From a virus: 64,000 nt of DNA. The position numbers were made by a program, and so were the translations under genes. The DNA lies in IMG/VR virus record IMGVR_UViG_3300010885_044958, positions 62,001-126,000 of that record. One strand, 5' to 3'. Of this stretch, positions 1-64,000 are shown piece by piece; within the stretch, counting starts at the first letter, position 1, and each line of letters opens with the position of its first letter. The notes under the pieces were generated by a model. That model made no database searches. It saw nothing but the letters and a program-made list of their open reading frames with translations, and was not told the DNA's origin.

Positions 1-280
1 TAACTGGGATCTCTGGGTCTTCTAGGGCAAAATACAAAATTTTACAAGGATAATCATTCTCCATTATAAAATCTAACATATTATACATCCAATATCGCAT
101 TAATCTTGACTTGCCCGAACCTGTCATACCCAAGAGTCCTATGTATTCTCCAGGATTAAAGCCATCAAAATAATTTGAATATCTAGGAAATCCACTTAGG
201 GGTATTCCGTTAAACCCACCACTTTCTCGTATTGCCTTTTTCTTTAATAAATCTTCTAAGGTTTTATCATACCACCCCAA
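1..280 (-). CDS. DnaB-like/RecA-fold replicative helicase, N-terminal part (runs off window)
   Basis: The first 93 residues are visible. A Walker A loop GMTGSGKS lies at about residues 51-58, followed by a strand KILYFALEDPE typical of the RecA/DnaB ATPase core, so this is probably the replicative helicase. No ATG is available; the chosen start is TTG at 280, with a perfect AGGAGG six bases upstream, unusual in a genome whose other leaders are A-rich. An in-frame stop lies just upstream at 308-310. The gene continues beyond base 1. Helicase subfamily cannot be settled from this fragment. Confidence 0.7.
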   Translation of the reverse strand, partial: MGWYDKTLEDLLKKKAIRESGGFNGIPLSGFPRYSNYFDGFNPGEYIGLLGMTGSGKSRLMRYWMYNMLDFIMENDYPCKILYFALEDPEIPV

Positions 281-294
281 CTCACACCTCCTTT

Positions 295-384
295 TTAATC
301 TTTTTTGTTAAATATTTTTTCTATTTCTAAAACACACATGGCTATAAAAAGTGCCAAAGATGCAATTATTATAATTACTATCAT
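295..384 (-). CDS. 29-aa single-pass membrane peptide
   Basis: The ATG overlaps the TGA of the upstream 67-aa gene (ATGA), suggesting coupled translation. The product starts MIVIIIIASLALFIAMCV, one transmembrane helix, then a short charged tail. It resembles other tiny membrane peptides in this arm. Function unknown; it was read directly from the sequence and could be spurious. Confidence 0.45.
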   Translation of the reverse strand: MIVIIIIASLALFIAMCVLEIEKIFNKKD

Positions 385-584
385 GCTTTCATTCGTTTTA
401 ATATTTCTGTATCTGAATCATTGTAGATGTCTCTCAGATTATAATTTGCATTTTCTGAAAAATTTTTGTCTACAAATTCATTTATACCAAGATTTGTTAG
501 AGCTTGTCCAAATTGGATGTTTTTGTTATTATGTAAATAATGTGCAATTGTAGCAATTATTTTTGTAGCTTCTTCTGTTATCAT
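381..584 (-). CDS. Hypothetical protein, 67 aa
   Basis: A small, mostly helical, acidic protein that starts one base after the stop of the 231-aa gene and overlaps the membrane peptide downstream. Tight packing between replication-type genes supports it as real. No family recognised. Confidence 0.6.
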   Translation of the reverse strand: MITEEATKIIATIAHYLHNNKNIQFGQALTNLGINEFVDKNFSENANYNLRDIYNDSDTEILKRMKA

Positions 585-585
585 C

Positions 586-1281
586 TCAGGCAGTATTTAA
601 AAAGCTTAAATCATAAGTTGTTTCTTCATTATTTTTACTTGATTCTATCCTAGCACACCAATTAGCTAATTCATATATTACTTCTTTGCCTTCTGCTTTA
701 AAAATAAAATATTGGCAATGACGCATAAATTTAAGACTTTCATCTTTTTCAAGATTTTCCTTCACATATAATTTAGCTGCAGAAATTAAAATTTTCTGAT
801 TTTTATATTCTGGAAAAACTTTGAAGAATCGTTCTAATCTTATTAAAGCTACCTTTGAATTGGCTCTATGGCTCTTAGGGAACACATTTACAAATTCTTC
901 AGAAAACTGCTCCCACGATTTTTCTGTCTCTACTATTGGTACTACTAATTTTTCTAGACTAGGTTGCAAATCTTCTGCATGAATCTCGTCATCAAATGCA
1001 TTATATAAATCTTTGACAAATATTGCGCCCTGTTTAGAAATTTTATATAGATACTTTGAATCTCCATCTGGTTCCAAAAGATTTCTACGATACATTAAAC
1101 GATACAATATAAGCATCCTTTTGGCTCGGCTAGAATCGTCTGCATAATCCAGCAATTCTAACTTTTGCTCGGCTAATGCCAACATCACAAACATGACTGT
1201 ACCGCCAATATCCATATATATTTCATTCTTCCTCAGTAAGTCTATTATCTTCTGGTTATATTGAATATTTATAAACTTCAT
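586..1281 (-). CDS. Hypothetical protein with winged-helix-like segment (possible helicase-loading partner)
   Basis: 231 aa. Residues about 50-95 read like a winged helix (LILYRLMYRRNLLEP then YKISKQGAIFV). The C-terminal half is helical, rich in aromatic residues, and ends in ELANWCARIES, a style seen in phage replisome-organiser proteins. It lies between the polymerase and the helicase gene, which fits a loader or organiser, but that is inference from position and pattern. It overlaps the upstream 110-aa gene by four bases. Confidence 0.6.
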   Translation of the reverse strand: MKFINIQYNQKIIDLLRKNEIYMDIGGTVMFVMLALAEQKLELLDYADDSSRAKRMLILYRLMYRRNLLEPDGDSKYLYKISKQGAIFVKDLYNAFDDEIHAEDLQPSLEKLVVPIVETEKSWEQFSEEFVNVFPKSHRANSKVALIRLERFFKVFPEYKNQKILISAAKLYVKENLEKDESLKFMRHCQYFIFKAEGKEVIYELANWCARIESSKNNEETTYDLSFLNTA

Positions 1282-1610
1282 TCTTTATTTGGTTTAAATT
1301 CTTTAAAATATAATTTTTCTTCTTCTATCGACCTATCTTTAGAAAAATCAATACCTAATAAGATATAAGGAATCCAATAAAAGCTAATCTGATCTTTTTC
1401 TTGTGTTTCTACTTTTAGATAGTGATTGTCTTTATCTAGTGGCAAATCTTCTTTTGCAATTTCTACAAAATTTTCTCGGCAAGATTCTCCAACATGATAC
1501 CAATGATCATTTAATTGATGATAGGGCATCCATCTATCTTTTGTATTAAACAATAAAAGAATTATACCAGATTTGTATTTTTCTATAAAATAACTTTCTA
1601 TGTGTTGCAT
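1278..1610 (-). CDS. Hypothetical protein, 110 aa
   Basis: Unrecognised mixed alpha/beta cytosolic protein with many aromatic residues (WMPYHQLNDHWYHVG). It overlaps both neighbours by one to four bases, so it is translated as part of one leftward operon with the replication genes. Confidence 0.6.
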   Translation of the reverse strand: MQHIESYFIEKYKSGIILLLFNTKDRWMPYHQLNDHWYHVGESCRENFVEIAKEDLPLDKDNHYLKVETQEKDQISFYWIPYILLGIDFSKDRSIEEEKLYFKEFKPNKE

Positions 1611-1834
1611 TATTCTATAGATTGTTTTAGTTCTTCAATATATTCTTTACCTTTTTCATAAGTTACTTCGTTTAAATCTAAATCAAATGCGGCAGAAATG
1701 CATTTTGTTCCATAAATTTTCATAAGATAGCGCACATCTTCCAAGCTCAGGTCGAAATCTTCCAAACTAGTATTTTCTTCGTCTTCATAAAATATTTCCA
1801 CGTATTCCTGTATTACTTCTAGTGTATTTTGCAT
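1610..1834 (-). CDS. Hypothetical acidic protein, 74 aa
   Basis: Very acidic (EIFYEDEENTSLEDFDLS), helical, no signal or membrane segment. It shares one base with the next gene. Small acidic phage proteins are often modulators of host proteins, but nothing here shows a target. Confidence 0.6.
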   Translation of the reverse strand: MQNTLEVIQEYVEIFYEDEENTSLEDFDLSLEDVRYLMKIYGTKCISAAFDLDLNEVTYEKGKEYIEELKQSIE

Positions 1835-1842
1835 ATTCTATT

Positions 1843-2061
1843 TTATTTTAGATTGTTTTTAAATTCTTCAAATGCATCATAATCATATAATGCAGATTCA
1901 TGTTCTGGACCTTCACCTATTGCATAAATCATACTAGGATCATCTAATATCTGATCTATTTGATACTTACAATATTCTATCATTGCTTTATGTACTTCTT
2001 CTTTAGTCATTATTGAGTAGCCATTCCAAAATGCATCTACTGTTTTAAATTTTTCTGCCAT
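1843..2061 (-). CDS. Hypothetical acidic protein, 72 aa
   Basis: Small acidic protein with no recognised motif. It is separated from the polymerase gene by a 57-bp gap that holds a hairpin (GTAAAATT/AATTTTAC arms, about 2067-2092) ahead of its start, possibly an mRNA leader structure. Confidence 0.6.
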   Translation of the reverse strand: MAEKFKTVDAFWNGYSIMTKEEVHKAMIEYCKYQIDQILDDPSMIYAIGEGPEHESALYDYDAFEEFKNNLK

Positions 2062-2118
2062 AGTGTAAAATTACTAATTGTTAATCAATTTTACTTCTTT
2101 TAGTATATATATTTGTTT

Positions 2119-4062
2119 CTAGAATAAAGAAAGCTGCATTTGTGGTGCTTGCATTTCCTGAATAATTTTTCTAGTAGACGCAATATAGTGTGAATAATCT
2201 ATATCATACTCTGCCCAAGATTTTTCTTCGTAATTATTAAATAGTAATACTGGATTTCCTACATTAATATGTTCAAATGTTGCATTTGTCTTATATTTTT
2301 TTGCAGTACTTTTTTTCTTTTTTAATAAATATGCAGCAGGTCTTGAGAAATAGTACCTATTAAGATTTTGCACAATCTGATTGTCATAATATACTGAATA
2401 ATCTTTACTTATTTTCTTAGAACAAGTATAATGATATATTCCCAGATCAAATCTATCTGGATTAGAAATTGTTTCTTCTATTGGAATGCCTTTTGTAAAA
2501 AAATTATTTAGAGCCTGCGCAATTACATTTTCATTAACAGAATCACCAAGAGGTATTTCATCTTTACCTTCTTCATCTTTAAGCAACTTAAACAAACCTT
2601 TTCTTTTAGCTTTATCTTTTTCTGTCAGAGCAATATAATTATTTACATTTTTGTAGTAGATAAATTTATATTTCTCATGTTCAAATTCAAGATTAAATTG
2701 CTTTTCTATTTCCTTAAAAGATTCTTGATATTTATGTACTTCTTTCGTAGGTACAATTGCTTCAATTCCATCTGTATTTACTGAGACTACCTGCCAATTA
2801 TTTAAAATACATAGCTCAACAGCTTTAGTTAGCACTAACTGCCCTATAAGTCTTAAACGTAAGGCTCCTTCTGGATAATAGAGCCAACTATGCCCTTGAT
2901 CTAATAACCCGCTTACACCATTCAGAATTAGCTTAAAAAAGGTATCCTTGGTTTTCTGTCTAGCTTTCTTTGCTATAATTCTTTCATCTTTAATAGAAGT
3001 ATATCTTTGCAAAACTTCTGGAAATCTAATGCATCTGTAATTAATTATAAGATTTGGATATAGCGATGCGACATCCGAAGTCATTATCTTATATTCAGAA
3101 TTACTATCATACATCTCATTTTCATTAACAGAATGTAATCCACCTATTCCATAAGACAATCTTATACTAGTATTGTTTTCTATTACTGGCAATTCTTCAT
3201 AAAATTCATTTACTGAATTCATTATTCTTTCAAATAATTTCTGAAAAACTGGTAATTTAAAATTAGGATTGAAATCACTTAAAATATCTTTTACTAATAT
3301 TGTAGGTTTTTCAAATCTAGTATAACGCATTTCTCTAGCAAACAAATCTGGTGTTAATCCTTGAGATTCATCTTTATCACATTTTTCTTTACAATAATCT
3401 TGTAAAAGAGATTCAGAAGCTATTTTTATTGCATCGTAAGACATGCATTGAATACCCGTTTCTTTCCAAATATTCTTTCTTAAAGTGATTTCGTCTTTTC
3501 TTTTTTCTGCCAGCGCATCTAAAATTCCTAGATCATGTACATTATTATATTCTCTAACTTGTCTTATTTGATCTAAAGTAAGAACTGTAGATGGATTATA
3601 GGGCAACTCCATCACTACAGGATAATTCAATTGAATTCCAAGACCTTTTAAACTAATTTTTTTAGAGATGCGCAACATTTTTGCCCAGAATAAATATAAA
3701 TCTATTGAAATCCAATCTGTTTTAAAATAAACATAAGGTTTCAAACAATCCCTATTTAAATCTGTGTCGATTACTTTGTCAGAAAAACTTTTTATCTTTT
3801 GCAATAAATCATCTTTCTTTAGATTTTTTAGTTTTGTCCAATCTTTTAGAAAATATTTTATCACAACTTCATCGTAATGTATTCCATTAAACGAAATCAA
3901 AAACCCTTTAAATTTACTAAAGAAGTCATAAATCTTTTGTCTATCATCAAATTCTTCTGATATCTCTAAATTTACAACTTCTTTAGTTTTAAAGTCTTTA
4001 AACCCACATATAAAAAGATTTCCAAAAACTTCTAAATCAAATTCTTTTACTTCATTACTCAT
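2119..4062 (-). CDS. Family B DNA polymerase (PolB) with 3'-5' exonuclease
   Basis: 647 aa, compact for the family. The exonuclease domain shows Exo I (D9, E11), Exo II (SFNGIHYDE, about 58-66) and Exo III (YNNVHD, 172-177). The polymerase domain shows YGIGGLH (304-310, the YxGG-type link), motif A SDVASLYPNLI with D330, motif B KLILNGVSG (377-385) and motif C VNTDGIE with D431. Motif C has Asn where the family usually has its first Asp (DTD), so the active site deserves checking. It copies the phage genome and is co-transcribed with the upstream GIY-YIG gene, with a four-base overlap. Confidence 0.93.
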   Translation of the reverse strand: MSNEVKEFDLEVFGNLFICGFKDFKTKEVVNLEISEEFDDRQKIYDFFSKFKGFLISFNGIHYDEVVIKYFLKDWTKLKNLKKDDLLQKIKSFSDKVIDTDLNRDCLKPYVYFKTDWISIDLYLFWAKMLRISKKISLKGLGIQLNYPVVMELPYNPSTVLTLDQIRQVREYNNVHDLGILDALAEKRKDEITLRKNIWKETGIQCMSYDAIKIASESLLQDYCKEKCDKDESQGLTPDLFAREMRYTRFEKPTILVKDILSDFNPNFKLPVFQKLFERIMNSVNEFYEELPVIENNTSIRLSYGIGGLHSVNENEMYDSNSEYKIMTSDVASLYPNLIINYRCIRFPEVLQRYTSIKDERIIAKKARQKTKDTFFKLILNGVSGLLDQGHSWLYYPEGALRLRLIGQLVLTKAVELCILNNWQVVSVNTDGIEAIVPTKEVHKYQESFKEIEKQFNLEFEHEKYKFIYYKNVNNYIALTEKDKAKRKGLFKLLKDEEGKDEIPLGDSVNENVIAQALNNFFTKGIPIEETISNPDRFDLGIYHYTCSKKISKDYSVYYDNQIVQNLNRYYFSRPAAYLLKKKKSTAKKYKTNATFEHINVGNPVLLFNNYEEKSWAEYDIDYSHYIASTRKIIQEMQAPQMQLSLF

Positions 4063-4850
4063 ATATATTTTATATTATATTTATTACTTCTTCCTCGCAA
4101 AACATCGTATAAAGCATGTTTATTAATTTTTAATATTTCTGAAGCTTCAATAACAGAATTATATATATCTACATCATTAAAAATTACTTTTTTTCCTTTA
4201 TTTTCTCGATTTGCTTTTTTCATATTTTCTTTTACTTCATCAGTTATGATTCTATTACTCATTCTTTTTGAAGCATCTTGTTTTTGTTTAATTCCTTTTT
4301 CTGATTTAAAAAAATCTTTTCTACTATCAGACATTTTCTGTTTAGTTTTCTCTGAGTGTTTTCTACCTAATTGTTTTTTTACGCGCAAAGCAATACTTTC
4401 TTCAGATCTTTTTAGCCCCGTTTGTATTTTAGACATAAACTCACGTAACTCTGAATTTTTTTCATATCGTTCTAGTGCTTTTTTTCTAATTTTTTGTCTA
4501 GTTTCTTCTGAACAAATTCTCCCCAATGTATTTCCTGCTATTTTTGCAATATTATATTCAGGCTTTAATAGATCAATATAATATTGCTCTCTTTTTATAC
4601 AATTTTCAGGTACGCATATTTCTAAAATTTCAAATATAAAATTTTCTATTCCGTATTTATTAAAAGCTCTTTGCAATTTAATATTACAATGTTTTTTATT
4701 TTCAAGATCTTTTTTATGATGCATTAATCGCATATAAATAAAATCTTTCGCTGCGCACGACCCAACATATTTTTTATTGTTTACTATATTTATAATACAA
4801 TAAACACCATTAAATTGCAATTCTTTTCTTTTAATTTCTAAAAGTTTCAT
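4059..4850 (-). CDS. GIY-YIG homing endonuclease with NUMOD repeats
   Basis: 263 aa. The N-terminal nuclease shows GVYCI (about 15-19) and KYVGS (27-31), the GIY and YIG elements. The middle carries NUMOD3-like repeats (SEETRQKIRKKA, GRKHSEKTKQKMS), and the C-terminus ends in a NUMOD1-like helix-turn-helix (IYNSVIEASEILKINKHAL). It is a free-standing mobile endonuclease that presumably cuts intron- or ORF-less relatives of this locus. It overlaps the polymerase start by four bases and has its own TTTCGTATATTTTATTG promoter motif, 18 bp upstream of its start. Confidence 0.9.
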   Translation of the reverse strand: MKLLEIKRKELQFNGVYCIINIVNNKKYVGSCAAKDFIYMRLMHHKKDLENKKHCNIKLQRAFNKYGIENFIFEILEICVPENCIKREQYYIDLLKPEYNIAKIAGNTLGRICSEETRQKIRKKALERYEKNSELREFMSKIQTGLKRSEESIALRVKKQLGRKHSEKTKQKMSDSRKDFFKSEKGIKQKQDASKRMSNRIITDEVKENMKKANRENKGKKVIFNDVDIYNSVIEASEILKINKHALYDVLRGRSNKYNIKYI

Positions 4851-4867
4851 ATACTTTATTGTTTGTT

Positions 4868-4886
4868 ACAATAAAATATACGAAAC
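4868..4886 (-). promoter_or_regulatory. Phage TATATTTTATT-type promoter for GIY-YIG gene
   Basis: Minus-strand TTTCGTATATTTTATTGTA matches the motif found before late genes (for example 61462 and 47719). It lies just ahead of the endonuclease start at 4850. Confidence 0.55.
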
Positions 4887-4978
4887 TCTTCTCAATTTTC
4901 CAAATACAAATAAATTAGAATAGACAATATATCGAATTCCTTCACCTCATTTGTCATTCTACACTAATTTTATTTAAG

Positions 4979-5152
4979 TTATTTATAAATTCCACAAGTA
5001 TGAAATCTTGCTTTTTGTCCTTTAACTGGATAACAAACCAAACAAGCTTTTTCTCTAGCATATCTAAGCACCTTCTCGGCTTTTTCAAGTGCCTTTTCTG
5101 CATTTTTTACCATTTCTCCAGCATTTTGTAAATCTTCTTGTGCTCTAGTCAT
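4979..5152 (-). CDS. Small coiled-coil protein with Cys/His cluster, 57 aa
   Basis: Read directly: residues 1-36 form a charged amphipathic helix (MTRAQEDLQNAGEMVKNAEK), followed by CLVC and then HTC, a possible zinc-binding knot. It is preceded by the GCGTTTTAAAAAAT leader element common to this arm. Function unknown. Confidence 0.55.
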   Translation of the reverse strand: MTRAQEDLQNAGEMVKNAEKALEKAEKVLRYAREKACLVCYPVKGQKARFHTCGIYK

Positions 5153-5162
5153 TTTTTATTTT

Positions 5163-5261
5163 TTAAAACGCACCTGTTTCTCTAACATTATCATCTGGTG
5201 GATTACCCCAAACAGCCAATATTATTAAAATTATTAATGTTACTGTTATAATTGTTTGCAT
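5163..5261 (-). CDS. 32-aa single-pass membrane peptide
   Basis: Starts MQTIITVTLIILIILAVW, one hydrophobic helix, then a short polar tail ending ETGAF. It lies 15 bp after the 64-aa gene and its 3' end doubles as the GCGTTTT leader element of the next gene. Too short for homology judgement. Confidence 0.45.
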   Translation of the reverse strand: MQTIITVTLIILIILAVWGNPPDDNVRETGAF

Positions 5262-5276
5262 TTTTTCTAAAAAATT

Positions 5277-5471
5277 TTATTGTTCTATTCCTTTTAGATC
5301 ATACCACTGTAATATAGCCGCATACAAATCATGGCGAAAATTCGTATCTCTTTTTATAGATACTTTATCAGACATTGTTTCAGCAGTATGTATTGTAATA
5401 TGATTCTTTGTTATGTGTATTGAACAGTTTTTATCTTCTGTTATTTCTGAAATTGCATTTATTAAATTCAT
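5277..5471 (-). CDS. Hypothetical protein, 64 aa
   Basis: Small mixed protein (ITEDKNCSIHITKNHITIHT) without recognised motif, two bases downstream of the RNA ligase gene and therefore probably in its operon. Confidence 0.6.
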   Translation of the reverse strand: MNLINAISEITEDKNCSIHITKNHITIHTAETMSDKVSIKRDTNFRHDLYAAILQWYDLKGIEQ

Positions 5472-5473
5472 CG

Positions 5474-6568
5474 CTATTCTTGATTTTTAAGTAAGAAATT
5501 ATTTGACACAACTTTAAACGAAACATCCCCATCTAAACTTCTTAAAACAATTCCTTCTCTTTCTGTATCTTTGTTCAATAAGGATTTGCCTTCTGCTAAT
5601 TTTAAAAGTTCTGCAAGTGTTGTTATCATAACTGCCGGTAACATTGGGCAAGTTGGTATATGATATTCATTACAAACAGTACGAAATGCGTCTGGATTTA
5701 ATCGTTTTCCTTCTACAAAAATATTAAACAATCTAATTTGATTTTCTACTTTATAGGGATTGCCTTGTGGTTTTCCTATATATTCGCCTTGCACTATTAT
5801 TTTTTTTGTTTGAAAATGCAAAACTAGTAAATCAATATACTGTTTAAAATCTGTTTCTTCAAAGACTTTATACCATTCATTTTGCTTATTAAATAATTCA
5901 AAGTTTCTAGAACAAATTCTGTATATCTTTTTCTTTCCAAACACTAGTCTATTTACTTCATCATAAATAATTGTTATTGAACTGCCATCTAATTTTTCTG
6001 AAGCACAAAATATTTTGCCTTGAAATTTTTCAAAAATCCACGGCATATTTTGAATTCGTTCTTCATCTGTTCTAGATACTAATTCATTTGGAAACGGCCT
6101 TCTATTTACTTGTGTTAAACTAGGAAATACTTTAACTAAGACTTTTTGTTTAAATAACCATAGCCATTTCTTATACCATTTTTTAGGCATTTTTGGCATA
6201 TTATCTGGTAATTCAACTGTTTTAGAATATTTTTGTATTCCTAATAAATCACTAATATCTACACCTTCTTTTATTAAAAACGGCTGATCAGTTATTTTAC
6301 AACAATCTTTAATAGATAAAATTAATCCTTGCGATATTTGTTGACGCAATTTAATAGTTCTTACTCTAAATTTGCGTTCTCGTAAAAATTCAAAATATGG
6401 AATTTCTGGACAAATCGTGTCTATTTGTATGTAACAACATGCGTCACCTACTTTAAATTCTCCTTTTTTTGCTACAATTTGCCAACCCAAGACACCTATT
6501 TTTTCTATTTTATCCGCACCTTCAATAGGTTCTACTGAAATTACTTTTTGTATACTTGCTAAATTCAT
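5474..6568 (-). CDS. RNA ligase, DRB0094 (Rnl5) type
   Basis: 364 aa, an ATP-dependent nucleotidyltransferase that seals RNA ends. The N-terminal OB-like domain (VEPIEGADKIEKI, GWQIVAKKGEFKVGD) is characteristic of the Deinococcus DRB0094 family rather than T4 Rnl1. Motif I is SEKLDGSS with catalytic Lys192, motif III lies at GEYIGKPQG (261-269), motif IV EREGIVLRS (336-344) and motif V FKVVSN (351-356). All catalytic motifs are intact. It overlaps the 90-aa gene by four bases and sits beside an AAA ATPase. Probable role: repair of tRNA or other RNA nicked by host defences, or processing of the phage's own structured RNAs. Confidence 0.88.
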   Translation of the reverse strand: MNLASIQKVISVEPIEGADKIEKIGVLGWQIVAKKGEFKVGDACCYIQIDTICPEIPYFEFLRERKFRVRTIKLRQQISQGLILSIKDCCKITDQPFLIKEGVDISDLLGIQKYSKTVELPDNMPKMPKKWYKKWLWLFKQKVLVKVFPSLTQVNRRPFPNELVSRTDEERIQNMPWIFEKFQGKIFCASEKLDGSSITIIYDEVNRLVFGKKKIYRICSRNFELFNKQNEWYKVFEETDFKQYIDLLVLHFQTKKIIVQGEYIGKPQGNPYKVENQIRLFNIFVEGKRLNPDAFRTVCNEYHIPTCPMLPAVMITTLAELLKLAEGKSLLNKDTEREGIVLRSLDGDVSFKVVSNNFLLKNQE

Positions 6569-6837
6569 ATATCTGCAATTTGTGCCTCTTCTGGCTTTTT
6601 TACATATTTATCTATTGAATCAAAACTAACCCAGATAGATTGATCAGCCGATATTGTAAAAACTAATGTTTCATATTCCACAACAGGCGAGATACTTATT
6701 GGTACTGGATCACCTCGTTTTAATATTTCTGATGTACTCTTGTCTAAGACTTTTAGATGATGTAATTGATTTTCTTCATCTAATTCAATTCTTATATCTA
6801 TATTTTGCCCTTTCATAAATTTTTTAAACTGCTGCAA
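6565..6837 (-). CDS. Hypothetical protein, 90 aa
   Basis: All-beta-looking small protein (IDIRIELDEENQLHHLKVLD) with no recognised family. It overlaps both the ATPase gene (14 bp) and the RNA ligase gene (4 bp), so the three are translated as a unit and may act together. Confidence 0.6.
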   Translation of the reverse strand: MQQFKKFMKGQNIDIRIELDEENQLHHLKVLDKSTSEILKRGDPVPISISPVVEYETLVFTISADQSIWVSFDSIDKYVKKPEEAQIADI

Positions 6838-7873
6838 ATCCTATTTTTGCACGCTTTTTTTGTATTTGTACTGCTTCTTCTTCATAATTATAAATATCAG
6901 CAATACTCATTGGTTCAGTAATATTTATTTCTTTTTTTAATTGATCTGCTAATTGTTTTGCACGATCAATTTCTAATTTTTTAAATTCGTAAGCTTTAAT
7001 TAGTCTTCCTTTTCTAGTTAACGCACTATCAATTTTATTAAAATCAGTATTGAACGAGCATATGATCTGTAAATTAATCGCCTGCCCTATTAGGCCGTCA
7101 CTTAAATTTAGCAATGCAGAAACGGCAGAATGACTGCAATCTTCTCTAGACATTAACAATCTTTCTGCATCCTCTATTACTAAAACCGTATTTGGATTAT
7201 CTAAAAGAAGTGTTGTAAATTCTGGGGAATCTAACCCGCCTAAAAATACGGAACTAACAACTAAAAACCTTTTATCAACTGCACCTGCCAAATGTCTTAT
7301 ATAGGAAGTTTTCCCACCTCCTGGCGCACCATAAAACAAATAAACCCCAATTCTATCTGTATTTAGATTTTCTTTAATTTGTTTATCTATTTCATCAAAT
7401 TCTTTATTGTAATTAAGATAGTCTAATTTATTTTCTTTAATTACAATAGATTTTGTTTCTAACCCACTTCTTCCTGAAATTATTAAAGATATTTTAGTTT
7501 CTTTTTCTGATTTAACTAAAAAAGATTCAATAAAATTCTCATACTGTGTTATATTTGTATCATTTTGATAATATAAAACTATCGGGGTTCCGAATTCAAC
7601 TAAAATTTCATTTTTTAAATGAAAAAGATATGTATGTTTTTTATATCTTAATTTGTCTTTTTGTGAAGTTTCAGTATGTGATCTAGAATATGTTTCTACT
7701 ATTTCTTTAGCAAATTTTTCTTTGAACATTAGTTGGCATTTCCCATGATCAATTGCATATATTTTATGATTACTTGGAATAATTCCAAATTTATTCATAT
7801 ACACTCTATTTGCTATAAGATAATTAAATGATTCCGTATCTAAAGCTATTCCATCTAATTTATTAATTTTCAT
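6824..7873 (-). CDS. AAA+ ATPase, BCS1/CDC48-like
   Basis: 349 aa. Residues 1-165 form a unique N-terminal domain, and the AAA module follows: Walker A GAPGGGKT (182-189), Walker B VLVIEDAE (230-237), sensor 1 CSFNTD (272-277) and arginine-finger region ALTRKGR (284-290). Such ATPases remodel protein or nucleic-acid complexes. It is co-translated with the 90-aa protein and RNA ligase, suggesting a shared RNA or protein target. Two in-frame leaders precede the start, including the GTGCATTTTTTCTAAAAAA element. Confidence 0.85.
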   Translation of the reverse strand: MKINKLDGIALDTESFNYLIANRVYMNKFGIIPSNHKIYAIDHGKCQLMFKEKFAKEIVETYSRSHTETSQKDKLRYKKHTYLFHLKNEILVEFGTPIVLYYQNDTNITQYENFIESFLVKSEKETKISLIISGRSGLETKSIVIKENKLDYLNYNKEFDEIDKQIKENLNTDRIGVYLFYGAPGGGKTSYIRHLAGAVDKRFLVVSSVFLGGLDSPEFTTLLLDNPNTVLVIEDAERLLMSREDCSHSAVSALLNLSDGLIGQAINLQIICSFNTDFNKIDSALTRKGRLIKAYEFKKLEIDRAKQLADQLKKEINITEPMSIADIYNYEEEAVQIQKKRAKIGFAAV

Positions 7874-7977
7874 TTGAATTTTTTAAAAATTTTTTAGAAA
7901 AAATGCACCTGCAAATCTTATTAAAAGACCCACAGATGCATTTAAATATTAATTATTCTTTATTGCTTGTTTAACTA

Positions 7978-8286
7978 TTAAAGTTTTATTGTTTTTAGAT
8001 ACATTTCCCAAAACTGTCTGCGCAATTCTTTGTTGAAGCCTGCAATAGCTCTGGTGAATGAAACTTTGCGCGCAATTTTTTTGTCGAACCTGTCGAGGTG
8101 GTGTTTGCGGATTTTAATGCTCACAATCTCTTTATAAGGATTTTCTGTATCTCCTGTTATTTTTGCTATATTGCATGTTGTTTCACAAACAGGTTGTTCC
8201 GAAACTGCCTTAGTCATTTTATTTGTATTAACTGGAGTGCAACCAGAATATTTCCAGTTCACTTTATATATATTTGCGACTTTCAT
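7978..8286 (-). CDS. Hypothetical basic protein, 102 aa
   Basis: A basic protein with several Cys (CTPVN, CETTC) and a Lys/Arg-rich C-terminal half (KIRKHHLDRFDKKIARK). Could bind nucleic acid; no family recognised. Longer than its immediate neighbours and without frame disruption. Confidence 0.55.
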   Translation of the reverse strand: MKVANIYKVNWKYSGCTPVNTNKMTKAVSEQPVCETTCNIAKITGDTENPYKEIVSIKIRKHHLDRFDKKIARKVSFTRAIAGFNKELRRQFWEMYLKTIKL

Positions 8287-8317
8287 ATACTATTTAGTTT
8301 TTCTCTTATTTGTTAAT

Positions 8318-8605
8318 TTATAATTTCATTAAACACCAAAATTTTATAGATTCAATGATTTCAGGCCATTTATCTAATTCAATCTTAGTTATGGATTCTA
8401 ATGCGTTTTCTTTTTTAAATTCTTCATGTATTTCATATTTAGTCATACCTGTGTGAGCTGCAAACTCTTCAATTACCATAAAATACTGCTTTCTCCATTC
8501 AACTAATGTTTTGCATTTTTCTGGAAAAATTTGCATTAAATAAAAACCATCTTGGCTTGCAATTTCATCTACTATTTTTCCAGACTTGACTTGTATCCGA
8601 AACAT
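8318..8605 (-). CDS. Hypothetical protein, 95 aa
   Basis: Cytosolic mixed protein (RIQVKSGKIVDEIASQDGFY at the N-terminus, then Trp-rich C-terminus). No domain recognised. It directly follows a 31-aa membrane peptide with two bases between them. Confidence 0.6.
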   Translation of the reverse strand: MFRIQVKSGKIVDEIASQDGFYLMQIFPEKCKTLVEWRKQYFMVIEEFAAHTGMTKYEIHEEFKKENALESITKIELDKWPEIIESIKFWCLMKL

Positions 8606-8607
8606 AT

Positions 8608-8703
8608 CTATTTCTTATTTATATTTATTACAAAAAGACCTAATAGACTAATTAATGTAACTATTAGGATTGTACTATAAATCATTGCTTCTATGACTTC
8701 CAT
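8608..8703 (-). CDS. 31-aa single-pass membrane peptide
   Basis: MEVIEAMIYSTILIVTLISL then a hydrophobic continuation and a Lys-rich end. One membrane helix, cytoplasmic basic tail likely. Compact spacing to both neighbours supports translation. Confidence 0.45.
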   Translation of the reverse strand: MEVIEAMIYSTILIVTLISLLGLFVININKK

Positions 8704-8714
8704 ATATTTGCGTT

Positions 8715-8783
8715 TTAATTTTCATTTTTATGCGCATCCACTATTAGATATACTATTATTGCTATTACTACTAACCAGATCAT
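8715..8783 (-). CDS. 22-aa membrane peptide
   Basis: MIWLVVIAIIVYLIVDAHKN, a single hydrophobic helix, starting four bases after the stop of the 55-aa gene. Very short; could be spurious but matches a run of tiny membrane peptides here. Confidence 0.35.
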   Translation of the reverse strand: MIWLVVIAIIVYLIVDAHKNEN

Positions 8784-8786
8784 ATT

Positions 8787-8954
8787 TTAAGTCTTTTTAT
8801 ATATTTGAAGGTAATGCACTAACATTTGCATAAGGGCCTCAATTGGGATGATGATCAGCCAACTTCTTATATCACTCATTTGCAAATTCCAAAATTTAAA
8901 AATCGCAAGGCAATAAATTAGCAGCACTATTACTAAAATTATTATTGTTTTCAT
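8787..8954 (-). CDS. 55-aa membrane protein
   Basis: Starts MKTIIILVIVLLIYCLAIFK, a clear membrane helix, with a second weaker hydrophobic stretch (SWLIIIPIEALMQML). Its ATG overlaps the TAA of the 87-aa gene (TAATG), a coupling signal. Confidence 0.5.
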   Translation of the reverse strand: MKTIIILVIVLLIYCLAIFKFWNLQMSDIRSWLIIIPIEALMQMLVHYLQIYKKT

Positions 8955-9217
8955 TATTTATTATTTTGCGAAGGCAGGTTTTTATATCTATCCATTGGTT
9001 CTCTATATGGACCTTCTCTGTTAATAGTTTGCCCTATAACTTGCATACTATTTGTTCTATCTTCAAATTTTCTTAATATATGATCTCTATCTCTTTCTAA
9101 TTTCTCTATTCTTTGTTCTAGACCTCTGATATAATCAATTATAGTATAAGAATTATTTCTAGACTCATGTGCATGATGCAGAGATTGTGCTAATCTTTCT
9201 CTTTGTATATCTTCCAT
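8954..9217 (-). CDS. Hypothetical coiled-coil protein, 87 aa
   Basis: Residues about 28-55 form a charged heptad-like helix (RGLEQRIEKLERDRDHILRK). The C-terminal third is disordered and polar. No catalytic motif; two bases separate it from the 63-aa gene upstream. Confidence 0.6.
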   Translation of the reverse strand: MEDIQRERLAQSLHHAHESRNNSYTIIDYIRGLEQRIEKLERDRDHILRKFEDRTNSMQVIGQTINREGPYREPMDRYKNLPSQNNK

Positions 9218-9219
9218 AT

Positions 9220-9411
9220 CTATTTCAATTTAGTTTGTGTTCTATTGCTTATCTGAAGATTTTGTATATCTTTTTGCATTTTTTCTATTTTTTGATCTTG
9301 TTGATCTATGTGATCTAATAATTGCATTAAAGGATAGCCCAATTCATCTAGATTTTTAAATCTGTCATATTTAATGACAGCAAAAAACTCCTCTTTTAAT
9401 TTTTTATCCAT
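9220..9411 (-). CDS. Hypothetical protein, 63 aa, paralogue of next upstream gene
   Basis: The N-terminus MDKKLKEEFFAVIKYDRFKN resembles that of the 32-aa product encoded at 9404-9502 (KIKEKLVYVIKYANLDK), pointing to a tandem duplication. The remainder is a short coiled coil (IDQQDQKIEKMQKDIQNL). Confidence 0.55.
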   Translation of the reverse strand: MDKKLKEEFFAVIKYDRFKNLDELGYPLMQLLDHIDQQDQKIEKMQKDIQNLQISNRTQTKLK

Positions 9412-9502
9412 TTAAAATCTTTTTTAATAGTTTTCTAACTTCTTTATCTAAGTTAGCATATTTTATTACATATACTAGTTTTTCTTTTATTTTATTGGTC
9501 AT
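9404..9502 (-). CDS. Hypothetical protein, 32 aa
   Basis: MTNKIKEKLVYVIKYANLDK followed by a Lys-rich helix. It overlaps the start of its paralogue by eight bases and is preceded by the leader GACTCAAAATG and the TTGCATTTTCT element. Confidence 0.45.
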   Translation of the reverse strand: MTNKIKEKLVYVIKYANLDKEVRKLLKKILNG

Positions 9503-9537
9503 TTTGAGTCTTTTTTAAATTTATCAGAAAATGCAAC

Positions 9538-9594
9538 CTATGCAAAAAACCATATAAAAATTATTCCTAATACTATAATACCAAATATTTTCAT
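9538..9594 (-). CDS. 18-aa membrane peptide
   Basis: MKIFGIIVLGIIFIWFFA, entirely hydrophobic, with its ATG overlapping the stop of the HNH gene (ATGA). Very short; kept because its arrangement repeats that of other small membrane peptides here. Confidence 0.3.
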   Translation of the reverse strand: MKIFGIIVLGIIFIWFFA

Positions 9595-10076
9595 GATTCT
9601 TTGTCTGATTTAATTCGGCTAATAAGCCAGCCATTTTTATAAGATTCTTTAGGATGTTCGTGAATATACTTATGATGAAAATCACAGCATGACATAAAAT
9701 GCTTGTATAAATTACCAGATTGGCGACCTTTTTTATGGTGTAACTGTATCTCTTTAGATGTGCATCCAGGAAATTCACATACAGGGTGTTCTAAAAAATA
9801 TTTGTCTCGGCATTTTTGGTACATCTTTTGCCTAACAATCATTTTTTCAGATCTTTTGGATATTGCTTTTTGAGTCTTTTTTAAAGGTGTCTTTTTAATA
9901 GGCTTTACAGGGGCTGTTTTTGCTTTGGGTTTATTGCAGTCTTTATTAGACTGTTTGTTAGTTATCTTAAATGATTCTGGATTGGCTTTTTTATGACATT
10001 CTAAACAATTGCCGCCTTTCCATAATTTTTTTTCTATTCCGCAAGATTTGCATTTTTTAAGTTTCAAATTCATCAT
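9591..10076 (-). CDS. HNH endonuclease with zinc ribbon (NinG/recombination-like)
   Basis: 161 aa. An N-terminal zinc ribbon (CKSCGIEKK...CLECHKK, about 9-29), a basic Pro/Lys linker, then an HNH core: CEFPGC, IQLHHKKGR, CCDFHHKYIHEH (about 106-145) with the conserved His pairs. Resembles the HNH proteins used by phages in recombination or packaging as much as homing enzymes. Start could also be the second Met. Confidence 0.8.
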   Translation of the reverse strand: MMNLKLKKCKSCGIEKKLWKGGNCLECHKKANPESFKITNKQSNKDCNKPKAKTAPVKPIKKTPLKKTQKAISKRSEKMIVRQKMYQKCRDKYFLEHPVCEFPGCTSKEIQLHHKKGRQSGNLYKHFMSCCDFHHKYIHEHPKESYKNGWLISRIKSDKES

Positions 10077-10125
10077 GCAAAATTAATCTATTTTTTAGAC
10101 TAAAATGCATTTTTGTTTTTATAAA

Positions 10126-10281
10126 TTATTGTCCTGTGATATAAATAGCGAAGAACACCGCAGTTTTATTAGATTGTCTCCATTCTTTTATAGCTTCTAT
10201 TTCGTCTGTTGCTTCTAGAGAAAAGCCTTTGCTCCAAAAATCATCAACATGATCTTTAAATACAATATGATATTTATTCAT
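10126..10281 (-). CDS. Hypothetical protein, 51 aa
   Basis: MNKYHIVFKDHVDDFWSKGF, a small mixed alpha/beta protein. Its start overlaps the stop of the GIY-YIG gene by eight bases. Not recognised. Confidence 0.5.
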   Translation of the reverse strand: MNKYHIVFKDHVDDFWSKGFSLEATDEIEAIKEWRQSNKTAVFFAIYITGQ

Positions 10282-11077
10282 TTTTATTTAATTTTTGTTC
10301 ATAATATTGTAAATCGGTTTTATTTCTATTTGGATGTTGCAACCAACTATATAATACTTTTACTTTTATATCTATACTATTTGCAGCATCTATTATTTTA
10401 TCAAAAATCTCTCCTGTTTTTATATTAATTATCTTTCTACAATGCATTGGTGTGTATTGTTTATTTACAATATCACTCCAATTAAATTCTGAATTTTCTA
10501 AATATTTATCATAAAAAACATAATTTGATTTATTTGGCATTACACCACGCAACCATTCATCTAATCTCCATTTTTCAATATTGATTGCATCAGCAGCTTC
10601 TGTAATTGTATCATATATAATTTTAGTATTTATATCAATAACTTTTCTACCTGAATTTTTTATTCTTAATATTTTTCTTTTTTGTTGTTCTTCATCTAAA
10701 ACATGCTTACTACCTGTTCTTTTATTATGCATTCTTATTTTTGTTTCATCAGAATGACGCCCTTTTTTATTAGGATCTGTGATTTCAATATTATAACCAA
10801 ATTCTCTATCATTTAATTTTAATATTCTAACCCAGTAATCTTCCCAAAAATTCAATTCTTCTTTTGAACACTCTTGGAGTATTTCAATTATAAAATTTTC
10901 TTCTTTAAAAATATTCCAAGCAGCTTGTAAATGTGGATTATCATGTTTATTTCTACGTAATTTTGACAAATGTTGACTCTGTCTATTCCGAATATTTTGT
11001 GAATACCCTACATATCTTTTTTGATTTATTACATTTATAATTGCATAAATCCCACATTTACTTTCTACACTATTCAT
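10274..11077 (-). CDS. GIY-YIG homing endonuclease with two NUMOD1 repeats
   Basis: 267 aa from the preferred start MNSVESKCGIYAI at 11077; the frame is open to 11167 but that extension lies inside a terminator-bearing RNA. GIYAI and RYVGY are the GIY and YIG elements; Glu in FWEDYW is a candidate catalytic acid. A NUMOD3-like helix (GRHSDETKIRMHN) and two NUMOD1-like repeats (DTITEAADAINI, DKIIDAANSIDI) bind DNA. It lies between the 419-aa gene and a 51-aa gene without visible intron boundaries, so it appears free-standing. Confidence 0.85.
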   Translation of the reverse strand: MNSVESKCGIYAIINVINQKRYVGYSQNIRNRQSQHLSKLRRNKHDNPHLQAAWNIFKEENFIIEILQECSKEELNFWEDYWVRILKLNDREFGYNIEITDPNKKGRHSDETKIRMHNKRTGSKHVLDEEQQKRKILRIKNSGRKVIDINTKIIYDTITEAADAINIEKWRLDEWLRGVMPNKSNYVFYDKYLENSEFNWSDIVNKQYTPMHCRKIINIKTGEIFDKIIDAANSIDIKVKVLYSWLQHPNRNKTDLQYYEQKLNKNE

Positions 11078-11083
11078 AAAATA

Positions 11084-11142
11084 TAAAAACCCTCGAATTA
11101 GGTGCAGCCTCTCATTGGGTAATGAAAGTCCTAAAACGAGGG
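11084..11142 (-). terminator. Intrinsic terminator with long structured loop
   Basis: Minus-strand CCCTCG/CGAGGG stem (11137-11142 with 11090-11095), extended by TTAGG/CCTAA, followed by TTTTTAT. The loop holds an inner CTTTCATT/AATGAGAG hairpin and a segment complementary to the RNA's own 5' end. Confidence 0.7.
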
Positions 11143-11178
11143 AATAATTAGATATTAGTAATCCCAAAGAGAAGCTGC
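11084..11178 (-). ncRNA. Short attenuator-type RNA (copy 1)
   Basis: A leftward RNA predicted to start next to the promoter at 11178-11193 and end at the terminator 11084-11142. Its first 16 nt (opposite 11163-11178) can pair with loop bases opposite 11104-11119: 15 of 16 positions pair, one as G-U, with one U-U mismatch. This pairing cannot coexist comfortably with the terminator hairpin, suggesting terminator/antiterminator switching ahead of the GIY-YIG gene. The same design recurs at 18543-18637. Confidence 0.6.
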
Positions 11179-11193
11179 TAATAAAATATAAGC
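11178..11193 (-). promoter_or_regulatory. Phage promoter motif GCTTATATTTTATTAG
   Basis: Identical over 15 bases to the motif before the late gene at 54116 (GCTTATATTTTATTAG). It precedes attenuator copy 1. Confidence 0.6.
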
Positions 11194-11221
11194 AATTTTT
11201 CTGAGACTACCAAATCTAGTT

Positions 11222-12481
11222 TCATATCTTTATTTTATGTTTTTTAAAAAACTTTTTTGTTTCTGCATATATAGATATTAAATCATCTTTTTGATAAGAT
11301 TTAATTGATTCTACTATTGCATCTTTTTCTGAATCTTTTATTAATTCTAGTCTTTCTAGAAGCTGTTTGCGATTTGCGACTAAGCTAATTTTCTTTGAGT
11401 CATTCTTATAGGAAATCTGTAATCTTGACTTAATAGCTTCTAATCTTTGTTCAGCTTTCTTAATTTCTACTAATTGCGCCTCGATTTTTTCAAAATTTTC
11501 TTCAATATTTGCAACTAACCTTTTTAATTCTTCAAGACCTACTACATTTTTCTTAGCTTCTTCAAAATAGTCTTCACAATTTTTCTTAGATGCCTCGGTA
11601 AATAATAAATTATGCTCTCTATTTATTAGAATTGCAGTTCTAGCTTTTATTTCATCTATTAAACCAAATTTTAAAAATGGTCTGCATTTATTTTCTAATT
11701 CTGTAATCTTTTTTAGAATATCTAATTTTTCTCGTAGATCTGCGCCTTCTTTTAAATAATTTATTACTATTTGTTTTGCTTGTTTTTCTGTATGAATTTG
11801 ACAACTGCTCTCTCCAAAAAATAATTTTTTTAAACGCGCAGTAAAATCATTTTTAGATTTACCCGATTTTATTTCATATTTTACAGTTAAATATAATTCA
11901 TTATCTATTATCTTTTTAAACTTTGAATAATATTTTGAATATACATCTTCTGCAGACATTGCTTCTATTTCTTCAAGAGTCGGCAATTTAACTGGTTCTT
12001 TTTCTACTTTAGCTTTTGGCATTGCTTTCTTTTCTGGCATATTATCTGTTACTAATTCTAAATTTGCACGTCTAAAAACATATCTTGTATTACCAACTTC
12101 TGGATTATTTATGGAATACCAATCATCTCCGCCAGAATTTCCTAATACAGTAAAATTTCTATTCCAATTGCCAAATAATTCTCGATGTAAAACATCTCTA
12201 ACTACACTAATATTTTGCAATTCATCTTCGTCATCAATAATTCTTACGAGCTGTCCTGGAATTAATGCGCCTCTACTAACTAATTCTAAACAATCTTCTG
12301 TAAACCAATGAAATGATAGATCAGGATTGTCTAAATATATTCTATGATTATCAATGCGACTTATTCTAAATTGTGCATCAAAACTTCCTATTCGTGTTAA
12401 TACATCCCCTCGATTTAATCCAATATTAATAAACGCTCTTTCATTATCAGGTACCCTTACTACGTCATTTACATTTAACAT
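11222..12481 (-). CDS. Large hypothetical protein: two SH3-like repeats plus coiled coil
   Basis: 419 aa. Residues about 1-70 and 73-142 look like two related beta-barrel (KOW/SH3-like) units: each opens with a V/I-rich strand and has RISRIDNHRIYL or GDDWYSI-type strands and a closing LELV. A linker rich in Lys/Pro follows, then a long charged helical region (about 160-419) with coiled-coil character. No catalytic motif. It may be a scaffolding or nucleic-acid-associated protein; function not recognised. Confidence 0.65.
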   Translation of the reverse strand: MLNVNDVVRVPDNERAFINIGLNRGDVLTRIGSFDAQFRISRIDNHRIYLDNPDLSFHWFTEDCLELVSRGALIPGQLVRIIDDEDELQNISVVRDVLHRELFGNWNRNFTVLGNSGGDDWYSINNPEVGNTRYVFRRANLELVTDNMPEKKAMPKAKVEKEPVKLPTLEEIEAMSAEDVYSKYYSKFKKIIDNELYLTVKYEIKSGKSKNDFTARLKKLFFGESSCQIHTEKQAKQIVINYLKEGADLREKLDILKKITELENKCRPFLKFGLIDEIKARTAILINREHNLLFTEASKKNCEDYFEEAKKNVVGLEELKRLVANIEENFEKIEAQLVEIKKAEQRLEAIKSRLQISYKNDSKKISLVANRKQLLERLELIKDSEKDAIVESIKSYQKDDLISIYAETKKFFKKHKIKI

Positions 12482-12512
12482 TTGTTTTATATTTTGTGAT
12501 TTATAAAAAATT

Positions 12513-12713
12513 TTAATTTATTTGTATGCACCCAGATCTACATAATTCTACATGGCATCTCCAATAACCACCATTACTATCTGTAAACTTAGATACTTTA
12601 TTCATTGCGCCATGATTTTTGCAATGCGGCGTTTTCATAATTTTTTCAGAATCAGAATGCAAATACACTAATTCAAAATTAGAATTACCATCATCTATTG
12701 GTTTTATTTCCAT
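12513..12713 (-). CDS. Small putative zinc-binding protein, 66 aa
   Basis: A Cys/His pattern (HCKNHG...WRCHVELCRSGC) suggests one zinc site. The start follows the TGCAAAATAGTTAAAAATTT leader element. Function unknown. Confidence 0.5.
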   Translation of the reverse strand: MEIKPIDDGNSNFELVYLHSDSEKIMKTPHCKNHGAMNKVSKFTDSNGGYWRCHVELCRSGCIQIN

Positions 12714-12759
12714 ATAAAAAATTTTTAACTATTTTGCATTTACTCTTTACTTAAGACTT

Positions 12760-12799
12760 AAAAAAAGAGCTACTAGACTAATTAATAATCTAATAGCTC
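12760..12799 (-). terminator. Intrinsic terminator of the tRNA-Arg transcript
   Basis: An 11-bp minus-strand stem GAGCTATTAGA/TCTAGTAGCTC (one G-U), 11-nt loop, followed by seven T. It ends leftward transcription through tRNA-Arg and the structured stretch after it. Confidence 0.8.
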
Positions 12800-13042
12800 T
12801 CTGTGGAAAGTTCAATCTGCAATTCTTACGGTACAGATTACTGGCGACTATTCTAGCTTGCCATAGCTAAAATTATTTTAATAATTCAATATTAACTATT
12901 AACTGATATTGCTCTTGGACATATTACTACTCTCAGTAAGCTATAATTCCTCTTGCCAGTTTGGACCCGTGCTATTATAGTAGTTAAATACTTGTGAATA
13001 TACATAGAGATTAATCTATATATTATTGAATTATTTTTGTAG
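12800..13042 (-). ncRNA. Structured non-coding stretch between tRNA-Arg and terminator
   Basis: No gene of credible length. On the minus strand there are hairpins TTACT/AGTAA, TAGCT/AGCTA and AATCTG/CAGATT within 240 nt, and the strand ends at the strong terminator. Either a separate RNA processed from the tRNA transcript or a long trailer; identity unknown. Confidence 0.4.
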
Positions 13043-13113
13043 TACCTCTGGCAGGTAACGGGCCTGCGCACTCCAAATTAGAAGTTTGGTGCTCTTCACT
13101 GAGCTACAGAGGC
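13043..13113 (-). tRNA. tRNA-Arg (anticodon UCU), non-canonical elbow
   Basis: Acceptor GCCTCTG/CAGAGGT, D stem GCTC/GAGC, anticodon arm CCAAA-CTTCTAA-TTTGG reading UCU (codon AGA, very common in these genes), T stem GCAGG/CCTGC, discriminator A, no encoded CCA. The D loop AGTGAA lacks the usual GG and the T loop CCCGTTA lacks TTC, so the standard D-T loop contact is missing on both sides. Confidence 0.8.
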
Positions 13114-13120
13114 TTATATA

Positions 13121-13624
13121 TTAAATTATATTTTTATAACTTTTGCCTCTGATAATATCAGAAACAACTGTTCTTTTAATATTAAAAATTTCTGCAATTT
13201 CATTTACTAATAAATGTTTACTAGTTTTTAATAATAATTTTATTTCTTTAACTTGTTCTTCGGTTAACTTTCTATTTACAGGAATATTGCCATTCTCAAA
13301 TTTATGGCCTTCTGGTATTTTCATTCGGCCCTTCTTTAGACAATCTTGCATATTATCTTTAGGTGTTCCTAAAAACAAATGATCTGGATTAACACAAGAA
13401 GGATTGTCACAATGATGACATACAAAAATTCCTTTGGGTATTTCACCTTTATGAAGCATAAAACTTAGTCTGTGCATGTCCATCATTTTTCCTTTTACTT
13501 TTATTGAACCATAACCATTACGTTTTGCTCCAGTCCAATTCCAGCAAGAATCTGTTTTTTCAGTTCTTTCAAATAATTTTTTTGTTAAAAAATCTCTTTC
13601 TAATTCTTCCATAATTTGTATCAT
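13121..13624 (-). CDS. HNH homing endonuclease (HNH_3 type) with C-terminal HTH
   Basis: 167 aa (or 163 from the ATG at 13612). Hallmarks CWNWTGA, GYGSIKVKGK, MHRLSF, VCHHCDNPSCVNPDHLFLGT and DNMQD follow in order (about 26-91), with the HNH His pair intact. The C-terminal helix-turn-helix (VNEIAEIFNIKRTVVSDIIRG) binds DNA. The gene ends seven bases before tRNA-Arg, a position suggesting homing into the tRNA locus. It has its own TTTCGTATATTTGTATTG promoter motif. Confidence 0.9.
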   Translation of the reverse strand: MIQIMEELERDFLTKKLFERTEKTDSCWNWTGAKRNGYGSIKVKGKMMDMHRLSFMLHKGEIPKGIFVCHHCDNPSCVNPDHLFLGTPKDNMQDCLKKGRMKIPEGHKFENGNIPVNRKLTEEQVKEIKLLLKTSKHLLVNEIAEIFNIKRTVVSDIIRGKSYKNII

Positions 13625-13640
13625 AGACTAACTTGATAAT

Positions 13641-13661
13641 CTACAATACAAATATACGAAA
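13641..13661 (-). promoter_or_regulatory. Phage promoter motif before HNH gene
   Basis: Minus-strand TTTCGTATATTTGTATTGT; differs from the 4868 copy mainly by one G in the T-rich part. Confidence 0.5.
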
Positions 13662-14200
13662 GTTTTGTGGAACCACAAAATGTAGTTCGTAGTGGACCCG
13701 GTGTCATCGCAGACACGTCTACGCAATCATCTGCTCACAGAATTTTTACATGTTTTAGCATAATTTTCTTTCTATGCAAATATTCTATTTTTTAATATTT
13801 TCAGATTTCCTTAGTATTCAATCACCGAAGTGATACTCTATAGTCGGCAAATAATCCAATATTGGTATACTCTAGAAAAAATACCAAACAATTCAATTTA
13901 GTTGTCTTAGAACTGTTTTAATAACCAGACGCTGATGTTGTGAATTATGCACAAACAGCTTCAACATTGGAAGAGCAAAGGCTGTTCAAGAACAGATCAA
14001 TATTGCCTTCAGAACCTACTGTTACGTTAGACGTATTAGTGTTTACATTTATTGTTTATATAGCTTATTTGATGGAAGCCAATACTACTCCATACATGCC
14101 TGCTCACCTATAAATCCCGCATCAATTCTAAAACGGGCCCAATTTAAAGATAGACACAAATCCGTTAAGATTCATGCCTATCTAGATTTTTTTGTAATAT
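13662..14200. ncRNA. Large highly structured non-coding region (about 540 nt)
   Basis: No credible gene. Many nested inverted repeats: TTTTGTGG/CCACAAAA (13665-13682), CGTAG/CTACG enclosing GTGTC/GACAC, GCATA/TATGC, TCAC/GTGA, TTGGTAT/ATACCAA, CTGTTC/GAACAG, ATGGA/TCCAT and CCCG/CGGG. On the minus strand the TCAC stem is capped by a C(TTCG)G tetraloop, which favours leftward transcription; on the plus strand an AGATAG/CTATCT stem is followed by seven T near 14193, which would terminate a rightward RNA. Its size and tRNA neighbourhood are like those of large phage ornate RNAs, but I do not recognise a specific family. Confidence 0.5.
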
Positions 14201-14204
14201 GTTT

Positions 14205-14528
14205 TTAATTATTTTCTGGTATTACTAAATCTGGTAATTCTAATGCGTGATTTTGACGGTCCAACATGTTCTCTAAGCCATGCCAGATGTGATTGATTAT
14301 TGATTGCCCAGTCGATTTTTTAATTTTTTCTGGCGCATTCTTTTGCAATAATAATCTTCTTTCTTCAGACCTAAGCTTTATATCTTCTTTAGATCTTATT
14401 CCTTCAGTATATATATTTATTATACCTGATTCTCTACAAGATCTTTTTCTTTCTAAATCTGTTGTAGAAATAGTGTGTATTGCGCCATGAATTTTTTTGG
14501 CTCCGTTAAATACTAGTTTTGCTGACAT
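14205..14528 (-). CDS. Hypothetical protein, 107 aa
   Basis: Basic N-terminal half, helical centre (SKEDIKLRSEERRLLLQK), no recognised family. Preceded by the TTTAAAAACTCAAAAAC leader typical of leftward genes. Confidence 0.55.
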   Translation of the reverse strand: MSAKLVFNGAKKIHGAIHTISTTDLERKRSCRESGIINIYTEGIRSKEDIKLRSEERRLLLQKNAPEKIKKSTGQSIINHIWHGLENMLDRQNHALELPDLVIPENN

Positions 14529-14556
14529 GTTTTTGAGTTTTTAAATTGTTATAAAT

Positions 14557-14748
14557 CTACTTTTTATTTAAAGATTTTCTCCATTCAGAAAATGCATTCT
14601 TTTCTGCATCTTTTTCTTGTTTGCCTCGGTAAAAATTTGGATCTTTTACTAATGGGTAATCAATTGGACTTGTGGAAATTCCCACAAATGATGGATGCTT
14701 ACTCCAGTGTTGATAACTTGATTCTACTTGTTTTCTTTCTACTGACAT
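14557..14748 (-). CDS. Hypothetical protein, 63 aa
   Basis: Polar, Ser/Lys-rich small protein with aromatic residues (SSYQHWSKHPSFVGISTS); no motif recognised. Nine bases downstream of the membrane protein gene. Confidence 0.5.
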   Translation of the reverse strand: MSVERKQVESSYQHWSKHPSFVGISTSPIDYPLVKDPNFYRGKQEKDAEKNAFSEWRKSLNKK

Positions 14749-14757
14749 TTGTTTAAT

Positions 14758-15255
14758 TTAAGACCATTTAATCTTTGCACAATATTTATTTTTCCAAGCT
14801 TTAAATCCTTCTATTATAGGATTAGGTGTTTTTGGTTTTGATTCTTCATATAATTTATATGCATTTTTCTTTGCAAAATATTTTATTATTTCTGCAATAC
14901 CAAATCCTATAGCAATAATAGCAACAAAACATAATAAAAAGAATAACATTGTTCCAAATCCTATTAAATACCAATAATGAGATATTGGTTGTTTTTTATC
15001 CCACCACATTGTATAGCAAACTATAGAGATAAAAACATGTATAAATCCCCATCCTGCTGGTACACCATCATCTGGATTTTTTCTGTCTAAACAAAAATTT
15101 AATACATGTGCGGGCCATCCTGGAATTGCTAAAATACAAGCAAATACTAAAGACCAGAAAAATCCACAAATATTTCCAGGAAGACTATATGTATGGTAAG
15201 TACTGCGCCAAAGCCATGCATACCAACTATTTTCTTTAAATTCTAATTCTTTCAT
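14758..15255 (-). CDS. Multi-pass membrane protein, 165 aa
   Basis: Three to four hydrophobic segments: about 26-51, 69-84 and 92-125, separated by a charged loop (DRKNPDDGVPAGWG). The C-terminal 35 residues are basic and cytosolic-like. Might alter the host envelope or exclude other phages; no family recognised. Confidence 0.6.
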   Translation of the reverse strand: MKELEFKENSWYAWLWRSTYHTYSLPGNICGFFWSLVFACILAIPGWPAHVLNFCLDRKNPDDGVPAGWGFIHVFISIVCYTMWWDKKQPISHYWYLIGFGTMLFFLLCFVAIIAIGFGIAEIIKYFAKKNAYKLYEESKPKTPNPIIEGFKAWKNKYCAKIKWS

Positions 15256-15267
15256 AAGTTTTTTTAT

Positions 15268-15549
15268 TTAATTTATTCCGTAAATGCTCAAAATCTTGCG
15301 TTCATTCTCAAAAAAATCTCTGGTTGAGGCGCATTTAAGCAAAACACTTTGTAAAGATACTAATCTTTTTTTAGAATTGGTAATTAATTCTTTTATTTCT
15401 TTTATCTTATTTAGATCTTCTACTAGAGCATTTGAGACATACTCTAATAGTTCCAGATCCTCGCAGCTATCACCTAAGGAATAGATGTAACCGTCTAATA
15501 TGTCACTAGCTGCATTTGCAATTTTATGAATTTTTTTAGGATTTTGCAT
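15268..15549 (-). CDS. Hypothetical helical protein, 93 aa
   Basis: The frame is open to an ATG at 15579, but the stretch between holds the TGCGCC...TTTTTTAAAAAAA leader element seen before other genes, so MQNPKKIHKIA at 15549 is the better start. Mostly helical, no recognised motif. Confidence 0.55.
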   Translation of the reverse strand: MQNPKKIHKIANAASDILDGYIYSLGDSCEDLELLEYVSNALVEDLNKIKEIKELITNSKKRLVSLQSVLLKCASTRDFFENERKILSIYGIN

Positions 15550-15658
15550 TTTAATTTTTTTAAAAAATCTGGGGCGCATTTTATTACTAAAACACTATTC
15601 AATAATCGAGGAACTCAAAAAACCTTACTATTAAACTTATACCCCAGACTTAAATTAT

Positions 15659-15844
15659 TTAATAAGCATATTTTGAATTTTTGCGCTCTTCATAATCCGA
15701 ATCTTGCCAGTCAAGCTCACCTTCATCTTCAAAATCATCATCTTCATCTTCTACTATAATTACAGGTCTTTTAGACTTAGGTATAAATTCTGAATCATCA
15801 CTAATTGAGTGTTTGTTGGTCTTCTTGTTAGTTTGCGTTTTCAT
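15659..15844 (-). CDS. Hypothetical charged protein, 61 aa
   Basis: A basic N-terminal half followed by a very acidic stretch (VEDEDDDFEDEGELDWQDSD). Likely disordered; DNA-mimic-like acidity could target a host DNA-binding protein, but this is speculation. Confidence 0.5.
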   Translation of the reverse strand: MKTQTNKKTNKHSISDDSEFIPKSKRPVIIVEDEDDDFEDEGELDWQDSDYEERKNSKYAY

Positions 15845-15854
15845 TTTTTAAGTT

Positions 15855-16037
15855 TTAATGAATGTGATCAAAAAATAATTGTTCTAGTTTTATTAAATTT
15901 TCAAGCTCAAAAATTGATTTCTTTTTCAAATGCATTTTGTCTATAAAAAAATATTTTTTCTCGTGCAATCTATAAAACTTCACAGCTTTATACAAGACTT
16001 TTATTAAATCTTCTAATGAATCTATTTTAGTCTTCAT
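15855..16037 (-). CDS. Hypothetical protein, 60 aa
   Basis: Helical, Lys- and Phe-rich small protein. Its ATG overlaps the TGA of the 55-aa gene upstream (ATGA), a coupling signal. No family recognised. Confidence 0.5.
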   Translation of the reverse strand: MKTKIDSLEDLIKVLYKAVKFYRLHEKKYFFIDKMHLKKKSIFELENLIKLEQLFFDHIH

Positions 16038-16201
16038 TCAGCCTCGTGATTTTCAAATGTCTTTTTAATAATATGCCTCTTCTTGTTTGCCTTATGATTT
16101 TTGTGTAGACTATGATCCTTCTTAGGTTTAGATATTATACCTAAAAATACATTTATAGCGATATTAAGTGCTCGTTGATGTTTTTGCTTGAGTTTCTTCA
16201 T
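16034..16201 (-). CDS. Hypothetical very basic protein, 55 aa
   Basis: MKKLKQKHQRALNIAINVFL, then a Lys/His-rich tail. A net charge this positive suggests nucleic-acid or membrane contact. The leader AAAAAACTAAAAAACTT repeats the A-rich style of the arm. Confidence 0.5.
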   Translation of the reverse strand: MKKLKQKHQRALNIAINVFLGIISKPKKDHSLHKNHKANKKRHIIKKTFENHEAE

Positions 16202-16208
16202 AAGTTTT

Positions 16209-16784
16209 TTAGTTTTTTAGTTTTTTCCGAATTTTATAAATAGAATTTTCTATTGTTTTGGTGCTGCATTTGTATTTTTTTGCTAATTCTCTGGCATTAT
16301 AACCTTGCGCAAACATTAAAATTTTTTTATACTCCGCTCTAGTCAATTTGTTTTTAACTGCTAACAATTCTTCAGCACATTCTAATTGTAAATCTATTCC
16401 GGCTTCTTGTTCAGGACTAACCCAATCATAGAAATTTTGATAAGACACATCTCCAATTACATCAGCTTGCCGTAAAGTTCTAGGTTTATCTGACATTTTA
16501 CCAGATATCATCCATTTATTTAGATTTTTTAGTCTATTTAAAAAAACAGTATTGATTATTTTTTGCATCCACAAATTTAATTCCCCGTATGTAGTGCCTT
16601 GAAATTGCAAAATTTTTTCACGCAAACGCATAAATGAATCATTAATAACTTCTTCGACTAATTGTTTATCTAAACACTTTTTTAGAAGCATTTTCTGATA
16701 TAAAGCATAAGTTTTCTCATAGAAATTATCAATTATACCATTTTTTATATCTTCTACTGCATCTATTTTATCTTGTTCTGTCAT
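16209..16784 (-). CDS. Sigma-like factor (ECF-type, regions 2 and 4)
   Basis: 191 aa. A region 2-like segment (EEVINDSFMRLREKILQF, then LWMQKIINTVFLNRLKNLNK, about 41-95) and a region 4 helix-turn-helix at the C-terminus (LTRAEYKKILMFAQGYNA, AKKYKCSTKTIENSIYKIRK). This is the layout and size of ECF sigma factors. It is a good candidate for recognising one of the phage promoter motifs in this window, though the pairing is inference. Two bases separate it from the membrane protein gene upstream. Confidence 0.75.
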   Translation of the reverse strand: MTEQDKIDAVEDIKNGIIDNFYEKTYALYQKMLLKKCLDKQLVEEVINDSFMRLREKILQFQGTTYGELNLWMQKIINTVFLNRLKNLNKWMISGKMSDKPRTLRQADVIGDVSYQNFYDWVSPEQEAGIDLQLECAEELLAVKNKLTRAEYKKILMFAQGYNARELAKKYKCSTKTIENSIYKIRKKLKN

Positions 16785-16785
16785 T

Positions 16786-17028
16786 CTAAATCTTGATTAT
16801 TAAACCATTTACCAAAACTACTTGTGTATTTCTTTTTTTTTGCAAATCCCCCCATACACAAAGATTTAATATAATTGTACCCAATGTATTTATTATTGGC
16901 ACAAACCAAAAAAATCTTGCACCACATGCAGATTTAAGCCAAATGTCGTGTTTTGCACACAACCTAGCTGCATTTCTACATCCAAATATACTTAGAATAT
17001 AAATACTTATTAAAATTATTATTATCAT
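16786..17028 (-). CDS. Small membrane protein, 80 aa
   Basis: Two hydrophobic helices (MIIIILISIYILSIFG and FWFVPIINTLGTIILNLCVW) with Cys in the connecting loop. Overlaps the next membrane protein gene by four bases. Function unknown. Confidence 0.5.
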   Translation of the reverse strand: MIIIILISIYILSIFGCRNAARLCAKHDIWLKSACGARFFWFVPIINTLGTIILNLCVWGDLQKKRNTQVVLVNGLIIKI

Positions 17029-17213
17029 TCTACTAATTTTTGTATTAATTCAAAATATTTTTCTACAGCTATTTCTATTAGCATAAATTCACATTGCCCA
17101 GTAAAAATCCAAAAAATGCAACAGGCAATTACACCCACACACATAATAGGACAAATAAAAGGAACAAATATTACAGCTAATATAACTGCTGTAAGTCTTT
17201 TTAGTATTTTCAT
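17025..17213 (-). CDS. Small membrane protein, 62 aa
   Basis: Hydrophobic from residue 6 to 42 (LTAVILAVIFVPFICPIMCV...), probably two short helices, then an amphipathic tail. Follows the GCGTTTTTAAAAAAT leader element. Confidence 0.5.
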   Translation of the reverse strand: MKILKRLTAVILAVIFVPFICPIMCVGVIACCIFWIFTGQCEFMLIEIAVEKYFELIQKLVE

Positions 17214-17275
17214 AAATTATTTTTTAAAAACGCTTGTTCTTACAATGAATCTACAAACAACCTATAGTATTTTTA

Positions 17276-17464
17276 TTATATTCTAGATGCAAGCACAGAA
17301 ATTTCCCGTGTAATACGTGCTCTGTCTAAATCTGACAATAATACAAATTCATCAGCTTTACATTCTTTAGTTACTTTTGTATTAGATTCTAATTGTGCCT
17401 TCAAAAAATTTAAGGTTCGCACTCTACGTTTTCTGGCTGATGCCTGTTTGCTCCATGTTTTCAT
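17276..17464 (-). CDS. Hypothetical basic protein, 62 aa
   Basis: Basic N-terminus (KTWSKQASARKRRVRTLNFL) and helical remainder. Could bind nucleic acid. Upstream lies a TGCAGTTTTTTAAAAA element. Confidence 0.5.
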   Translation of the reverse strand: MKTWSKQASARKRRVRTLNFLKAQLESNTKVTKECKADEFVLLSDLDRARITREISVLASRI

Positions 17465-17586
17465 ACACTTCTTAGCTTTTAATTGTTATATAATAATTGT
17501 TTGTAATACATTTTTAAAAAACTGCATGTGAGCTGTCTAAGACATTTATCCTATCAATAAGGCCACTCACATACAGAACTCAATCT

Positions 17587-17808
17587 TTAAGCTTTTACTA
17601 ACTCCTTCAAATCTGCCAAACTGTGATAGATTTTTGTTACTTTTTTGTTTTGTTGTGTGCGCTTTGAGATTGCTACTTTTACCCTATCATTAGGATGCGT
17701 AGCAGGTAAAAACTTGCGTCCAATTTTTGGAAAATTAGAGGCATCTTCTGTTAGTGGAACTTCTTTTACTTCTCCACCAATTACGAATACTGTTGGTTTC
17801 TTGTTCAT
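17587..17808 (-). CDS. Hypothetical protein, 73 aa
   Basis: Short beta-rich start (PTVFVIGGEVKEVPL) and basic centre. Leader TTTAAAAACTCAAATAT precedes the ATG. Between it and the 62-aa gene is a 120-bp spacer with a CAGTTTTTTAAAAA element and no gene. Confidence 0.5.
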   Translation of the reverse strand: MNKKPTVFVIGGEVKEVPLTEDASNFPKIGRKFLPATHPNDRVKVAISKRTQQNKKVTKIYHSLADLKELVKA

Positions 17809-17827
17809 ATATTTGAGTTTTTAAATA

Positions 17828-18064
17828 TTATAAATTTATATCAAGCACATTTATATTAGTAAATACCTTTTTTTTATCTAAAATTACAAATTTGTATTTA
17901 TCTGTAATCTTATTAATTCTTTTTTTAATATCTTCTATTGTTTTTGCATCATTTTTTATAGTGTAAAGGCACATACTAAAATTCTTAGAGTTATAATGCC
18001 CCAGCTCATCATCAATAAATTCATTTACTAATGCATTAAATATTTTATTATTTGTGTTTGGCAT
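17828..18064 (-). CDS. Hypothetical protein, 78 aa
   Basis: Helical N-terminal half and a Lys/Ile-rich C-terminal half; no motif. Its start lies inside the end of the 52-aa gene (17-bp overlap). Confidence 0.5.
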   Translation of the reverse strand: MPNTNNKIFNALVNEFIDDELGHYNSKNFSMCLYTIKNDAKTIEDIKKRINKITDKYKFVILDKKKVFTNINVLDINL

Positions 18065-18206
18065 TTCTAATAATTTTATTAGATACTAAAGCTTTTATTA
18101 TATATTGTGCATCTGCGCCTGGAAATTTTTTATTTATTTCAGTTGAATGCCATTTTCCTTTTAAATTTGCAAAATAATTTCCTGCTATTAGTGTTTCATT
18201 ACTCAT
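18048..18206 (-). CDS. Hypothetical protein, 52 aa
   Basis: MSNETLIAGNYFANLKGKWH, then a helix-turn-helix-like pattern (STEINKKFPGADAQYIIKAL). Overlaps the next gene. It may be a small DNA-binding protein, but that is only a pattern impression. Confidence 0.45.
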   Translation of the reverse strand: MSNETLIAGNYFANLKGKWHSTEINKKFPGADAQYIIKALVSNKIIRNAKHK

Positions 18207-18542
18207 ATTCTTTTATTTAAATTCTTAGTGTATAGATTTAGATTGATTTGCGTTTTAATTTTTTAAAATAAGCAACCTGCTTTGATGAATAGGCTGGTAA
18301 ATAAATCAAGTTAAGGCAAAGCCTATAGCCTACAAAACTCTGCCTTAACTATGTCTTACCTGCTCAGCACGAATGAGTTTTGGCTAATACCAGGAGTACC
18401 AAGTTAAGAAGACCTTTGTATTATTTAAAAGTAATAATTGCAATCTATTGAAAAAATATATTATAATTATTATTATACGTGCAGAATATGCTACGATAAT
18501 GTCATCCCAACTATATTGACTAATTTCCTTGTTGGTTGGGCA
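18207..18542 (-). ncRNA. Structured non-coding region downstream of attenuator copy 2
   Basis: No credible gene in about 335 bp. On the minus strand it holds CCCAAC/GTTGGG (18506-18540), a 10-bp AGTTAAGGCA/TGCCTTAACT hairpin (18309-18350) and a CCAAAACTCATTCGTGC motif (18368-18384) that recurs at 23859-23929. It would be expressed only if the terminator at 18543-18587 is read through. Confidence 0.4.
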
Positions 18543-18587
18543 TAAAAAACCCGTTGAGTGTTCGCCTTGGAAGCTTTCTCAACGGGT
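18543..18587 (-). terminator. Strong intrinsic terminator, loop complementary to RNA 5' end
   Basis: A 10-bp stem ACCCGTTGAG/CTCAACGGGT followed on the minus strand by six T. The 19-nt loop contains TTCCAAGGCGAACA, the exact complement of the upstream segment opposite 18624-18637. Confidence 0.85.
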
Positions 18588-18637
18588 CAGATATATATTT
18601 GACTATAAATCCCTTATTTGCGTTTCCAAGGCGAACA
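18543..18637 (-). ncRNA. Short attenuator-type RNA (copy 2)
   Basis: Promoter motif at 18636-18649 places the 5' end at or just inside TGTTCGCCTTGGAA (opposite 18624-18637). That segment is perfectly complementary over 14 bp to the loop of the terminator (18559-18572). A 14-bp helix does not fit inside a 19-nt loop closed by a 9-10-bp stem, so the two structures should be mutually exclusive: 5'-end pairing acts as antiterminator. Same architecture as copy 1 at 11084-11178 with different sequence. Confidence 0.65.
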
Positions 18638-18649
18638 AATAAAATATAC
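18636..18649 (-). promoter_or_regulatory. Phage promoter motif before attenuator copy 2
   Basis: Minus-strand GTATATTTTATTTG, same core as 47719, 27299 and 22704. Confidence 0.6.
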
Positions 18650-18908
18650 AACTAATTTTTGAAATAAAAAAATGCAACAAAATAGGTGGCTTGAGTTCTT
18701 CGTAGAATTATGATATTATCTCCTTAGTCTCTAAGCAACATCCACCACAGCTCTAGATTACATTGTCTATTTTATTACAATTTCTTTTAAAATGCGCCTA
18801 GAAAATTAGAAAAAATCCCAGGCATTTATTTAAGTGAAACTGTATTTACAGATACAGTATCTTTTCTGATGCAAATTTACACCAAAATAATTTATAAACC
18901 AAATTTAT
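18650..18908 (-). ncRNA. Non-coding region with cloverleaf-like fold
   Basis: No credible gene. Bases 18679-18773 can form an outer AAAATAG/CTATTTT stem, GGTGG/CCACC, and inner hairpins CTTAG-AGA-CTAAG and TTCT/AGAA; it resembles a tRNA outline but lacks usable anticodon and T-loop signatures. A separate ACTGTAT/ATACAGT hairpin lies near 18839-18860. Confidence 0.35.
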
Positions 18909-19013
18909 TTATCCTATATTCCAAGGACTATTAGAATCTTTTCTTACAAACCAAGATGCTTTCTTTGGTTTTCTTATTAATAATTTCTTTAATATATTAT
19001 ATATTTTGTGCAT
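18909..19013 (-). CDS. Hypothetical basic peptide, 34 aa
   Basis: MHKIYNILKKLLIRKPKKAS, Lys-rich, with a Trp-containing tail. ATG overlaps the TAA of the 76-aa gene (TAATG). Confidence 0.4.
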   Translation of the reverse strand: MHKIYNILKKLLIRKPKKASWFVRKDSNSPWNIG

Positions 19014-19243
19014 TATTGTACAAATTCAATTGTATAATCTTTTTGTAAATGTATTATTACGTCATGCCCAATAACAATATTTCTACCTGTTGGATATGTT
19101 ACAGTATATTGCACTTTTTTATTTAAAATTTCTGGTTCAAGATGCATGTTATCACCAACGATATTAGCCATTATAGCATTTACAGTTCCGTTATCAATTG
19201 TTGCAATTTTTACTTTTTCTTTATTTAAGATTAATATTTTCAT
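19013..19243 (-). CDS. Hypothetical protein, 76 aa
   Basis: Beta-rich small protein (KILILNKEKVKIATIDNGTV, VQYTVTYPTGRNIVIGHDV). Preceded by the TGCATTTTAAAAAATAAA leader element. No family recognised. Confidence 0.55.
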   Translation of the reverse strand: MKILILNKEKVKIATIDNGTVNAIMANIVGDNMHLEPEILNKKVQYTVTYPTGRNIVIGHDVIIHLQKDYTIEFVQ

Positions 19244-19290
19244 ATTTTATTTTTTAAAATGCATTTATTTCTTTATTTCAAGACTTTTAA

Positions 19291-19370
19291 TTAATATAAA
19301 TAGAACAATAAACCCATTAATACGTGGAATTCGCTTTTTAAATCGCTTATTACTGCTCTATTTATATTAA
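19291..19370. repeat. 80-bp long hairpin (14-bp perfect arms)
   Basis: TTAATATAAATAGA (19291-19304) and TCTATTTATATTAA (19357-19370) are exact inverted copies, with further weak pairing (AATAA/TTATT) inside the 52-nt loop. No gene spans it. Probably a structured RNA or leader/trailer element; direction cannot be told. Confidence 0.5.
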
Positions 19371-19397
19371 TCTAATTATTTATATATCAGTTGCATC

Positions 19398-19529
19398 CTA
19401 TAAAATTTTTGATTTCGCAAATTCCTTTAAACTAAAGTATTCTTTAAAATACCACATAGGAAACCTAAAACCTTGCTTTGCTAATAATCTAATACTAGTC
19501 TTTATTGTAACATTATTTAATGTATCCAT
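19398..19529 (-). CDS. Hypothetical protein, 43 aa
   Basis: MDTLNNVTIKTSIRLLAKQG followed by an aromatic-rich helix. Starts 11 bases after the 127-aa gene with leader AATCAAAACTC. Confidence 0.4.
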   Translation of the reverse strand: MDTLNNVTIKTSIRLLAKQGFRFPMWYFKEYFSLKEFAKSKIL

Positions 19530-19540
19530 GAGTTTTGATT

Positions 19541-19924
19541 TTATACTTGTTTTGAAATATTTTCTTTTATAATATGTATTGGTATTTTTGCAAGTGTATA
19601 ATAATCATCCTCTGAAAACATTGCATATGCACCTTCATAATTAGTTGCGTCATATTTATTTAAAATTAACGATATACACTTACCATTAGATTTCAAATTA
19701 AGAAATTGATAATCTTCCAAAGAACCATCTCTTCTACATTCTTCTTTAATTCGTTTGTCAAATTCTAATTCTAAAGAAATACTGCCTTCTTTTATTTGTT
19801 CTGAAATATATTTTTCTAATAATTCAATATTTTCAGGAGCATTTAATTCTAAATTATACTTTATTAATTCACCAATAACTATTCTTGGCTTCTTTTTTAT
19901 ACCTAATAATGCTAACAATCCCAT
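19541..19924 (-). CDS. Hypothetical protein, 127 aa
   Basis: Mixed alpha/beta cytosolic protein (helical 25-45, charged core, ends IPIHIIKENISKQV). Leader TTTTAAAACTCAAAAA. No domain recognised. Confidence 0.6.
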   Translation of the reverse strand: MGLLALLGIKKKPRIVIGELIKYNLELNAPENIELLEKYISEQIKEGSISLELEFDKRIKEECRRDGSLEDYQFLNLKSNGKCISLILNKYDATNYEGAYAMFSEDDYYTLAKIPIHIIKENISKQV

Positions 19925-19979
19925 TTTTTGAGTTTTAAAATGTGTTTATATAATAATTAATTAAAAATAGATAATAGCC

Positions 19980-20049
19980 AAGATCGTATAAGAGTTGAAC
20001 CTATATCTTTACACAAAATGTAACACTTTAACCGTTAAGCTAACCACCT
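19980..20049 (-). tRNA. tRNA-like sequence, possible degenerate tRNA-Lys (UUU)
   Basis: A D arm (TA-GCTT-AACGGTTA-AAGT) and canonical T arm (ATAGG-TTCAACT-CTTAT) are clear. The anticodon arm is only 4 bp (TTAC-ATTTTGT-GTAA); it would read UUU with G at position 37. The acceptor AGGTGGT/ACGATCT has one G-G mismatch. A 13-bp stem GATAATAGCTAAG/CTTGGCTATTATC (19970-19982 with 20048-20060) encloses the whole and competes with the acceptor. Either a decayed tRNA or a tRNA-like RNA. Confidence 0.45.
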
Positions 20050-20076
20050 TAGCTATTATCTAAGAACTTATAAAAA

Positions 20077-20231
20077 TAGATAAAATATACATTTATTTTA
20101 TTAAAATGCGTTTTTCGCCTCATTTTATCGAAGGCTGTGCAATTAGCTATTCTGCACTCTATGTCTCAATTCATCCATCTATTACGTAATTCGGGAAACT
20201 GTGAGAAACAGTAAAATGTATATTTTATCTA
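20077..20231. repeat. 18-bp perfect inverted repeat with outward promoter motifs
   Basis: TAGATAAAATATACATTT (20077-20094) and its exact reverse complement (20214-20231) enclose 119 bp with no gene. Each arm contains the GTATATTTTATCTA promoter core pointing outward, leftward to the tRNA-like RNA and rightward across the 269-aa gene in antisense. Inside are GTGCA/TGCAC and ACTGT/ACAGT hairpins. Confidence 0.6.
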
Positions 20232-20283
20232 ATGTGTTGCATTTTTTCAAAAATTTCTGCGCAAATACCTATACACCAAGACT

Positions 20284-21093
20284 TTATTTACTAGCTTTTA
20301 TTCTACTATCTACCTGTACAGCATGTGAGAGTTTGTATTCTGCTAACCATTCTCGAATTTTATCTGCCCACCAACTTTCTTCATACGTATCAGGGTAACT
20401 ATCAGTTTTACCTATACCTTGTAAAATTATTTCAAAAATTTGTGTATCTGTCCATCCTGTACTACATACTACAGGTAGATTCTTTGCTGCACTATCATAC
20501 GCTGCCATCCAAAAATCATGTGCTTTACTATCAGATACTTTATCAGCTTCTTCTCTATTCAGCTTTGCATATTCACGTTCTGCTATTTCTCCCACACTAC
20601 CTGTTGGTTGTACAGACTGAGACTGTATATCGGCACCATGATTATCTCTCTTGTAATATTCCAAGAGTTGTGTACAATTGTGCAGTCCTCTTTGTGAATA
20701 CGTTTGCATAAAGTCAATCATATCTTTATCTGACCAACTACCCGATTTTTGCTGAGATTGTATAGCTGCATTATATCCTGCACGACACCCTTTCATGAAT
20801 ATGTTGTTATCGTACTCTTCTGTTTGATGACTATCAAAATCAGGTGTATCGGGTTTCCCATATCCATAACTTGTTGCCAATGTTGCCAATATCTTCTCTA
20901 CCTCTTCCTGAGTAAGTCTAGATACTGGTGTATGTGCTACAGTTTTTGATTTTGCAAATAACTGTTCTAACTCCGCAAATGATTCAGCTATACACGCTCT
21001 ACCAGAATTATAGTAATATTTACCGTATTGACTGATTCCTTTACTTTGCATCCACTGTAACATATCCTGTGGTATTGTCTGTTGCTGTTCCAT
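20284..21093 (-). CDS. Hypothetical protein with repeated WSD/WTD segments, 269 aa
   Basis: Unrecognised. Two similar units, SGSWSDKDMIDFMQTY (about 117-132) and STGWTDTQIFEIILQG (about 212-227), each open with Trp-(Ser/Thr)-Asp and continue as an amphipathic helix, suggesting an internal duplication. No membrane segment. Base composition is less AT-rich than its neighbours, which could mean different ancestry. Leader includes TGCGC and TTTAAAAAA elements. Confidence 0.6.
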   Translation of the reverse strand: MEQQQTIPQDMLQWMQSKGISQYGKYYYNSGRACIAESFAELEQLFAKSKTVAHTPVSRLTQEEVEKILATLATSYGYGKPDTPDFDSHQTEEYDNNIFMKGCRAGYNAAIQSQQKSGSWSDKDMIDFMQTYSQRGLHNCTQLLEYYKRDNHGADIQSQSVQPTGSVGEIAEREYAKLNREEADKVSDSKAHDFWMAAYDSAAKNLPVVCSTGWTDTQIFEIILQGIGKTDSYPDTYEESWWADKIREWLAEYKLSHAVQVDSRIKASK

Positions 21094-21170
21094 ATTCTAT
21101 TTGTTTGTATTAAGTAAATATTGCAAATTTACAAAAATTTTTTAAACTTAGCGCATTTAAAGCTTGGCAA

Positions 21171-21329
21171 TTATTCTTCATTTACCCACATAATAAATTC
21201 TAACATTTTTGCAGTTAATCCTGTTATTATATACATAGGTAAATATTGCTTATTTCCTAAAATTGCAAACGCAACTGACCATAAAACAACAAGCATACAT
21301 ATTATTCTTGCAATTGTATATTTTTTCAT
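21171..21329 (-). CDS. 52-aa membrane protein
   Basis: MKKYTIARIICMLVVLWSVA begins a membrane helix; a second hydrophobic segment (LPMYIITGLTAKMLEF) follows. Leader TTAAAAAACTCAAAA. Function unknown. Confidence 0.5.
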   Translation of the reverse strand: MKKYTIARIICMLVVLWSVAFAILGNKQYLPMYIITGLTAKMLEFIMWVNEE

Positions 21330-21433
21330 TTTTGAGTTTTTTAAGATTAAATAATAATTTTCAATTTTTAAGACGCAATATAATACAAAAATAAGTTTAG
21401 CCTTTGATATAATCTCCAGCTAAACTCAAATTC

Positions 21434-21799
21434 TTATTCACCAATAGATTCTTCAAAGTCTTCAAAATAACCTCTATTACCATTTCTATCCATTCCATAA
21501 TACATTCCTTGCGGTGCGTTTGAATAAATTTCATTAGAAGCCTCTTCATAAGACCAAGGAGTTTCATCATATTGCCCACCTTCTGGCAATTTTTCAAGCC
21601 CGGCAATTTCTTCAAGAATATCATCTATTTCAGCTTGCTGTTCATCCCTATACCAACCATATTCAAGATTACTCTGATAATTATCAGATACATCTTCAAT
21701 ATCTTCAGCCGTGCAATGTGAAGGCTTATTATCTACAAGCTCTTGTTTTATTTTAAGAACTTGCAATTTCAATTCGTCAATTTTTTCAAGATTTGTCAT
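21434..21799 (-). CDS. Hypothetical acidic protein, 121 aa
   Basis: An N-terminal helix (LEKIDELKLQVLKIKQEL), then a very acidic Gly/Tyr-rich C-terminal region (GMYYGMDRNGNRGYFEDFEE). Likely partly disordered. No motif recognised. Its long leader contains a TATTATAC/GTATAATA hairpin downstream of a promoter motif. Confidence 0.6.
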   Translation of the reverse strand: MTNLEKIDELKLQVLKIKQELVDNKPSHCTAEDIEDVSDNYQSNLEYGWYRDEQQAEIDDILEEIAGLEKLPEGGQYDETPWSYEEASNEIYSNAPQGMYYGMDRNGNRGYFEDFEESIGE

Positions 21800-21905
21800 A
21801 ATAAATAGTTTTTTGAGTTTTAAATGTGAAAATTTTTTAACAAATGCGCAATATATTATACTAACAAATCACTTCAATAAGTCAGTATTGCCTCTCCTGT
21901 ATAAT

Positions 21906-21920
21906 AAATAAAATATAATT
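21906..21920 (-). promoter_or_regulatory. Phage promoter motif before the 121-aa gene leader
   Basis: Minus-strand AATTATATTTTATTT. The RNA from here starts with an 8-bp hairpin (21855-21907) before the 121-aa gene. Confidence 0.4.
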
Positions 21921-22345
21921 GCCTTAACCTAGCAATCTTGTAAATGCAAATAGGTGTGAAATAATCACAATTGATAGTTATACTGGAATATCAGCCTTTG
22001 ATCCGTAACAGCGTTATTCGGTGTCATGCTCGCGTTCTTATTGCAATCAGAATAGTTCTTTTGAATAGTTAGAACTAACAACATCTATTTGTGAATGAAA
22101 AAATGTACAATTTTGCAGTAAAATTGATACCCACATAAAGCAAAGGTTTAGTTACAGATACCTATAAACTGCTATATTACTTGAAGTCAAGGTTATGATC
22201 CTTATTTCTCGAACTCATTGGCATTGCACCAATCTTAGCTTATATAGAACTATTGTAAAATAAAATTATAAAAATAGCTCGGCAATCAATTAAAAAGAGC
22301 TAACGCAAACCAATATTACTATCAGTCTACGTTAACTCAAAGAGA
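21921..22345. ncRNA. Structured non-coding region, about 425 bp
   Basis: No credible gene. Hairpins include CCG-TAAC-AGC-GTTA-TTCGG (near 22007-22025), TAGTTCT/AGAACTA (near 22049-22073), ATTGG/CCAAT and CTTG-ACTT-CAAG. A CGGTGTCAT motif (22019-22027) is shared with the region at 13662-14200. Strand and identity unknown. Confidence 0.35.
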
Positions 22346-22585
22346 TTAATCAACAAGTTTATCACCTGTTGTGCGATATTTCTTTACTATATCACGAGTA
22401 ATAGTAAAAGAACATACTTCGATAGTATATCCTTCTGCTTTAAAATGATGTAGTTCACATTCAAAAGGTAATTCAGGTATACCTGTTGTTTGTCCTGGAT
22501 AAATAGTTGCCTCACTATTGTTGACAACATCTTCTTCTACTATTTGTCCTTCTGCATCTTTGATGGCATAATAAACTGGTATCAT
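22346..22585 (-). CDS. Hypothetical protein, 79 aa
   Basis: The frame is open to 22648, but the ATG at 22585 (MIPVYYAIKDAEGQIVEED) directly follows a CAAACTCAAAAAAC leader and a TATATTTTATA motif, so it is preferred. A beta-rich small protein; no family recognised. Confidence 0.5.
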   Translation of the reverse strand: MIPVYYAIKDAEGQIVEEDVVNNSEATIYPGQTTGIPELPFECELHHFKAEGYTIEVCSFTITRDIVKKYRTTGDKLVD

Positions 22586-22610
22586 AATTGAAATGTTTTT
22601 TGAGTTTGAA

Positions 22611-22621
22611 TATAAAATATA
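22611..22621 (-). promoter_or_regulatory. Promoter-like TATATTTTATA before the 79-aa gene
   Basis: Core matches the phage motif and lies 26 bp upstream of the preferred start. Confidence 0.35.
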
Positions 22622-22688
22622 ATTATATTTTCGTCCAAGTCTGATCACAAACTAATTTTAAAGTCTCCTTGGCTGACTGATTTGGAAT

Positions 22689-22729
22689 ATTGAGTTTATT
22701 TATGTATATTTTATTATACTAAACTCAAT
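22689..22729 (+). promoter_or_regulatory. Phage promoter flanked by a 10-bp inverted repeat (operator-like)
   Basis: The promoter core GTATATTTTATTATAC (22704-22719) is bracketed by ATTGAGTTTA (22689-22698) and TAAACTCAAT (22720-22729). The symmetry around the core suggests a repressor site or a 5'-UTR hairpin for the GIY-YIG gene that begins at 22733. Confidence 0.6.
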
Positions 22730-22732
22730 TAT

Positions 22733-23332
22733 ATGGTTTATTTTATCGGTAATAAAGAAAAACAATTAGTAAAGATAGGTAAAGCTAATCAACCCAAAAG
22801 AAGAATCGAAGAAATACAAGTAGGGTTTCCTTATCAACTTGAGATATTTTTGATAATAGAAGGCAATGAAGCAATTGAAAAAACTCTTCACAATAAGTTT
22901 AAAAATAAACACATTAGAGGAGAATGGTTTATATTAGATGAAGATATATTATCATTTATTGACAATCCTCAAATAGAAATTAATACAATATATCAAGACT
23001 CTTTAGATCATATGGTTAGATATAGTAAAGAAACAGAAAACAAAATTGAACTATTATATTCTAAATCTATGTCTAATATAGAAATAGCTAATCAATTAAA
23101 TATTAATATTTCTAAAGTGAGAAAAATTATTAAACAAAGAAAATTAGCTAGTAAATATAGAATATATAAAGAATATAAAAACAAATTAACATCGCAATAT
23201 AATAAAGATAGAAATATTAGAAAAAAATACAGAGAATTATATAGAAAATCTCTAATAACTAAAGAACAATTAGATAATATACTTCTTCAATATCCCACTA
23301 AAGATAAAAGAGGTAGAAAACCTAATGAATAA
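22733..23332 (+). CDS. GIY-YIG nuclease, T5orf172/MUG113 type
   Basis: 199 aa. The N-terminal domain carries VYFIG and LVKIGKA (the GIY and YIG elements), RRIEEIQVGFP, and the family's NKFKNKHIRGEWF ending with a catalytic-type Glu (about 2-70). The C-terminal half is a Lys-rich helical DNA-binding region with a helix-turn-helix (MSNIEIANQLNINISKVRKI). A mobile endonuclease, first gene of the rightward arm. Confidence 0.88.
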   Translation: MVYFIGNKEKQLVKIGKANQPKRRIEEIQVGFPYQLEIFLIIEGNEAIEKTLHNKFKNKHIRGEWFILDEDILSFIDNPQIEINTIYQDSLDHMVRYSKETENKIELLYSKSMSNIEIANQLNINISKVRKIIKQRKLASKYRIYKEYKNKLTSQYNKDRNIRKKYRELYRKSLITKEQLDNILLQYPTKDKRGRKPNE

Positions 23333-24031
23333 TTTATTTACCATGTTTAAAGTCTTGGAAGGAACATAAAGACTAAAATTTTTCACGAAAACGCATTTAA
23401 TTATAAATATCTACTAGATAAACAAATTATCTTATTATTTACCTAAAGACTATAATTAAATAAGTTTAGGTCTAAGGTAAAAGAATGTGTTTAATAGGTC
23501 TTGAATAAAGAATATCCATATTCGTGCGCAAACGTTAATTAATTTTAACAAATATTCAGAGCAAAACAACTAAGATAAATGTATGATAAGTTACAACAAT
23601 TCCATCAATTCACACTAAATAATTCTAAATTATACAATAGAGTGTGCAAACAACTATAGTTCTGCCTGCACATGGATTACTATTATCCACTCTACTGTAA
23701 TGATTTGTAATAAATTAGAATTGCATCTAACAAAAATAGAATAGTTTGACTTTAATGGTATGGAGAAATGATATGTTTATAGTATTCTACCTCTATTAAA
23801 TGCAATTCTAATAAATAATGTTATTAAATAAATATATAATATTATAAATAAAGCTAATACCAAACTCATTCGCGTGCACAACTCACTAGACTCATTCGAG
23901 TATAAGTATCTCAACCAAACTCATTCGCGCTTGCATAACATATAGCACAAAATACTAATAAGTAATAATAGGAATGCAATACAATCTTTACTCAAGACCA
24001 TATTACATTCCCATTAAGAACTAATTACCAA
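23333..24031. ncRNA. Long structured non-coding region with alternative pairings and repeats
   Basis: About 700 bp without a credible gene. Segment 23705-23726 can pair either with 23621-23637 or, perfectly over 12 bp, with 23800-23811. Inside the first option are TAGAGTG/CACTCTA, a self-complementary AACTATAGTT and a GGAT/ATCC hairpin. Near the right end, ACCAAACTCATTCGCG occurs twice (23859-23874 and 23914-23929) with a related GACTCATTCGAG between them. Confidence 0.45.
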
Positions 24032-24619
24032 TTACGAAAGAACTGGTTCAACATTACTTGCAGCTACTTCAGGTGTATTACGCCTTGCAGCTTTACGTGC
24101 AGCAATTGTAGCCTTCATTTCAGCGTCCTTAGCAAGCTTACGTGCAGCATAATCATCTTCAGCCTTACGATTGGCTGTGAATGCAGTTGCAGTTGCAGAG
24201 GCATTATTCAGAGCAATACTCTCCAAATAATCCTTCTTGTCTTGAAGGCTTGGTTCATTACGGAATGCGTCTTCCTCGTCCAGAGTTACATACGATGCAA
24301 CCATAACAGGATAAGGCTCTACTTCGTAACCTACCAATTCGCCGTCTGAATCCAGCACTTCAACAGCACCAACTGGTGGATTTTCCAGCATACGCACATT
24401 ACGCATTACTTTCTGTGCAACTACAAATACTTTGCAGTCGAAGCCCAAAGAACGCATTTCATCTATATCCATATCATCCTCGATACCAACGATATCACGA
24501 ATAAGCTGACGCTCACCCTTTTGGATTTCAACGAATGCAGATTTGTCACCAGCAACACGACCTGCTTTTGGGAAAGTAGACTCACTCTTCCCGTTTAACT
24601 GATTGATTTTCAGTATCAT
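24032..24619 (-). CDS. Hypothetical abundant-type protein, 195 aa
   Basis: Unrecognised. Residues 1-110 look beta-rich, 125-185 are an Ala/Lys/Arg-rich helix (KLAKDAEMKATIAARKAARR). It is the only leftward gene inside the rightward arm and prefers CGT, AAG and GCT codons, unlike its neighbours but like the capsid gene, which suggests high expression. A 115-bp structured leader precedes it. Might be a nucleoid, inhibitor or internal virion protein; no evidence decides. Confidence 0.65.
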   Translation of the reverse strand: MILKINQLNGKSESTFPKAGRVAGDKSAFVEIQKGERQLIRDIVGIEDDMDIDEMRSLGFDCKVFVVAQKVMRNVRMLENPPVGAVEVLDSDGELVGYEVEPYPVMVASYVTLDEEDAFRNEPSLQDKKDYLESIALNNASATATAFTANRKAEDDYAARKLAKDAEMKATIAARKAARRNTPEVAASNVEPVLS

Positions 24620-24735
24620 AAGTACAATAATTTAATATGGCTACCATTGAATGGTTTGTTTATTGATGGGGGGTAGCCTCTAACCCAAAACTCCCCAGGG
24701 TCAATTCGATGGTTACATAGGCTATCCTTACTTAC
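24620..24735 (-). promoter_or_regulatory. Structured 5' leader of the 195-aa gene
   Basis: Minus strand: TAGCCT/AGGCTA encloses AACC/GGTT and a G/C-rich CCCTGGGG hairpin, followed by ACCATT/AATGGT next to the start. Unusually G/C-rich for this genome and likely a regulatory or stabilising leader. Confidence 0.4.
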
Positions 24736-24771
24736 ACAAAAATTTTTTCAGAAAAAATAAAATTTTTTACA

Positions 24772-24779
24772 TATCTTTG
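24772..24779 (+). promoter_or_regulatory. Host-type -7 element TATCTTTG
   Basis: Bacteroidota TAnnTTTG box four bases before the ATG at 24784, implying a leaderless or nearly leaderless mRNA. A TTTG -33 box is not evident. Confidence 0.45.
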
Positions 24780-24783
24780 CTAA

Positions 24784-25182
24784 ATGAAAAAGAAAGAAAA
24801 ACCAATTTGGTTTATAATACCACTAGAAATGTACCCATTTGAAATAATTGTTTCAGTTAATCAAACAGATATAGAATTAAATAATGTATTAAAAAGAAAG
24901 GGAATAGAAGACAGATACCTTGCTGAATATGGCTCTAAAAATGGCATAGGTAAATATGTACTATGGGTGGATGAAAGTTATGGGTTAATACGTATAAAAA
25001 ATTTACCAAGAACGGCACAAGATTATTCAGTTCTGATACACGAGGTGCTGCACATAGTTATTTCTGTACTTAGAGCTGTTGGTATGAAGATAGATAATGA
25101 AATGGGTTCAGATGAAGCATATACTTATTTAATGTCTTTCTTAGTTAAAAAGATTTTTACTAAATTAAATGCCTTTTATTAA
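24784..25182 (+). CDS. Putative small zinc metalloprotease-like protein (HEVLH)
   Basis: 132 aa. LIHEVLHIVI at about residues 86-95 is an HExxH zinc motif within a helix, followed by acidic ENEMGSDEAY-type residues that could supply a third ligand. The rest is a short beta-rich N-terminal domain. Phages often carry such proteins of unknown substrate; a second one starts at 63751. Confidence 0.6.
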   Translation: MKKKEKPIWFIIPLEMYPFEIIVSVNQTDIELNNVLKRKGIEDRYLAEYGSKNGIGKYVLWVDESYGLIRIKNLPRTAQDYSVLIHEVLHIVISVLRAVGMKIDNEMGSDEAYTYLMSFLVKKIFTKLNAFY

Positions 25183-25189
25183 AAATTTA

Positions 25190-25221
25190 TTTGTTTAATA
25201 AATATTAATAGTTTATCTTTG
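25190..25221 (+). promoter_or_regulatory. Canonical Bacteroidota promoter (TTTG-N20-TATCTTTG)
   Basis: TTTG at 25190-25193 and TATCTTTG at 25214-25221 match the host sigma consensus in sequence and spacing. It would drive tRNA-Gln and probably the glycosylation operon. Confidence 0.75.
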
Positions 25222-25297
25222 CTCAAGAGTCTTTGATCTATTTGTTCCGTGTGGATGGTCTGTTGAATTTCAGCTAGTACTTAGTTAACGGAAACTT

Positions 25298-25368
25298 GCT
25301 TCTATGATGTAACGGTAGCATATCAGACTTTGACTCTGAGAGTCCTAGTTCAAATCTAGGTAGAAGTA
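25298..25368 (+). tRNA. tRNA-Gln (anticodon UUG)
   Basis: Acceptor GCTTCTA/TAGAAGT, D arm with GG in the loop, anticodon arm TCAGA-CTTTGAC-TCTGA reading UUG (codon CAA), T arm CCTAG-TTCAAAT-CTAGG, discriminator A, no encoded CCA. All elements canonical. Confidence 0.92.
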
Positions 25369-25393
25369 CTAACAAAAATTAAAAATTCATAAC

Positions 25394-26389
25394 ATGTTCT
25401 TTACCAAGAAAAGAAATCCAGAAGAAATATTGTATGTTATAACTCCAGTTTTTAATCCAGTTGGGTATGAAGCTAGATATAGATTGTATAAGGAATTTGA
25501 AGAAAGAATGCTTTTAGAAGATAATGTAGTTCTTATTACTGTTGAGTGTACTATGTATGGAGATGCACCCAAAGTGAAAAAAAATGGGAAGACCCACATA
25601 GTAGTTCGGGTTAATTCAAACAAGGTTCTTTGGCTTAAAGAAAATCTAATTAATATAGGCGCACAACAGTTACCTAAAAATGCTAAATATATGTGTTGGG
25701 TAGATTGTGATTTAGAATTTACTAGAGGTACTTGGGTTAAAGATACCATAGCAAAACTACAAAAGTTTCCAATAATTCAAATGTTTTCTGAAGTAGTTTA
25801 TTTAGACAAGAAATTTAAACCAACAGTAACACATACTTCTCTTATGTGGGGATGGCTTAACGGGGCTTCATTTAATAATTGTGGGCATACCTTCTATAAT
25901 CCTGATTGTCATATTAATCCTAAACTTAAACCTGGTTGTGGTTGGCATGGTGCTCCAGGGGGAGCTTGGGCATATAAAGTAGAAACATTTAAAGAAATAG
26001 GTGGTCTAGTAGATTTTGGTATAGTTGGTTCTGGAGATTCTTATTCTGCATTTGCTCTTTTAGGAATTGTTTGCCAAAGCCTTTTATCCTCAGAATTTAA
26101 ATATCATTATGAATATATCGCTGAGGTTAAATGTTATGTTAAGAAAGTTTTTAATATAGTAAACGGCAATGTAGGTATGCTAGAAGGAATTGTTAGACAC
26201 TATTATCATGGTGAACCTAAAGACAGAGCTTATTGGCAACGTAATCAGATTTTGTGTAAAAACGAATATAATCCTATAACAGATTTAAGAAAAGATTTTA
26301 ACGGATTGAATTTTATTCATGGAAAGGTAGAATTAGAACGAGATCTAATAAGATATTTTTTAGATCGTAAAGAAGATAATAATGATTAA
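25394..26389 (+). CDS. Glycosyltransferase-like protein (GT-A fold)
   Basis: 331 aa. The start ILYVITPVFNPVGYEARYR is a nucleotide-sugar binding strand-loop, and CWVDCDLEF (about 100-108) contains a DxD metal site. GAPGGAWAYK and GSGDSYSAF match acceptor-side segments of GT-A enzymes. First protein gene of the long rightward operon, after tRNA-Gln. Sugar and acceptor unknown. Confidence 0.7.
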   Translation: MFFTKKRNPEEILYVITPVFNPVGYEARYRLYKEFEERMLLEDNVVLITVECTMYGDAPKVKKNGKTHIVVRVNSNKVLWLKENLINIGAQQLPKNAKYMCWVDCDLEFTRGTWVKDTIAKLQKFPIIQMFSEVVYLDKKFKPTVTHTSLMWGWLNGASFNNCGHTFYNPDCHINPKLKPGCGWHGAPGGAWAYKVETFKEIGGLVDFGIVGSGDSYSAFALLGIVCQSLLSSEFKYHYEYIAEVKCYVKKVFNIVNGNVGMLEGIVRHYYHGEPKDRAYWQRNQILCKNEYNPITDLRKDFNGLNFIHGKVELERDLIRYFLDRKEDNND

Positions 26390-26609
26390 AGTAGAGACTA
26401 ATTTTTACCAATTAAGAATATATATTGATGATTTATTACATCTATCTATAAAACTTAAAGATCTTCTGGCAATACAAAGTTGGGGGCATCGCAAAGATAA
26501 ATATATAATAGAGTATAATATGAAACAAACAACAGTCAAATCAGAATATCAAAATAAAAAAGATTGGCAAGAAATATTAAAACAATTATCACTTATAGAT
26601 TTTAATTAA
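26382..26609 (+). CDS. Hypothetical protein, 75 aa
   Basis: Small mixed protein overlapping the preceding gene by eight bases (ATGATTAAAG within its last codons). No recognised motif. Confidence 0.55.
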   Translation: MIKVETNFYQLRIYIDDLLHLSIKLKDLLAIQSWGHRKDKYIIEYNMKQTTVKSEYQNKKDWQEILKQLSLIDFN

Positions 26610-26611
26610 AT

Positions 26612-26851
26612 ATGAACACAAGAACTTGGACAAGATTTGACGGCCTAAAAGAAGAGGTTGAAATAGGCTCAGATAGAGAAAAGGAATTAGATAAACAACT
26701 AAATGATGCTGGGTTATACAGAGAGGATGATCCAAATAAACCAGATGATTGTTTAAATGCCTTTGAATTTTCAGAATTTTTAGACAGAGAAAAGGCAAAA
26801 CCAACTGAACAAAGATTTGAAGAATACAAACAATGGAAATCAAAACAATAG
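26612..26851 (+). CDS. Hypothetical acidic protein, 79 aa
   Basis: Acidic, Asp/Glu-rich, probably helical with disordered parts (NDAGLYREDDPNKPDDC). Overlaps the next gene by 19 bases. Function unknown. Confidence 0.55.
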   Translation: MNTRTWTRFDGLKEEVEIGSDREKELDKQLNDAGLYREDDPNKPDDCLNAFEFSEFLDREKAKPTEQRFEEYKQWKSKQ

Positions 26852-27273
26852 ATATGGAAAAGTATTATACACCAGACCTTGGAGATTTTTGTTTAGGGTT
26901 TGCATTTGAAAAATTTATTTTGTTTAGAGATGATTGGGTATCTGATAAGATTGAATCATCTTATGATTATAATGAAGTTTGGGATGTTTTTAATGAGGGA
27001 AAGCAAGGTCGATACCTAAGAATCAAATACCTAGATAAAGAAGATATAGAGTCTTTAGGTTGGGACGTAGATTGGTTGTTAGTAGAGAGTGCCCAACACA
27101 GAAAATTTTCTAATAATAGAATCTACTTATTAAATTCTACAATTTTGAATCAAAATATATTAATTACAGAAATAGTTGGCGAGGGTATAAAACGAATTTT
27201 TGATGGTGAATGCAAATCTAAAAATGAATTAAGAAAACTAATGCAATGGTTAAACATAAAAGATTTAAATTAG
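26833..27273 (+). CDS. Hypothetical protein, 146 aa
   Basis: An acidic, Trp-rich mixed protein (LGWDVDWLLVES); pattern YLRIKYLDKEDIESLGW suggests a small beta-sheet domain. Could start at MEKYY nine codons in. Not recognised, though similar small proteins are common in phages. Confidence 0.6.
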   Translation: MEIKTIDMEKYYTPDLGDFCLGFAFEKFILFRDDWVSDKIESSYDYNEVWDVFNEGKQGRYLRIKYLDKEDIESLGWDVDWLLVESAQHRKFSNNRIYLLNSTILNQNILITEIVGEGIKRIFDGECKSKNELRKLMQWLNIKDLN

Positions 27274-27298
27274 ATTTGTTTATGTCAAAATAATTACT

Positions 27299-27312
27299 TA
27301 TATTTTATTATA
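27299..27312 (+). promoter_or_regulatory. Phage promoter motif TATATTTTATTATA
   Basis: Identical core to 22705 and 50841. Marks a transcription unit beginning at the 90-aa gene at 27328. Confidence 0.65.
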
Positions 27313-27327
27313 GATAAAAATCAAACA

Positions 27328-27600
27328 ATGGAAAATCAAGAACAAAAGACTTACACAGAAGCAGAGATTAAAGAAAATCTAGAAAAGGCAATTGAGTTGC
27401 AGGAATTGCAAACCAAATTACAAGAACTTAGAACTAGAATGGTAACAGCCAGAGCAAATGAATTCTATGCTATTAGACAGATTAATGAGTTAATGCACAC
27501 AGAACAGGCTCAACCAGAAAATGCAACACCAACTGCTCAGAATCAAACAGTTACACCAACAATGAGTGAAACAACTCCTTTTGCAGAATCAGTACTATAA
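27328..27600 (+). CDS. Hypothetical coiled-coil protein, 90 aa
   Basis: Residues 8-60 are a charged helix (ENLEKAIELQELQTKLQELR) with heptad character; the tail is Thr/Pro/Gln-rich and disordered. Leader AAATCAAACA. It may be a virion or scaffolding accessory; no family recognised. Confidence 0.6.
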   Translation: MENQEQKTYTEAEIKENLEKAIELQELQTKLQELRTRMVTARANEFYAIRQINELMHTEQAQPENATPTAQNQTVTPTMSETTPFAESVL

Positions 27601-27616
27601 AACAAATTAGAATAAT

Positions 27617-28060
27617 TTGTCCATGAAAGCATCCGTACAACAAGTAGCTATTAAGCAAAGAATATCCAGGTGGGGGCTGATACGATTTCAGATCCTTGCT
27701 TGGTGTTCTTTGCGTAATATCCAAGTCACTAATTCAGATTTGGATGCACTTGCTCTATTAGCTATACTTGGTAAAACCAAACTAACTGCATTTTGTGAAG
27801 AACTTGTTAAAACAGAAGCAAGTACCGGGCCTAAATTTAAAAAGAATAAAGGAATAGATAAAGAATATAAATATATATTTGATTCTTGCCAATCTGCCAG
27901 AAATGATTTGCGCAAACTTGCAGAAAAAAATCTAATAAAAAGAGAAGGCAAAAACAAAAGTAACATTCAAGTTTGGATTAATCCGGAAATGAATATACAT
28001 ACTGAAGCAAATCTATTAATTAACTTACAACTTTTAACTCTTGACTCCACAGAAGGCTAA
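27617..28060 (+). CDS. Putative winged-helix protein, 147 aa
   Basis: The C-terminal half (SARNDLRKLAEKNLIKREGK then NIQVWINPEMNI) reads like a winged helix: recognition helix followed by a wing. The N-terminal half is helical. It overlaps the HU/IHF-like gene by 20 bases, consistent with a DNA-associated role. Confidence 0.55.
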   Translation: MSMKASVQQVAIKQRISRWGLIRFQILAWCSLRNIQVTNSDLDALALLAILGKTKLTAFCEELVKTEASTGPKFKKNKGIDKEYKYIFDSCQSARNDLRKLAEKNLIKREGKNKSNIQVWINPEMNIHTEANLLINLQLLTLDSTEG

Positions 28061-28463
28061 AACATTTCTACCAAGAACTGCTGAGCAATCTGGATTTTCT
28101 GAAGAGATTTGCAAGACAGTTGTAAATTACTTCTACAAAGTCCTCAGAGAGCGTCTTAGTAATCTAGAATACAAGAAGATAGTAATAGATAACTTTGGTG
28201 CATTTTATGTCAAGGAACGTGCCTTAGAATCCTTTAAACGAAGATATGAAAAGATCCTGGAACACATAGCAAAATACCCAGAAGGTCCACGAAAAGAAAG
28301 AGTAACCAGATGGGCAGAATCAGAACTAGCAAAAGTTTTAGAAGTTCAAGCGCAATATAAAATAGACAAAGACAGAAAACAATTCTTTAGAACACATAAA
28401 AAAACTTTAGAAGATGCAAAACAAAATACAGAAAGCCTGGAAGGACAAGTGGAAAATAATTAG
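28041..28463 (+). CDS. HU/IHF-like DNA-binding protein, 140 aa
   Basis: Residues about 14-70 follow the HU/IHF pattern: helix (EEICKTVVNYFYKVLRERL), then IVIDNFGAFYVKERALESFK corresponding to the gFGxF strand and start of the DNA arm. The C-terminal 60 residues are an extra charged helix. IHF-like proteins are a hallmark of crAss-like phages. One of two such genes here (see 61475). Confidence 0.65.
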   Translation: MTPQKAKTFLPRTAEQSGFSEEICKTVVNYFYKVLRERLSNLEYKKIVIDNFGAFYVKERALESFKRRYEKILEHIAKYPEGPRKERVTRWAESELAKVLEVQAQYKIDKDRKQFFRTHKKTLEDAKQNTESLEGQVENN

Positions 28464-28710
28464 TGGTATATGGAATTCAATATTTGGAAATTCTACAATT
28501 AAGAAGATTGCTAAAGAAAGGCTTACCATCTGTCAATCTAATAAGTGTGGGCACTATGATAAGCAAGGTAAATCAGATAAGGTATTTGTACCTGGAGAAC
28601 CTGCGTGTAGTATTTGCGGTTGCAATTTGAAATTTTTAACGGCATCAATGGAATCTAAATGCTCACTAGCAGAATTAGGTAAAGATCCTCTATGGTTAGC
28701 ACAATCTTAA
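28414..28710 (+). CDS. Zinc-ribbon protein, 98 aa
   Basis: ICQSNKCGHYDKQ (about 40-52) and CSICGCNL (about 70-77) form a four-Cys zinc ribbon. The N-terminus is helical and basic. Overlaps the HU-like gene by 50 bases and the nuclease gene by 19. Similar short zinc-ribbon proteins occur beside replication/virion genes in Bacteroidota phages. Confidence 0.65.
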   Translation: MQNKIQKAWKDKWKIISGIWNSIFGNSTIKKIAKERLTICQSNKCGHYDKQGKSDKVFVPGEPACSICGCNLKFLTASMESKCSLAELGKDPLWLAQS

Positions 28711-29648
28711 TATTTGTTTTTATTATGATATGTTTGGCAAGCTCTGGACCAAAATATTCAGGCAACACAAACAATTATCATAAACCAACATTTGTAGCAA
28801 GTCAGTTACAAATGAACCATAAACAACCAGACATGATAAAGTTTGTAGAAAAAGAACATAAATACACTTCAATTAATCCAGATGATAATATCAAATGGAT
28901 TAGTGTCACGAGTGTGATAAAACAATTCGAGGAAGAATTCAATACAGAAGTTCAAGCAGAAAAATGTTCTAAGAATAAAAAATCTAAATGGTACGGCAAA
29001 TCCCCCGAAGAAATAAAAACTATCTGGGCACGAGTAAATCATGATTCAGTAGAACTAGGTAATTGGTACCATAAGCAAAGAGAAGATCAAATCTGTGGTG
29101 TAGAATCTTTAGATAGATCTGGTGAGACTTGTAAAATAGTTAGACCAATAGTAAAAGATTTAGAAAAATTTGCGCCAGACCAAAAATTAGAAAACAATCA
29201 TCTCTATCCAGAGCATATGGTTTTTTTAAAATCTGCAGGTATTTGTGGTCAATCAGATTTGGTAGAAGTAAGAAATAACACACTATATATAACAGACTAC
29301 AAAACCAATAAGAACTTAACTACTGAAGGGTATACTAACTGGAAAGGAGAAACTAAAATGCTCCTGTATCCTCTATCCCACCTAGAGGAATGTAAACTGA
29401 ATATATATAATATACAATTAAGTTTATATATGTATATTATACTCAAGCACAACCCACAATTAAAACCAGGCAATCTTACAATACACCACGTAATATTTAA
29501 AGAAATAGATAGAGACTCAAATAATAATCCAATCTATGATAGAGACTTTAATAATGAACCTATAGTAGAAAGAGTAGATATCTACGAAATGAAATATTTA
29601 AAAGATGAAGTGCAAGCAATATTAAATTATTTGAAAACCAAGAAATGA
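28692..29648 (+). CDS. PD-(D/E)XK nuclease (RecB/Cas4-like)
   Basis: Up to 318 aa. The core shows GNWYHKQRED, GICGQSDLVEV (about 192-202, motif II Asp), YITDYKTNKN (about 208-217, the D/E-x-K element) and the downstream QLSLYMYIIL helix. Probably an exonuclease in recombination or DNA processing. The first 20 residues are hydrophobic (TILIFVFIMICLASS); for a cytosolic nuclease the start may instead be MNHKQPD or MIKFVEKEH about 40-47 codons in. Confidence 0.8.
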   Translation: MVSTILIFVFIMICLASSGPKYSGNTNNYHKPTFVASQLQMNHKQPDMIKFVEKEHKYTSINPDDNIKWISVTSVIKQFEEEFNTEVQAEKCSKNKKSKWYGKSPEEIKTIWARVNHDSVELGNWYHKQREDQICGVESLDRSGETCKIVRPIVKDLEKFAPDQKLENNHLYPEHMVFLKSAGICGQSDLVEVRNNTLYITDYKTNKNLTTEGYTNWKGETKMLLYPLSHLEECKLNIYNIQLSLYMYIILKHNPQLKPGNLTIHHVIFKEIDRDSNNNPIYDRDFNNEPIVERVDIYEMKYLKDEVQAILNYLKTKK

Positions 29649-30718
29649 AAATAGCAGTAGTAGTAAAACCAAATAACGGGTGCGATTTCTACAGAGTAGT
29701 TTTACCTATGGAGTATTTGCCTTGGAAAGAAAATGGGGATACTGTAAAACTATTTTTACCAGATGGTACTTCAATACCTAATCCTTCAGACCTAGTTGGT
29801 TTTATTTCTGAGATAGAATCTTTTGAACCAGATCTAATATTTTACAATAGAGATGTTCCAGGAAAAACTATAAAGTGGCTTGAAGTGCAAAAAAAGAAAG
29901 GCATTAAACTAGTAATGGATATAGATGACTATTGGGAACTATCTATAAATCATCCAGTACATTATCTTTGGTATAGAGATAAGATGAATGAGCGAGTTAT
30001 AGAGAATCTAAAAACTGCCGATCTTGTTTTATGCACCACAGAAATACTTAGAAAAAAGATTTTAAATTATAATAAGAATTGTATCGTTATTCCTAACGCA
30101 GTTCCTTTTGGAGAACCTTGGTATAAACAAACTGGTTATAAAGGTGAACTTGCAGATAGAAAAATGAATTTTTTATACGCAGGAGGCAGTACACATTACC
30201 AAGACATTCTTTTACTTAAGAATACATTTACAAAAATTGGTGGAGAAAAGGCAGTTACTAATCGAGCTAAATTTACTTTAGCAGGGTTCAATCCTCTTCC
30301 AGATAAGCATTGCGAATGGGATAAAATGGCATCAATATTTTCTAGAGTTAAGTCTTACGAAATAAAAAACACACTTCCTATTCAAGCCCATATGTCTTTT
30401 TACGATACTGCAGATGTAGTTATAATTCCCTTAGTAAATAATGAGTTTAATAGATACAAATCTGAATTAAAAATTATCGAGGCAGCAACTAGAGAGCTAC
30501 CTTGTATTGTATCTAAGACTTTACCCTACTCAGAATTAGATTACCCAGGAATTCTTTGGGATGATTGGCAAAAAAATATTAAATATTTTTTGAATAATCA
30601 AAAAGAAGTTGTATCTTTGGGCAAACAATTAGCAGAAAAGGTAAAACAGAAGTATGACATAAGAACATGGTCTATCTCGCGTTACCAAATATTTAAACAT
30701 TTAATAGATAAGAAATGA
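29645..30718 (+). CDS. GT-B glycosyltransferase (family 1/4-like)
   Basis: 357 aa. N-terminal KIAVVVKPNNGCDFYRVVLP, DIDDYWEL (about 97-104), and IVIPNAVPFG (about 141-150) are typical of GT4-like enzymes. The C-terminal domain has FNRYKSELKIIEAATRELPC (about 260-279), the donor-binding E-x7-E type element. Transfers a sugar from a nucleotide donor; acceptor unknown. Confidence 0.8.
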   Translation: MKIAVVVKPNNGCDFYRVVLPMEYLPWKENGDTVKLFLPDGTSIPNPSDLVGFISEIESFEPDLIFYNRDVPGKTIKWLEVQKKKGIKLVMDIDDYWELSINHPVHYLWYRDKMNERVIENLKTADLVLCTTEILRKKILNYNKNCIVIPNAVPFGEPWYKQTGYKGELADRKMNFLYAGGSTHYQDILLLKNTFTKIGGEKAVTNRAKFTLAGFNPLPDKHCEWDKMASIFSRVKSYEIKNTLPIQAHMSFYDTADVVIIPLVNNEFNRYKSELKIIEAATRELPCIVSKTLPYSELDYPGILWDDWQKNIKYFLNNQKEVVSLGKQLAEKVKQKYDIRTWSISRYQIFKHLIDKK

Positions 30719-30939
30719 TAGATTGTATCGTTGAACAAGCAGCAATTAAGGATGGATTTGATTATTGGACATTGGATCTAGATGAGAACGATTTGGAGTA
30801 CAACCAAGCAGAACTTAGACGCAAATTCATAGGAAAAGAAACTATGTATATGGGTTACAAGTTTAAAATAGAAGGTGTTGAATTCTATTCTATAGTTAAA
30901 GAGAAATTTATTCTTAAAGCAGTAAAGCAAGAAGATTAA
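30715..30939 (+). CDS. Hypothetical protein, 74 aa
   Basis: Small mixed protein overlapping the GT gene by four bases and sharing one base with the next gene. No recognised motif. Confidence 0.55.
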   Translation: MIDCIVEQAAIKDGFDYWTLDLDENDLEYNQAELRRKFIGKETMYMGYKFKIEGVEFYSIVKEKFILKAVKQED

Positions 30940-31451
30940 TGTATATTAAATTGTTTACAACAAACGGCGATGTTGCTGTGCCCACGGACAGTTGTTACGT
31001 TATAACTTGGCTAAAAGACATAATAGACAATTACCCTAAGAACTATATTAAGATATTTTCTTATCTCCAGTTTATGTATAGTTGGAATCCAGATGACAAT
31101 CCATATCTGGCAATGAAAGAAGAAGATCGTGAAGAAACAATTCTTTCAGATATCAAGGCAGACTTTTCTACAGAGGATGATTTGATTCAGATAGCTATGA
31201 CTAATTGCCAAAAACTTTTTGAATTGCCTGCGTTTAGACTTTGGAAATCCGCAAAGAAAGGACTAGATAATATTCGAGAATATCTAGATAATAATAAAGT
31301 TTATTCTGGTAAGGATGGTAACAACAAAGATTATAGAGATACACTTAAGGATCTCCCAAATCTAGAGAAGGCATATAATGAAGGTTATAAAGCATTTATG
31401 GAAGAATCTAAATTAGAAGTAAGGGGCAATAGATTTAACTCACAAGTATAA
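30939..31451 (+). CDS. Hypothetical protein, 170 aa
   Basis: Helical acidic protein (VITWLKDIIDNYPKNYIKIF; REYLDNNKVYSGKDGNNKDY). A C-terminal basic tail. Not recognised; it lies between glycosyltransferase genes but resembles no carbohydrate enzyme. Confidence 0.6.
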   Translation: MYIKLFTTNGDVAVPTDSCYVITWLKDIIDNYPKNYIKIFSYLQFMYSWNPDDNPYLAMKEEDREETILSDIKADFSTEDDLIQIAMTNCQKLFELPAFRLWKSAKKGLDNIREYLDNNKVYSGKDGNNKDYRDTLKDLPNLEKAYNEGYKAFMEESKLEVRGNRFNSQV

Positions 31452-31455
31452 TTTT

Positions 31456-31857
31456 ATGAAGAGAATAGATATTAATGTTTTTCATTTACCTGGAAGTGTA
31501 ATAAGTAATGTAGCTAAATGCTATCTAGAACTTAGTGACGATAGATTGGCTTATGTGCATGACTATGATGTAAATTTACCAGAAGATGAAGATAGCCCAG
31601 AAGAGAATTTTAGAGTTCTAGATAAAGTGGTTTATAAAAAAGATTGCATTATAGGCGCGTCTTTATCTTCTAGAGTTATGCGCGCAGAAAGCGAAGAAGA
31701 AGACGGTGAAGATGAAACAATGAATTGTTATGCTGTAACTATTCCTATAGCAAATGTAGAAGAAGCAATAGAAGTTATGTTTGAAAATTTAAAAGATGCA
31801 AACGCGTTTCACAAAACAATTTGTGACTATATATTTAAAGTTCCTAAAGTAGCATGA
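31456..31857 (+). CDS. Hypothetical acidic protein, 133 aa
   Basis: Beta-rich start (DINVFHLPGSVISNVAKCY) and a very acidic centre (LPEDEDSPEENF, SEEEDGEDETM). Overlaps the following GT gene by four bases. Unknown role. Confidence 0.6.
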   Translation: MKRIDINVFHLPGSVISNVAKCYLELSDDRLAYVHDYDVNLPEDEDSPEENFRVLDKVVYKKDCIIGASLSSRVMRAESEEEDGEDETMNCYAVTIPIANVEEAIEVMFENLKDANAFHKTICDYIFKVPKVA

Positions 31858-32357
31858 TTATAAATCTCTTTACAAGAACTCACAATAATGAATCTTTAAT
31901 AAAAGATTTTGTGGATTTCTATAAATCTAGAGTTTCAAATATTAGAATAAATATTCATGATATGGCATCTACAGATAAAACTGTAGAGCTAGCGAAAGAG
32001 TTAGGTTGTAATGTAAGAAACTATTCAGATTTTTTTACTACTAAAGATAATTGGAAAAATGGTTGTTGGAAAAACATACCTTCTGATACAATAGTAATTT
32101 GTGATATAGATGAATTTATAGATTTAACTCCTGTAATATTTCAAAACTGTTCTTTAGTAACTACTAAAGGATTTGACATAGAAGATTTAAATAATCTTAC
32201 AGAGGAAAAACGCAACACAGACTACGACAAAATTTGTATATTTGATCCACATACTATTAAGGATATGCATTTTGAAAGAGTGAATTGCAATCCACAGGGA
32301 TTCATTAGAATAGGAGAAGTACAACCAAATCTTTACCATTTAACTAAATTAAAATAA
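31854..32357 (+). CDS. GT2-like glycosyltransferase, 167 aa
   Basis: INLFTRTHNNESLIKDFVDF is the first GT-A strand-loop-helix, HDMASTDKTVELAKELGC the DxSxD-type donor site, and VICDIDEFIDL (about 82-92) the DxD. Short for a GT2 enzyme, so it probably keeps only the catalytic core. Confidence 0.7.
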   Translation: MIINLFTRTHNNESLIKDFVDFYKSRVSNIRINIHDMASTDKTVELAKELGCNVRNYSDFFTTKDNWKNGCWKNIPSDTIVICDIDEFIDLTPVIFQNCSLVTTKGFDIEDLNNLTEEKRNTDYDKICIFDPHTIKDMHFERVNCNPQGFIRIGEVQPNLYHLTKLK

Positions 32358-32359
32358 TT

Positions 32360-32551
32360 ATGACAGAATACCAAAAAGCTTTTGAGGCAATGAAAAATTT
32401 TGGATTATTGCAAATTAATAATCCAATTACAAATCAAGAAATGCGTTTTGCAATTTTTGAATTAATTGCAGAACCGGGGATGTCTACTGACATGCTGATA
32501 CATAATGTTGAAACTATATTTCAATATATAACTCTAGGAAAATTGAAATAA
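32360..32551 (+). CDS. Hypothetical protein, 63 aa
   Basis: Small helical protein between two GT genes, touching the next start (shared base). No motif recognised. Confidence 0.5.
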   Translation: MTEYQKAFEAMKNFGLLQINNPITNQEMRFAIFELIAEPGMSTDMLIHNVETIFQYITLGKLK

Positions 32552-33141
32552 TGATTACAGTTGTTGCAACAGCTTTTAAAGAGAAAAATTCATTACCTAT
32601 GTTTATAGGTTCTCTATTATGCCAAACAAACAATAACTGGAAAGCAATTATTTTTCATAACGGTATTGATGCAGAAATGGAAAATATATTTGATACTATT
32701 ACAGATTTATATCCAGATTTAGATATTAATAATAAGTTTGAGTTTTTCTTTTGTGAAGAAAATAATGGATTTTGGGGTGCAAAGAATAGAGATTTTGTAT
32801 TAAAAAATTTGGTTGACACTAAATATATTTTGAATAGCAGTGTTCAAGATTATTTTGTTCCAATTGCAATCGAAGAAATTTTAAAAGCGGGAGATGCAGA
32901 CTTGATATATTTTAATTCCATAAATCATTTATTTGGGTATGAAAGACCACTTGATTCTAAATTAGAAACTGGTTGGATAGATTGGGGTAATTTCGCAGTC
33001 AAAACAGAAATAGCCAAACAAGTAGGAATAAATAAACCAGAAGACTTTTGCGCAGATGGCCATTTTGTTCAAGACCTGCTCAAATCAGGATCAATAAATA
33101 TTAAATATAAAATTAATAAAATTTTAACAATTCACAATTAA
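32551..33141 (+). CDS. GT2-like glycosyltransferase, 196 aa
   Basis: ITVVATAFKEKNSLPMFIGS then LCQTNNNWKAIIFHNG follow the GT2 N-terminal pattern; NNGFWGAKNRDFVLK and YILNSSVQDYF take the place of the usual DxD segment, with N-S-S-V-Q-D where D-x-D is expected. Donor specificity unknown. Confidence 0.65.
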   Translation: MITVVATAFKEKNSLPMFIGSLLCQTNNNWKAIIFHNGIDAEMENIFDTITDLYPDLDINNKFEFFFCEENNGFWGAKNRDFVLKNLVDTKYILNSSVQDYFVPIAIEEILKAGDADLIYFNSINHLFGYERPLDSKLETGWIDWGNFAVKTEIAKQVGINKPEDFCADGHFVQDLLKSGSINIKYKINKILTIHN

Positions 33142-33145
33142 CTAT

Positions 33146-33817
33146 ATGAAGGAACCTAATCGGGAACGCAAAACAGAAATTAAAGCAATTAATTCAGTTC
33201 AACTAAATGCAGAACAAAAAGAAGTTAAAAGATTAATTTTTGAAAATCAAATAGTAATTGTAACTGGTAGAGCAGGATCTGGTAAAAGTTTAGTTTGTGC
33301 GCAAACGGCATTGGATTTTCTAAAGAAAAAACAAATAGAATGTATCTATACTACTCGTGCAACTGTTGAAGTAGGAAAGAGTTTAGGTTATCTTCCCGGT
33401 AGTCTAGAAGAAAAATTTGATCCTTATATAGCCGCTCTAATAGAAAATTTAAATAAATGTTGCACAGATAAAAATGAAGTTTCTAGACTTATTGAAGAGG
33501 AGAAAATTAAATCTTTAACAATACAATTTATACGTGGTAAAACTATTGATGACATTCTTCTAGTTGAAGAGGCGCAGAATCTTACAAAATCAGAAATGCT
33601 TGCTATCTTAACACGTCTTGGTAAGACGGGAAAGATTATTATTAACGGGGATAACGAACAAACAGATATAAAAACACCAACTGGAGAAATTAATGGTTTA
33701 AATTATGTGATAGAATTATCCAAAAAAATAGACGAAATAAAATGGGTAAAGCTTCACGCAAACCATCGTTCAGATTTAGTTGGTAGAATTCTTGACTATG
33801 AGTACGGAGCTATATAA
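33146..33817 (+). CDS. phoH: PhoH-like ATPase
   Basis: 223 aa. Walker A VTGRAGSGKS (about 39-48), GKSLGYLPGSLEEKF (the PhoH GxLPG element), Walker B DILLVEEAQNL (about 146-156) and GDNEQTDI. Common in tailed phages, with proposed roles in RNA metabolism or phosphate stress; the actual role is not established. It overlaps the next GT gene by 38 bases. Confidence 0.9.
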   Translation: MKEPNRERKTEIKAINSVQLNAEQKEVKRLIFENQIVIVTGRAGSGKSLVCAQTALDFLKKKQIECIYTTRATVEVGKSLGYLPGSLEEKFDPYIAALIENLNKCCTDKNEVSRLIEEEKIKSLTIQFIRGKTIDDILLVEEAQNLTKSEMLAILTRLGKTGKIIINGDNEQTDIKTPTGEINGLNYVIELSKKIDEIKWVKLHANHRSDLVGRILDYEYGAI

Positions 33818-34502
33818 AGAAACACCTATTGTTATTAATAATTATTGCCGATTGTCTACAACAAGACAATTGTATAAAGATCTTACTAGATTAGGTTATA
33901 CAAATATAATTATTTTAGATAATAGATCAACGTATCAACCATTACTTGATTGGTATAAATCTATGAAAGATAAACCAAATCTTACAATAGAGTTATTAGA
34001 TGAAAATTTTGGGCATAAGGCACTTTGGAAATCTAATTACATTAACAAACTAAAAAAGTTTCCATACATCTGCTACACAGATTCTGATTTAGAATTAAAT
34101 GCAAATACACCAAAAAATTTTGTAGATGTTTTAAAATCCTTATCAAAAGAATACAAGTTTGATAAAGTAGGTTTGGCAATAAAAATAGACGACCTCCCAG
34201 ATAATTTTATGGGAAGAACTATTAGACAGACAGAGGCAATCTACTGGATAAAGAAAATCCAACATAGAAAATACGAACTCTATCAAGGAATGATTGATAC
34301 AACATTTGCTTTATTTGATCCTAATGTTCCCTTTAACTATCAAGCATTGCGTATAGCAGGAGATTTTACATGTTTACATAAACCTTGGTATCTTGACTTC
34401 GCAAATCTTTCTAAAGAAGAAGAATTCATGATTAAAACCGCAGATCCAAATATTAGTACTTACATACAACATTATAACAAGTGGTTGGAAGAAAAAAAAT
34501 AG
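33780..34502 (+). CDS. GT-A glycosyltransferase-like protein, 240 aa
   Basis: [37 protein letters not shown] and YTDSDLELN (about 99-107, DxD) are GT-A elements. The first eight residues overlap PhoH; MSTELYK at 33798 is an alternative start. C-terminus overlaps gmd by 22 bases. Confidence 0.75.
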
Positions 34503-35488
34503 CTTTAATTACAGGTATTACTGGGCAAGATGGCGCGTATTTATCAAGACTTCTTTTAGATAAAGGTTATGTTGTTCACGGAATTAAACGTAGAACATCT
34601 GTAATAAATACTGTAAGGATAGATGAAATATTTGATAACCCAGATTTTCATTTGCATTATGGGGATATGACTGATGGCGCAAGTCTGTTTAGAATTATTC
34701 AAGAAACTAAACCAGATGAAATTTATAATCTGGCGGCAATGAGCCATGTGCAAGTTAGTTTTGAAATACCAGAATATACAGTAGATACAATTGCTTTAGG
34801 TACAACTCGTTTGTTAGAAGCAATAAGGAATTCTGGTAGAATGCATGAAATAAAATTTTACCAAGCATCTTCTTCAGAAATGTATGGTAAAGTACAGGAA
34901 ATACCCCAAACAGAAACAACACCTTTCTATCCAAGATCTCCATACGGTTGCGCAAAATTATTTGGCTACTGGATAACTAAAAACTATAGGGAATCATATG
35001 ATATGTATACTTGTAACGGTATTCTTTTTAATCATGAAAGTCCATTAAGAGGTGAAACATTTGTAACTAGAAAAATAGTTCGTGCAATTAAAAAAGAAAA
35101 GTTTCCAATTCAGTTAGGTAATTTAAATGCTAAAAGAGATTGGGGTCATGCAAAAGATTATATGAATGCTGCGTGGCTTATGTTACAACAAGACAAACCA
35201 GATGATTATGTAATATCCACCAATATTACTACTTCAATTAGAGATTTTTGTAAAATAGCTTTTGCACATATAGGAATAAATTTAGAATTTAAAGGAACTG
35301 GATTAGGTGAAATAGGTTATAATACTAAAACACTTGAAACATTAATTGTAGTAAATCCCAAATACTTTCGTCCTGCTGAAGTTGATATTCTCATTGGAGA
35401 TTCTTCTAAAGCAAGAAAAATCTTAAACTGGCAACCAGAATACAATCTAGAATCTTTAATAAAAGACATGATAGATAATGAATCTTAA
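34481..35488 (+). CDS. gmd: GDP-mannose 4,6-dehydratase
   Basis: 335 aa, starting at GTG; full family length. NAD(P)-binding [15 protein letters not shown] (about 8-22), YNLAAMSHV, the catalytic SSSEMYGK Ser/Thr-Glu pair and YxxxK in [10 protein letters not shown] (about 154-163), plus [18 protein letters not shown] are all present. Converts GDP-mannose to GDP-4-keto-6-deoxymannose. Together with the next gene it gives GDP-L-fucose. Confidence 0.95.
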
Positions 35489-36374
35489 AGATAAAATATT
35501 TATTGCTGGCAGATATGGTATGGTTGGCTCTGCAATAGAACGAGAACTTATCAATCAAGGTTATACTAATATTATTGGGTTACCAAACAGTGAATTAGAT
35601 TTGCGTAAAAAACAAGATACATTCAAATATATTTATGAAAATTCTCCAGATTATATATTTTTATGCGCTGCAAAGGTTGGTGGAATCTTAGCAAACAGTA
35701 ACTCTAAAGCGGAATTCCTTTATGATAATTTACAAATACAAAACAATGTAATAGAATCTGCAAGATTGTTGCATGTAAAAAAATTATTATTTTTAGGCAG
35801 TTCCTGTATTTACCCAAAGAATTGTCCACAACCTATAAGAGAAGAATACCTTTTAACCTCTTCTTTAGAACCTACAAATGACGCATACGCCTTAGCAAAA
35901 ATTTGTGGGATTAAAATGTGTGAATATTATAGAGAACAATATGGATGTAATTTCATTTCTGCAATGCCTTGTAATTTATATGGCCCAAATGATAATTACA
36001 ATTTAAATACCTCCCATGTTATTCCAGCTTTAATTAAAAAATTTAAATCTGGAGATTACAGTGTGTGGGGAACAGGAGAACCACTAAGAGAATTCTTACA
36101 TGTAGATGATTTAGCACGAGCTTGTGTGTTTTTAATGCAAAATTATAACGAATCCGAAACTATTAATATAGGAACCGAAGAAGAAATAAAAATAAAAGAT
36201 TTGGCTTATTTAATATTAAATTTGTTAAATATCAAAGAAAATGTTATCTTTGACAAATCAAAACCAGACGGTACGATGCGTAAAGTTTTAGATTGTTCTA
36301 AAATTCATAAACTAGGTTGGCGACATACATACTCTTTAAAAGAAGGCTTAAAAACAATCATTAATGAAAATTAG
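35478..36374 (+). CDS. fcl: GDP-L-fucose synthase (epimerase/reductase)
   Basis: 298 aa, normal family length. [19 protein letters not shown] is the dinucleotide-binding start; [20 protein letters not shown] and [11 protein letters not shown] carry the catalytic Ser and Yxxx[12 protein letters not shown] and [17 protein letters not shown] are diagnostic of Fcl/WcaG. Converts the Gmd product to GDP-L-fucose with NADPH. Overlaps gmd by 11 bases, so the two are co-translated. Confidence 0.95.
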
Positions 36375-37041
36375 TTTACTACATCCTAGTAGAAATAGAC
36401 CAAAACTTGCAGCAAAGGCATGTAGAAAATGGTTAGAATCTAGTGTAGATCAATCCAATATAGAATATATTCTCTCCTTAGACACAGATGAATCTATGGT
36501 TACAGAATATTTTTTAGAATTTAAAGACCTTCTAGAAAAAATAAAAGTAATTTATAATCCAAATAGAAGTGCAATAGACGCAATTAATAACGCAGCTAAA
36601 GAATCAACAGGTGATTTACTTATTGTGGTATCAGATGATTTTGATTGCCCCCAGTTATGGGATAATTTCTTAAGGCAAGAACTAAAAGATAAAGAAGATT
36701 TTATAGTAAAGGTTAGAGATGGTATACAAGACTTTATAATTACAATTCCTATAATGGATCGTAAATACTATGAACGCTTTAACTATATATATTACCCAGA
36801 GTACCTTCACATGTTTTGTGATAGCGAACTATCTTCTGTGGCGTATATGCTGGAAAAAACTATTTATCTAGATGCAATGTTTTTACATAAGCATTATATA
36901 ACAGGAATGGCACATCGTGACCATATTCATATAAAAAATGATTCTACATGGAAACAAGGTGAAGACTTATTTAAAGCACGTAAAGAAATAAATTTTGGAT
37001 TAACTAAATTTGCTAGACCATATAAAGAAGGATTAATATGA
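36364..37041 (+). CDS. GT-A glycosyltransferase-like protein, 225 aa
   Basis: [40 protein letters not shown] (about 74-93, DDxD acidic site) are GT2-like. C-terminal [16 protein letters not shown] supplies conserved His. Overlaps fcl by 11 bases; a fucosyltransferase role is possible by location only. Confidence 0.7.
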
Positions 37042-37586
37042 TTTTAAGTTTACTTATACCAACACTTCCTAAAAGAAAAGAATTGTTTGATAGACTTTTA
37101 GAAGATCTAAAAAAACAGGTGGGCAATAAAGACAACATTGAAATTGCAAGTAGTCCTGATGAAAATTTAACTATTGGTGAAAAACGCAACATTCTCTTAC
37201 AAAGAGCTTCAGGAAAATACTGTGCCTTTGTCGATGACGATGATTGCGTGTGTCATAACTACATAGATCTTATTCTAGACGCACTAAAGCACTCTCCAGA
37301 TTGTTGTTCTCTTAAAGGTTTAATTACCACAGACGGGTTTAATGCAAAAACATTTATACATTCTATTAGATATAATAATTACTTTGAAAAAGACGGGATA
37401 TATTATAGACCACCTAATCATTTAAATTGTATAAAAACAGAAATAGCAAAACAGTTTAAATTTCCTGAAAAGAGTTTTGGTGAAGATACAGACTGGGCAA
37501 TGCAAATTTGTCATAGTGGATTATTAAAACATGAAATCTGGATAGAACCTGTTCTTTATTATTATAAATATATAAGCAAAAAATAA
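37038..37586 (+). CDS. GT2-like glycosyltransferase, 182 aa
   Basis: LSLLIPTLPKRKELFDRLLE, TIGEKRNILLQRASGKYCAF and VDDDDCVCHNYIDLIL (about 74-89) give a textbook GT2 core with DDDD metal site. Short C-terminus with GEDTDWAMQIC acid base. High family confidence, substrate unknown. Confidence 0.85.
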   Translation: MILSLLIPTLPKRKELFDRLLEDLKKQVGNKDNIEIASSPDENLTIGEKRNILLQRASGKYCAFVDDDDCVCHNYIDLILDALKHSPDCCSLKGLITTDGFNAKTFIHSIRYNNYFEKDGIYYRPPNHLNCIKTEIAKQFKFPEKSFGEDTDWAMQICHSGLLKHEIWIEPVLYYYKYISKK

Positions 37587-38459
37587 ATGGCAAATTGCAT
37601 TTCACAAGCACTATTTGGTTACAATCAGAGTTATAGTAATTGCTACGACTTTAAAAGTTATATCAGATACTTTTCTCTTAATCTAAGAATGTACCGAATA
37701 TTATTTCCAGATTGGCGTGTGCATCTTTCTTTAGATGAAGAAACTTATAATTCACCTTATAAAGAATTATTTGATTATTATTTAAGTATTGGCGAGATAG
37801 ATGTTACAGTTTTTCCTAGAAAGCCTTTATGCGAAATGATGTTATTTAGACTTGCACCTATATTTATGCAAGATGAAAACTATGTACAAAGATATGATAG
37901 AGTGATTTGTAGAGATATAGATTCGTTACCAACTTATAGGGAGCGTCAGGCCGTTGAGTATTGGATTAAAACAGGGAGAGTTGTTCACGCAATGACAGAC
38001 AGTGTTTCTCATAATATTCCTTTAATGGGAGGTATGTGTGGCTTTGAAACCAATCCCACAAGAAAACTTTTAGGTGTGGCATCATTTGAAAGAATGCTAA
38101 TGTTAGATAAATCTATAGATTTAAATATTAAAGGATCTGATCAAACTTTTTTACAAAAGGTTATTTTACCAAAAGTTGCGCAATCTATGACAGAACATTA
38201 TGTTTTAGGATTACCACAGTCATTTAGAGGTGAATGCTACAATTATATCCAAGATGATGTAGTTTCAGATATTTCTAATGATTTAAAAGAAACTAATATA
38301 TTGGTAAACCACATAGGCCAAGCAGGATTTATAATGGAACCCGTACTTAAGTTTTTAGAAACACACGAACTAGATTCTGAAAAATTTCAAAAAATAGAGC
38401 GTAAATTTCCAGAAGTATTTTATTGGCATTTAACACGAGAAATAATAGCAAATGAATAA
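37587..38459 (+). CDS. Glycosyltransferase-like protein, 290 aa
   Basis: RMYRILFPDWRVHLSLDEET and VICRDIDSLPTYRERQAVEY (about 107-126; DID metal site) with MTDSVSHNIPLMGGMCGFE match a family found in phage and viral glycan clusters. Adjacent without gap to the previous gene. Confidence 0.7.
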   Translation: MANCISQALFGYNQSYSNCYDFKSYIRYFSLNLRMYRILFPDWRVHLSLDEETYNSPYKELFDYYLSIGEIDVTVFPRKPLCEMMLFRLAPIFMQDENYVQRYDRVICRDIDSLPTYRERQAVEYWIKTGRVVHAMTDSVSHNIPLMGGMCGFETNPTRKLLGVASFERMLMLDKSIDLNIKGSDQTFLQKVILPKVAQSMTEHYVLGLPQSFRGECYNYIQDDVVSDISNDLKETNILVNHIGQAGFIMEPVLKFLETHELDSEKFQKIERKFPEVFYWHLTREIIANE

Positions 38460-39243
38460 ATATGTAGTTTTAACAGTGGATGAAAACCTTAGTTATCTTT
38501 ATCTTTTGCCGTTTGTTTGCAAAAGTTGGCAACTTCAAGGATGGAAATGCAAAATAGCTTTTAATAATATTAAAAATGTAGATTTGATTATAGCTACATT
38601 AACAGATCTTGGAATAGATTTTAGAACTGAATTTATAGAAAAGCAATCTACCACTATAAATAAAGCTTTATATACTCAATGTCATAGACTATATATGTCT
38701 CAAAATCTTTCAGAAGAAGATTATATAATAATGTCAGACGCAGACATGTTTATTGCCTCAGATTTTCTGAACAGAGATTATGATAAAGTAAATTCTTTTG
38801 GGCATGATCTTACAGGATATGGGCAAATACCAATGTGTTATGTGGGAATGACTGGAAAAAAATGGAAAGAATTAATGGGTTCGTTTGATGTAGAAAGAGA
38901 TTTAGCAACTTTTGCAAGAAAAGAATCAGGTGATTTTTATATTGCTTGGGGTGCAGATCAAGATATATTAACTGGAAAACTTAGAACTCAATTAGGATAC
39001 CACTCAGTTAATTTTATTAAACGAGGAAATGACCCAACAAATTCTGGATTACCTATAGGTAGATGGGATAGATATAATTGGGTAAAACCAATAGGACAAA
39101 TTCATGACTGTCACCTATCTCCGGAAGGTTATACAGATGGCGGTACAGACAGATTAATAGATATGTGTAAAACAATATATCCAGAAACTAATTGGGATTG
39201 GATAAAAGATTATCAAACTAAATTTAAACAAAGCTATTTGTGA
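38452..39243 (+). CDS. Glycosyltransferase-like protein, 263 aa
   Basis: YIIMSDADMFIASDFLNRDY (about 96-115) contains the DxD, WGADQDILTGKL the acceptor-side Asp segment, and QIHDCHLSPEGY a C-terminal His cluster; broadly GT8/GT-A-like. Overlaps both neighbours by a few bases. Confidence 0.7.
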   Translation: MNKYVVLTVDENLSYLYLLPFVCKSWQLQGWKCKIAFNNIKNVDLIIATLTDLGIDFRTEFIEKQSTTINKALYTQCHRLYMSQNLSEEDYIIMSDADMFIASDFLNRDYDKVNSFGHDLTGYGQIPMCYVGMTGKKWKELMGSFDVERDLATFARKESGDFYIAWGADQDILTGKLRTQLGYHSVNFIKRGNDPTNSGLPIGRWDRYNWVKPIGQIHDCHLSPEGYTDGGTDRLIDMCKTIYPETNWDWIKDYQTKFKQSYL

Positions 39244-39890
39244 AAATACTAGTATTAGTAATGGGTGGGGGGAGAGGAGAAACTTTAGATTATAGAGGTA
39301 TAAATAGATCCCAGCACTATATAGATTTACTTAATATAGCACAACAAACTTGGGATAGTATTAATCATCCAAATGTATATAGTTTATATTTAATTAATGG
39401 GTTTGAAAATAAAATAGAAAATAATATAATAACTGTAGACTGTGAAGATGGTTATGAGATGATACATTGGAAAAATAAACTTGCATTCGATTTAATTTGG
39501 GAATTAGAATGGGATTATGTGTTTAGAGTATCTGCAAGTTCTTATGTTAATAAAAAATTATTATATGAATGGGCAATAAATAAACCAAAAGAAAATTGTT
39601 GGTGTTGTATTGGTGGAAGTGGTCATTCAATGTTATTATCACGAGATTTAATTGATATTTTAAGAAAAGAACTTACTGAAGAAAAAAATATTGTTGATGA
39701 TATTGCATTTAGTAGAGTATTTGAGAAGCACAATATACAATTAACACCAGGAGCAATTTGGTCACAATATGATTATGAAAAAAACATATTTATTCCTAAT
39801 TATTGTATTAGACTTAAGAATGAAACAAATGAAAGTCAAAACAGAGAATTAGAAATAAATGCTTTTAAAACTGTTTTTAATACTATATGA
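39240..39890 (+). CDS. Glycosyltransferase-like protein lacking the acidic DxD
   Basis: 216 aa from a GTG start. WELEWDYVFRVSASSYVNKK (about 79-98) occupies the position where GT31-type enzymes have DDDTYV; here the acids are replaced by S-A-S-S. Such families may be metal-independent or catalytically altered. GGSGHSMLLSRDLIDIL is the conserved acceptor loop. Confidence 0.6.
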   Translation: MKILVLVMGGGRGETLDYRGINRSQHYIDLLNIAQQTWDSINHPNVYSLYLINGFENKIENNIITVDCEDGYEMIHWKNKLAFDLIWELEWDYVFRVSASSYVNKKLLYEWAINKPKENCWCCIGGSGHSMLLSRDLIDILRKELTEEKNIVDDIAFSRVFEKHNIQLTPGAIWSQYDYEKNIFIPNYCIRLKNETNESQNRELEINAFKTVFNTI

Positions 39891-40705
39891 AAATTTATAT
39901 ACATACACCAGACTATATTAATAATACAGGAGGCATTGTTTCACTTCATTTATTAGGGCATAGATTATCTCAACTGGGAGAAGAGGTTATTTTATTTTGT
40001 AAGATAAAAAATAATGACTGGTTAGGTAAGATATATGACGGGCATATAATTGATTTAAAAACATCAGTAGTAATTTATCCAGAAACTGTTAGCGGCAATC
40101 CTAATAATTTTAAACATATTGTACGTTGGATATTAAATACTCCAGGTATATGTGGTGGAGATGGTATATTCAACGATACAGATTTAATTTATAAGTACTC
40201 TGCAGGATACATTGTTAAAGATGAATCACTTGTAAAAGGAATTCTTTGTATCTTTGAATCGGAAAAACTTAAAGATTATGTAGATTATAATAGACATATT
40301 AAAAATAAAACTTGTTATTTAGTTAGAAAAGGGGGTTATAAAAAATTAGATAAACATCCAAGTACAGCCATACAAATTTCAGATCAACCTATAGAAGAAA
40401 TAATTGAATTATTTAATACATGTGAAACATTTATTTCTTATGATCACAATACATATTATAGTATTATTGCTGTATTATGTGGGTGTATTTCAATAGTAAT
40501 TCCGGATGAATCAATGACAAAAGACATGTGGATAAAAAATTGTGCTATGTATCCACATGGTATTATGTATGGACTAGATGCTATAACTACAACTGATAAT
40601 ACTAGAAAAGAATTATTAGAATGTATTGAACAAATGCATAAACGAGGTATTAATCAAATACAAACACTTATAAAAGATATTAAACAATTAATTTATGGAG
40701 TATAA
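39887..40705 (+). CDS. GT-B glycosyltransferase-like protein, 272 aa
   Basis: KIYIHTPDYINNTGGIVSLH then LLGHRLSQLGEEVILF match the GT4 N-terminal start. The C-terminal half is short and ends in a basic helix, so it may be a reduced enzyme. Overlaps neighbours by 4 and 11 bases. Confidence 0.6.
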   Translation: MKIYIHTPDYINNTGGIVSLHLLGHRLSQLGEEVILFCKIKNNDWLGKIYDGHIIDLKTSVVIYPETVSGNPNNFKHIVRWILNTPGICGGDGIFNDTDLIYKYSAGYIVKDESLVKGILCIFESEKLKDYVDYNRHIKNKTCYLVRKGGYKKLDKHPSTAIQISDQPIEEIIELFNTCETFISYDHNTYYSIIAVLCGCISIVIPDESMTKDMWIKNCAMYPHGIMYGLDAITTTDNTRKELLECIEQMHKRGINQIQTLIKDIKQLIYGV

Positions 40706-41291
40706 TCAAGAATTTTTAAATGAGTTAGTTAAAGTAGATTCATGTGGATTTCTAACGGGTGTTAGTAATTGGTGTAATCATAGACCGTTGTTGTATCTTG
40801 CCTTGCAATTATCACAAACAGGGGATATATTAGAAATGGGTTGTGGAGATGGTAGTACAAATCATTTACATTGCATTTCAGAAATAAATAAGAGATATGT
40901 TAGATCATATGATTATAATCAAGAATGGCTAGATAAATATAAGTTTTTAGAAACAGTTAATCATAACTTTGATTGTTTTGAAGACCCCACAGAAATGGTA
41001 GAACAATGTATTAAAAACGGTACTACAGTTTGCCTTGTAGATCATTCTCCGGGTGAGCGTAGGTGGATAGATGCAATAGAAATGGCGGATAAAATACCTT
41101 TTGTAGTAATTCATGACTCTGAATTAGCTGCTACAGGTTATATGTTAGATAGAGTATTTCCGTATTACAAATATCGTATTAACCTAAATACTATAGGCGC
41201 GTGTGCCTGTCTACTTTCAAATACATTTGATGTAACGGTTTTTGATAATATGAAACTAGGAGATTTTTTACTTGAAACTAGAATAGCATGA
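40695..41291 (+). CDS. SAM-dependent methyltransferase-like protein, 198 aa
   Basis: GDILEMGCGDGSTNHL (about 45-60) is motif I of class I methyltransferases; VRSYDYNQEWLDKY is the acidic motif II loop and VVIHDSELAATGYML resembles motif IV. Within a glycan cluster it may methylate a sugar, but the acceptor is unknown. Confidence 0.75.
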   Translation: MEYNQEFLNELVKVDSCGFLTGVSNWCNHRPLLYLALQLSQTGDILEMGCGDGSTNHLHCISEINKRYVRSYDYNQEWLDKYKFLETVNHNFDCFEDPTEMVEQCIKNGTTVCLVDHSPGERRWIDAIEMADKIPFVVIHDSELAATGYMLDRVFPYYKYRINLNTIGACACLLSNTFDVTVFDNMKLGDFLLETRIA

Positions 41292-42031
41292 TAATAGTTG
41301 TTACTTTTAGTTTTGTTAAGTCGCAATATCTTGCCTGGATGTTAAATAAAAGTTTAACATCTCTGGGAATTAAACATGTTATTTATTTTGATAAAGATCA
41401 GTATATAGATCCACTAGTATTAAATGATTTAAATAAAAATAATGTTGATATTAGATATAAAGAAAACTACGAAGGGGGGCATGGTGGGTGGCCCGATTCA
41501 ATGCAAAAAATAAATGCGTATAGAGATATTGTAAAAGATTATAATTTGCAAAATGATGATTGGCTTTTAGATATGGATGACGACACGTATATGTGTAATG
41601 ACAGCATCTTAAAACTTTTAACTAATAATATTGATTTAGTTGGTATTCAACATGAAATACCACAACCTTCAAAAATAGGTATATTTGCACACATGAGTGG
41701 CGCATGTATGTGTATGAGAGGAGAAATTCTTTTAAAACTTTTATCTCAGTCTGATAGTTTTTGGACAGAAACAAAAGATGAATTACTTGATTTTTGTTTT
41801 TCTCACATGTGGGATGTTGTAGTAAGTTACTGTTTAACAAAGGTTGGAGCACGATCGTTAAATATGAGTAAAGTTATTAATATGGAATCAGATTCTGAAA
41901 ATTACTTTTTAGGTAATATCAATAGTAATTTTTTTCATTTTAATTATGTATTAAAGGAATATCTTGGTGAACCTACTCCTAATGGAAAATATGATATACC
42001 AATGATTCTACATAAAAAGAGTTTAATATAA
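41288..42031 (+). CDS. Glycosyltransferase (GT31/fringe-like), 247 aa
   Basis: DDWLLDMDDDTYMCNDSILK (about 94-113) is the classic DDDTY metal site. MSGACMCMRGEILLKLL and CFSHMWDVVVSYCL are acceptor-side elements. Contrasts with the altered copy at 39240. Confidence 0.8.
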   Translation: MIIVVTFSFVKSQYLAWMLNKSLTSLGIKHVIYFDKDQYIDPLVLNDLNKNNVDIRYKENYEGGHGGWPDSMQKINAYRDIVKDYNLQNDDWLLDMDDDTYMCNDSILKLLTNNIDLVGIQHEIPQPSKIGIFAHMSGACMCMRGEILLKLLSQSDSFWTETKDELLDFCFSHMWDVVVSYCLTKVGARSLNMSKVINMESDSENYFLGNINSNFFHFNYVLKEYLGEPTPNGKYDIPMILHKKSLI

Positions 42032-42040
42032 AATATAGTT

Positions 42041-42673
42041 ATGAAGTTAACATATAATAATATTGAAAAAGAATATAATAAAGAAGATTTATTAATATCA
42101 GGAAAACACTATCAAATGTTATGTGAGTTCCCTTCCGATATATATGAACATCTGCCTACATTAAAAAAATATAGCGAACAATGCAATACAATAACTGAAT
42201 TTGGAGTTAGGTATGCTTGTGCGACATGGGCATTTATTGAAGCTTCACCAAAAAAACTGTTGTGTTACGATATTAACTATGATTTTTTTAAACCTTCTGA
42301 AGAAATTATAAATGAAGTCTGCAACTTAAAAAATATAGATTTTAAATTTATATTAGGCGATTCACTGAAAGTTGATATTGAAAACACAGATCTATTATTT
42401 ATAGATACTTTGCATACTTATAATCAACTTTATTTGGAATTAAATAAACATGCAGAAAATGTAAATAAATGGATTATTTTACACGATACTATTTCATTTG
42501 GAGATAGGGATGAGGCAATCTATGAACACGCGTCAAATATTATAAAAACCGAAACTACTAAAAAAGTGGGTTTAGTTCAAGCTGTTAATGATTTTTTATT
42601 GAATAATTCTGATTGGTTTATAAAAGAAGTATATGAAAACAACAACGGATTAACAATTTTAGAAAGGAAATAA
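42041..42673 (+). CDS. SAM methyltransferase-like protein (Methyltransf_24/CmcI-like)
   Basis: ITEFGVRYACATWAFIEASP (about 49-68) is a motif I variant, LLCYDINYDFF motif II, and LLFIDTLHTYNQLYLELNKH with WIILHDTISFGDRDEA the CmcI-like core (DxxHxY). Probably modifies a sugar. Shares one base with terminase. Confidence 0.7.
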   Translation: MKLTYNNIEKEYNKEDLLISGKHYQMLCEFPSDIYEHLPTLKKYSEQCNTITEFGVRYACATWAFIEASPKKLLCYDINYDFFKPSEEIINEVCNLKNIDFKFILGDSLKVDIENTDLLFIDTLHTYNQLYLELNKHAENVNKWIILHDTISFGDRDEAIYEHASNIIKTETTKKVGLVQAVNDFLLNNSDWFIKEVYENNNGLTILERK

Positions 42674-44877
42674 TGTATATAGAAATACCCACTAGAGAAT
42701 TTGATGGTACTTGGACTACAACTAAATTTGAAACAAGAGATGACTTTAAATCTTTTGTAACATCTTTATTTAAAGAACCTGGTAAATATAATTTAGACGA
42801 ATCTTCAGAATTTTTTAATGAGCAGGCAAAAAGATTTCATACAGAAGGCTTTTATTGTGTTGCACCAGAAAATTCCAAGGATTATTTTAATTATTGGGGA
42901 ACTTTGGAAAACGAACATATTTTATCTGAAAAATCTAAATGCCGCAATGGTGTAATTTTTCAAGGTAGATATAACACGTTCTATTTAACTAGAGATTATT
43001 ATTTTTGGTTAAACTTTTTACCTATATATGATAAAGAGAAGAAGAAATATGATTTTCCACAAATTTGGGATTCTCAATATCATTCACATCTTTACGAACT
43101 GCTTGCAGAACTAAATTATAAACATGCTGCAGAATTAAAAAAGCGTCAGTGGGGTAATACTTATATGAAATCTGCAAAACTTATAAACAGATTTTGGTTT
43201 GAGAAGGGGCAAACTCTAAAAATAGGTGCGTCTCAAAAAGATTACATAAATGAAAAGGGAGCTTGGAAATTTCTAAATGAATATAAAAACTTCTTAAATA
43301 AAAATACAGGATGGTATAGACAATGTGACCCTGATAAAACTTTAACTTGGCAGCAACGTCAGGGTGTAAGACAGGGAGATAAGGTGTTTTATCAAGGTAA
43401 TATGTCCTCTATCCTTGGCCACACGTTTGACAAAGACCCGACATCTGGGGTCGGTGGTAATATCTCGATTTTCTATCATGAAGAGGCTGGAATTGCCCCT
43501 AAAATGAATACTACCTATGAGTATATAAGACCCGCATTATCTTCAGGTATGTTTACTACTGGTATTTTTATAGCTGCTGGTTCTGTTGGTGATTTGGATC
43601 AATGTAAACCTCTAAAAGAAATGATTCTAAATCCAGTGGGTAATTCTATTTATGCAGTAGAATCTAATCTTATAGATGATAAAGGAACATTTGGATTATC
43701 AGGTTTATTTATTCCAGAACAATGGTCTATGCCGCCTTTTATTGATAAATATGGAAATTCAGATGTAGAAGGTGCAATAGAAGCAATTTTAGAAGAACGT
43801 AAGATTTGGAAAAAAACTCTGGATGCAGACATGTACCAATTACGTATTTCCCAGAAACCTATAAATATACATGAAGCATTTGCATTTAGACGAGAATCAA
43901 TATTTCCTTTAGGTCTAGTAAATAAACAAATACTTAGAATAGAAGAAAACAGATATCCAGAAGAACACGTAGATCTAGAAAGAGACTCTGATGGAAAGAT
44001 TCAAATTAAAACGGTTTATAAAGAACCTATAACTACTCTAGGCAGTAAAGTTAAATCTTTAGAAGATAAAACAGGTGTAATATGCATGTATAAAAGACCT
44101 TCACCAAATATAGAGTGGGGGCAATTTTATGCATCAATAGATCCTGTAAAAGATGGTAAATCAGATAGTTCTGAATCTTTATGTTCTATATTTGTTTACG
44201 AAACAGATACAGAAATAACCAGAGTAGAAGGGCAAGAAATACAAAATTCTCTAGGACGAGGTGGTTTAGTGCTATCTTGGTGTGGTAGATTTGACGATTT
44301 AAAGAAAACGCACGAACGTCTAGAAATGATTTGTGAATTATATAAAGCACAAATTATATGTGAGGCAAACGTATCTGAGTTTATAACCTATATGCAACAT
44401 AGGAAAAAACAACACATGTTAGTAACTAGAGAACGCCTTTTGTCTTTTAATAAAGACATGAAGGGATTATCTACTACAGCGCAAGAATATGGTTGGAAAA
44501 ACTCAACTCCAGTTTTCCAGCACCTTTTGGCATACTGTATTAGTTACCTCAAAGAAGAACTAGAAACAGTAACTAAACCAGATGGTACAATAGTTAAAAC
44601 TACCTATGGAGTAGAACGCATTCCAGATATAATGCTTCTTCGAGAAATGCAAGAATATCAATCAGACAAAGGAAACTATGACCGATTAGTTGCATTTGCA
44701 GCTTTAGTAACCTTTGTCTCAGTAGAAACTGCTAATAAAGGATTTCGCAAAACAGTTGAAAAAGTGGCTGATTTGGAAAAACCAGATAAATTTCGTAATT
44801 TTATATATGGAGGTCCAGAGAAACCAAAAAATCCTTGGGCAAAACCTACTCAAGCCTTCAAACACTTTAAATTTTAA
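42673..44877 (+). CDS. terL: Terminase large subunit
   Basis: 734 aa. The ATPase has a deviant Walker A KKRQWGNTYMKS (156-167): the usual RQxGKT lysine is Asn, with Lys156/157 available upstream. Walker B is ISIFYHEEAG (264-273), and FIAAGSVG (299-306) the coupling motif. The nuclease domain has YASIDP, ICEANVSEF and NYDRLVAFAAL acidic sites. It cuts and pumps DNA into proheads through the portal encoded next. Confidence 0.9.
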   Translation: MYIEIPTREFDGTWTTTKFETRDDFKSFVTSLFKEPGKYNLDESSEFFNEQAKRFHTEGFYCVAPENSKDYFNYWGTLENEHILSEKSKCRNGVIFQGRYNTFYLTRDYYFWLNFLPIYDKEKKKYDFPQIWDSQYHSHLYELLAELNYKHAAELKKRQWGNTYMKSAKLINRFWFEKGQTLKIGASQKDYINEKGAWKFLNEYKNFLNKNTGWYRQCDPDKTLTWQQRQGVRQGDKVFYQGNMSSILGHTFDKDPTSGVGGNISIFYHEEAGIAPKMNTTYEYIRPALSSGMFTTGIFIAAGSVGDLDQCKPLKEMILNPVGNSIYAVESNLIDDKGTFGLSGLFIPEQWSMPPFIDKYGNSDVEGAIEAILEERKIWKKTLDADMYQLRISQKPINIHEAFAFRRESIFPLGLVNKQILRIEENRYPEEHVDLERDSDGKIQIKTVYKEPITTLGSKVKSLEDKTGVICMYKRPSPNIEWGQFYASIDPVKDGKSDSSESLCSIFVYETDTEITRVEGQEIQNSLGRGGLVLSWCGRFDDLKKTHERLEMICELYKAQIICEANVSEFITYMQHRKKQHMLVTRERLLSFNKDMKGLSTTAQEYGWKNSTPVFQHLLAYCISYLKEELETVTKPDGTIVKTTYGVERIPDIMLLREMQEYQSDKGNYDRLVAFAALVTFVSVETANKGFRKTVEKVADLEKPDKFRNFIYGGPEKPKNPWAKPTQAFKHFKF

Positions 44878-44900
44878 ATTAATACTTAAACATATTTAAA

Positions 44901-47645
44901 TTGAAAATTCTCAATGCACTCGATTTAAAATCCGGTAAAAAAGCCTCGATAAATCGTATGGGGACACTCGTACAACCTCTCGCTATGGTTCCAGAATCTG
45001 AAAAGGATGAATCATATATGGGGTGGTGCATGGATTTCTACGAATGGCAAGGCATAAAACAATTGCAACGTATAGCTCCAAAAATGCTTAAATGGGAAAA
45101 AGCATCCAAAGGTATTATAGACCGTGAAGACTATATGGTTGGTCCAGAAAATATGAATTCTCAAGTAATAGAGAATCTAATGGATCAATCTCAGAATCTT
45201 TTAGAGTTGCGTTTCTTTCCTTGGATCCCTACCATTATAGAATCTTTTAGATCTGAGTTTGCAAAAAGACAAACAAAACTTATATTTACAGCAGTAGATG
45301 ATACTTCTATTTCTGAAATGGAGCAAGACAAACAAGATAAACTAGAACAGATCTTACTTGCCCAAGCAGAAATGAAAATGCAAGAAAAATTGCAACAAAT
45401 GGGATCAGATATGAATGATCCAGAAGTGCAAAAACAATTACAACCAGATGCTTTAAAACAACTTCCAAATCTTCAGCAATGGTATAGAACTGGTTATAGA
45501 AATGTTTATGTAGAATGGGCACAGCACCAGATGGAAGTTGATTCACGTAGATTCCATTTCTCAGAATTAGAAGATAGGGGGTTTAGAGATAAACTTGTAT
45601 TTGATAGAGAGTTTTGGCATATGAAGATGAAAGAGAACGACTATACAGTTGAACTCTGGAATCCTTTGCAAACCTTCTACAATAAATCCCCTGATAGGCG
45701 TTGGATATCAGAATGTAATTGGGTTGGCTATATTGACTTAATGACTACTGCAGATGTCATAGATAAGTATGGTTGGATAATGACTGAAGAACAAACTCGT
45801 AATATAGAAGCAATTTATCCTATACGTGCTGCTGGTTATCTTCTAGATAATGTTCATACAGATGGTCCTTACTATGATGCTACCAGAGATCATGATTGGA
45901 ACGTACAAATGCCTGGTTTAGCTTATCGTCAATTCATTTCTAAATATGACATCGCATACAATAACGGTGATATTGTTCAAACTATATTGCTTGGCTCCGA
46001 AGATTTACAGGATTTTGGCAATTCTAATCTATTAAGAGTTTCTACTATATATTGGAAATCTGCAAGAAAAGTTGGGCATTTAACATTTATAAATGAACAA
46101 GGATTTCCAGACATGGCTATAGTAGATGAAACCTATATTACAGTAGACAAACCTATTTATAATACTTCAGTATATAAAGAAAAAACAAGATATAACCTTG
46201 TAGGTGGTGAACACATAGACTGGTTATGGATTAATGATGTTTATGGTGGAATCAAAATAGGCCCGAACAGACCTGCTTGGTGGGGTATGAATAATCCGGG
46301 TGGAATGCAACCTATGTATATTGGGGTAACTAAAAGTATGCCGGGAAGACTTCCGTTCCAATTTAAAGGTGATGATAATTTATACGGAGTAAAACTACCT
46401 GTTGAAGGTTCTGTTTTCTCTGATAGAAATACTGTTTCTATTCCAATGATTGCCAAACTAATGCCTTATCAAATAGGTATTAATATGACTGGTAATCAGA
46501 TTATGGACATAATGGTAGATGAAATAGGTACTGTTGTAATGTTTGATCAGAACGCATTACCTAAACATAGTCTTGGAGAGGATTGGGGATTAAATCCTTA
46601 TCAGCAGGCGTATACTGCAATGAAACAGTACGGTATGCTTCCTTTAGACACTTCTCTTCAGAATATAGCACAAAATGGTAATGTGAATTTTAATCAATAT
46701 CATCAAATGGATTTGAGTCAAACACAACGACTTCAATCAAGAATGCAGTTATTTAACTTTTTCATGCAGCAGGGATTATCTGCAATAGGGTTTAATGCCA
46801 ATCGTATGGGGCAACCTTTGGGGCAAGAAACATCCGCAAAGGAGTATGAGGAATCTATTAGAAGGTCTTACGATCAGACAGAAATGCATTTTATAGAGCA
46901 TTGCGATTATCTTATGCCAAGAGTTCACCAAATGAGGACTGAACTGGCACAATATTATCAGTCTAAAAATCCTTCTGTAAATCTAAAATATACTACAACT
47001 GCAAATGAAAATGTACTTTTTCAAATAGACGGCACTAAACTTTTACTTAGAGATATAAATGTATTTCCAGAAGTAAATGTAAATGCACGTCAAATAATAA
47101 AAGACATACAACAAGTTCTTCTTGTAAACAATACAATGGGTGCAACACTGCCTGACATAGCAAAAATTCGTCAAGTATCTGATTTGGCTGATCTTAATGA
47201 TAAATTAGGAGAAATTGAACAGAGAATGCAAAGTGAGAAATCACAAGAAATGCAACAAGCAGATCAACAGCATCAACAGCAATTGCAACAAGAAGAAATG
47301 CTCAAAGAAAAAGAATGGGAACACGAAGATATTCAAAATGAAAAAGATCGTCAAGCCAAAATTCTTATAGCTGAAATAACTTCTTCTGCTAAGGCTGCTG
47401 CAACAATGAACCCAGATACTTCAGAAAGTGCTTATCAAGATGCACAGGCAAATCTTCAGCAACAGCAACAATGGACTGAACAAATGAATTTTGACAGAAC
47501 TAAACATGCAAATGATTTAGCTGAAAAACAAAAAGATAGGGAATTACAAGAAAAGAAAGTTCAAGCTGAAAACATGCGTACCAGAGAAGAAATGCATGTA
47601 AAACGTCTTGCTGCAACTAAAAAACCTACTACACCAAAGAAGTAG
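44901..47645 (+). CDS. Portal protein, 914 aa
   Basis: Very long portal of the type found in crAss-like phages. It follows terminase by 23 bases and opens with a TTG start (MKILNALDLKSGKKASI). Trp/Tyr-rich core (WNPLQTFYNKSPDRRW, PGRLPFQFKGDDNLYGVKLP), then a Gln/Glu-rich coiled coil from about residue 770 to the basic C-terminus. Forms the dodecameric DNA channel at one capsid vertex. Confidence 0.85.
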   Translation: MKILNALDLKSGKKASINRMGTLVQPLAMVPESEKDESYMGWCMDFYEWQGIKQLQRIAPKMLKWEKASKGIIDREDYMVGPENMNSQVIENLMDQSQNLLELRFFPWIPTIIESFRSEFAKRQTKLIFTAVDDTSISEMEQDKQDKLEQILLAQAEMKMQEKLQQMGSDMNDPEVQKQLQPDALKQLPNLQQWYRTGYRNVYVEWAQHQMEVDSRRFHFSELEDRGFRDKLVFDREFWHMKMKENDYTVELWNPLQTFYNKSPDRRWISECNWVGYIDLMTTADVIDKYGWIMTEEQTRNIEAIYPIRAAGYLLDNVHTDGPYYDATRDHDWNVQMPGLAYRQFISKYDIAYNNGDIVQTILLGSEDLQDFGNSNLLRVSTIYWKSARKVGHLTFINEQGFPDMAIVDETYITVDKPIYNTSVYKEKTRYNLVGGEHIDWLWINDVYGGIKIGPNRPAWWGMNNPGGMQPMYIGVTKSMPGRLPFQFKGDDNLYGVKLPVEGSVFSDRNTVSIPMIAKLMPYQIGINMTGNQIMDIMVDEIGTVVMFDQNALPKHSLGEDWGLNPYQQAYTAMKQYGMLPLDTSLQNIAQNGNVNFNQYHQMDLSQTQRLQSRMQLFNFFMQQGLSAIGFNANRMGQPLGQETSAKEYEESIRRSYDQTEMHFIEHCDYLMPRVHQMRTELAQYYQSKNPSVNLKYTTTANENVLFQIDGTKLLLRDINVFPEVNVNARQIIKDIQQVLLVNNTMGATLPDIAKIRQVSDLADLNDKLGEIEQRMQSEKSQEMQQADQQHQQQLQQEEMLKEKEWEHEDIQNEKDRQAKILIAEITSSAKAAATMNPDTSESAYQDAQANLQQQQQWTEQMNFDRTKHANDLAEKQKDRELQEKKVQAENMRTREEMHVKRLAATKKPTTPKK

Positions 47646-47718
47646 AAAAAGATTATCCATATCTATTTCAAAAATCATCTTAGAATTTCTAAATATATAA
47701 ATATTTCAAGTTTTTTAC

Positions 47719-47730
47719 GTATATTTTATT
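47719..47730 (+). promoter_or_regulatory. Late promoter motif before scaffold/capsid genes
   Basis: TTTTTTACGTATATTTTATT; core identical to 18636. The leader to 47795 carries AGTA/TACT and GGAA/TTCC hairpins and ends AAAACCAATAAGTT. Confidence 0.65.
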
Positions 47731-47794
47731 TGTCAGTAAGCGATACTGAATCTAAAGGAATATATCTTTCCTAAAACAATAAAACCAATAAGTT

Positions 47795-49045
47795 ATGGCT
47801 GAAAATGCTACACCTAATGTCGAAATAGACGTTGATGGATTTCCAATGCTGACGGATAGTATTTTAACTGCTTCTCCTCAAGCTGCGATATTCAAACGTG
47901 ATGATGGGATAATAAAATTCGATCAACCAGCTGCTGGAGAAAATACCCCAATAGAAACAGAACCAACAAATCTAAACGAACCTAAAACGGTTGCAGCAGA
48001 TCAAAAGGCACTTTTAGATTCTATTGTTAATGAAGCAAATGGTGCAACAGAAGATCCAAAAGATGCTCCTCCAGTACCAACAGGTAATGCAAAAACTGAT
48101 AGAAGTGCTTTAGTAGATTATGTTAAAGAAAAAATTGAGTCTAAAGATTTTGTAACATTTGATGACTACGATGAGAAAGTTCCAATAGACGAATATCTTA
48201 CAAAACTTCCTATAAAAGATCTAAAGGCACTTGCAGACGAAAATCTTAAATTAAAAGAAGAAACTTTTAAAAGAGATATTCCAGCACAGTTTTACGAAAG
48301 TCTTTCTCCGGATGCAAAAATAGTTTATGAATACGAAGCAAATGGTGGTACGGATTATAAAAGTCTTTACCGTGCTTTAGGAGAAGTTAGGCAACTTGCA
48401 GATCTTGATCCCACTAAAGAAGCTCATCAAGAAGAAATAGTCCACGAATATTTGCGTAATGCTAATACAGACTGGTCTGATGACGAAGTAAAAGGACAAA
48501 TAGAAGAATGGAAAGATTTAGGATTAATTGAAAAGAAAGCTATTCAGTTAAAACCTAAGTTAGATAAAATGAAAGAACAGATTGTTCAGTATCAATTAGA
48601 AGATCAGAGACAATTTGCAGAGCAACGCAGACAAGCAGCAGAAACTTATATTCAAAATGTTTATACTGCACTTAAACCTGCAGAAATAGGCGGAATAAAA
48701 ATAGATGCAAAAACGCAAACAAGTCTTTACAATGGCTTAGTTAATGCAGGTTATGATTCTGTTTCTGGTGGAAAAACAAATAGACTCGGGCATCTACTTG
48801 AAAAGTTTCAGTATAGAGAGCCAGATTATCAAAAAATAGCAAAAGTTCTTTGGCTTTTAGAAGATGAAACTGGATACGAAGCAGCTCTTATGAAAAAGGG
48901 AGCAAACGCACAAGTTGAAGAAACAGTTAAGAAACTTAAAACAGAACAAGGTAACAGATCTTCTTCTACATCATTTGATGATGGTGGGAATGCTTCTAGA
49001 GCAGTAAAAATTACTAGACACGCATCTCCATTTCAAAGAGGTTAA
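47795..49045 (+). CDS. Putative scaffolding protein, 416 aa
   Basis: Acidic, Pro/Ala-rich N-terminal 100 residues, a long charged helical middle (WKDLGLIEKKAIQLKPKLDK, QYQLEDQRQFAEQRRQAAET) and a basic C-terminus RAVKITRHASPFQRG. Position between portal and capsid plus a basic C-terminal tail are typical of scaffolds. No protease motif seen. Confidence 0.6.
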   Translation: MAENATPNVEIDVDGFPMLTDSILTASPQAAIFKRDDGIIKFDQPAAGENTPIETEPTNLNEPKTVAADQKALLDSIVNEANGATEDPKDAPPVPTGNAKTDRSALVDYVKEKIESKDFVTFDDYDEKVPIDEYLTKLPIKDLKALADENLKLKEETFKRDIPAQFYESLSPDAKIVYEYEANGGTDYKSLYRALGEVRQLADLDPTKEAHQEEIVHEYLRNANTDWSDDEVKGQIEEWKDLGLIEKKAIQLKPKLDKMKEQIVQYQLEDQRQFAEQRRQAAETYIQNVYTALKPAEIGGIKIDAKTQTSLYNGLVNAGYDSVSGGKTNRLGHLLEKFQYREPDYQKIAKVLWLLEDETGYEAALMKKGANAQVEETVKKLKTEQGNRSSSTSFDDGGNASRAVKITRHASPFQRG

Positions 49046-49084
49046 TAAAAACAGAAAAACAAATAAATATAAAATAAATACAAA

Positions 49085-50770
49085 ATGGCAACACCAGTAT
49101 TAAATAACGGGATTTTCCTTCGCGACACCCAGTACAAGTTAGACGGCGGTTCAATTGATTCTTTTCACCTTCGTTCTTTTCTAAAGGATGTTGGTCCAGA
49201 TGATATGGGTCCTGTAGATCTTTGGGCAATGACTCAGAAGGTAGAAATGCCCATCTATCAAATGTCTTCTTTTGGAGGCAAGAATGTTAAGAAGGTTGAA
49301 GACTATCAGGGTCGTTACAAGTGGCAATTGCCTATTGTGCAAGAACTTCCTTGGATTGTTTATGATCTTGATCCTAACAACACTAAGAAAGGTGTAGATG
49401 GTCAGCCATTTAGAATTTTGCTGAACAAACGCGCATTTGGTCATGGCTCTCTTATCACTTACGATAAGTACAACGGTCTTGAAATGTATGTTACATCAGA
49501 ACCTATTATACAAGAAGGTGATGGTTGGATGTATACCGTTAAATTGGTAAACAACGCAGGCTCTACTTTAGGAACTGGTCCAACTACAACTAATAACACT
49601 TATTTCCTTAACAACCAATATCTTACTCCTGGTACAAAAATATTCTCTGCTGGTTCTACCATTGGTGAATATGGTACTCAGTATAATGATCTTGGTGAGG
49701 TTCGTGGTGGTTATCGTGAATTCTACAACTATGTAGGTCAGTCAGATGCACATGCTTCTTTTGAGATTTCAGGTAAACTGGATCTTATGATGAAGGGTGG
49801 TATGAATGCAAAGGGAGAAAGTCTTGTTACTGAAATATGGAAATGGCTTGACTGGGGTTCCGATCCTTCCGTTACTAACATCAATGATTTGATGAAGAAA
49901 AATGGTGAAAGCTGGGCTAAAAAGCAAATGCAGGATGGTCGTCTTTCTCGTACTTTCGTAACTGCGATCGAAGCTAAATGTCTTGCTCAGATATCTCACG
50001 ATATAGAATATCAATTGATGTGGGGTAAGGGTGGTTTGATTCAACAGCGCGATGGCGCAGATGGTGTACGTCTGTCTACAGGTCTGTGGAAACAACTTGA
50101 TAATAACTATAAGAGAATATACAATTTTGGTAACTTTACTCTTGATTTGTTCAAGGCAGAATTGTTCAACTTCTATAATGGTAAAATAGAATTTAAAGGC
50201 CCAGATCCACAGCGTAAGATTATAGTACAGACTGGTATGGGTGGAATGAAACTTATCAACGAGGCAATCCAGAAAGCAACAGTTAACTCAGGTCTTGTAC
50301 TTAATGCACATGAACTTGGAGCTGTAACTTCAAATGCTGGCGGTGCAGGTAGAATAGAAGCAATGAATCTTAACTATGGTTATGCATTCACTGGATTTGT
50401 AATACCGTTCTTGGCAAATGTAAATTTTGTTTTGAATCCCGCATTTGACAATGTAAATAACAACGATATAGAAAATCCTAAGATTAACGGTTTCAACCTT
50501 TCTTCTTACTCATTCTTGATCTTTGATATTACAGATAATACAAATGATAATATCTTCTTGCTTGAAAAGGCTTGGGATAATCAACTAAGGTGGTGGTACG
50601 AGAATGGTAACATGGATTACATGGGTCGTACATCTGGCTACCAAGGTGGTGGTGGAGATTTTGGCTACAAAGTATTCATGCGTCAACCACACAAGGCAAT
50701 ATGGGTAAAGGATCCTACGAAGGTGTTGAAGATAGTGATGAAGAACCCCGTAACTGGTTACTCATTGTAA
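49085..50770 (+). CDS. Putative major capsid protein, 561 aa
   Basis: Identified by order (terminase, portal, scaffold, then this), size and highly expressed-type codon use (CGT, AAG, GGT). Contains long beta-rich stretches and MGRTSGYQGGGGDFGYKVF near the C-terminus, HK97-fold proteins being expected here. No cleavage site or signal is visible. If right it builds the icosahedral shell. Confidence 0.7.
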   Translation: MATPVLNNGIFLRDTQYKLDGGSIDSFHLRSFLKDVGPDDMGPVDLWAMTQKVEMPIYQMSSFGGKNVKKVEDYQGRYKWQLPIVQELPWIVYDLDPNNTKKGVDGQPFRILLNKRAFGHGSLITYDKYNGLEMYVTSEPIIQEGDGWMYTVKLVNNAGSTLGTGPTTTNNTYFLNNQYLTPGTKIFSAGSTIGEYGTQYNDLGEVRGGYREFYNYVGQSDAHASFEISGKLDLMMKGGMNAKGESLVTEIWKWLDWGSDPSVTNINDLMKKNGESWAKKQMQDGRLSRTFVTAIEAKCLAQISHDIEYQLMWGKGGLIQQRDGADGVRLSTGLWKQLDNNYKRIYNFGNFTLDLFKAELFNFYNGKIEFKGPDPQRKIIVQTGMGGMKLINEAIQKATVNSGLVLNAHELGAVTSNAGGAGRIEAMNLNYGYAFTGFVIPFLANVNFVLNPAFDNVNNNDIENPKINGFNLSSYSFLIFDITDNTNDNIFLLEKAWDNQLRWWYENGNMDYMGRTSGYQGGGGDFGYKVFMRQPHKAIWVKDPTKVLKIVMKNPVTGYSL

Positions 50771-50784
50771 TCAAGAATCCAATT

Positions 50785-50820
50785 CAAATAACAGGGTATT
50801 TAGTAGTATCCTGTTATTTG
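50785..50820 (+). terminator. Strong hairpin after the capsid gene (U-run absent)
   Basis: Perfect 11-bp stem CAAATAACAGG/CCTGTTATTTG with a 14-nt loop, 14 bp after the capsid stop. Followed by GAAAAGTCC rather than T, so it is more likely an mRNA 3'-end stabiliser or weak terminator. Confidence 0.5.
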
Positions 50821-50840
50821 GAAAAGTCCTAAAAATAAAC

Positions 50841-50854
50841 TATATTTTATTATA
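50841..50854 (+). promoter_or_regulatory. Late promoter motif TATATTTTATTATA
   Basis: Followed by leader AAAACCAAAACCAATAAA and the ATG at 50884. Confidence 0.65.
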
Positions 50855-50883
50855 GTCTCTTAATTAAAACCAAAACCAATAAA

Positions 50884-51960
50884 ATGCAAGCAACACTAAA
50901 GCCAAAGACTCGTTCTAACGTAGCCATAAAATGCTTTGTTAATCCAAATGTAAGTAATTCAGGTCTTGAAAGATATGGAATGTCTATATTTGATGGAGCC
51001 TCTCAAAAAGATACAATCTTTATAAAAGAAGTAACCCCTGGAACCCTGACAAAAGAAGCAGTTTATAAAGTAGTAAATGGTCTAGATGAATCTGCGCCTG
51101 AGCTACAGAGAATGTCTGAAGAAGAGCGCAATGCAGCAAAGAAAGACATTAGAGATACAATAGCAACAGTTCATCAAATGCTATTTGGCGGTGATCCAGT
51201 AGATCCTTCTATAAAGAATAAAGATTTCTGGAAACAATGTTCTGAACTTTCTCCTACTAATGTTTCATTTTGGGGCAATGATAAAGAATATCCTCAAGGG
51301 TTTACTTTAGAATTGACAGATGCGGGTATGTTTTTGGATATGAGTAATCCAATGGATATCTTGGTAGAAAGGGCAATTCGCGCAGGTGGTTACAAAGCTT
51401 TGATTGCACCATCACTTGAAGATGCATATAGCTGGCCTTATCCAAATCCTCCTAAGTTTTACTTAGATAAATTAGAAAATACTGCGGCAATCAATACAGA
51501 ATATCGTAAGATTGTAAATAAAGCCAAATCTCATCTGGATGATCTTCGTGATACAGATATAGAACGATTGCTTCTTATTGCACGTAATTTTGACCCTGAT
51601 CCAACTCAATACAAACGCTCTACTCCAGCAGATATAGTTTATCTTAATATGGATAGAGGTATAGATGGAGAACTTTGGGAAAAGAATAAAAGGATGTCTG
51701 CACAGAAATTTTTGGATTTGTGCAATCTTTCTGGTGAAGAACTTGCAATACGTTCCATAGTAAAATGTGCAACTAAATATCGTTTCTTAGACCACAGAAT
51801 AGAAGATAAAACAAATAGAACGGGTACTATATATTTCATGGAAGACGGTGTACCAGTGGGTAGAACAGTCGAAGATGCAGTACAGTTTCTAAAAAATCCT
51901 TTGAATCAAGACATTCTAAAGAGACTTAAAGCAAAAGTAGATAACGAACTAAATAACTAA
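50884..51960 (+). CDS. Putative virion-associated protein, 358 aa
   Basis: Unrecognised. Acidic, helical protein (EEERNAAKKDIRDTIATVHQ; LDDLRDTDIERLLLIARNFD) immediately after the capsid gene, six bases before the next connector-like gene. Location suggests a head-associated or internal protein. Confidence 0.55.
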   Translation: MQATLKPKTRSNVAIKCFVNPNVSNSGLERYGMSIFDGASQKDTIFIKEVTPGTLTKEAVYKVVNGLDESAPELQRMSEEERNAAKKDIRDTIATVHQMLFGGDPVDPSIKNKDFWKQCSELSPTNVSFWGNDKEYPQGFTLELTDAGMFLDMSNPMDILVERAIRAGGYKALIAPSLEDAYSWPYPNPPKFYLDKLENTAAINTEYRKIVNKAKSHLDDLRDTDIERLLLIARNFDPDPTQYKRSTPADIVYLNMDRGIDGELWEKNKRMSAQKFLDLCNLSGEELAIRSIVKCATKYRFLDHRIEDKTNRTGTIYFMEDGVPVGRTVEDAVQFLKNPLNQDILKRLKAKVDNELNN

Positions 51961-51965
51961 TTCCA

Positions 51966-52670
51966 ATGACAAATGAACTTCTGCAACTTAAAGTAAAACA
52001 GAGGATCAACAAATTGGATTCAGAAGATTTTGACAACTTACAATGCTGGCAAATTCAAGAAGCTTTTAATAAAGCTCAGCGTGAATGGGTTCGCAGACAA
52101 GTAAACGCAATAAATCAGAAAAGAGTAGGTAGAGAGGATTCTTCTCAAACCATAGCAGATCTGCAAAATCTTTTAGTTACTTGGAAAACAACTTATACAG
52201 ATAAGAAACTATATTATGAATCCTGCGATTTTCCAGAAGATTATATAATATTTGCAAGAATATCTGCACAAGCAAAAAAAGATTCTTGTTGTCCAGCTAG
52301 AAGATTAACAGTTTACATTGCGCAAGAATCTGATGTAGATATCTTACTTAAAGACCCTAATAAAAATCCAAATTTTGATTGGGCAGAAACATTTGCTACA
52401 TTCTTTGGTAATAAAGTTAGAATTTATACAGATGAAAAGTTTGAAATAATAGATCCAAAAGTAATTTATTATAGAACTCCTACACCAGTACAATTTCTAG
52501 GATGTACAAATACTGAAACAGGAATTCAATCTTTAGCAAATGTTGAATGTGAATTCAGAGATACAGTAATAGAACTAATAATAGAAGATGCTGCGGCAAT
52601 AATAGCTAAAGATCTTGAAATGCAACAGACTGCTACAAATTTACTTCAAGCAGAACAACACAATACTTAA
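51966..52670 (+). CDS. Putative connector/ring (adaptor) protein, 234 aa
   Basis: The start LLQLKVKQRINKLDSEDFDN then CWQIQEAFNKAQREWVRRQV matches a helical adaptor family I associate with P22 gp4-like/ring proteins of Bacteroidota podoviruses. The middle is beta-rich, and the C-terminus helical. Presumably binds beneath the portal. Confidence 0.6.
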   Translation: MTNELLQLKVKQRINKLDSEDFDNLQCWQIQEAFNKAQREWVRRQVNAINQKRVGREDSSQTIADLQNLLVTWKTTYTDKKLYYESCDFPEDYIIFARISAQAKKDSCCPARRLTVYIAQESDVDILLKDPNKNPNFDWAETFATFFGNKVRIYTDEKFEIIDPKVIYYRTPTPVQFLGCTNTETGIQSLANVECEFRDTVIELIIEDAAAIIAKDLEMQQTATNLLQAEQHNT

Positions 52671-52691
52671 ATAAAAATAAAATAAAACAAT

Positions 52692-54011
52692 ATGTCTTAC
52701 GGAACTCGTTCTTTTAGAGAAGTTTTTCTTCCAGCAATAACTGGTGGCGCAATTAATTTGGAAACTTCTGGTGGAACTACTGACCAATTAACTACTGGTC
52801 AACTCGGTGTCTTTACTGTAACAAACAGCATTATAGGCACATCTATCAGTACAGCAACTACCAAAAATATTATAATTGCTGAAGGATCTTATCATACTGT
52901 GGAGAATATAGCTCCTGGTCTAGGTGGTTATAAGATGTCTGATAAAACGCATACAATACCAATTCGTGGTATACAGCGTTTTTGGAAAAAGACTGCAAAA
53001 GCTGCTGCTCCAATGATAATCTCTGTTGGTTGGGATCAGACAACAACTGGTACAACTTCTCAGGTAGGCCCAACATTCCAGTGTGGAACATTCTACAGGC
53101 TTCTGTTGGAAGCTAAGGGTGAAGCTGCTCTGCGTGTCTTTGGTCATGAGGTTTATCGTGATGTAGAGGCTTATACAGGTTGTTGTGGTGGTAATTGTCA
53201 GTCAGGATGTACTGGTCAATTGGTAGATGCTGCAACAGTAATGCTTTCTTGGTCAGACTTTATTAAACAAGACCCAATCTTGTCTACAATGTTTGCTCCT
53301 GTAATATATATAAACGGTACTTTGACAGGTGGTGCAGGCAGCGGAACATATACTTATAATACAAGTGTTAAATCTCAGATATATTCTGCTTACGATATTT
53401 CACTTGGTCTTGGTGCTGCTTCTGGAACTTATGTTCCTAATACAACCGCAACAGCAGGAAGTGTAGTAGCTGCTCTGCAACTTACAACGGCATATGTAGA
53501 TACAAGATTTAACAACTGTACCTTTACACCTTCTGATTATTACTATGTAGATATTCTTCTGATATATGCTTCTTTGCGTATGGACGATGGGTTGGATTCT
53601 GATCCTTGTCAAGTACGAACTACTATTAATACTTCAGTACCTAATATGGTGACAACTGTTCAGTCTCCACAGCAAGTATCTGGTCTTGGGGATTCAGTTG
53701 TAAGAGAATGGATTACCTATCGTAGGTATCTAATGGAAAACTTCCCTGACGGTTACGAAATTGATCTGTTCAGGATGCGTGAAACTGAAGATGATGTTTG
53801 TCTTACAAATGTAACTCGTTCAGCACTTTACGATGAAATTCATATAAGATACTTGAATACTGATTATTTTAACCCAAAACCTGCAGACAATGATCGTGTA
53901 TGGGAAGCTGTGTTCTATGTTCCAACAGGCACTGCAACCAATGTATTTACAGGTATAATCTCAACAAGTTTGACTGCTGCTGGTAGTAATGTAACATTAG
54001 AGTCTTACTAA
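52692..54011 (+). CDS. Structural protein, 439 aa (head fibre/tail component)
   Basis: Thr/Gly/Ser-rich, beta-dominated with a CCGGNCQSGC cluster (about 159-168) similar in style to the Cys clusters in the downstream fibre proteins. Long low-complexity Thr/Ala stretches. A terminator follows it. Could be an auxiliary head or tail decoration protein. Confidence 0.55.
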   Translation: MSYGTRSFREVFLPAITGGAINLETSGGTTDQLTTGQLGVFTVTNSIIGTSISTATTKNIIIAEGSYHTVENIAPGLGGYKMSDKTHTIPIRGIQRFWKKTAKAAAPMIISVGWDQTTTGTTSQVGPTFQCGTFYRLLLEAKGEAALRVFGHEVYRDVEAYTGCCGGNCQSGCTGQLVDAATVMLSWSDFIKQDPILSTMFAPVIYINGTLTGGAGSGTYTYNTSVKSQIYSAYDISLGLGAASGTYVPNTTATAGSVVAALQLTTAYVDTRFNNCTFTPSDYYYVDILLIYASLRMDDGLDSDPCQVRTTINTSVPNMVTTVQSPQQVSGLGDSVVREWITYRRYLMENFPDGYEIDLFRMRETEDDVCLTNVTRSALYDEIHIRYLNTDYFNPKPADNDRVWEAVFYVPTGTATNVFTGIISTSLTAAGSNVTLESY

Positions 54012-54030
54012 TAACTAAATACTAATACCG

Positions 54031-54073
54031 AAAGCTCTAAGTCTTATAGAAAAATAGGATTTAGAGCTTTTTT
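54031..54073 (+). terminator. Intrinsic terminator
   Basis: AAAGCTCTAA/TTAGAGCTTT stem with further pairing inside and a run of six T at the 3' side. Ends the transcript from the 47719/50841 promoters. Confidence 0.85.
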
Positions 54074-54100
54074 ACTTCATTTGGATTTCTCACATATTTT

Positions 54101-54118
54101 GCTTATATTTTATTAGTG
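54101..54118 (+). promoter_or_regulatory. Late promoter motif abutting a GTG start
   Basis: GCTTATATTTTATTAG runs directly into the GTG at 54116; the upstream in-frame codons contain no better start. If the motif includes the transcription start, the mRNA is leaderless. Confidence 0.5.
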
Positions 54119-54670
54119 GATCAACATAAATTATATTTAGATTTTCCTGAAAATACTAATGAGGGAATACTTCGAGTAGAAGATAGTTCTATTTATAGTT
54201 CTACTATTCCGTTCAATTGCCCTACTCTTGAAATAATTCCCCCAGGTTATACTACAGCAACAGTTTACACAGGATTGTCTAAGCAATTTAGATTGTTTTT
54301 AAATGCCTGTACTTTAGGAATGTTAACAACTGGATGTGGTTCAACTTGTCCTATTATACCAGATGGCATATATCACTTCAGATATTCCGTAAGCCCTGGA
54401 GATAAAGTGTTTGTAGAATACAATATGTTACGCATAGTAATCATAATGAATCGTTGGGAAAAAACACTTTGTTGGATAAACAATGTTCCTTGTGATCCTA
54501 CCAACGATAAATTAGTTTTACTTAGAGAAATGCAGCTTATCTGGGAACAAATACAAACTGCAAAAGCATTAGTAGAAGACAAACACGAGTATAGTGATGG
54601 TGTACAAATGTATAGACTCGCCGAACAAAAATTAGAAAATATAAGTCGTGGTTGTCATGAGTGCCACTAA
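54116..54670 (+). CDS. Putative tail/virion protein, 184 aa
   Basis: A beta-rich N-terminal two-thirds with several Cys (NACTLGMLTTGCGSTC) and a helical C-terminus ending RGCHECH. Starts at GTG. It opens the tail-fibre block; function by position only. Confidence 0.5.
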   Translation: MDQHKLYLDFPENTNEGILRVEDSSIYSSTIPFNCPTLEIIPPGYTTATVYTGLSKQFRLFLNACTLGMLTTGCGSTCPIIPDGIYHFRYSVSPGDKVFVEYNMLRIVIIMNRWEKTLCWINNVPCDPTNDKLVLLREMQLIWEQIQTAKALVEDKHEYSDGVQMYRLAEQKLENISRGCHECH

Positions 54671-54693
54671 AATAAAACCAAACCAATAATAAT

Positions 54694-54852
54694 ATGGATG
54701 CCTGTAACAATTGTAAACGAACTTTGGGCTGTTCATGTCAAAAGAGAATAGCCTCCAACGGAAATCAATGTTGCGCTGCTTGCGTGGCAGAATATGAAAA
54801 GAAATTGTTAGAAATAAAACGCCAACAAGAACAAGCAAAACAAAATCCTTGA
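54694..54852 (+). CDS. Small Cys-rich (zinc) protein, 52 aa
   Basis: MDACNNCKRTLGCSCQKRIA and CCAAC give CxxC, CxC and CCxxC pairs, enough for one or two zinc sites, then a charged helix. Leader AAAACCAAACCAATAATAAT matches late genes. Overlaps the next gene. Confidence 0.6.
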   Translation: MDACNNCKRTLGCSCQKRIASNGNQCCAACVAEYEKKLLEIKRQQEQAKQNP

Positions 54853-55199
54853 TAAACTTTTTACAACATAGATCTGAAGTAATTGGTAATTTTTGCAATA
54901 CATTTAAAAAACTTGCTTACAAGACAATCTGGGGCATTGATTTAAATTGTAATGTATTGTTACCAGAATTTGCTTGGATGGCATTTATGATACTTAGATA
55001 TCAACAATTAAGTGATTGTTGCGCTCAATGTACTTCAAGCCACATGCCACAAGATTGTGTTATCTCACAACGAGCCTCTTTAAATCCTAATCCTAAATTT
55101 CCTTTTGTACAATTAAGTATTTGTAATCAACCAACCAATTGTAAATATACTGGAGTAGGTGATTTCAATTCAGATTTTAACTCAGATTTTTTTAAATAA
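54849..55199 (+). CDS. Putative virion protein, 116 aa
   Basis: Starts at TTG overlapping the previous TGA (TTGA). Cys-rich centre (SDCCAQCTSSHMPQDC) with aromatic helices. Probably part of the tail/fibre set; not recognised. Confidence 0.5.
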   Translation: MINFLQHRSEVIGNFCNTFKKLAYKTIWGIDLNCNVLLPEFAWMAFMILRYQQLSDCCAQCTSSHMPQDCVISQRASLNPNPKFPFVQLSICNQPTNCKYTGVGDFNSDFNSDFFK

Positions 55200-55204
55200 T
55201 TATT

Positions 55205-55582
55205 ATGCCGTTTACATCAATAGCCAGTTTAACAAGTTTTGTTAATAGTAATGTTAATACTAATGGTACTGACAGTATTACTGGTGCAAACTTAAATACT
55301 AGTTTAAATGGTATTATACAATATTTAGGAACTTATGGAGCGTTTAATGTAGGAACATATTCTACTCCAGTTACAATAGCCACTTCAGGAGCTTCATTTC
55401 AATCAATTACAATTCCTTTATCTGTTACACCTGTAATTGCCTTTGCACAAGTTACTAACAATCCATCAATTGACGGATTTGTAACTTTAAATGCTGTTGC
55501 AACTACAGGTGGAATTATTTTCTATTACGAGAGTCTTTTTAGTGGTACGCGAACTTTAAACATAAATTATTTCTATATTTAA
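55205..55582 (+). CDS. Putative fibre-like structural protein, 125 aa
   Basis: Ser/Thr/Asn-rich beta pattern (GSITGANLNTSLNGIIQYLG-style repeats) typical of trimeric fibre segments. Eight bases downstream of the previous gene. Confidence 0.5.
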   Translation: MPFTSIASLTSFVNSNVNTNGTDSITGANLNTSLNGIIQYLGTYGAFNVGTYSTPVTIATSGASFQSITIPLSVTPVIAFAQVTNNPSIDGFVTLNAVATTGGIIFYYESLFSGTRTLNINYFYI

Positions 55583-55583
55583 C

Positions 55584-56450
55584 ATGACTCCAAATCCACA
55601 ATATTTAGGTTTAGTTGATAAAGTTGATTGGCTTATAGAGGCTGAACAATATTTGGAGAGACGCATTAATGCCTTAACGCAGACCATATTGTCAAATGGA
55701 TCTGGAGGTGGTGGAGGAACACCAACTCTCACATCTACCTATATAGGGTATGGAGATGGTAGTAATCTACTTACTGGTAGTAGTGGTCTTGTGTATGACC
55801 CCACTAGTCAATTTGTAGTTGAGTTTTCAGGAAATCCTGTAATAAAAGCAAGTTCAACTTTCAATGTAGCATTTGGTGATATAAACTCTATGGGGAATAG
55901 TATCACATGGAGACTTAGTGATAGTCTTCGTACTATAACTAAAGGTACGTCTACTGAAAATGTTATAACCAACTTATCTAATCTAACTGCATCAAGAGCT
56001 AGAGTAGAACCAGATAAGGATGGTACATATGCAATGACATCTGACATCACTACTGCTCTCACTCCAGTTCCTCAATGGGTCAAAGTAGCTACTAAGACTT
56101 TCACTGATTTCAGTACAGCAGGTGCAGCAAATACTATTGCATCGGGTTATCTATTACCTGCAAAAGGAGTTATAACAGGATGTCAGGTAATCCCTACTGT
56201 AGCATTTGCTGGAGGTACTATAGCTACTTATACAGTGTCTGTAGGTATAGCAAGCAGTCATCTGAAGTATACTGTAGCCACTAATGTATTCACAGGATTC
56301 ACTTTGGCTGCACCTAATATATTACCTGGCATAGAGAGTACCTCATCTACTACTTCAATAACACTCACTGCCACAGCCACAGTCGGATTACTGAACGCTG
56401 CTACTGCTGGATCTGTTGATATATATCTTTTAGTTGGTGTACTTCCATAA
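55584..56450 (+). CDS. Putative tail fibre protein, 288 aa
   Basis: A short helical N-terminus (VDWLIEAEQYLERRINALTQ), a Gly-rich linker, then Thr/Ser-rich beta repeats to the C-terminus. Layout typical of receptor-contact fibres; the C-terminal half (about 150-288) may form the tip. Confidence 0.6.
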   Translation: MTPNPQYLGLVDKVDWLIEAEQYLERRINALTQTILSNGSGGGGGTPTLTSTYIGYGDGSNLLTGSSGLVYDPTSQFVVEFSGNPVIKASSTFNVAFGDINSMGNSITWRLSDSLRTITKGTSTENVITNLSNLTASRARVEPDKDGTYAMTSDITTALTPVPQWVKVATKTFTDFSTAGAANTIASGYLLPAKGVITGCQVIPTVAFAGGTIATYTVSVGIASSHLKYTVATNVFTGFTLAAPNILPGIESTSSTTSITLTATATVGLLNAATAGSVDIYLLVGVLP

Positions 56451-56467
56451 CTATAAAACTCAAATAA

Positions 56468-56725
56468 ATGAATGTACTCATCGCTGTGATTGGTGTTGTA
56501 TTATCTATCCTTTCTACAATTGCAATTTTTATTTTAAATGGAATAAAAAGCAGTCAAGATAATACTAACAAAGAAATAAAAGAAATGAATAAAGATATTA
56601 GAGAAGTAATTGTTTCTAACGGAAAAAATGATGAGCGTATAATTGGATTATTTCATAGAGTAGATATGTTGCACGATACCGTGAAATCTTTAGATAGTAG
56701 AGTATTGTACATAGAACAAAATTAA
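56468..56725 (+). CDS. Membrane-anchored coiled coil, 85 aa (holin/lysis-associated?)
   Basis: MNVLIAVIGVVLSILSTIAI is one N-terminal membrane helix, followed by a charged coiled coil. Resembles XhlA-type lysis accessory proteins. The next gene is holin-like. Confidence 0.5.
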   Translation: MNVLIAVIGVVLSILSTIAIFILNGIKSSQDNTNKEIKEMNKDIREVIVSNGKNDERIIGLFHRVDMLHDTVKSLDSRVLYIEQN

Positions 56726-56726
56726 A

Positions 56727-57032
56727 ATGCAAAAAAGGCAAAATTGGTTTCAAGAAGCCAAGACTAGATTTGGAATGCAAGTTCCGTGGTTTTTTAGAAT
56801 TGTAATCAAAATAGGTTTAGCTTGCACTGGTTTTGGGGGAGTATTGTTAGGTTTATTAGCTTTACCTAATTTTCAATCCGGATTGCCTTTAGCTGTAATT
56901 GGATCTAATCTTTGTATAATTGGTGCTGGTTCTGCGTTTCTTGCAAAATTTGTTGTAACTACTCCGCAAGACCTACCCAATAACAAGCCTAATGATATTC
57001 CAAAAGATGTTCAAATAGATAATCAAAACTAA
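56727..57032 (+). CDS. Putative holin, 101 aa
   Basis: Two hydrophobic helices (about 25-47 and 54-73) with a short loop and a charged C-terminal tail, the size and topology of small holins. Shares one base with the next gene. No lysin is visible in the window. Confidence 0.5.
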   Translation: MQKRQNWFQEAKTRFGMQVPWFFRIVIKIGLACTGFGGVLLGLLALPNFQSGLPLAVIGSNLCIIGAGSAFLAKFVVTTPQDLPNNKPNDIPKDVQIDNQN

Positions 57033-57382
57033 TGGAACCTTTAATAGCAAATTCAAAAAGTAACAACTGCGGTACTACAATATCGTCTAACTGCGTTCCA
57101 TATCAGGGAACACCGTTGCCGTGCCAACCTAGTTGTGCAAATCAAACAGTTAGCGATGTCATATATAAATTAGGTCAAGAGTATTGTTATCTTAATGGTC
57201 TTTTAGATTTATCTACTTTAGACCTTAGCTGTTGTTATACACCATGTCCTAGTTGCGATCAACCTACAAAATTAGTAGATGTTTTACAAATAATGATGAC
57301 TTGTATATGTAATCAAGCAACACAAATAGCTGCTTTACAAGCGCAACAAGCAAATTTAAACGCAGGAGTATCTACACGTTAA
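57032..57382 (+). CDS. Cys-rich fibre-associated protein, 116 aa
   Basis: Two copies of a Cys module: SDVIYKLGQEYCYLNGLLDL and VDVLQIMMTCICNQATQIA, separated by CCYTPCPSC. The same module appears in the next gene, implying shared oligomerisation or attachment. Confidence 0.55.
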   Translation: MEPLIANSKSNNCGTTISSNCVPYQGTPLPCQPSCANQTVSDVIYKLGQEYCYLNGLLDLSTLDLSCCYTPCPSCDQPTKLVDVLQIMMTCICNQATQIAALQAQQANLNAGVSTR

Positions 57383-57392
57383 TATTTAAAAA

Positions 57393-58574
57393 ATGCCAAC
57401 AATAATTCCAGTTTGGGTTCCAAATACGAAAATAGATTTACCTAGTAATCTAATTTATACAGATTCTAACGGTAATCCGGTATATACATTATATCCATAT
57501 GATTATTTAGTTTTGGTTGGGCAAAAAACAAATACATTAATTACGCAATATACTGCACTTAATTCAGAAGTAGCTTTTATAAATAGTGAAATTAATACAT
57601 TATTTATTTTAACATCTGGGATTACTACACCTTATACAACTCCAACAATAGCCCCACAATGTGTAGGAAATGGTTGTAGTGGATGTACAGCACAGCCAAT
57701 TGATATAGTTTTAACAGAACTTTTAAATTCTTATTGCGCCTTATATTCAATTTTAGGTGGTACTGGTTCACTTGCAAACTCCATAACAAAAGAATGTGTC
57801 AATCTAAATAGTTCTCCTTCTTTTGCAACTCCCGGAACCTCTATGTCTGCTATTACGGGCTGGATTTCAAATCCAACAACTATTGCAGATACAATAACAG
57901 ATATATGGTTAACTATTTGCGATGCTCGCGCAGGAATAACAAACGCATTAGCAGCAATAACACCAACATGTTCTCAAGTAATAATTAATTTTGCAGCAAA
58001 TGTTGTGAGTTATTCTGCAGGTATTAATGTTTATTTTGACGGGTATACTTTTATTCCTACAGGTTTTACTGATGGGAAGTCTATAATTAAAGTAACTGAT
58101 AGTGCAGGTAATATATATCAGACTTCAATAAATGTAGTAACGCAATCAACAAGTACTTCTCCATTTAATATTCCTCTAACTGGAACAACTTTAATTCCAA
58201 CTTCAGCTTATACTATTACTCTCACTTCAATAGTGACAAATAGTACACTTGGTCTTACGTGTAACAAAACAACTTTACAGTCTGTAACAAATAGCATTTC
58301 TTATTGCCCAGTTGTAAATGCAGTTGCGTCAGGACAAACAGCAATAGGGTTTACATTAATACCTTATATTACTTCTAATGTAACTTATCGTGTAGATCTA
58401 TATTACGCCACAGGTGGAACAAGTCAAGCAAATACATCGTTTGTCAACCCTTCAGGCGCACAAACATATACATTCTCAGGATTAAGCGCAAATACAGCAT
58501 ACAATATAGTTGTAACAACTACAGTATCTGGTGTAGCACCATATGTATGTGCAGCAATTGCAATAACTAGCTAA
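57393..58574 (+). CDS. Putative tail fibre/adhesin, 393 aa
   Basis: An N-terminal anchor with the Cys module IDIVLTELLNSYCALYSIL (about 104-122), then two beta-sandwich-like domains ending in NTAYNIVVTTTVSGVAP, an Ig/fibronectin III-type C-terminal strand pattern. Likely contacts the host surface. Confidence 0.6.
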   Translation: MPTIIPVWVPNTKIDLPSNLIYTDSNGNPVYTLYPYDYLVLVGQKTNTLITQYTALNSEVAFINSEINTLFILTSGITTPYTTPTIAPQCVGNGCSGCTAQPIDIVLTELLNSYCALYSILGGTGSLANSITKECVNLNSSPSFATPGTSMSAITGWISNPTTIADTITDIWLTICDARAGITNALAAITPTCSQVIINFAANVVSYSAGINVYFDGYTFIPTGFTDGKSIIKVTDSAGNIYQTSINVVTQSTSTSPFNIPLTGTTLIPTSAYTITLTSIVTNSTLGLTCNKTTLQSVTNSISYCPVVNAVASGQTAIGFTLIPYITSNVTYRVDLYYATGGTSQANTSFVNPSGAQTYTFSGLSANTAYNIVVTTTVSGVAPYVCAAIAITS

Positions 58575-58585
58575 ATAAATAAATA

Positions 58586-60031
58586 ATGTCTTGTAGTAGA
58601 TGCCATCAAAATAATTGTTCTTGCCCCAATGTAAATTGTGGATGTCCTCCTAATTATGCGTTTGATCCGGCAACTAATACTTGTCAAGGAACTACTTGTG
58701 AGGCAACATTACCAACAGCTTGTATATTTTCTACTACTTATTTAGATTGTGTTAAGCTTGCAGTAAATACTGATCTGCAAACAGTTCTTAGCGCAATGGA
58801 TGCAAAGATATGTGAGTGTGGATCATGTTCAGGTGGGACGCAACCATTGCCTTTATTTTATGTAGATTCTAACAATACAGAAACTGGCGATGGCTCTGTA
58901 GGAAATCCTTATAAAACAATAGATTTAGTTTGTACAGCAGTAGTTGGAACTGGTACAACTGCCTCACCAGAATTTACAAACGCAACAGTTTATGTAATGG
59001 GAGGTACTTATAGTACAGCTCAAAACATATATATACCAAGTACTAACTGGACATTCTTTAATGGTGCAAATGTTACATTTACTGGGCAGGGAACTTATTT
59101 TATAGATAATGCAGCAATTGCAGACGGTGCTGCAGATTTTAAAGTTTCTGGTTGGATTAATTTTAAAACTAGTACAGGAGGATTTCTTAGAAATAGTGCA
59201 GGTTATACATCTAATTCCATAAATAAAGCAATTACAATAGAGGCTTTTAAAATAATTGGAAATACAACTGGCACAGCACAACCATTAATAAAACAAGCCA
59301 CTAGTAATACTGGTACTGGAACAGGTAGAAATTCTACTATAATTAAAATGCAAGGTCCGGCATCAGTAATCGCATCTGCATCTCAGCATTGTATTGGTTA
59401 TACAGGATCAACATTTATACTTAATTTGGATGGTGGTTCGATATATTATGGTGTAGATTTAATTGGGAGTATTCCTGGTAGTTCTTCTGGAAATATTCTC
59501 AATTATAATTGTAATGATACTCTTAATCCTGGCGCAGCATATGTAGTAATACAAAATGGTTTGGTAGGAGCTAGTTATGCTACTGATATGTTTTATGTTG
59601 CTGGAAAATATAACACTTTAAGATTAGATAATCTTGAAACAGTTAATGTATCAAATAGTAACCAACCTATTACATTTTTAAATATAGCTACAACAAACGC
59701 AAATCTCGCATCTGGTGCAATAATTTATGAGTTTTTATTAAAGGATGTATATATCATTCCTTCATGTTTTAATAGTGTCGGGGGTGTAGTTATTGTATAT
59801 ACTGCGGGTGGAAATTCATTTAACTACTTAGAGATGCAAAATTGTGTTTTATACACTGGAGCAACAATTCAATTTGCAACTATTATATTAGGTGGATCTG
59901 TAAATAGCGGGCTAGTAGCTGGATATAATGTAATTAACGGTAGAACAAATATATATAATTTACCAACTTCTGCTGCTGGATTAGCAACAGGAACTCTTTG
60001 GAAAAATGGTGCAGTAATAAATATTGTTTAA
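58586..60031 (+). CDS. Putative tailspike/fibre with Cys-rich N-terminus and beta-helix, 481 aa
   Basis: A Cys-rich start (CSRCHQNNCSCPNVNCGCPP) then PYKTIDLVCTAV and repeated short beta rungs with Gly/Asn turns, the pattern of right-handed beta-helix spikes that bind or cut capsular glycans. No catalytic residues identified. A terminator follows. Confidence 0.6.
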   Translation: MSCSRCHQNNCSCPNVNCGCPPNYAFDPATNTCQGTTCEATLPTACIFSTTYLDCVKLAVNTDLQTVLSAMDAKICECGSCSGGTQPLPLFYVDSNNTETGDGSVGNPYKTIDLVCTAVVGTGTTASPEFTNATVYVMGGTYSTAQNIYIPSTNWTFFNGANVTFTGQGTYFIDNAAIADGAADFKVSGWINFKTSTGGFLRNSAGYTSNSINKAITIEAFKIIGNTTGTAQPLIKQATSNTGTGTGRNSTIIKMQGPASVIASASQHCIGYTGSTFILNLDGGSIYYGVDLIGSIPGSSSGNILNYNCNDTLNPGAAYVVIQNGLVGASYATDMFYVAGKYNTLRLDNLETVNVSNSNQPITFLNIATTNANLASGAIIYEFLLKDVYIIPSCFNSVGGVVIVYTAGGNSFNYLEMQNCVLYTGATIQFATIILGGSVNSGLVAGYNVINGRTNIYNLPTSAAGLATGTLWKNGAVINIV

Positions 60032-60066
60032 TATAAAATTTGAGGTTTATTGGTTTATCCTCTAAT

Positions 60067-60099
60067 AGCCTGCTTATTCCTAGGCGGGCTTTACTTTTT
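60067..60099 (+). terminator. Intrinsic terminator after the spike gene
   Basis: AGCCTGC/GCGGGCT stem (one T-G pair), 10-nt loop, then TTACTTTTT. Confidence 0.75.
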
Positions 60100-60107
60100 A
60101 AACTAAA

Positions 60108-60139
60108 TTTGGGTAAGAACTAGAAATAGATTACCTTTG
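60108..60139 (+). promoter_or_regulatory. Bacteroidota promoter (TTTG-N20-TACCTTTG)
   Basis: TTTG at 60108-60111, TACCTTTG at 60132-60139, the same 20-nt spacing as the promoter at 25190. It fixes the next start at 60160 rather than the GTG at 60139. Confidence 0.7.
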
Positions 60140-60159
60140 TGTTAACTAAAACTTTAAAA

Positions 60160-61416
60160 ATGAGTACAATTTTTGAAAATGTGTTGCGTGCTATGTCCCA
60201 CAAAAAAAGTGACGCTGCAACCGCTGAAAAGTTAGGAATGTCACTTAGGGAGTATCAGTCTGTTAAAAATGAAATTAGACAGATGCAAAAAGAAGAAGAT
60301 GAAAATGAATCTCTTGTAGATTTAACAAAAGAAATGTTTACAACAGGTTACACAGAAGATTTAGAAAAAGGTCGTGCAGAATACAAAATACAAACATCCT
60401 TTGAACCAAGAACTGCAGAAGAAATAGAGTCTCTAATTAAATTAGATAAAACCAAATGGAAACTTGCTAGATATTCAGTTTGGAATGGTGGTAGGGAAGA
60501 TGTATGGTTAACTAGTGCTAAAGTAGTTGCGATTGCAGATGAATCAAATCCAACACAGCAATTTGAGGAATTTTTAAAGACCTATAATTCAAGTTACAAA
60601 CCTTTAAATTTTACAGTTAACCGTACTGATGAAGGTGGAGATGACAATAGAAATTGTGCCCTAATCCCAATGCCTGATTTTCATTTGGATAAATTAACAG
60701 TAACTGGTACTCCAATTAAAGAACATATAGAAAATTATAATAGAATTTTAGATGCATTAATATGGCGAGCATCAAAGTCGTTTAATTTAGATGAAATTAT
60801 ATTTTTAGTGGGTAATGATTTTTTCCATACAGATTCTATACATAATACTACCACTAAAGGAACTCCACTATTTGTTAGTACTGAATGGGATAACGCTTAT
60901 GAATTAGGATTTGATTTAATGGTAAATAGTATTATGAAACTGAAGAAGTTTTGTAATAAACTAAACATTATTTTAATACCTGGTAATCACAGTGTTACAA
61001 AAGAATTCTATTTAGCTCACGCATTGGAAGTATATTTTAAACCTGATAAAAATATAGTATTTAATCGTACTAAAGATGATCAAAAAATATACAAATATGG
61101 TGAAACATTACTTTGTTTTTCTCACGGAAACAACGTAAATGATAAATTACCTTTAGTATTTGCAACCCAATTTTATAAAGAATGGGGTACTTGTAGGTAT
61201 CATGAGATAATTTTAGGGGATAAACATTATAATAGTGAGAAATTATTTAGATCTCAAAATGAAGCTAATGGTGTTAGAATGCGGATAATTCCATCATTAT
61301 CTGGTACAGATCAGTGGCATAAAGACAATTTATTTGTTGGTGCAATTCAGGCAGGAATTTGTCTTATCTATAATGAAAAATATGGTAAGTGCGCCGAAAT
61401 AGAAGAAAGGCTATAA
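60160..61416 (+). CDS. Calcineurin-like metallophosphoesterase, 418 aa
   Basis: IPMPDFHLDKL (DxH), LVGNDFFHTD (GNDxxH), ILIPGNHSV (GNH) and LCFSHGNNV provide the metal-binding motifs in order across about residues 165-325. The N-terminus has a helix-turn-helix-like segment (DAATAEKLGMSLREYQSVKN). It may act on nucleic acid or virion components. Expressed from a host-type promoter. Confidence 0.8.
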   Translation: MSTIFENVLRAMSHKKSDAATAEKLGMSLREYQSVKNEIRQMQKEEDENESLVDLTKEMFTTGYTEDLEKGRAEYKIQTSFEPRTAEEIESLIKLDKTKWKLARYSVWNGGREDVWLTSAKVVAIADESNPTQQFEEFLKTYNSSYKPLNFTVNRTDEGGDDNRNCALIPMPDFHLDKLTVTGTPIKEHIENYNRILDALIWRASKSFNLDEIIFLVGNDFFHTDSIHNTTTKGTPLFVSTEWDNAYELGFDLMVNSIMKLKKFCNKLNIILIPGNHSVTKEFYLAHALEVYFKPDKNIVFNRTKDDQKIYKYGETLLCFSHGNNVNDKLPLVFATQFYKEWGTCRYHEIILGDKHYNSEKLFRSQNEANGVRMRIIPSLSGTDQWHKDNLFVGAIQAGICLIYNEKYGKCAEIEERL

Positions 61417-61461
61417 TAGTTAAACTTTTTAGGTTTAATTTGTAAATCCCCTAAGTTTTTC

Positions 61462-61474
61462 GTATATTTTATAT
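61462..61474 (+). promoter_or_regulatory. Late promoter motif abutting ATG
   Basis: TTCGTATATTTTATAT immediately before the ATG at 61475, leaving no room for a leader; same situation as at 54116. Confidence 0.55.
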
Positions 61475-62050
61475 ATGCGATCTACGTACAAAAAACCAAA
61501 TGTAAAAGGACCACGTTTTAGAAATAAAGTAAAAAGAGCGTTAGATCAGGACTTTTTTGTTAAATTAACAAAGATGTATCCTGATTTAACTATTTCTAGA
61601 CAAGATGTTAGAAAAATTCTTAATACATTCCATGCAATTTGCATTAAAGAAATTGCAGAAACCAGAGATGGAATAGAACTATTAGAACAACTCGGCAATA
61701 TAATAGTAGGTAAATTTAAGACTCAAGAAACCTGGAAAGGTAATGTTCCTAAATCCATACAATACGAAACTAAGATAGATTACTTAAACTGGGAACAAAA
61801 TGAATGGATTTGCAAAATATTCTATTCTAATTTTGCTTCTAAATACAGATTCAGAAATGCAGCACTTTGGGCATTTGAACCTGTAAAATCTATGAAAAAA
61901 GTAGTCTCCAAAGCCTTTACTAAAGACCCCTATAAATATGTTTTTGCAGATCACTACAACAGAATAAATAAAGTATTCAGACTTGCAAAGAAGGCATTAA
62001 ACGAAAAATTAAAAGCACAACAAAACGATGAGCCAACTCCTTTACAGTGA
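61475..62050 (+). CDS. HU/IHF-like or DNA-binding virion protein, 191 aa
   Basis: Basic N-terminus (KKPNVKGPRFRNKVKRAL), then ISRQDVRKILNTFHAICIKE and ELLEQLGNIIVGKFK (about 40-86) following an HU/IHF-like helix-strand order; the C-terminal half is basic and helical. Second such gene in the window. Overlaps the ring protein gene by 23 bases. Confidence 0.55.
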   Translation: MRSTYKKPNVKGPRFRNKVKRALDQDFFVKLTKMYPDLTISRQDVRKILNTFHAICIKEIAETRDGIELLEQLGNIIVGKFKTQETWKGNVPKSIQYETKIDYLNWEQNEWICKIFYSNFASKYRFRNAALWAFEPVKSMKKVVSKAFTKDPYKYVFADHYNRINKVFRLAKKALNEKLKAQQNDEPTPLQ

Positions 62051-62708
62051 TGCAATCGCTAGAGTTAGATTTAAATTACGCGCTGTTAAACAAGATGCAT
62101 TCCTCACAGACAGGGATATTTGGAGTTTATATAAACCTTGGCTTTCGCAGGTTATGAAGGAGCTTGATGCAAAGAATCGTTTAATGGCATTTAACTCTTT
62201 ATTTCAGACTTTAGACATCATTCCCTTAGTAGAGGTTGATAGAATAGAAGCTGGCTGTAGTGGACTTAAAACAGGGTTTACATTCATGCGTACAAAAGAT
62301 CCAGTAGGTGCATTATTTATGGAAGCTTATTGGGGGGATATGATTAGATCTGTTACATCTGTAGATGGGTCAGAGGAGATGCAACCAATCACTCCTTCTG
62401 GATATTTAAATATTTCTAAATCAACTTCTTTTAGATTTAATAAAACTAAGTATTACTGGCGTTTAAATGATTTTTACTATTTTCCAAATATTACTTGGGG
62501 TGCAGTAAAAATGGAAGTAATACCAGAAGGTGATATTTCTAAATATAAATGCAATTCTGATGAGTCATGTTTGCCAATGCAAGAATTATCTTTGAATATT
62601 CCTGATTATATAATGGCTAGAGTGGAATCGCTTTTATTCCAGAGTTTAGGTCTAAGTCTCCAAATTAACCCAGATTTAGAAAATGACAATAAAACAAATT
62701 TAATTTAA
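62028..62708 (+). CDS. Putative tail ring/stabilisation protein, 226 aa
   Basis: N-terminal helices (AIARVRFKLRAVKQDAFLTD, WLSQVMKELDAKNRLMAFN), then beta-rich middle. The order HU-like, ring, ring, HExxH matches crAss-like tail modules in my knowledge. Probably part of the portal-tail stack. Confidence 0.6.
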   Translation: MSQLLYSDAIARVRFKLRAVKQDAFLTDRDIWSLYKPWLSQVMKELDAKNRLMAFNSLFQTLDIIPLVEVDRIEAGCSGLKTGFTFMRTKDPVGALFMEAYWGDMIRSVTSVDGSEEMQPITPSGYLNISKSTSFRFNKTKYYWRLNDFYYFPNITWGAVKMEVIPEGDISKYKCNSDESCLPMQELSLNIPDYIMARVESLLFQSLGLSLQINPDLENDNKTNLI

Positions 62709-62709
62709 C

Positions 62710-63732
62710 ATGGGTAATACAGCAATACAAACACGCACATTTGACCAACTTATGGCGGATGTAGTTGTAGATTATAGAAATCTTGACGAAGAAGGTCTTA
62801 TAGAGCCAGCACAATTGCTTAAAGTAGCCCAGCGTGTTAATTACGATCTTGGTTTAAGAATAAATCAAACTAAAGAAATTATTCTAGATGTTTGTAATAA
62901 TATTGCAAAACTACCAGAAGATTTTTATGTTTTGAATTTTGCATTGATGACTGGAAAATCTAAATGCATTACTCCAGTTACTTGGGCAGGTAGAACTACT
63001 GAAAATATTTCGGAGCCTTGCACATCTGACCCAACTAATAACTCAGTCCCATGTTCAGTACCACTTACTTATGAAACTAACCAGTTAAACCCTTATCAGA
63101 CTTATAATAATGGATGTGGACTTTTAGGCACTGAACCAAATCCACCTAATACATGTACCCCAGAACAAGATCCTTGGTTTCAAAGAAGTTGTTATGCAAT
63201 GTGTGGTGATGGGCAGAATACAGTCAAAGTAATCGAACATAAGAACCATCAAGTATACGAATATACTTATTTTGAAAAACTCTATATAAAACCCCAGGCA
63301 TATCTAGATCCAGGTTCAATGAATTCTAAATATGTTGGTTGCCATTCTGTTGAAATAAAAAATGGTTATTTATATTGTTCTTACCCACATGGTAAAATCT
63401 ATATTTCTTATCAAGGTGCATTAGAAGATGAACAAGGTAATTTACTTGTTTTGTCACATCCTGAAATAGACTTCTACTATATTGCCGCAATACAAGAATA
63501 TATTTTCAAGATTATGTTTTACAGTATGGGAGAGCAGGTTGAAGGCAAGTATCAAATGGCAAAACAAGAAACTAAAGAAGCAAGAGTCCGTGCATTAAGT
63601 ATTGTAAACTGCCCCAATTTTGAAGAAATGAAACGAATGTGGTCCCTTAACCGTATCGCACAATACAAAAAATATTATGAAACTTTTGAAACGGGGGCAT
63701 TTCATCAGTACTTCAGATCACTTCCTTTTTAA
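62710..63732 (+). CDS. Putative tail ring/stabilisation protein, 340 aa
   Basis: Opens with a helix (FDQLMADVVVDYRNLDEEGL; AQRVNYDLGLRINQTKEII), has a Cys-rich insertion (about 95-165) and an aromatic helical C-terminus ending HQYFRSLPF. Same architecture as its neighbour but longer. Confidence 0.6.
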   Translation: MGNTAIQTRTFDQLMADVVVDYRNLDEEGLIEPAQLLKVAQRVNYDLGLRINQTKEIILDVCNNIAKLPEDFYVLNFALMTGKSKCITPVTWAGRTTENISEPCTSDPTNNSVPCSVPLTYETNQLNPYQTYNNGCGLLGTEPNPPNTCTPEQDPWFQRSCYAMCGDGQNTVKVIEHKNHQVYEYTYFEKLYIKPQAYLDPGSMNSKYVGCHSVEIKNGYLYCSYPHGKIYISYQGALEDEQGNLLVLSHPEIDFYYIAAIQEYIFKIMFYSMGEQVEGKYQMAKQETKEARVRALSIVNCPNFEEMKRMWSLNRIAQYKKYYETFETGAFHQYFRSLPF

Positions 63733-63750
63733 TCTTTTAAATTTAAACCA

Positions 63751-64000
63751 ATGTATCTATCTACAACAATACCAATTAAGATATATGATACAAAGGTGCA
63801 ATTTATCATAACAAAAGATATTACTAAGATTTTCAATAGAATTAATTGTTATCATAAAACAGGAGTTTCTTGGAAGAAAAATGAGTCTGCCGCAGGTTGT
63901 ACAATTTTATGTAGTATGGCAAAATACTATATATTAATTAATCAAGATTATCTTTCGTATAATACGATTTGTCATGAGATATATCATTGCACACATAATC
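63751..64000 (+). CDS. HExxH zinc-protease-like protein (runs off window)
   Basis: 83 residues visible, ending at TICHEIYHCTHN, an HExxH zinc motif. Leader AAATTTAAACCA. Similar in kind to the HEVLH protein at 24784. The C-terminus is outside the window. Confidence 0.6.
   Translation, partial: MYLSTTIPIKIYDTKVQFIITKDITKIFNRINCYHKTGVSWKKNESAAGCTILCSMAKYYILINQDYLSYNTICHEIYHCTHN

Follow-up and report, generated by a model that had tools for sequence, protein, structure and literature searches.

In the 64 000-nt stretch of DNA analysed here (the window; positions 62001–126000 of a 134-kb virus record), two short leaders have 5′-ends complementary to the loops of their own terminator hairpins. 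Is this complementarity selected, and what could it do? Terminase and portal match phage families with crAss-like phage relatives; among isolates, the portal matches Leptolyngbya phage Lbo-JY46 best (27% identity). In a sister contig, G001, the portal shares 89% identity with that of the window phage; relatives sought via the 419-aa protein and the sigma factor were not found among viral contigs.

Six leaders with a 5′-end complementary to the terminator loop

In both leaders of the window (copies c1 and c2; Table 1) a promoter is followed by a segment A, a terminator hairpin (arms B and B′) with the complement A′ in its loop, and a U-run. The initial annotation described c1 as a promoter motif followed by a segment complementary to the leader's own terminator loop; this held, all 14 of 14 positions being Watson–Crick pairs. 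For c2 it proposed the same design with 15 of 16 positions paired, one as G-U, and we saw exactly this: 14 Watson–Crick pairs, one G-U and one U-U. For either copy, the A:A′ score was reached by none of 20 000 within-leader shuffles (p < 5e-5).

A first hairpin scan, based on MFE, did not detect the elements and was superseded. When the window was first scanned with strict settings, which disallowed the imperfect stem of c2, c1 was the best match (17.5 versus 8.6 for the best in 30 shuffled strands). A looser scan, with imperfect stems allowed, gave combined scores of 24.0 (c1) and 22.9 (c2), both over the shuffled background, in which A scores reached 15.1 and combined scores 19.6.

Furthermore, four more copies (c3–c6) were observed in the window phage and sister contigs, for a total of at least six. 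The search that yielded c3 and c4 disregarded pairing; c5 and c6 came from the pairing scan itself. Within-leader shuffles gave p-values of 0.0037, 0.069, 0.0013 and 0.00035 for c3 to c6; the combined value for c1–c6, 4e-13, is optimistic, as c5 and c6 were chosen by pairing. The weakest copy is c4 (7 bp), whose pairing alone is not significant. A relaxed scan of shuffled sequence (three times the real length) returned 13 matches, the best at 19.6, as strong as c3, c5 and c6; another match, at 17.9 and without promoter, was present in family DNA (L304). As false positives of this strength arise in shuffled sequence, c3, c5 and c6 rest on promoter and pairing jointly, not on score alone. By sequence, all six copies have the make-up of an intrinsic terminator: a stable hairpin and immediately thereafter a U-run.

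Table 1. Coordinates of the leaders, their parts and associated features
Feature	Location	Strand	Remarks
c1 promoter	18638..18675	-	-7 box TATATTTTATT 18648-18638; degenerate -33, TTTTT in place of TTTGG
c1 segment A, TGTTCGCCTTGGAA	18624..18637	-	predicted +1 to +14
c1 terminator hairpin	18549..18587	-	10 bp; stem ACCCGTTGAG/CTCAACGGGT
c1 A′ TTCCAAGGCGAACA	18572-18559	-	loop AAAGC-TTCCAAGGCGAACA
c1 U-run	18548-18544	-	U5; six T if last stem base counted
Non-coding stretch 3′ of c1	18275..18542	-	homologous to those after c3 and c6
c2 promoter	11180..11214	-	TTTGG N19 TATATTTTATT; box 11190-11180
c2 segment A, GCAGCTTCTCTTTGGG	11163..11178	-	predicted +2 to +17
c2 terminator hairpin	11090..11142	-	stem CCCTCG-TT-TTAGG/CCTAA-TT-CGAGGG; 2x2 U-U internal loop
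c2 A′ CCCAATGAGAGGCTGC	11119-11104	-	in terminator loop
c2 U-run	11089-11085	-	U5
GIY-YIG homing endonuclease gene after c2	10274..11077	-	Pfam PF01541 E 2e-9; PHROG homing endonuclease
c3	G000 ~6317	-	promoter box search
c4	G000 36423	+	promoter box search
c4 terminator stem	L298 ~16490-16537		endonuclease type, as c2
c5	G001 and three other contigs		identical leader; pairing scan
c5 terminator stem	L065 2934-2989		endonuclease type, as c2
c6	G001 ~31.6 kb	-	pairing scan
Other homologous non-coding stretches	L052 ~1150-1400; L303 ~16215-16509	-	
GIY-YIG gene	4059-4850		promoter without leader
MUG113/T5orf172 gene	22733-23332		promoter without leader
Endonuclease_7 gene	L306		promoter without leader
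LAGLIDADG gene	L304		promoter without leader
Locations without a contig name are in the window.

Promoters, pairing partners and downstream sequence

The promoter motif is genuine: it recurs in the phage, TTTGG N18–20 TATATTTTATT occurring nine times in the 134-kb record, and the reversed pattern, used as control, does not occur. The −33/−7 form of the phage promoter is similar to the Bacteroidota promoter consensus, TTTG / TAnnTTTG (PMC7366714). Among 18 promoters listed, six (those of c1–c6) run into a hairpin and U-run ∼80–100 nt downstream, and all six of these leaders have the A:A′ pairing; most of the remaining promoters have a start codon within ∼32 nt. Without a leader, the same promoter also serves other nuclease genes in these phages (Table 1). 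The MUG113/T5orf172 gene and its promoter are adjoined, on the opposite strand, by a RAGATH-1 hammerhead ribozyme (window 22603–22679, minus strand) that is barely over the gathering score.

Promoters of the copies have a mean pairwise identity of 69% over 38 bp, versus 24% for the first 18 nt of the leaders. Scores of A against its own loop were 17.5, 16.8, 11.5, 8.5, 11.5 and 13.0 for c1–c6, versus a mean of 6.5 and a maximum of 9.6 for A against the loops of other copies. Of 720 assignments of A segments to loops, only the true one attained the observed score sum, a test partly circular for the pairing-selected c5 and c6, though not in the same degree for c1 to c4. The earlier suggestion that architecture conserved without sequence points to a selected RNA function is strengthened by the six copies, by the best own-loop assignment and by the homing endonuclease downstream of half of the copies. 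We consider it almost certain that the A:A′ pairing is under selection.

Copy c2 precedes a GIY-YIG endonuclease, and c4 and c5 precede Endonuclease_7 proteins; from the end of the U-run to the ATG there are 7 nt (c2, ATG at 11077), 10 nt (c4) and 6 nt (c5). G001 lacks the c2 cassette, and the homologue of the 51-aa gene there comes immediately after that of the 419-aa gene; G000 lacks the c5 cassette, and its 231-aa gene directly adjoins the next one. These empty sites indicate that promoter, leader and gene arrive together. With a nuclease gene at a site that is empty in a relative, c2 and c5 belong to free-standing homing endonuclease cassettes, homing itself being only predicted. At the c4 site in G004 we saw by eye a methyltransferase-like ORF in place of leader and endonuclease (L286, reverse strand, 610–1023). 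The terminator stems of c2, c4 and c5 all contain a 2x2 U-rich internal loop.

One could suppose that the hairpin, 6–10 nt before the AUG, acts on translation, restricting it on read-through or read-in mRNA in the manner of hairpins at T4 homing endonucleases (PMC2988022); this explanation, which leaves A:A′ and copies c1, c3 and c6 unaccounted for, seems very improbable.

The claim that both window copies lie upstream of accessory genes stands for c2, directly before its GIY-YIG gene; c1 is followed by ∼330 nt without a recognisable gene. Rather than a nuclease gene, c1, c3 and c6 precede a homologous non-coding stretch (∼250 nt) with a hairpin, in which some changes are compensatory. Double changes affect 6 of 21 predicted pairs; with some of the pairs broken, a covariation term that is slightly unfavourable and z-scores for folding of −1.3, −0.9 and −3.5, a structure of this stretch is suggested at most. 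No convincing Rfam match to the stretch was found. In all three stretches a short 5′ element duplicates part of the 3′ arm of the hairpin.

The absence of a nuclease at c1, c3 and c6 also speaks against a reading at the DNA level, with A and A′ an inverted repeat of operator sites for the cassette's own nuclease. Autorepression by I-TevI in T4 is a precedent (PMC2988022); A adjoins the promoter, and each nuclease would have its own site. However, A′ is invariably inside the terminator loop, c2 has a G-U pair and A does not resemble the surroundings of the empty sites to any unusual degree; we judge operator sites highly unlikely.

A predicted contest with the terminator

Promoter, order of parts, own-loop pairing, gene positions and the two empty sites are read directly from the DNA. 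Which function do they suggest? We put at about even the chances that the leader is a cis-acting transcription attenuator, with A:A′ opposing termination. RNA polymerase would start at the phage promoter, placing A at, or at most 10 nt from, the 5′-end. Terminator arm B and a short linker would be made first; A′, whose end is 10–21 nt from the U-run, would then emerge and pair with A; its exit from the polymerase would roughly coincide with the moment at which the terminator has to form. Pairing of A with A′ would work against completion of the B:B′ hairpin, and read-through would reach either a homing endonuclease (copies c2, c4 and c5) or, in c1, c3 and c6, the non-coding stretch. Anything occupying A or A′ would restore termination. 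We infer in this scheme the start site, the antagonism of A:A′ to the terminator rather than assistance to it, and the trigger of the switch.

ViennaRNA energies of the A:A′ fold and the terminator fold (kcal/mol) were −27.9/−25.6, −29.3/−23.0, −24.4/−27.1, −11.3/−15.2, −21.9/−20.2 and −28.4/−27.6 for c1–c6, close to each other in all six copies; in each, pairing of A with A′ is predicted as soon as A′ has been transcribed and ahead of B′. Such close energies and early pairing would suit a co-transcriptional contest. Among the functions named in the initial annotation, attenuation or antitermination fits these predictions best; its alternative, an antisense-responsive switch, stays in contention. 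Read-in transcripts are predicted to sequester A for c2, c3 and c4 only. The leaders share no leader peptide (an ATG near +19 is present in c3 only), and neither a trigger nor a conserved aptamer was found in them.

Besides the lack of a shared peptide, trigger or aptamer and the non-significant pairing of c4, two features speak against the attenuator. The terminator fold is more stable than the A:A′ fold in c3 and c4; and with A′ placed in the loop, outside the arms of the terminator, the two helices share no bases and could coexist as a pseudoknot. With L2+L3 linkers of 5–19 nt such coexistence is conceivable, and a stable small RNA could result, an H-type pseudoknot protecting its 5′-end and read-through being irrelevant. 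This seems unlikely, as the homing endonucleases of c2, c4 and c5 have their start codons 6–10 nt past the U-run and homologous sequence is retained beyond the terminator in c1, c3 and c6.

Alternatively, the terminated short RNA might act in trans, its A′ or A pairing with A or A′ on transcripts newly made from that copy, in a copy-specific feedback; plasmid copy control and phage P4 immunity are precedents for feedback by antisense RNA. Such self-recognition would explain why A and A′ are private to each copy and fit best their own loop, and for A of c1–c4 and c6 no exact partner outside the own copy was found in the phage DNA searched. Elsewhere in the phage, A had no convincing target. On the other hand, pairing inside one RNA is kinetically favoured, and accumulation of the short RNA is hypothetical; we think action in trans rather unlikely. 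It is similarly doubtful that A/A′ is a private RNA identity tag of each mobile cassette, by which its own short transcript regulates its own expression alone. If true, several cassettes could share one phage and stay orthogonal, as plasmid incompatibility groups do.

Searches elsewhere and comparison with known systems

At 80 Endonuclease_7 loci of other viruses, 17 hairpin/complement matches passed the filter besides c5 (L064), among them L078 (A 13.8) and L090 (A 15.4, very GC-rich). As no promoter box was present in the upstream sequence inspected and shuffled sequence yields such matches too, we judged the 17 to be background, collectively and not case by case. Scanned stretches of Lbo-JY46, csAssE and Cellulophaga phage gave a few matches (best 19.2, in csAssE and antisense to an antirepressor gene); lacking the leader promoter, they were treated as background. 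At L295 35823–35884 (minus strand) of csAssE, a hairpin opposite an antirepressor gene has a 14-nt complement directly before it, probably by chance. Promoter-like boxes in other viral contigs revealed no convincing copy outside the window phage group, and a search of viral and bacterial contigs for the c3/c6-type pattern returned G001 itself and unrelated stretches, several of them ordinary terminators. That the design is absent outside this group is not proven. We found no description of this leader in the open-access texts searched, which is no proof that none exists.

RNA hairpins control T4 homing endonucleases I-TevI, I-TevII and I-TevIII, segB and mobE, as well as seg43 of Aeromonas phage 25 (PMC2988022); as in c2, c4 and c5, an RNA structure is located right at the start of a phage homing endonuclease gene. 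Most T4 hairpins sequester the ribosome binding site on transcripts initiated upstream (PMC2988022), whereas in the phage leaders the cassette's own promoter precedes the entire structure, at whose end lies an intrinsic terminator. A T4-type hairpin is absent from the proximal-promoter transcript; with the structure of all copies wholly downstream of the proximal promoter, we rejected this assignment.

The nearest described logic is that of the guanidine-IV (mepA) riboswitch, for which a kissing loop has been proposed to keep the terminator stem from being completed easily, allowing read-through (PMC11611296); capture of a loop would hinder the terminator in both. There the kissing loop is made by a ligand-binding RNA, whereas here a plain 5′-end pairs, over 7–16 positions, and there is neither a conserved aptamer sequence nor an Rfam match. 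No guanidine-IV match was found in the window at the gathering threshold, or in window 18100–19100 or L052 1000–1800 at E ≤ 5; membership of this curated Rfam family was rejected.

If the attenuator reading is true, the leader would be an RNA switch of great simplicity, built from only a 5′-end and a terminator loop with a freely exchangeable pairing sequence, and would link RNA-level control with selfish homing endonucleases in crAss-like phages. Because A/A′ can be swapped, the design can be tested directly and might serve as an orthogonal regulator. In phage P4 immunity RNA and the antisense attenuators of plasmids pT181 and pIP501, complementarity decides termination in a leader, specificity being variable and the design kept; here, in contrast, a single transcript carries both complementary parts, with the terminator loop as the partner.
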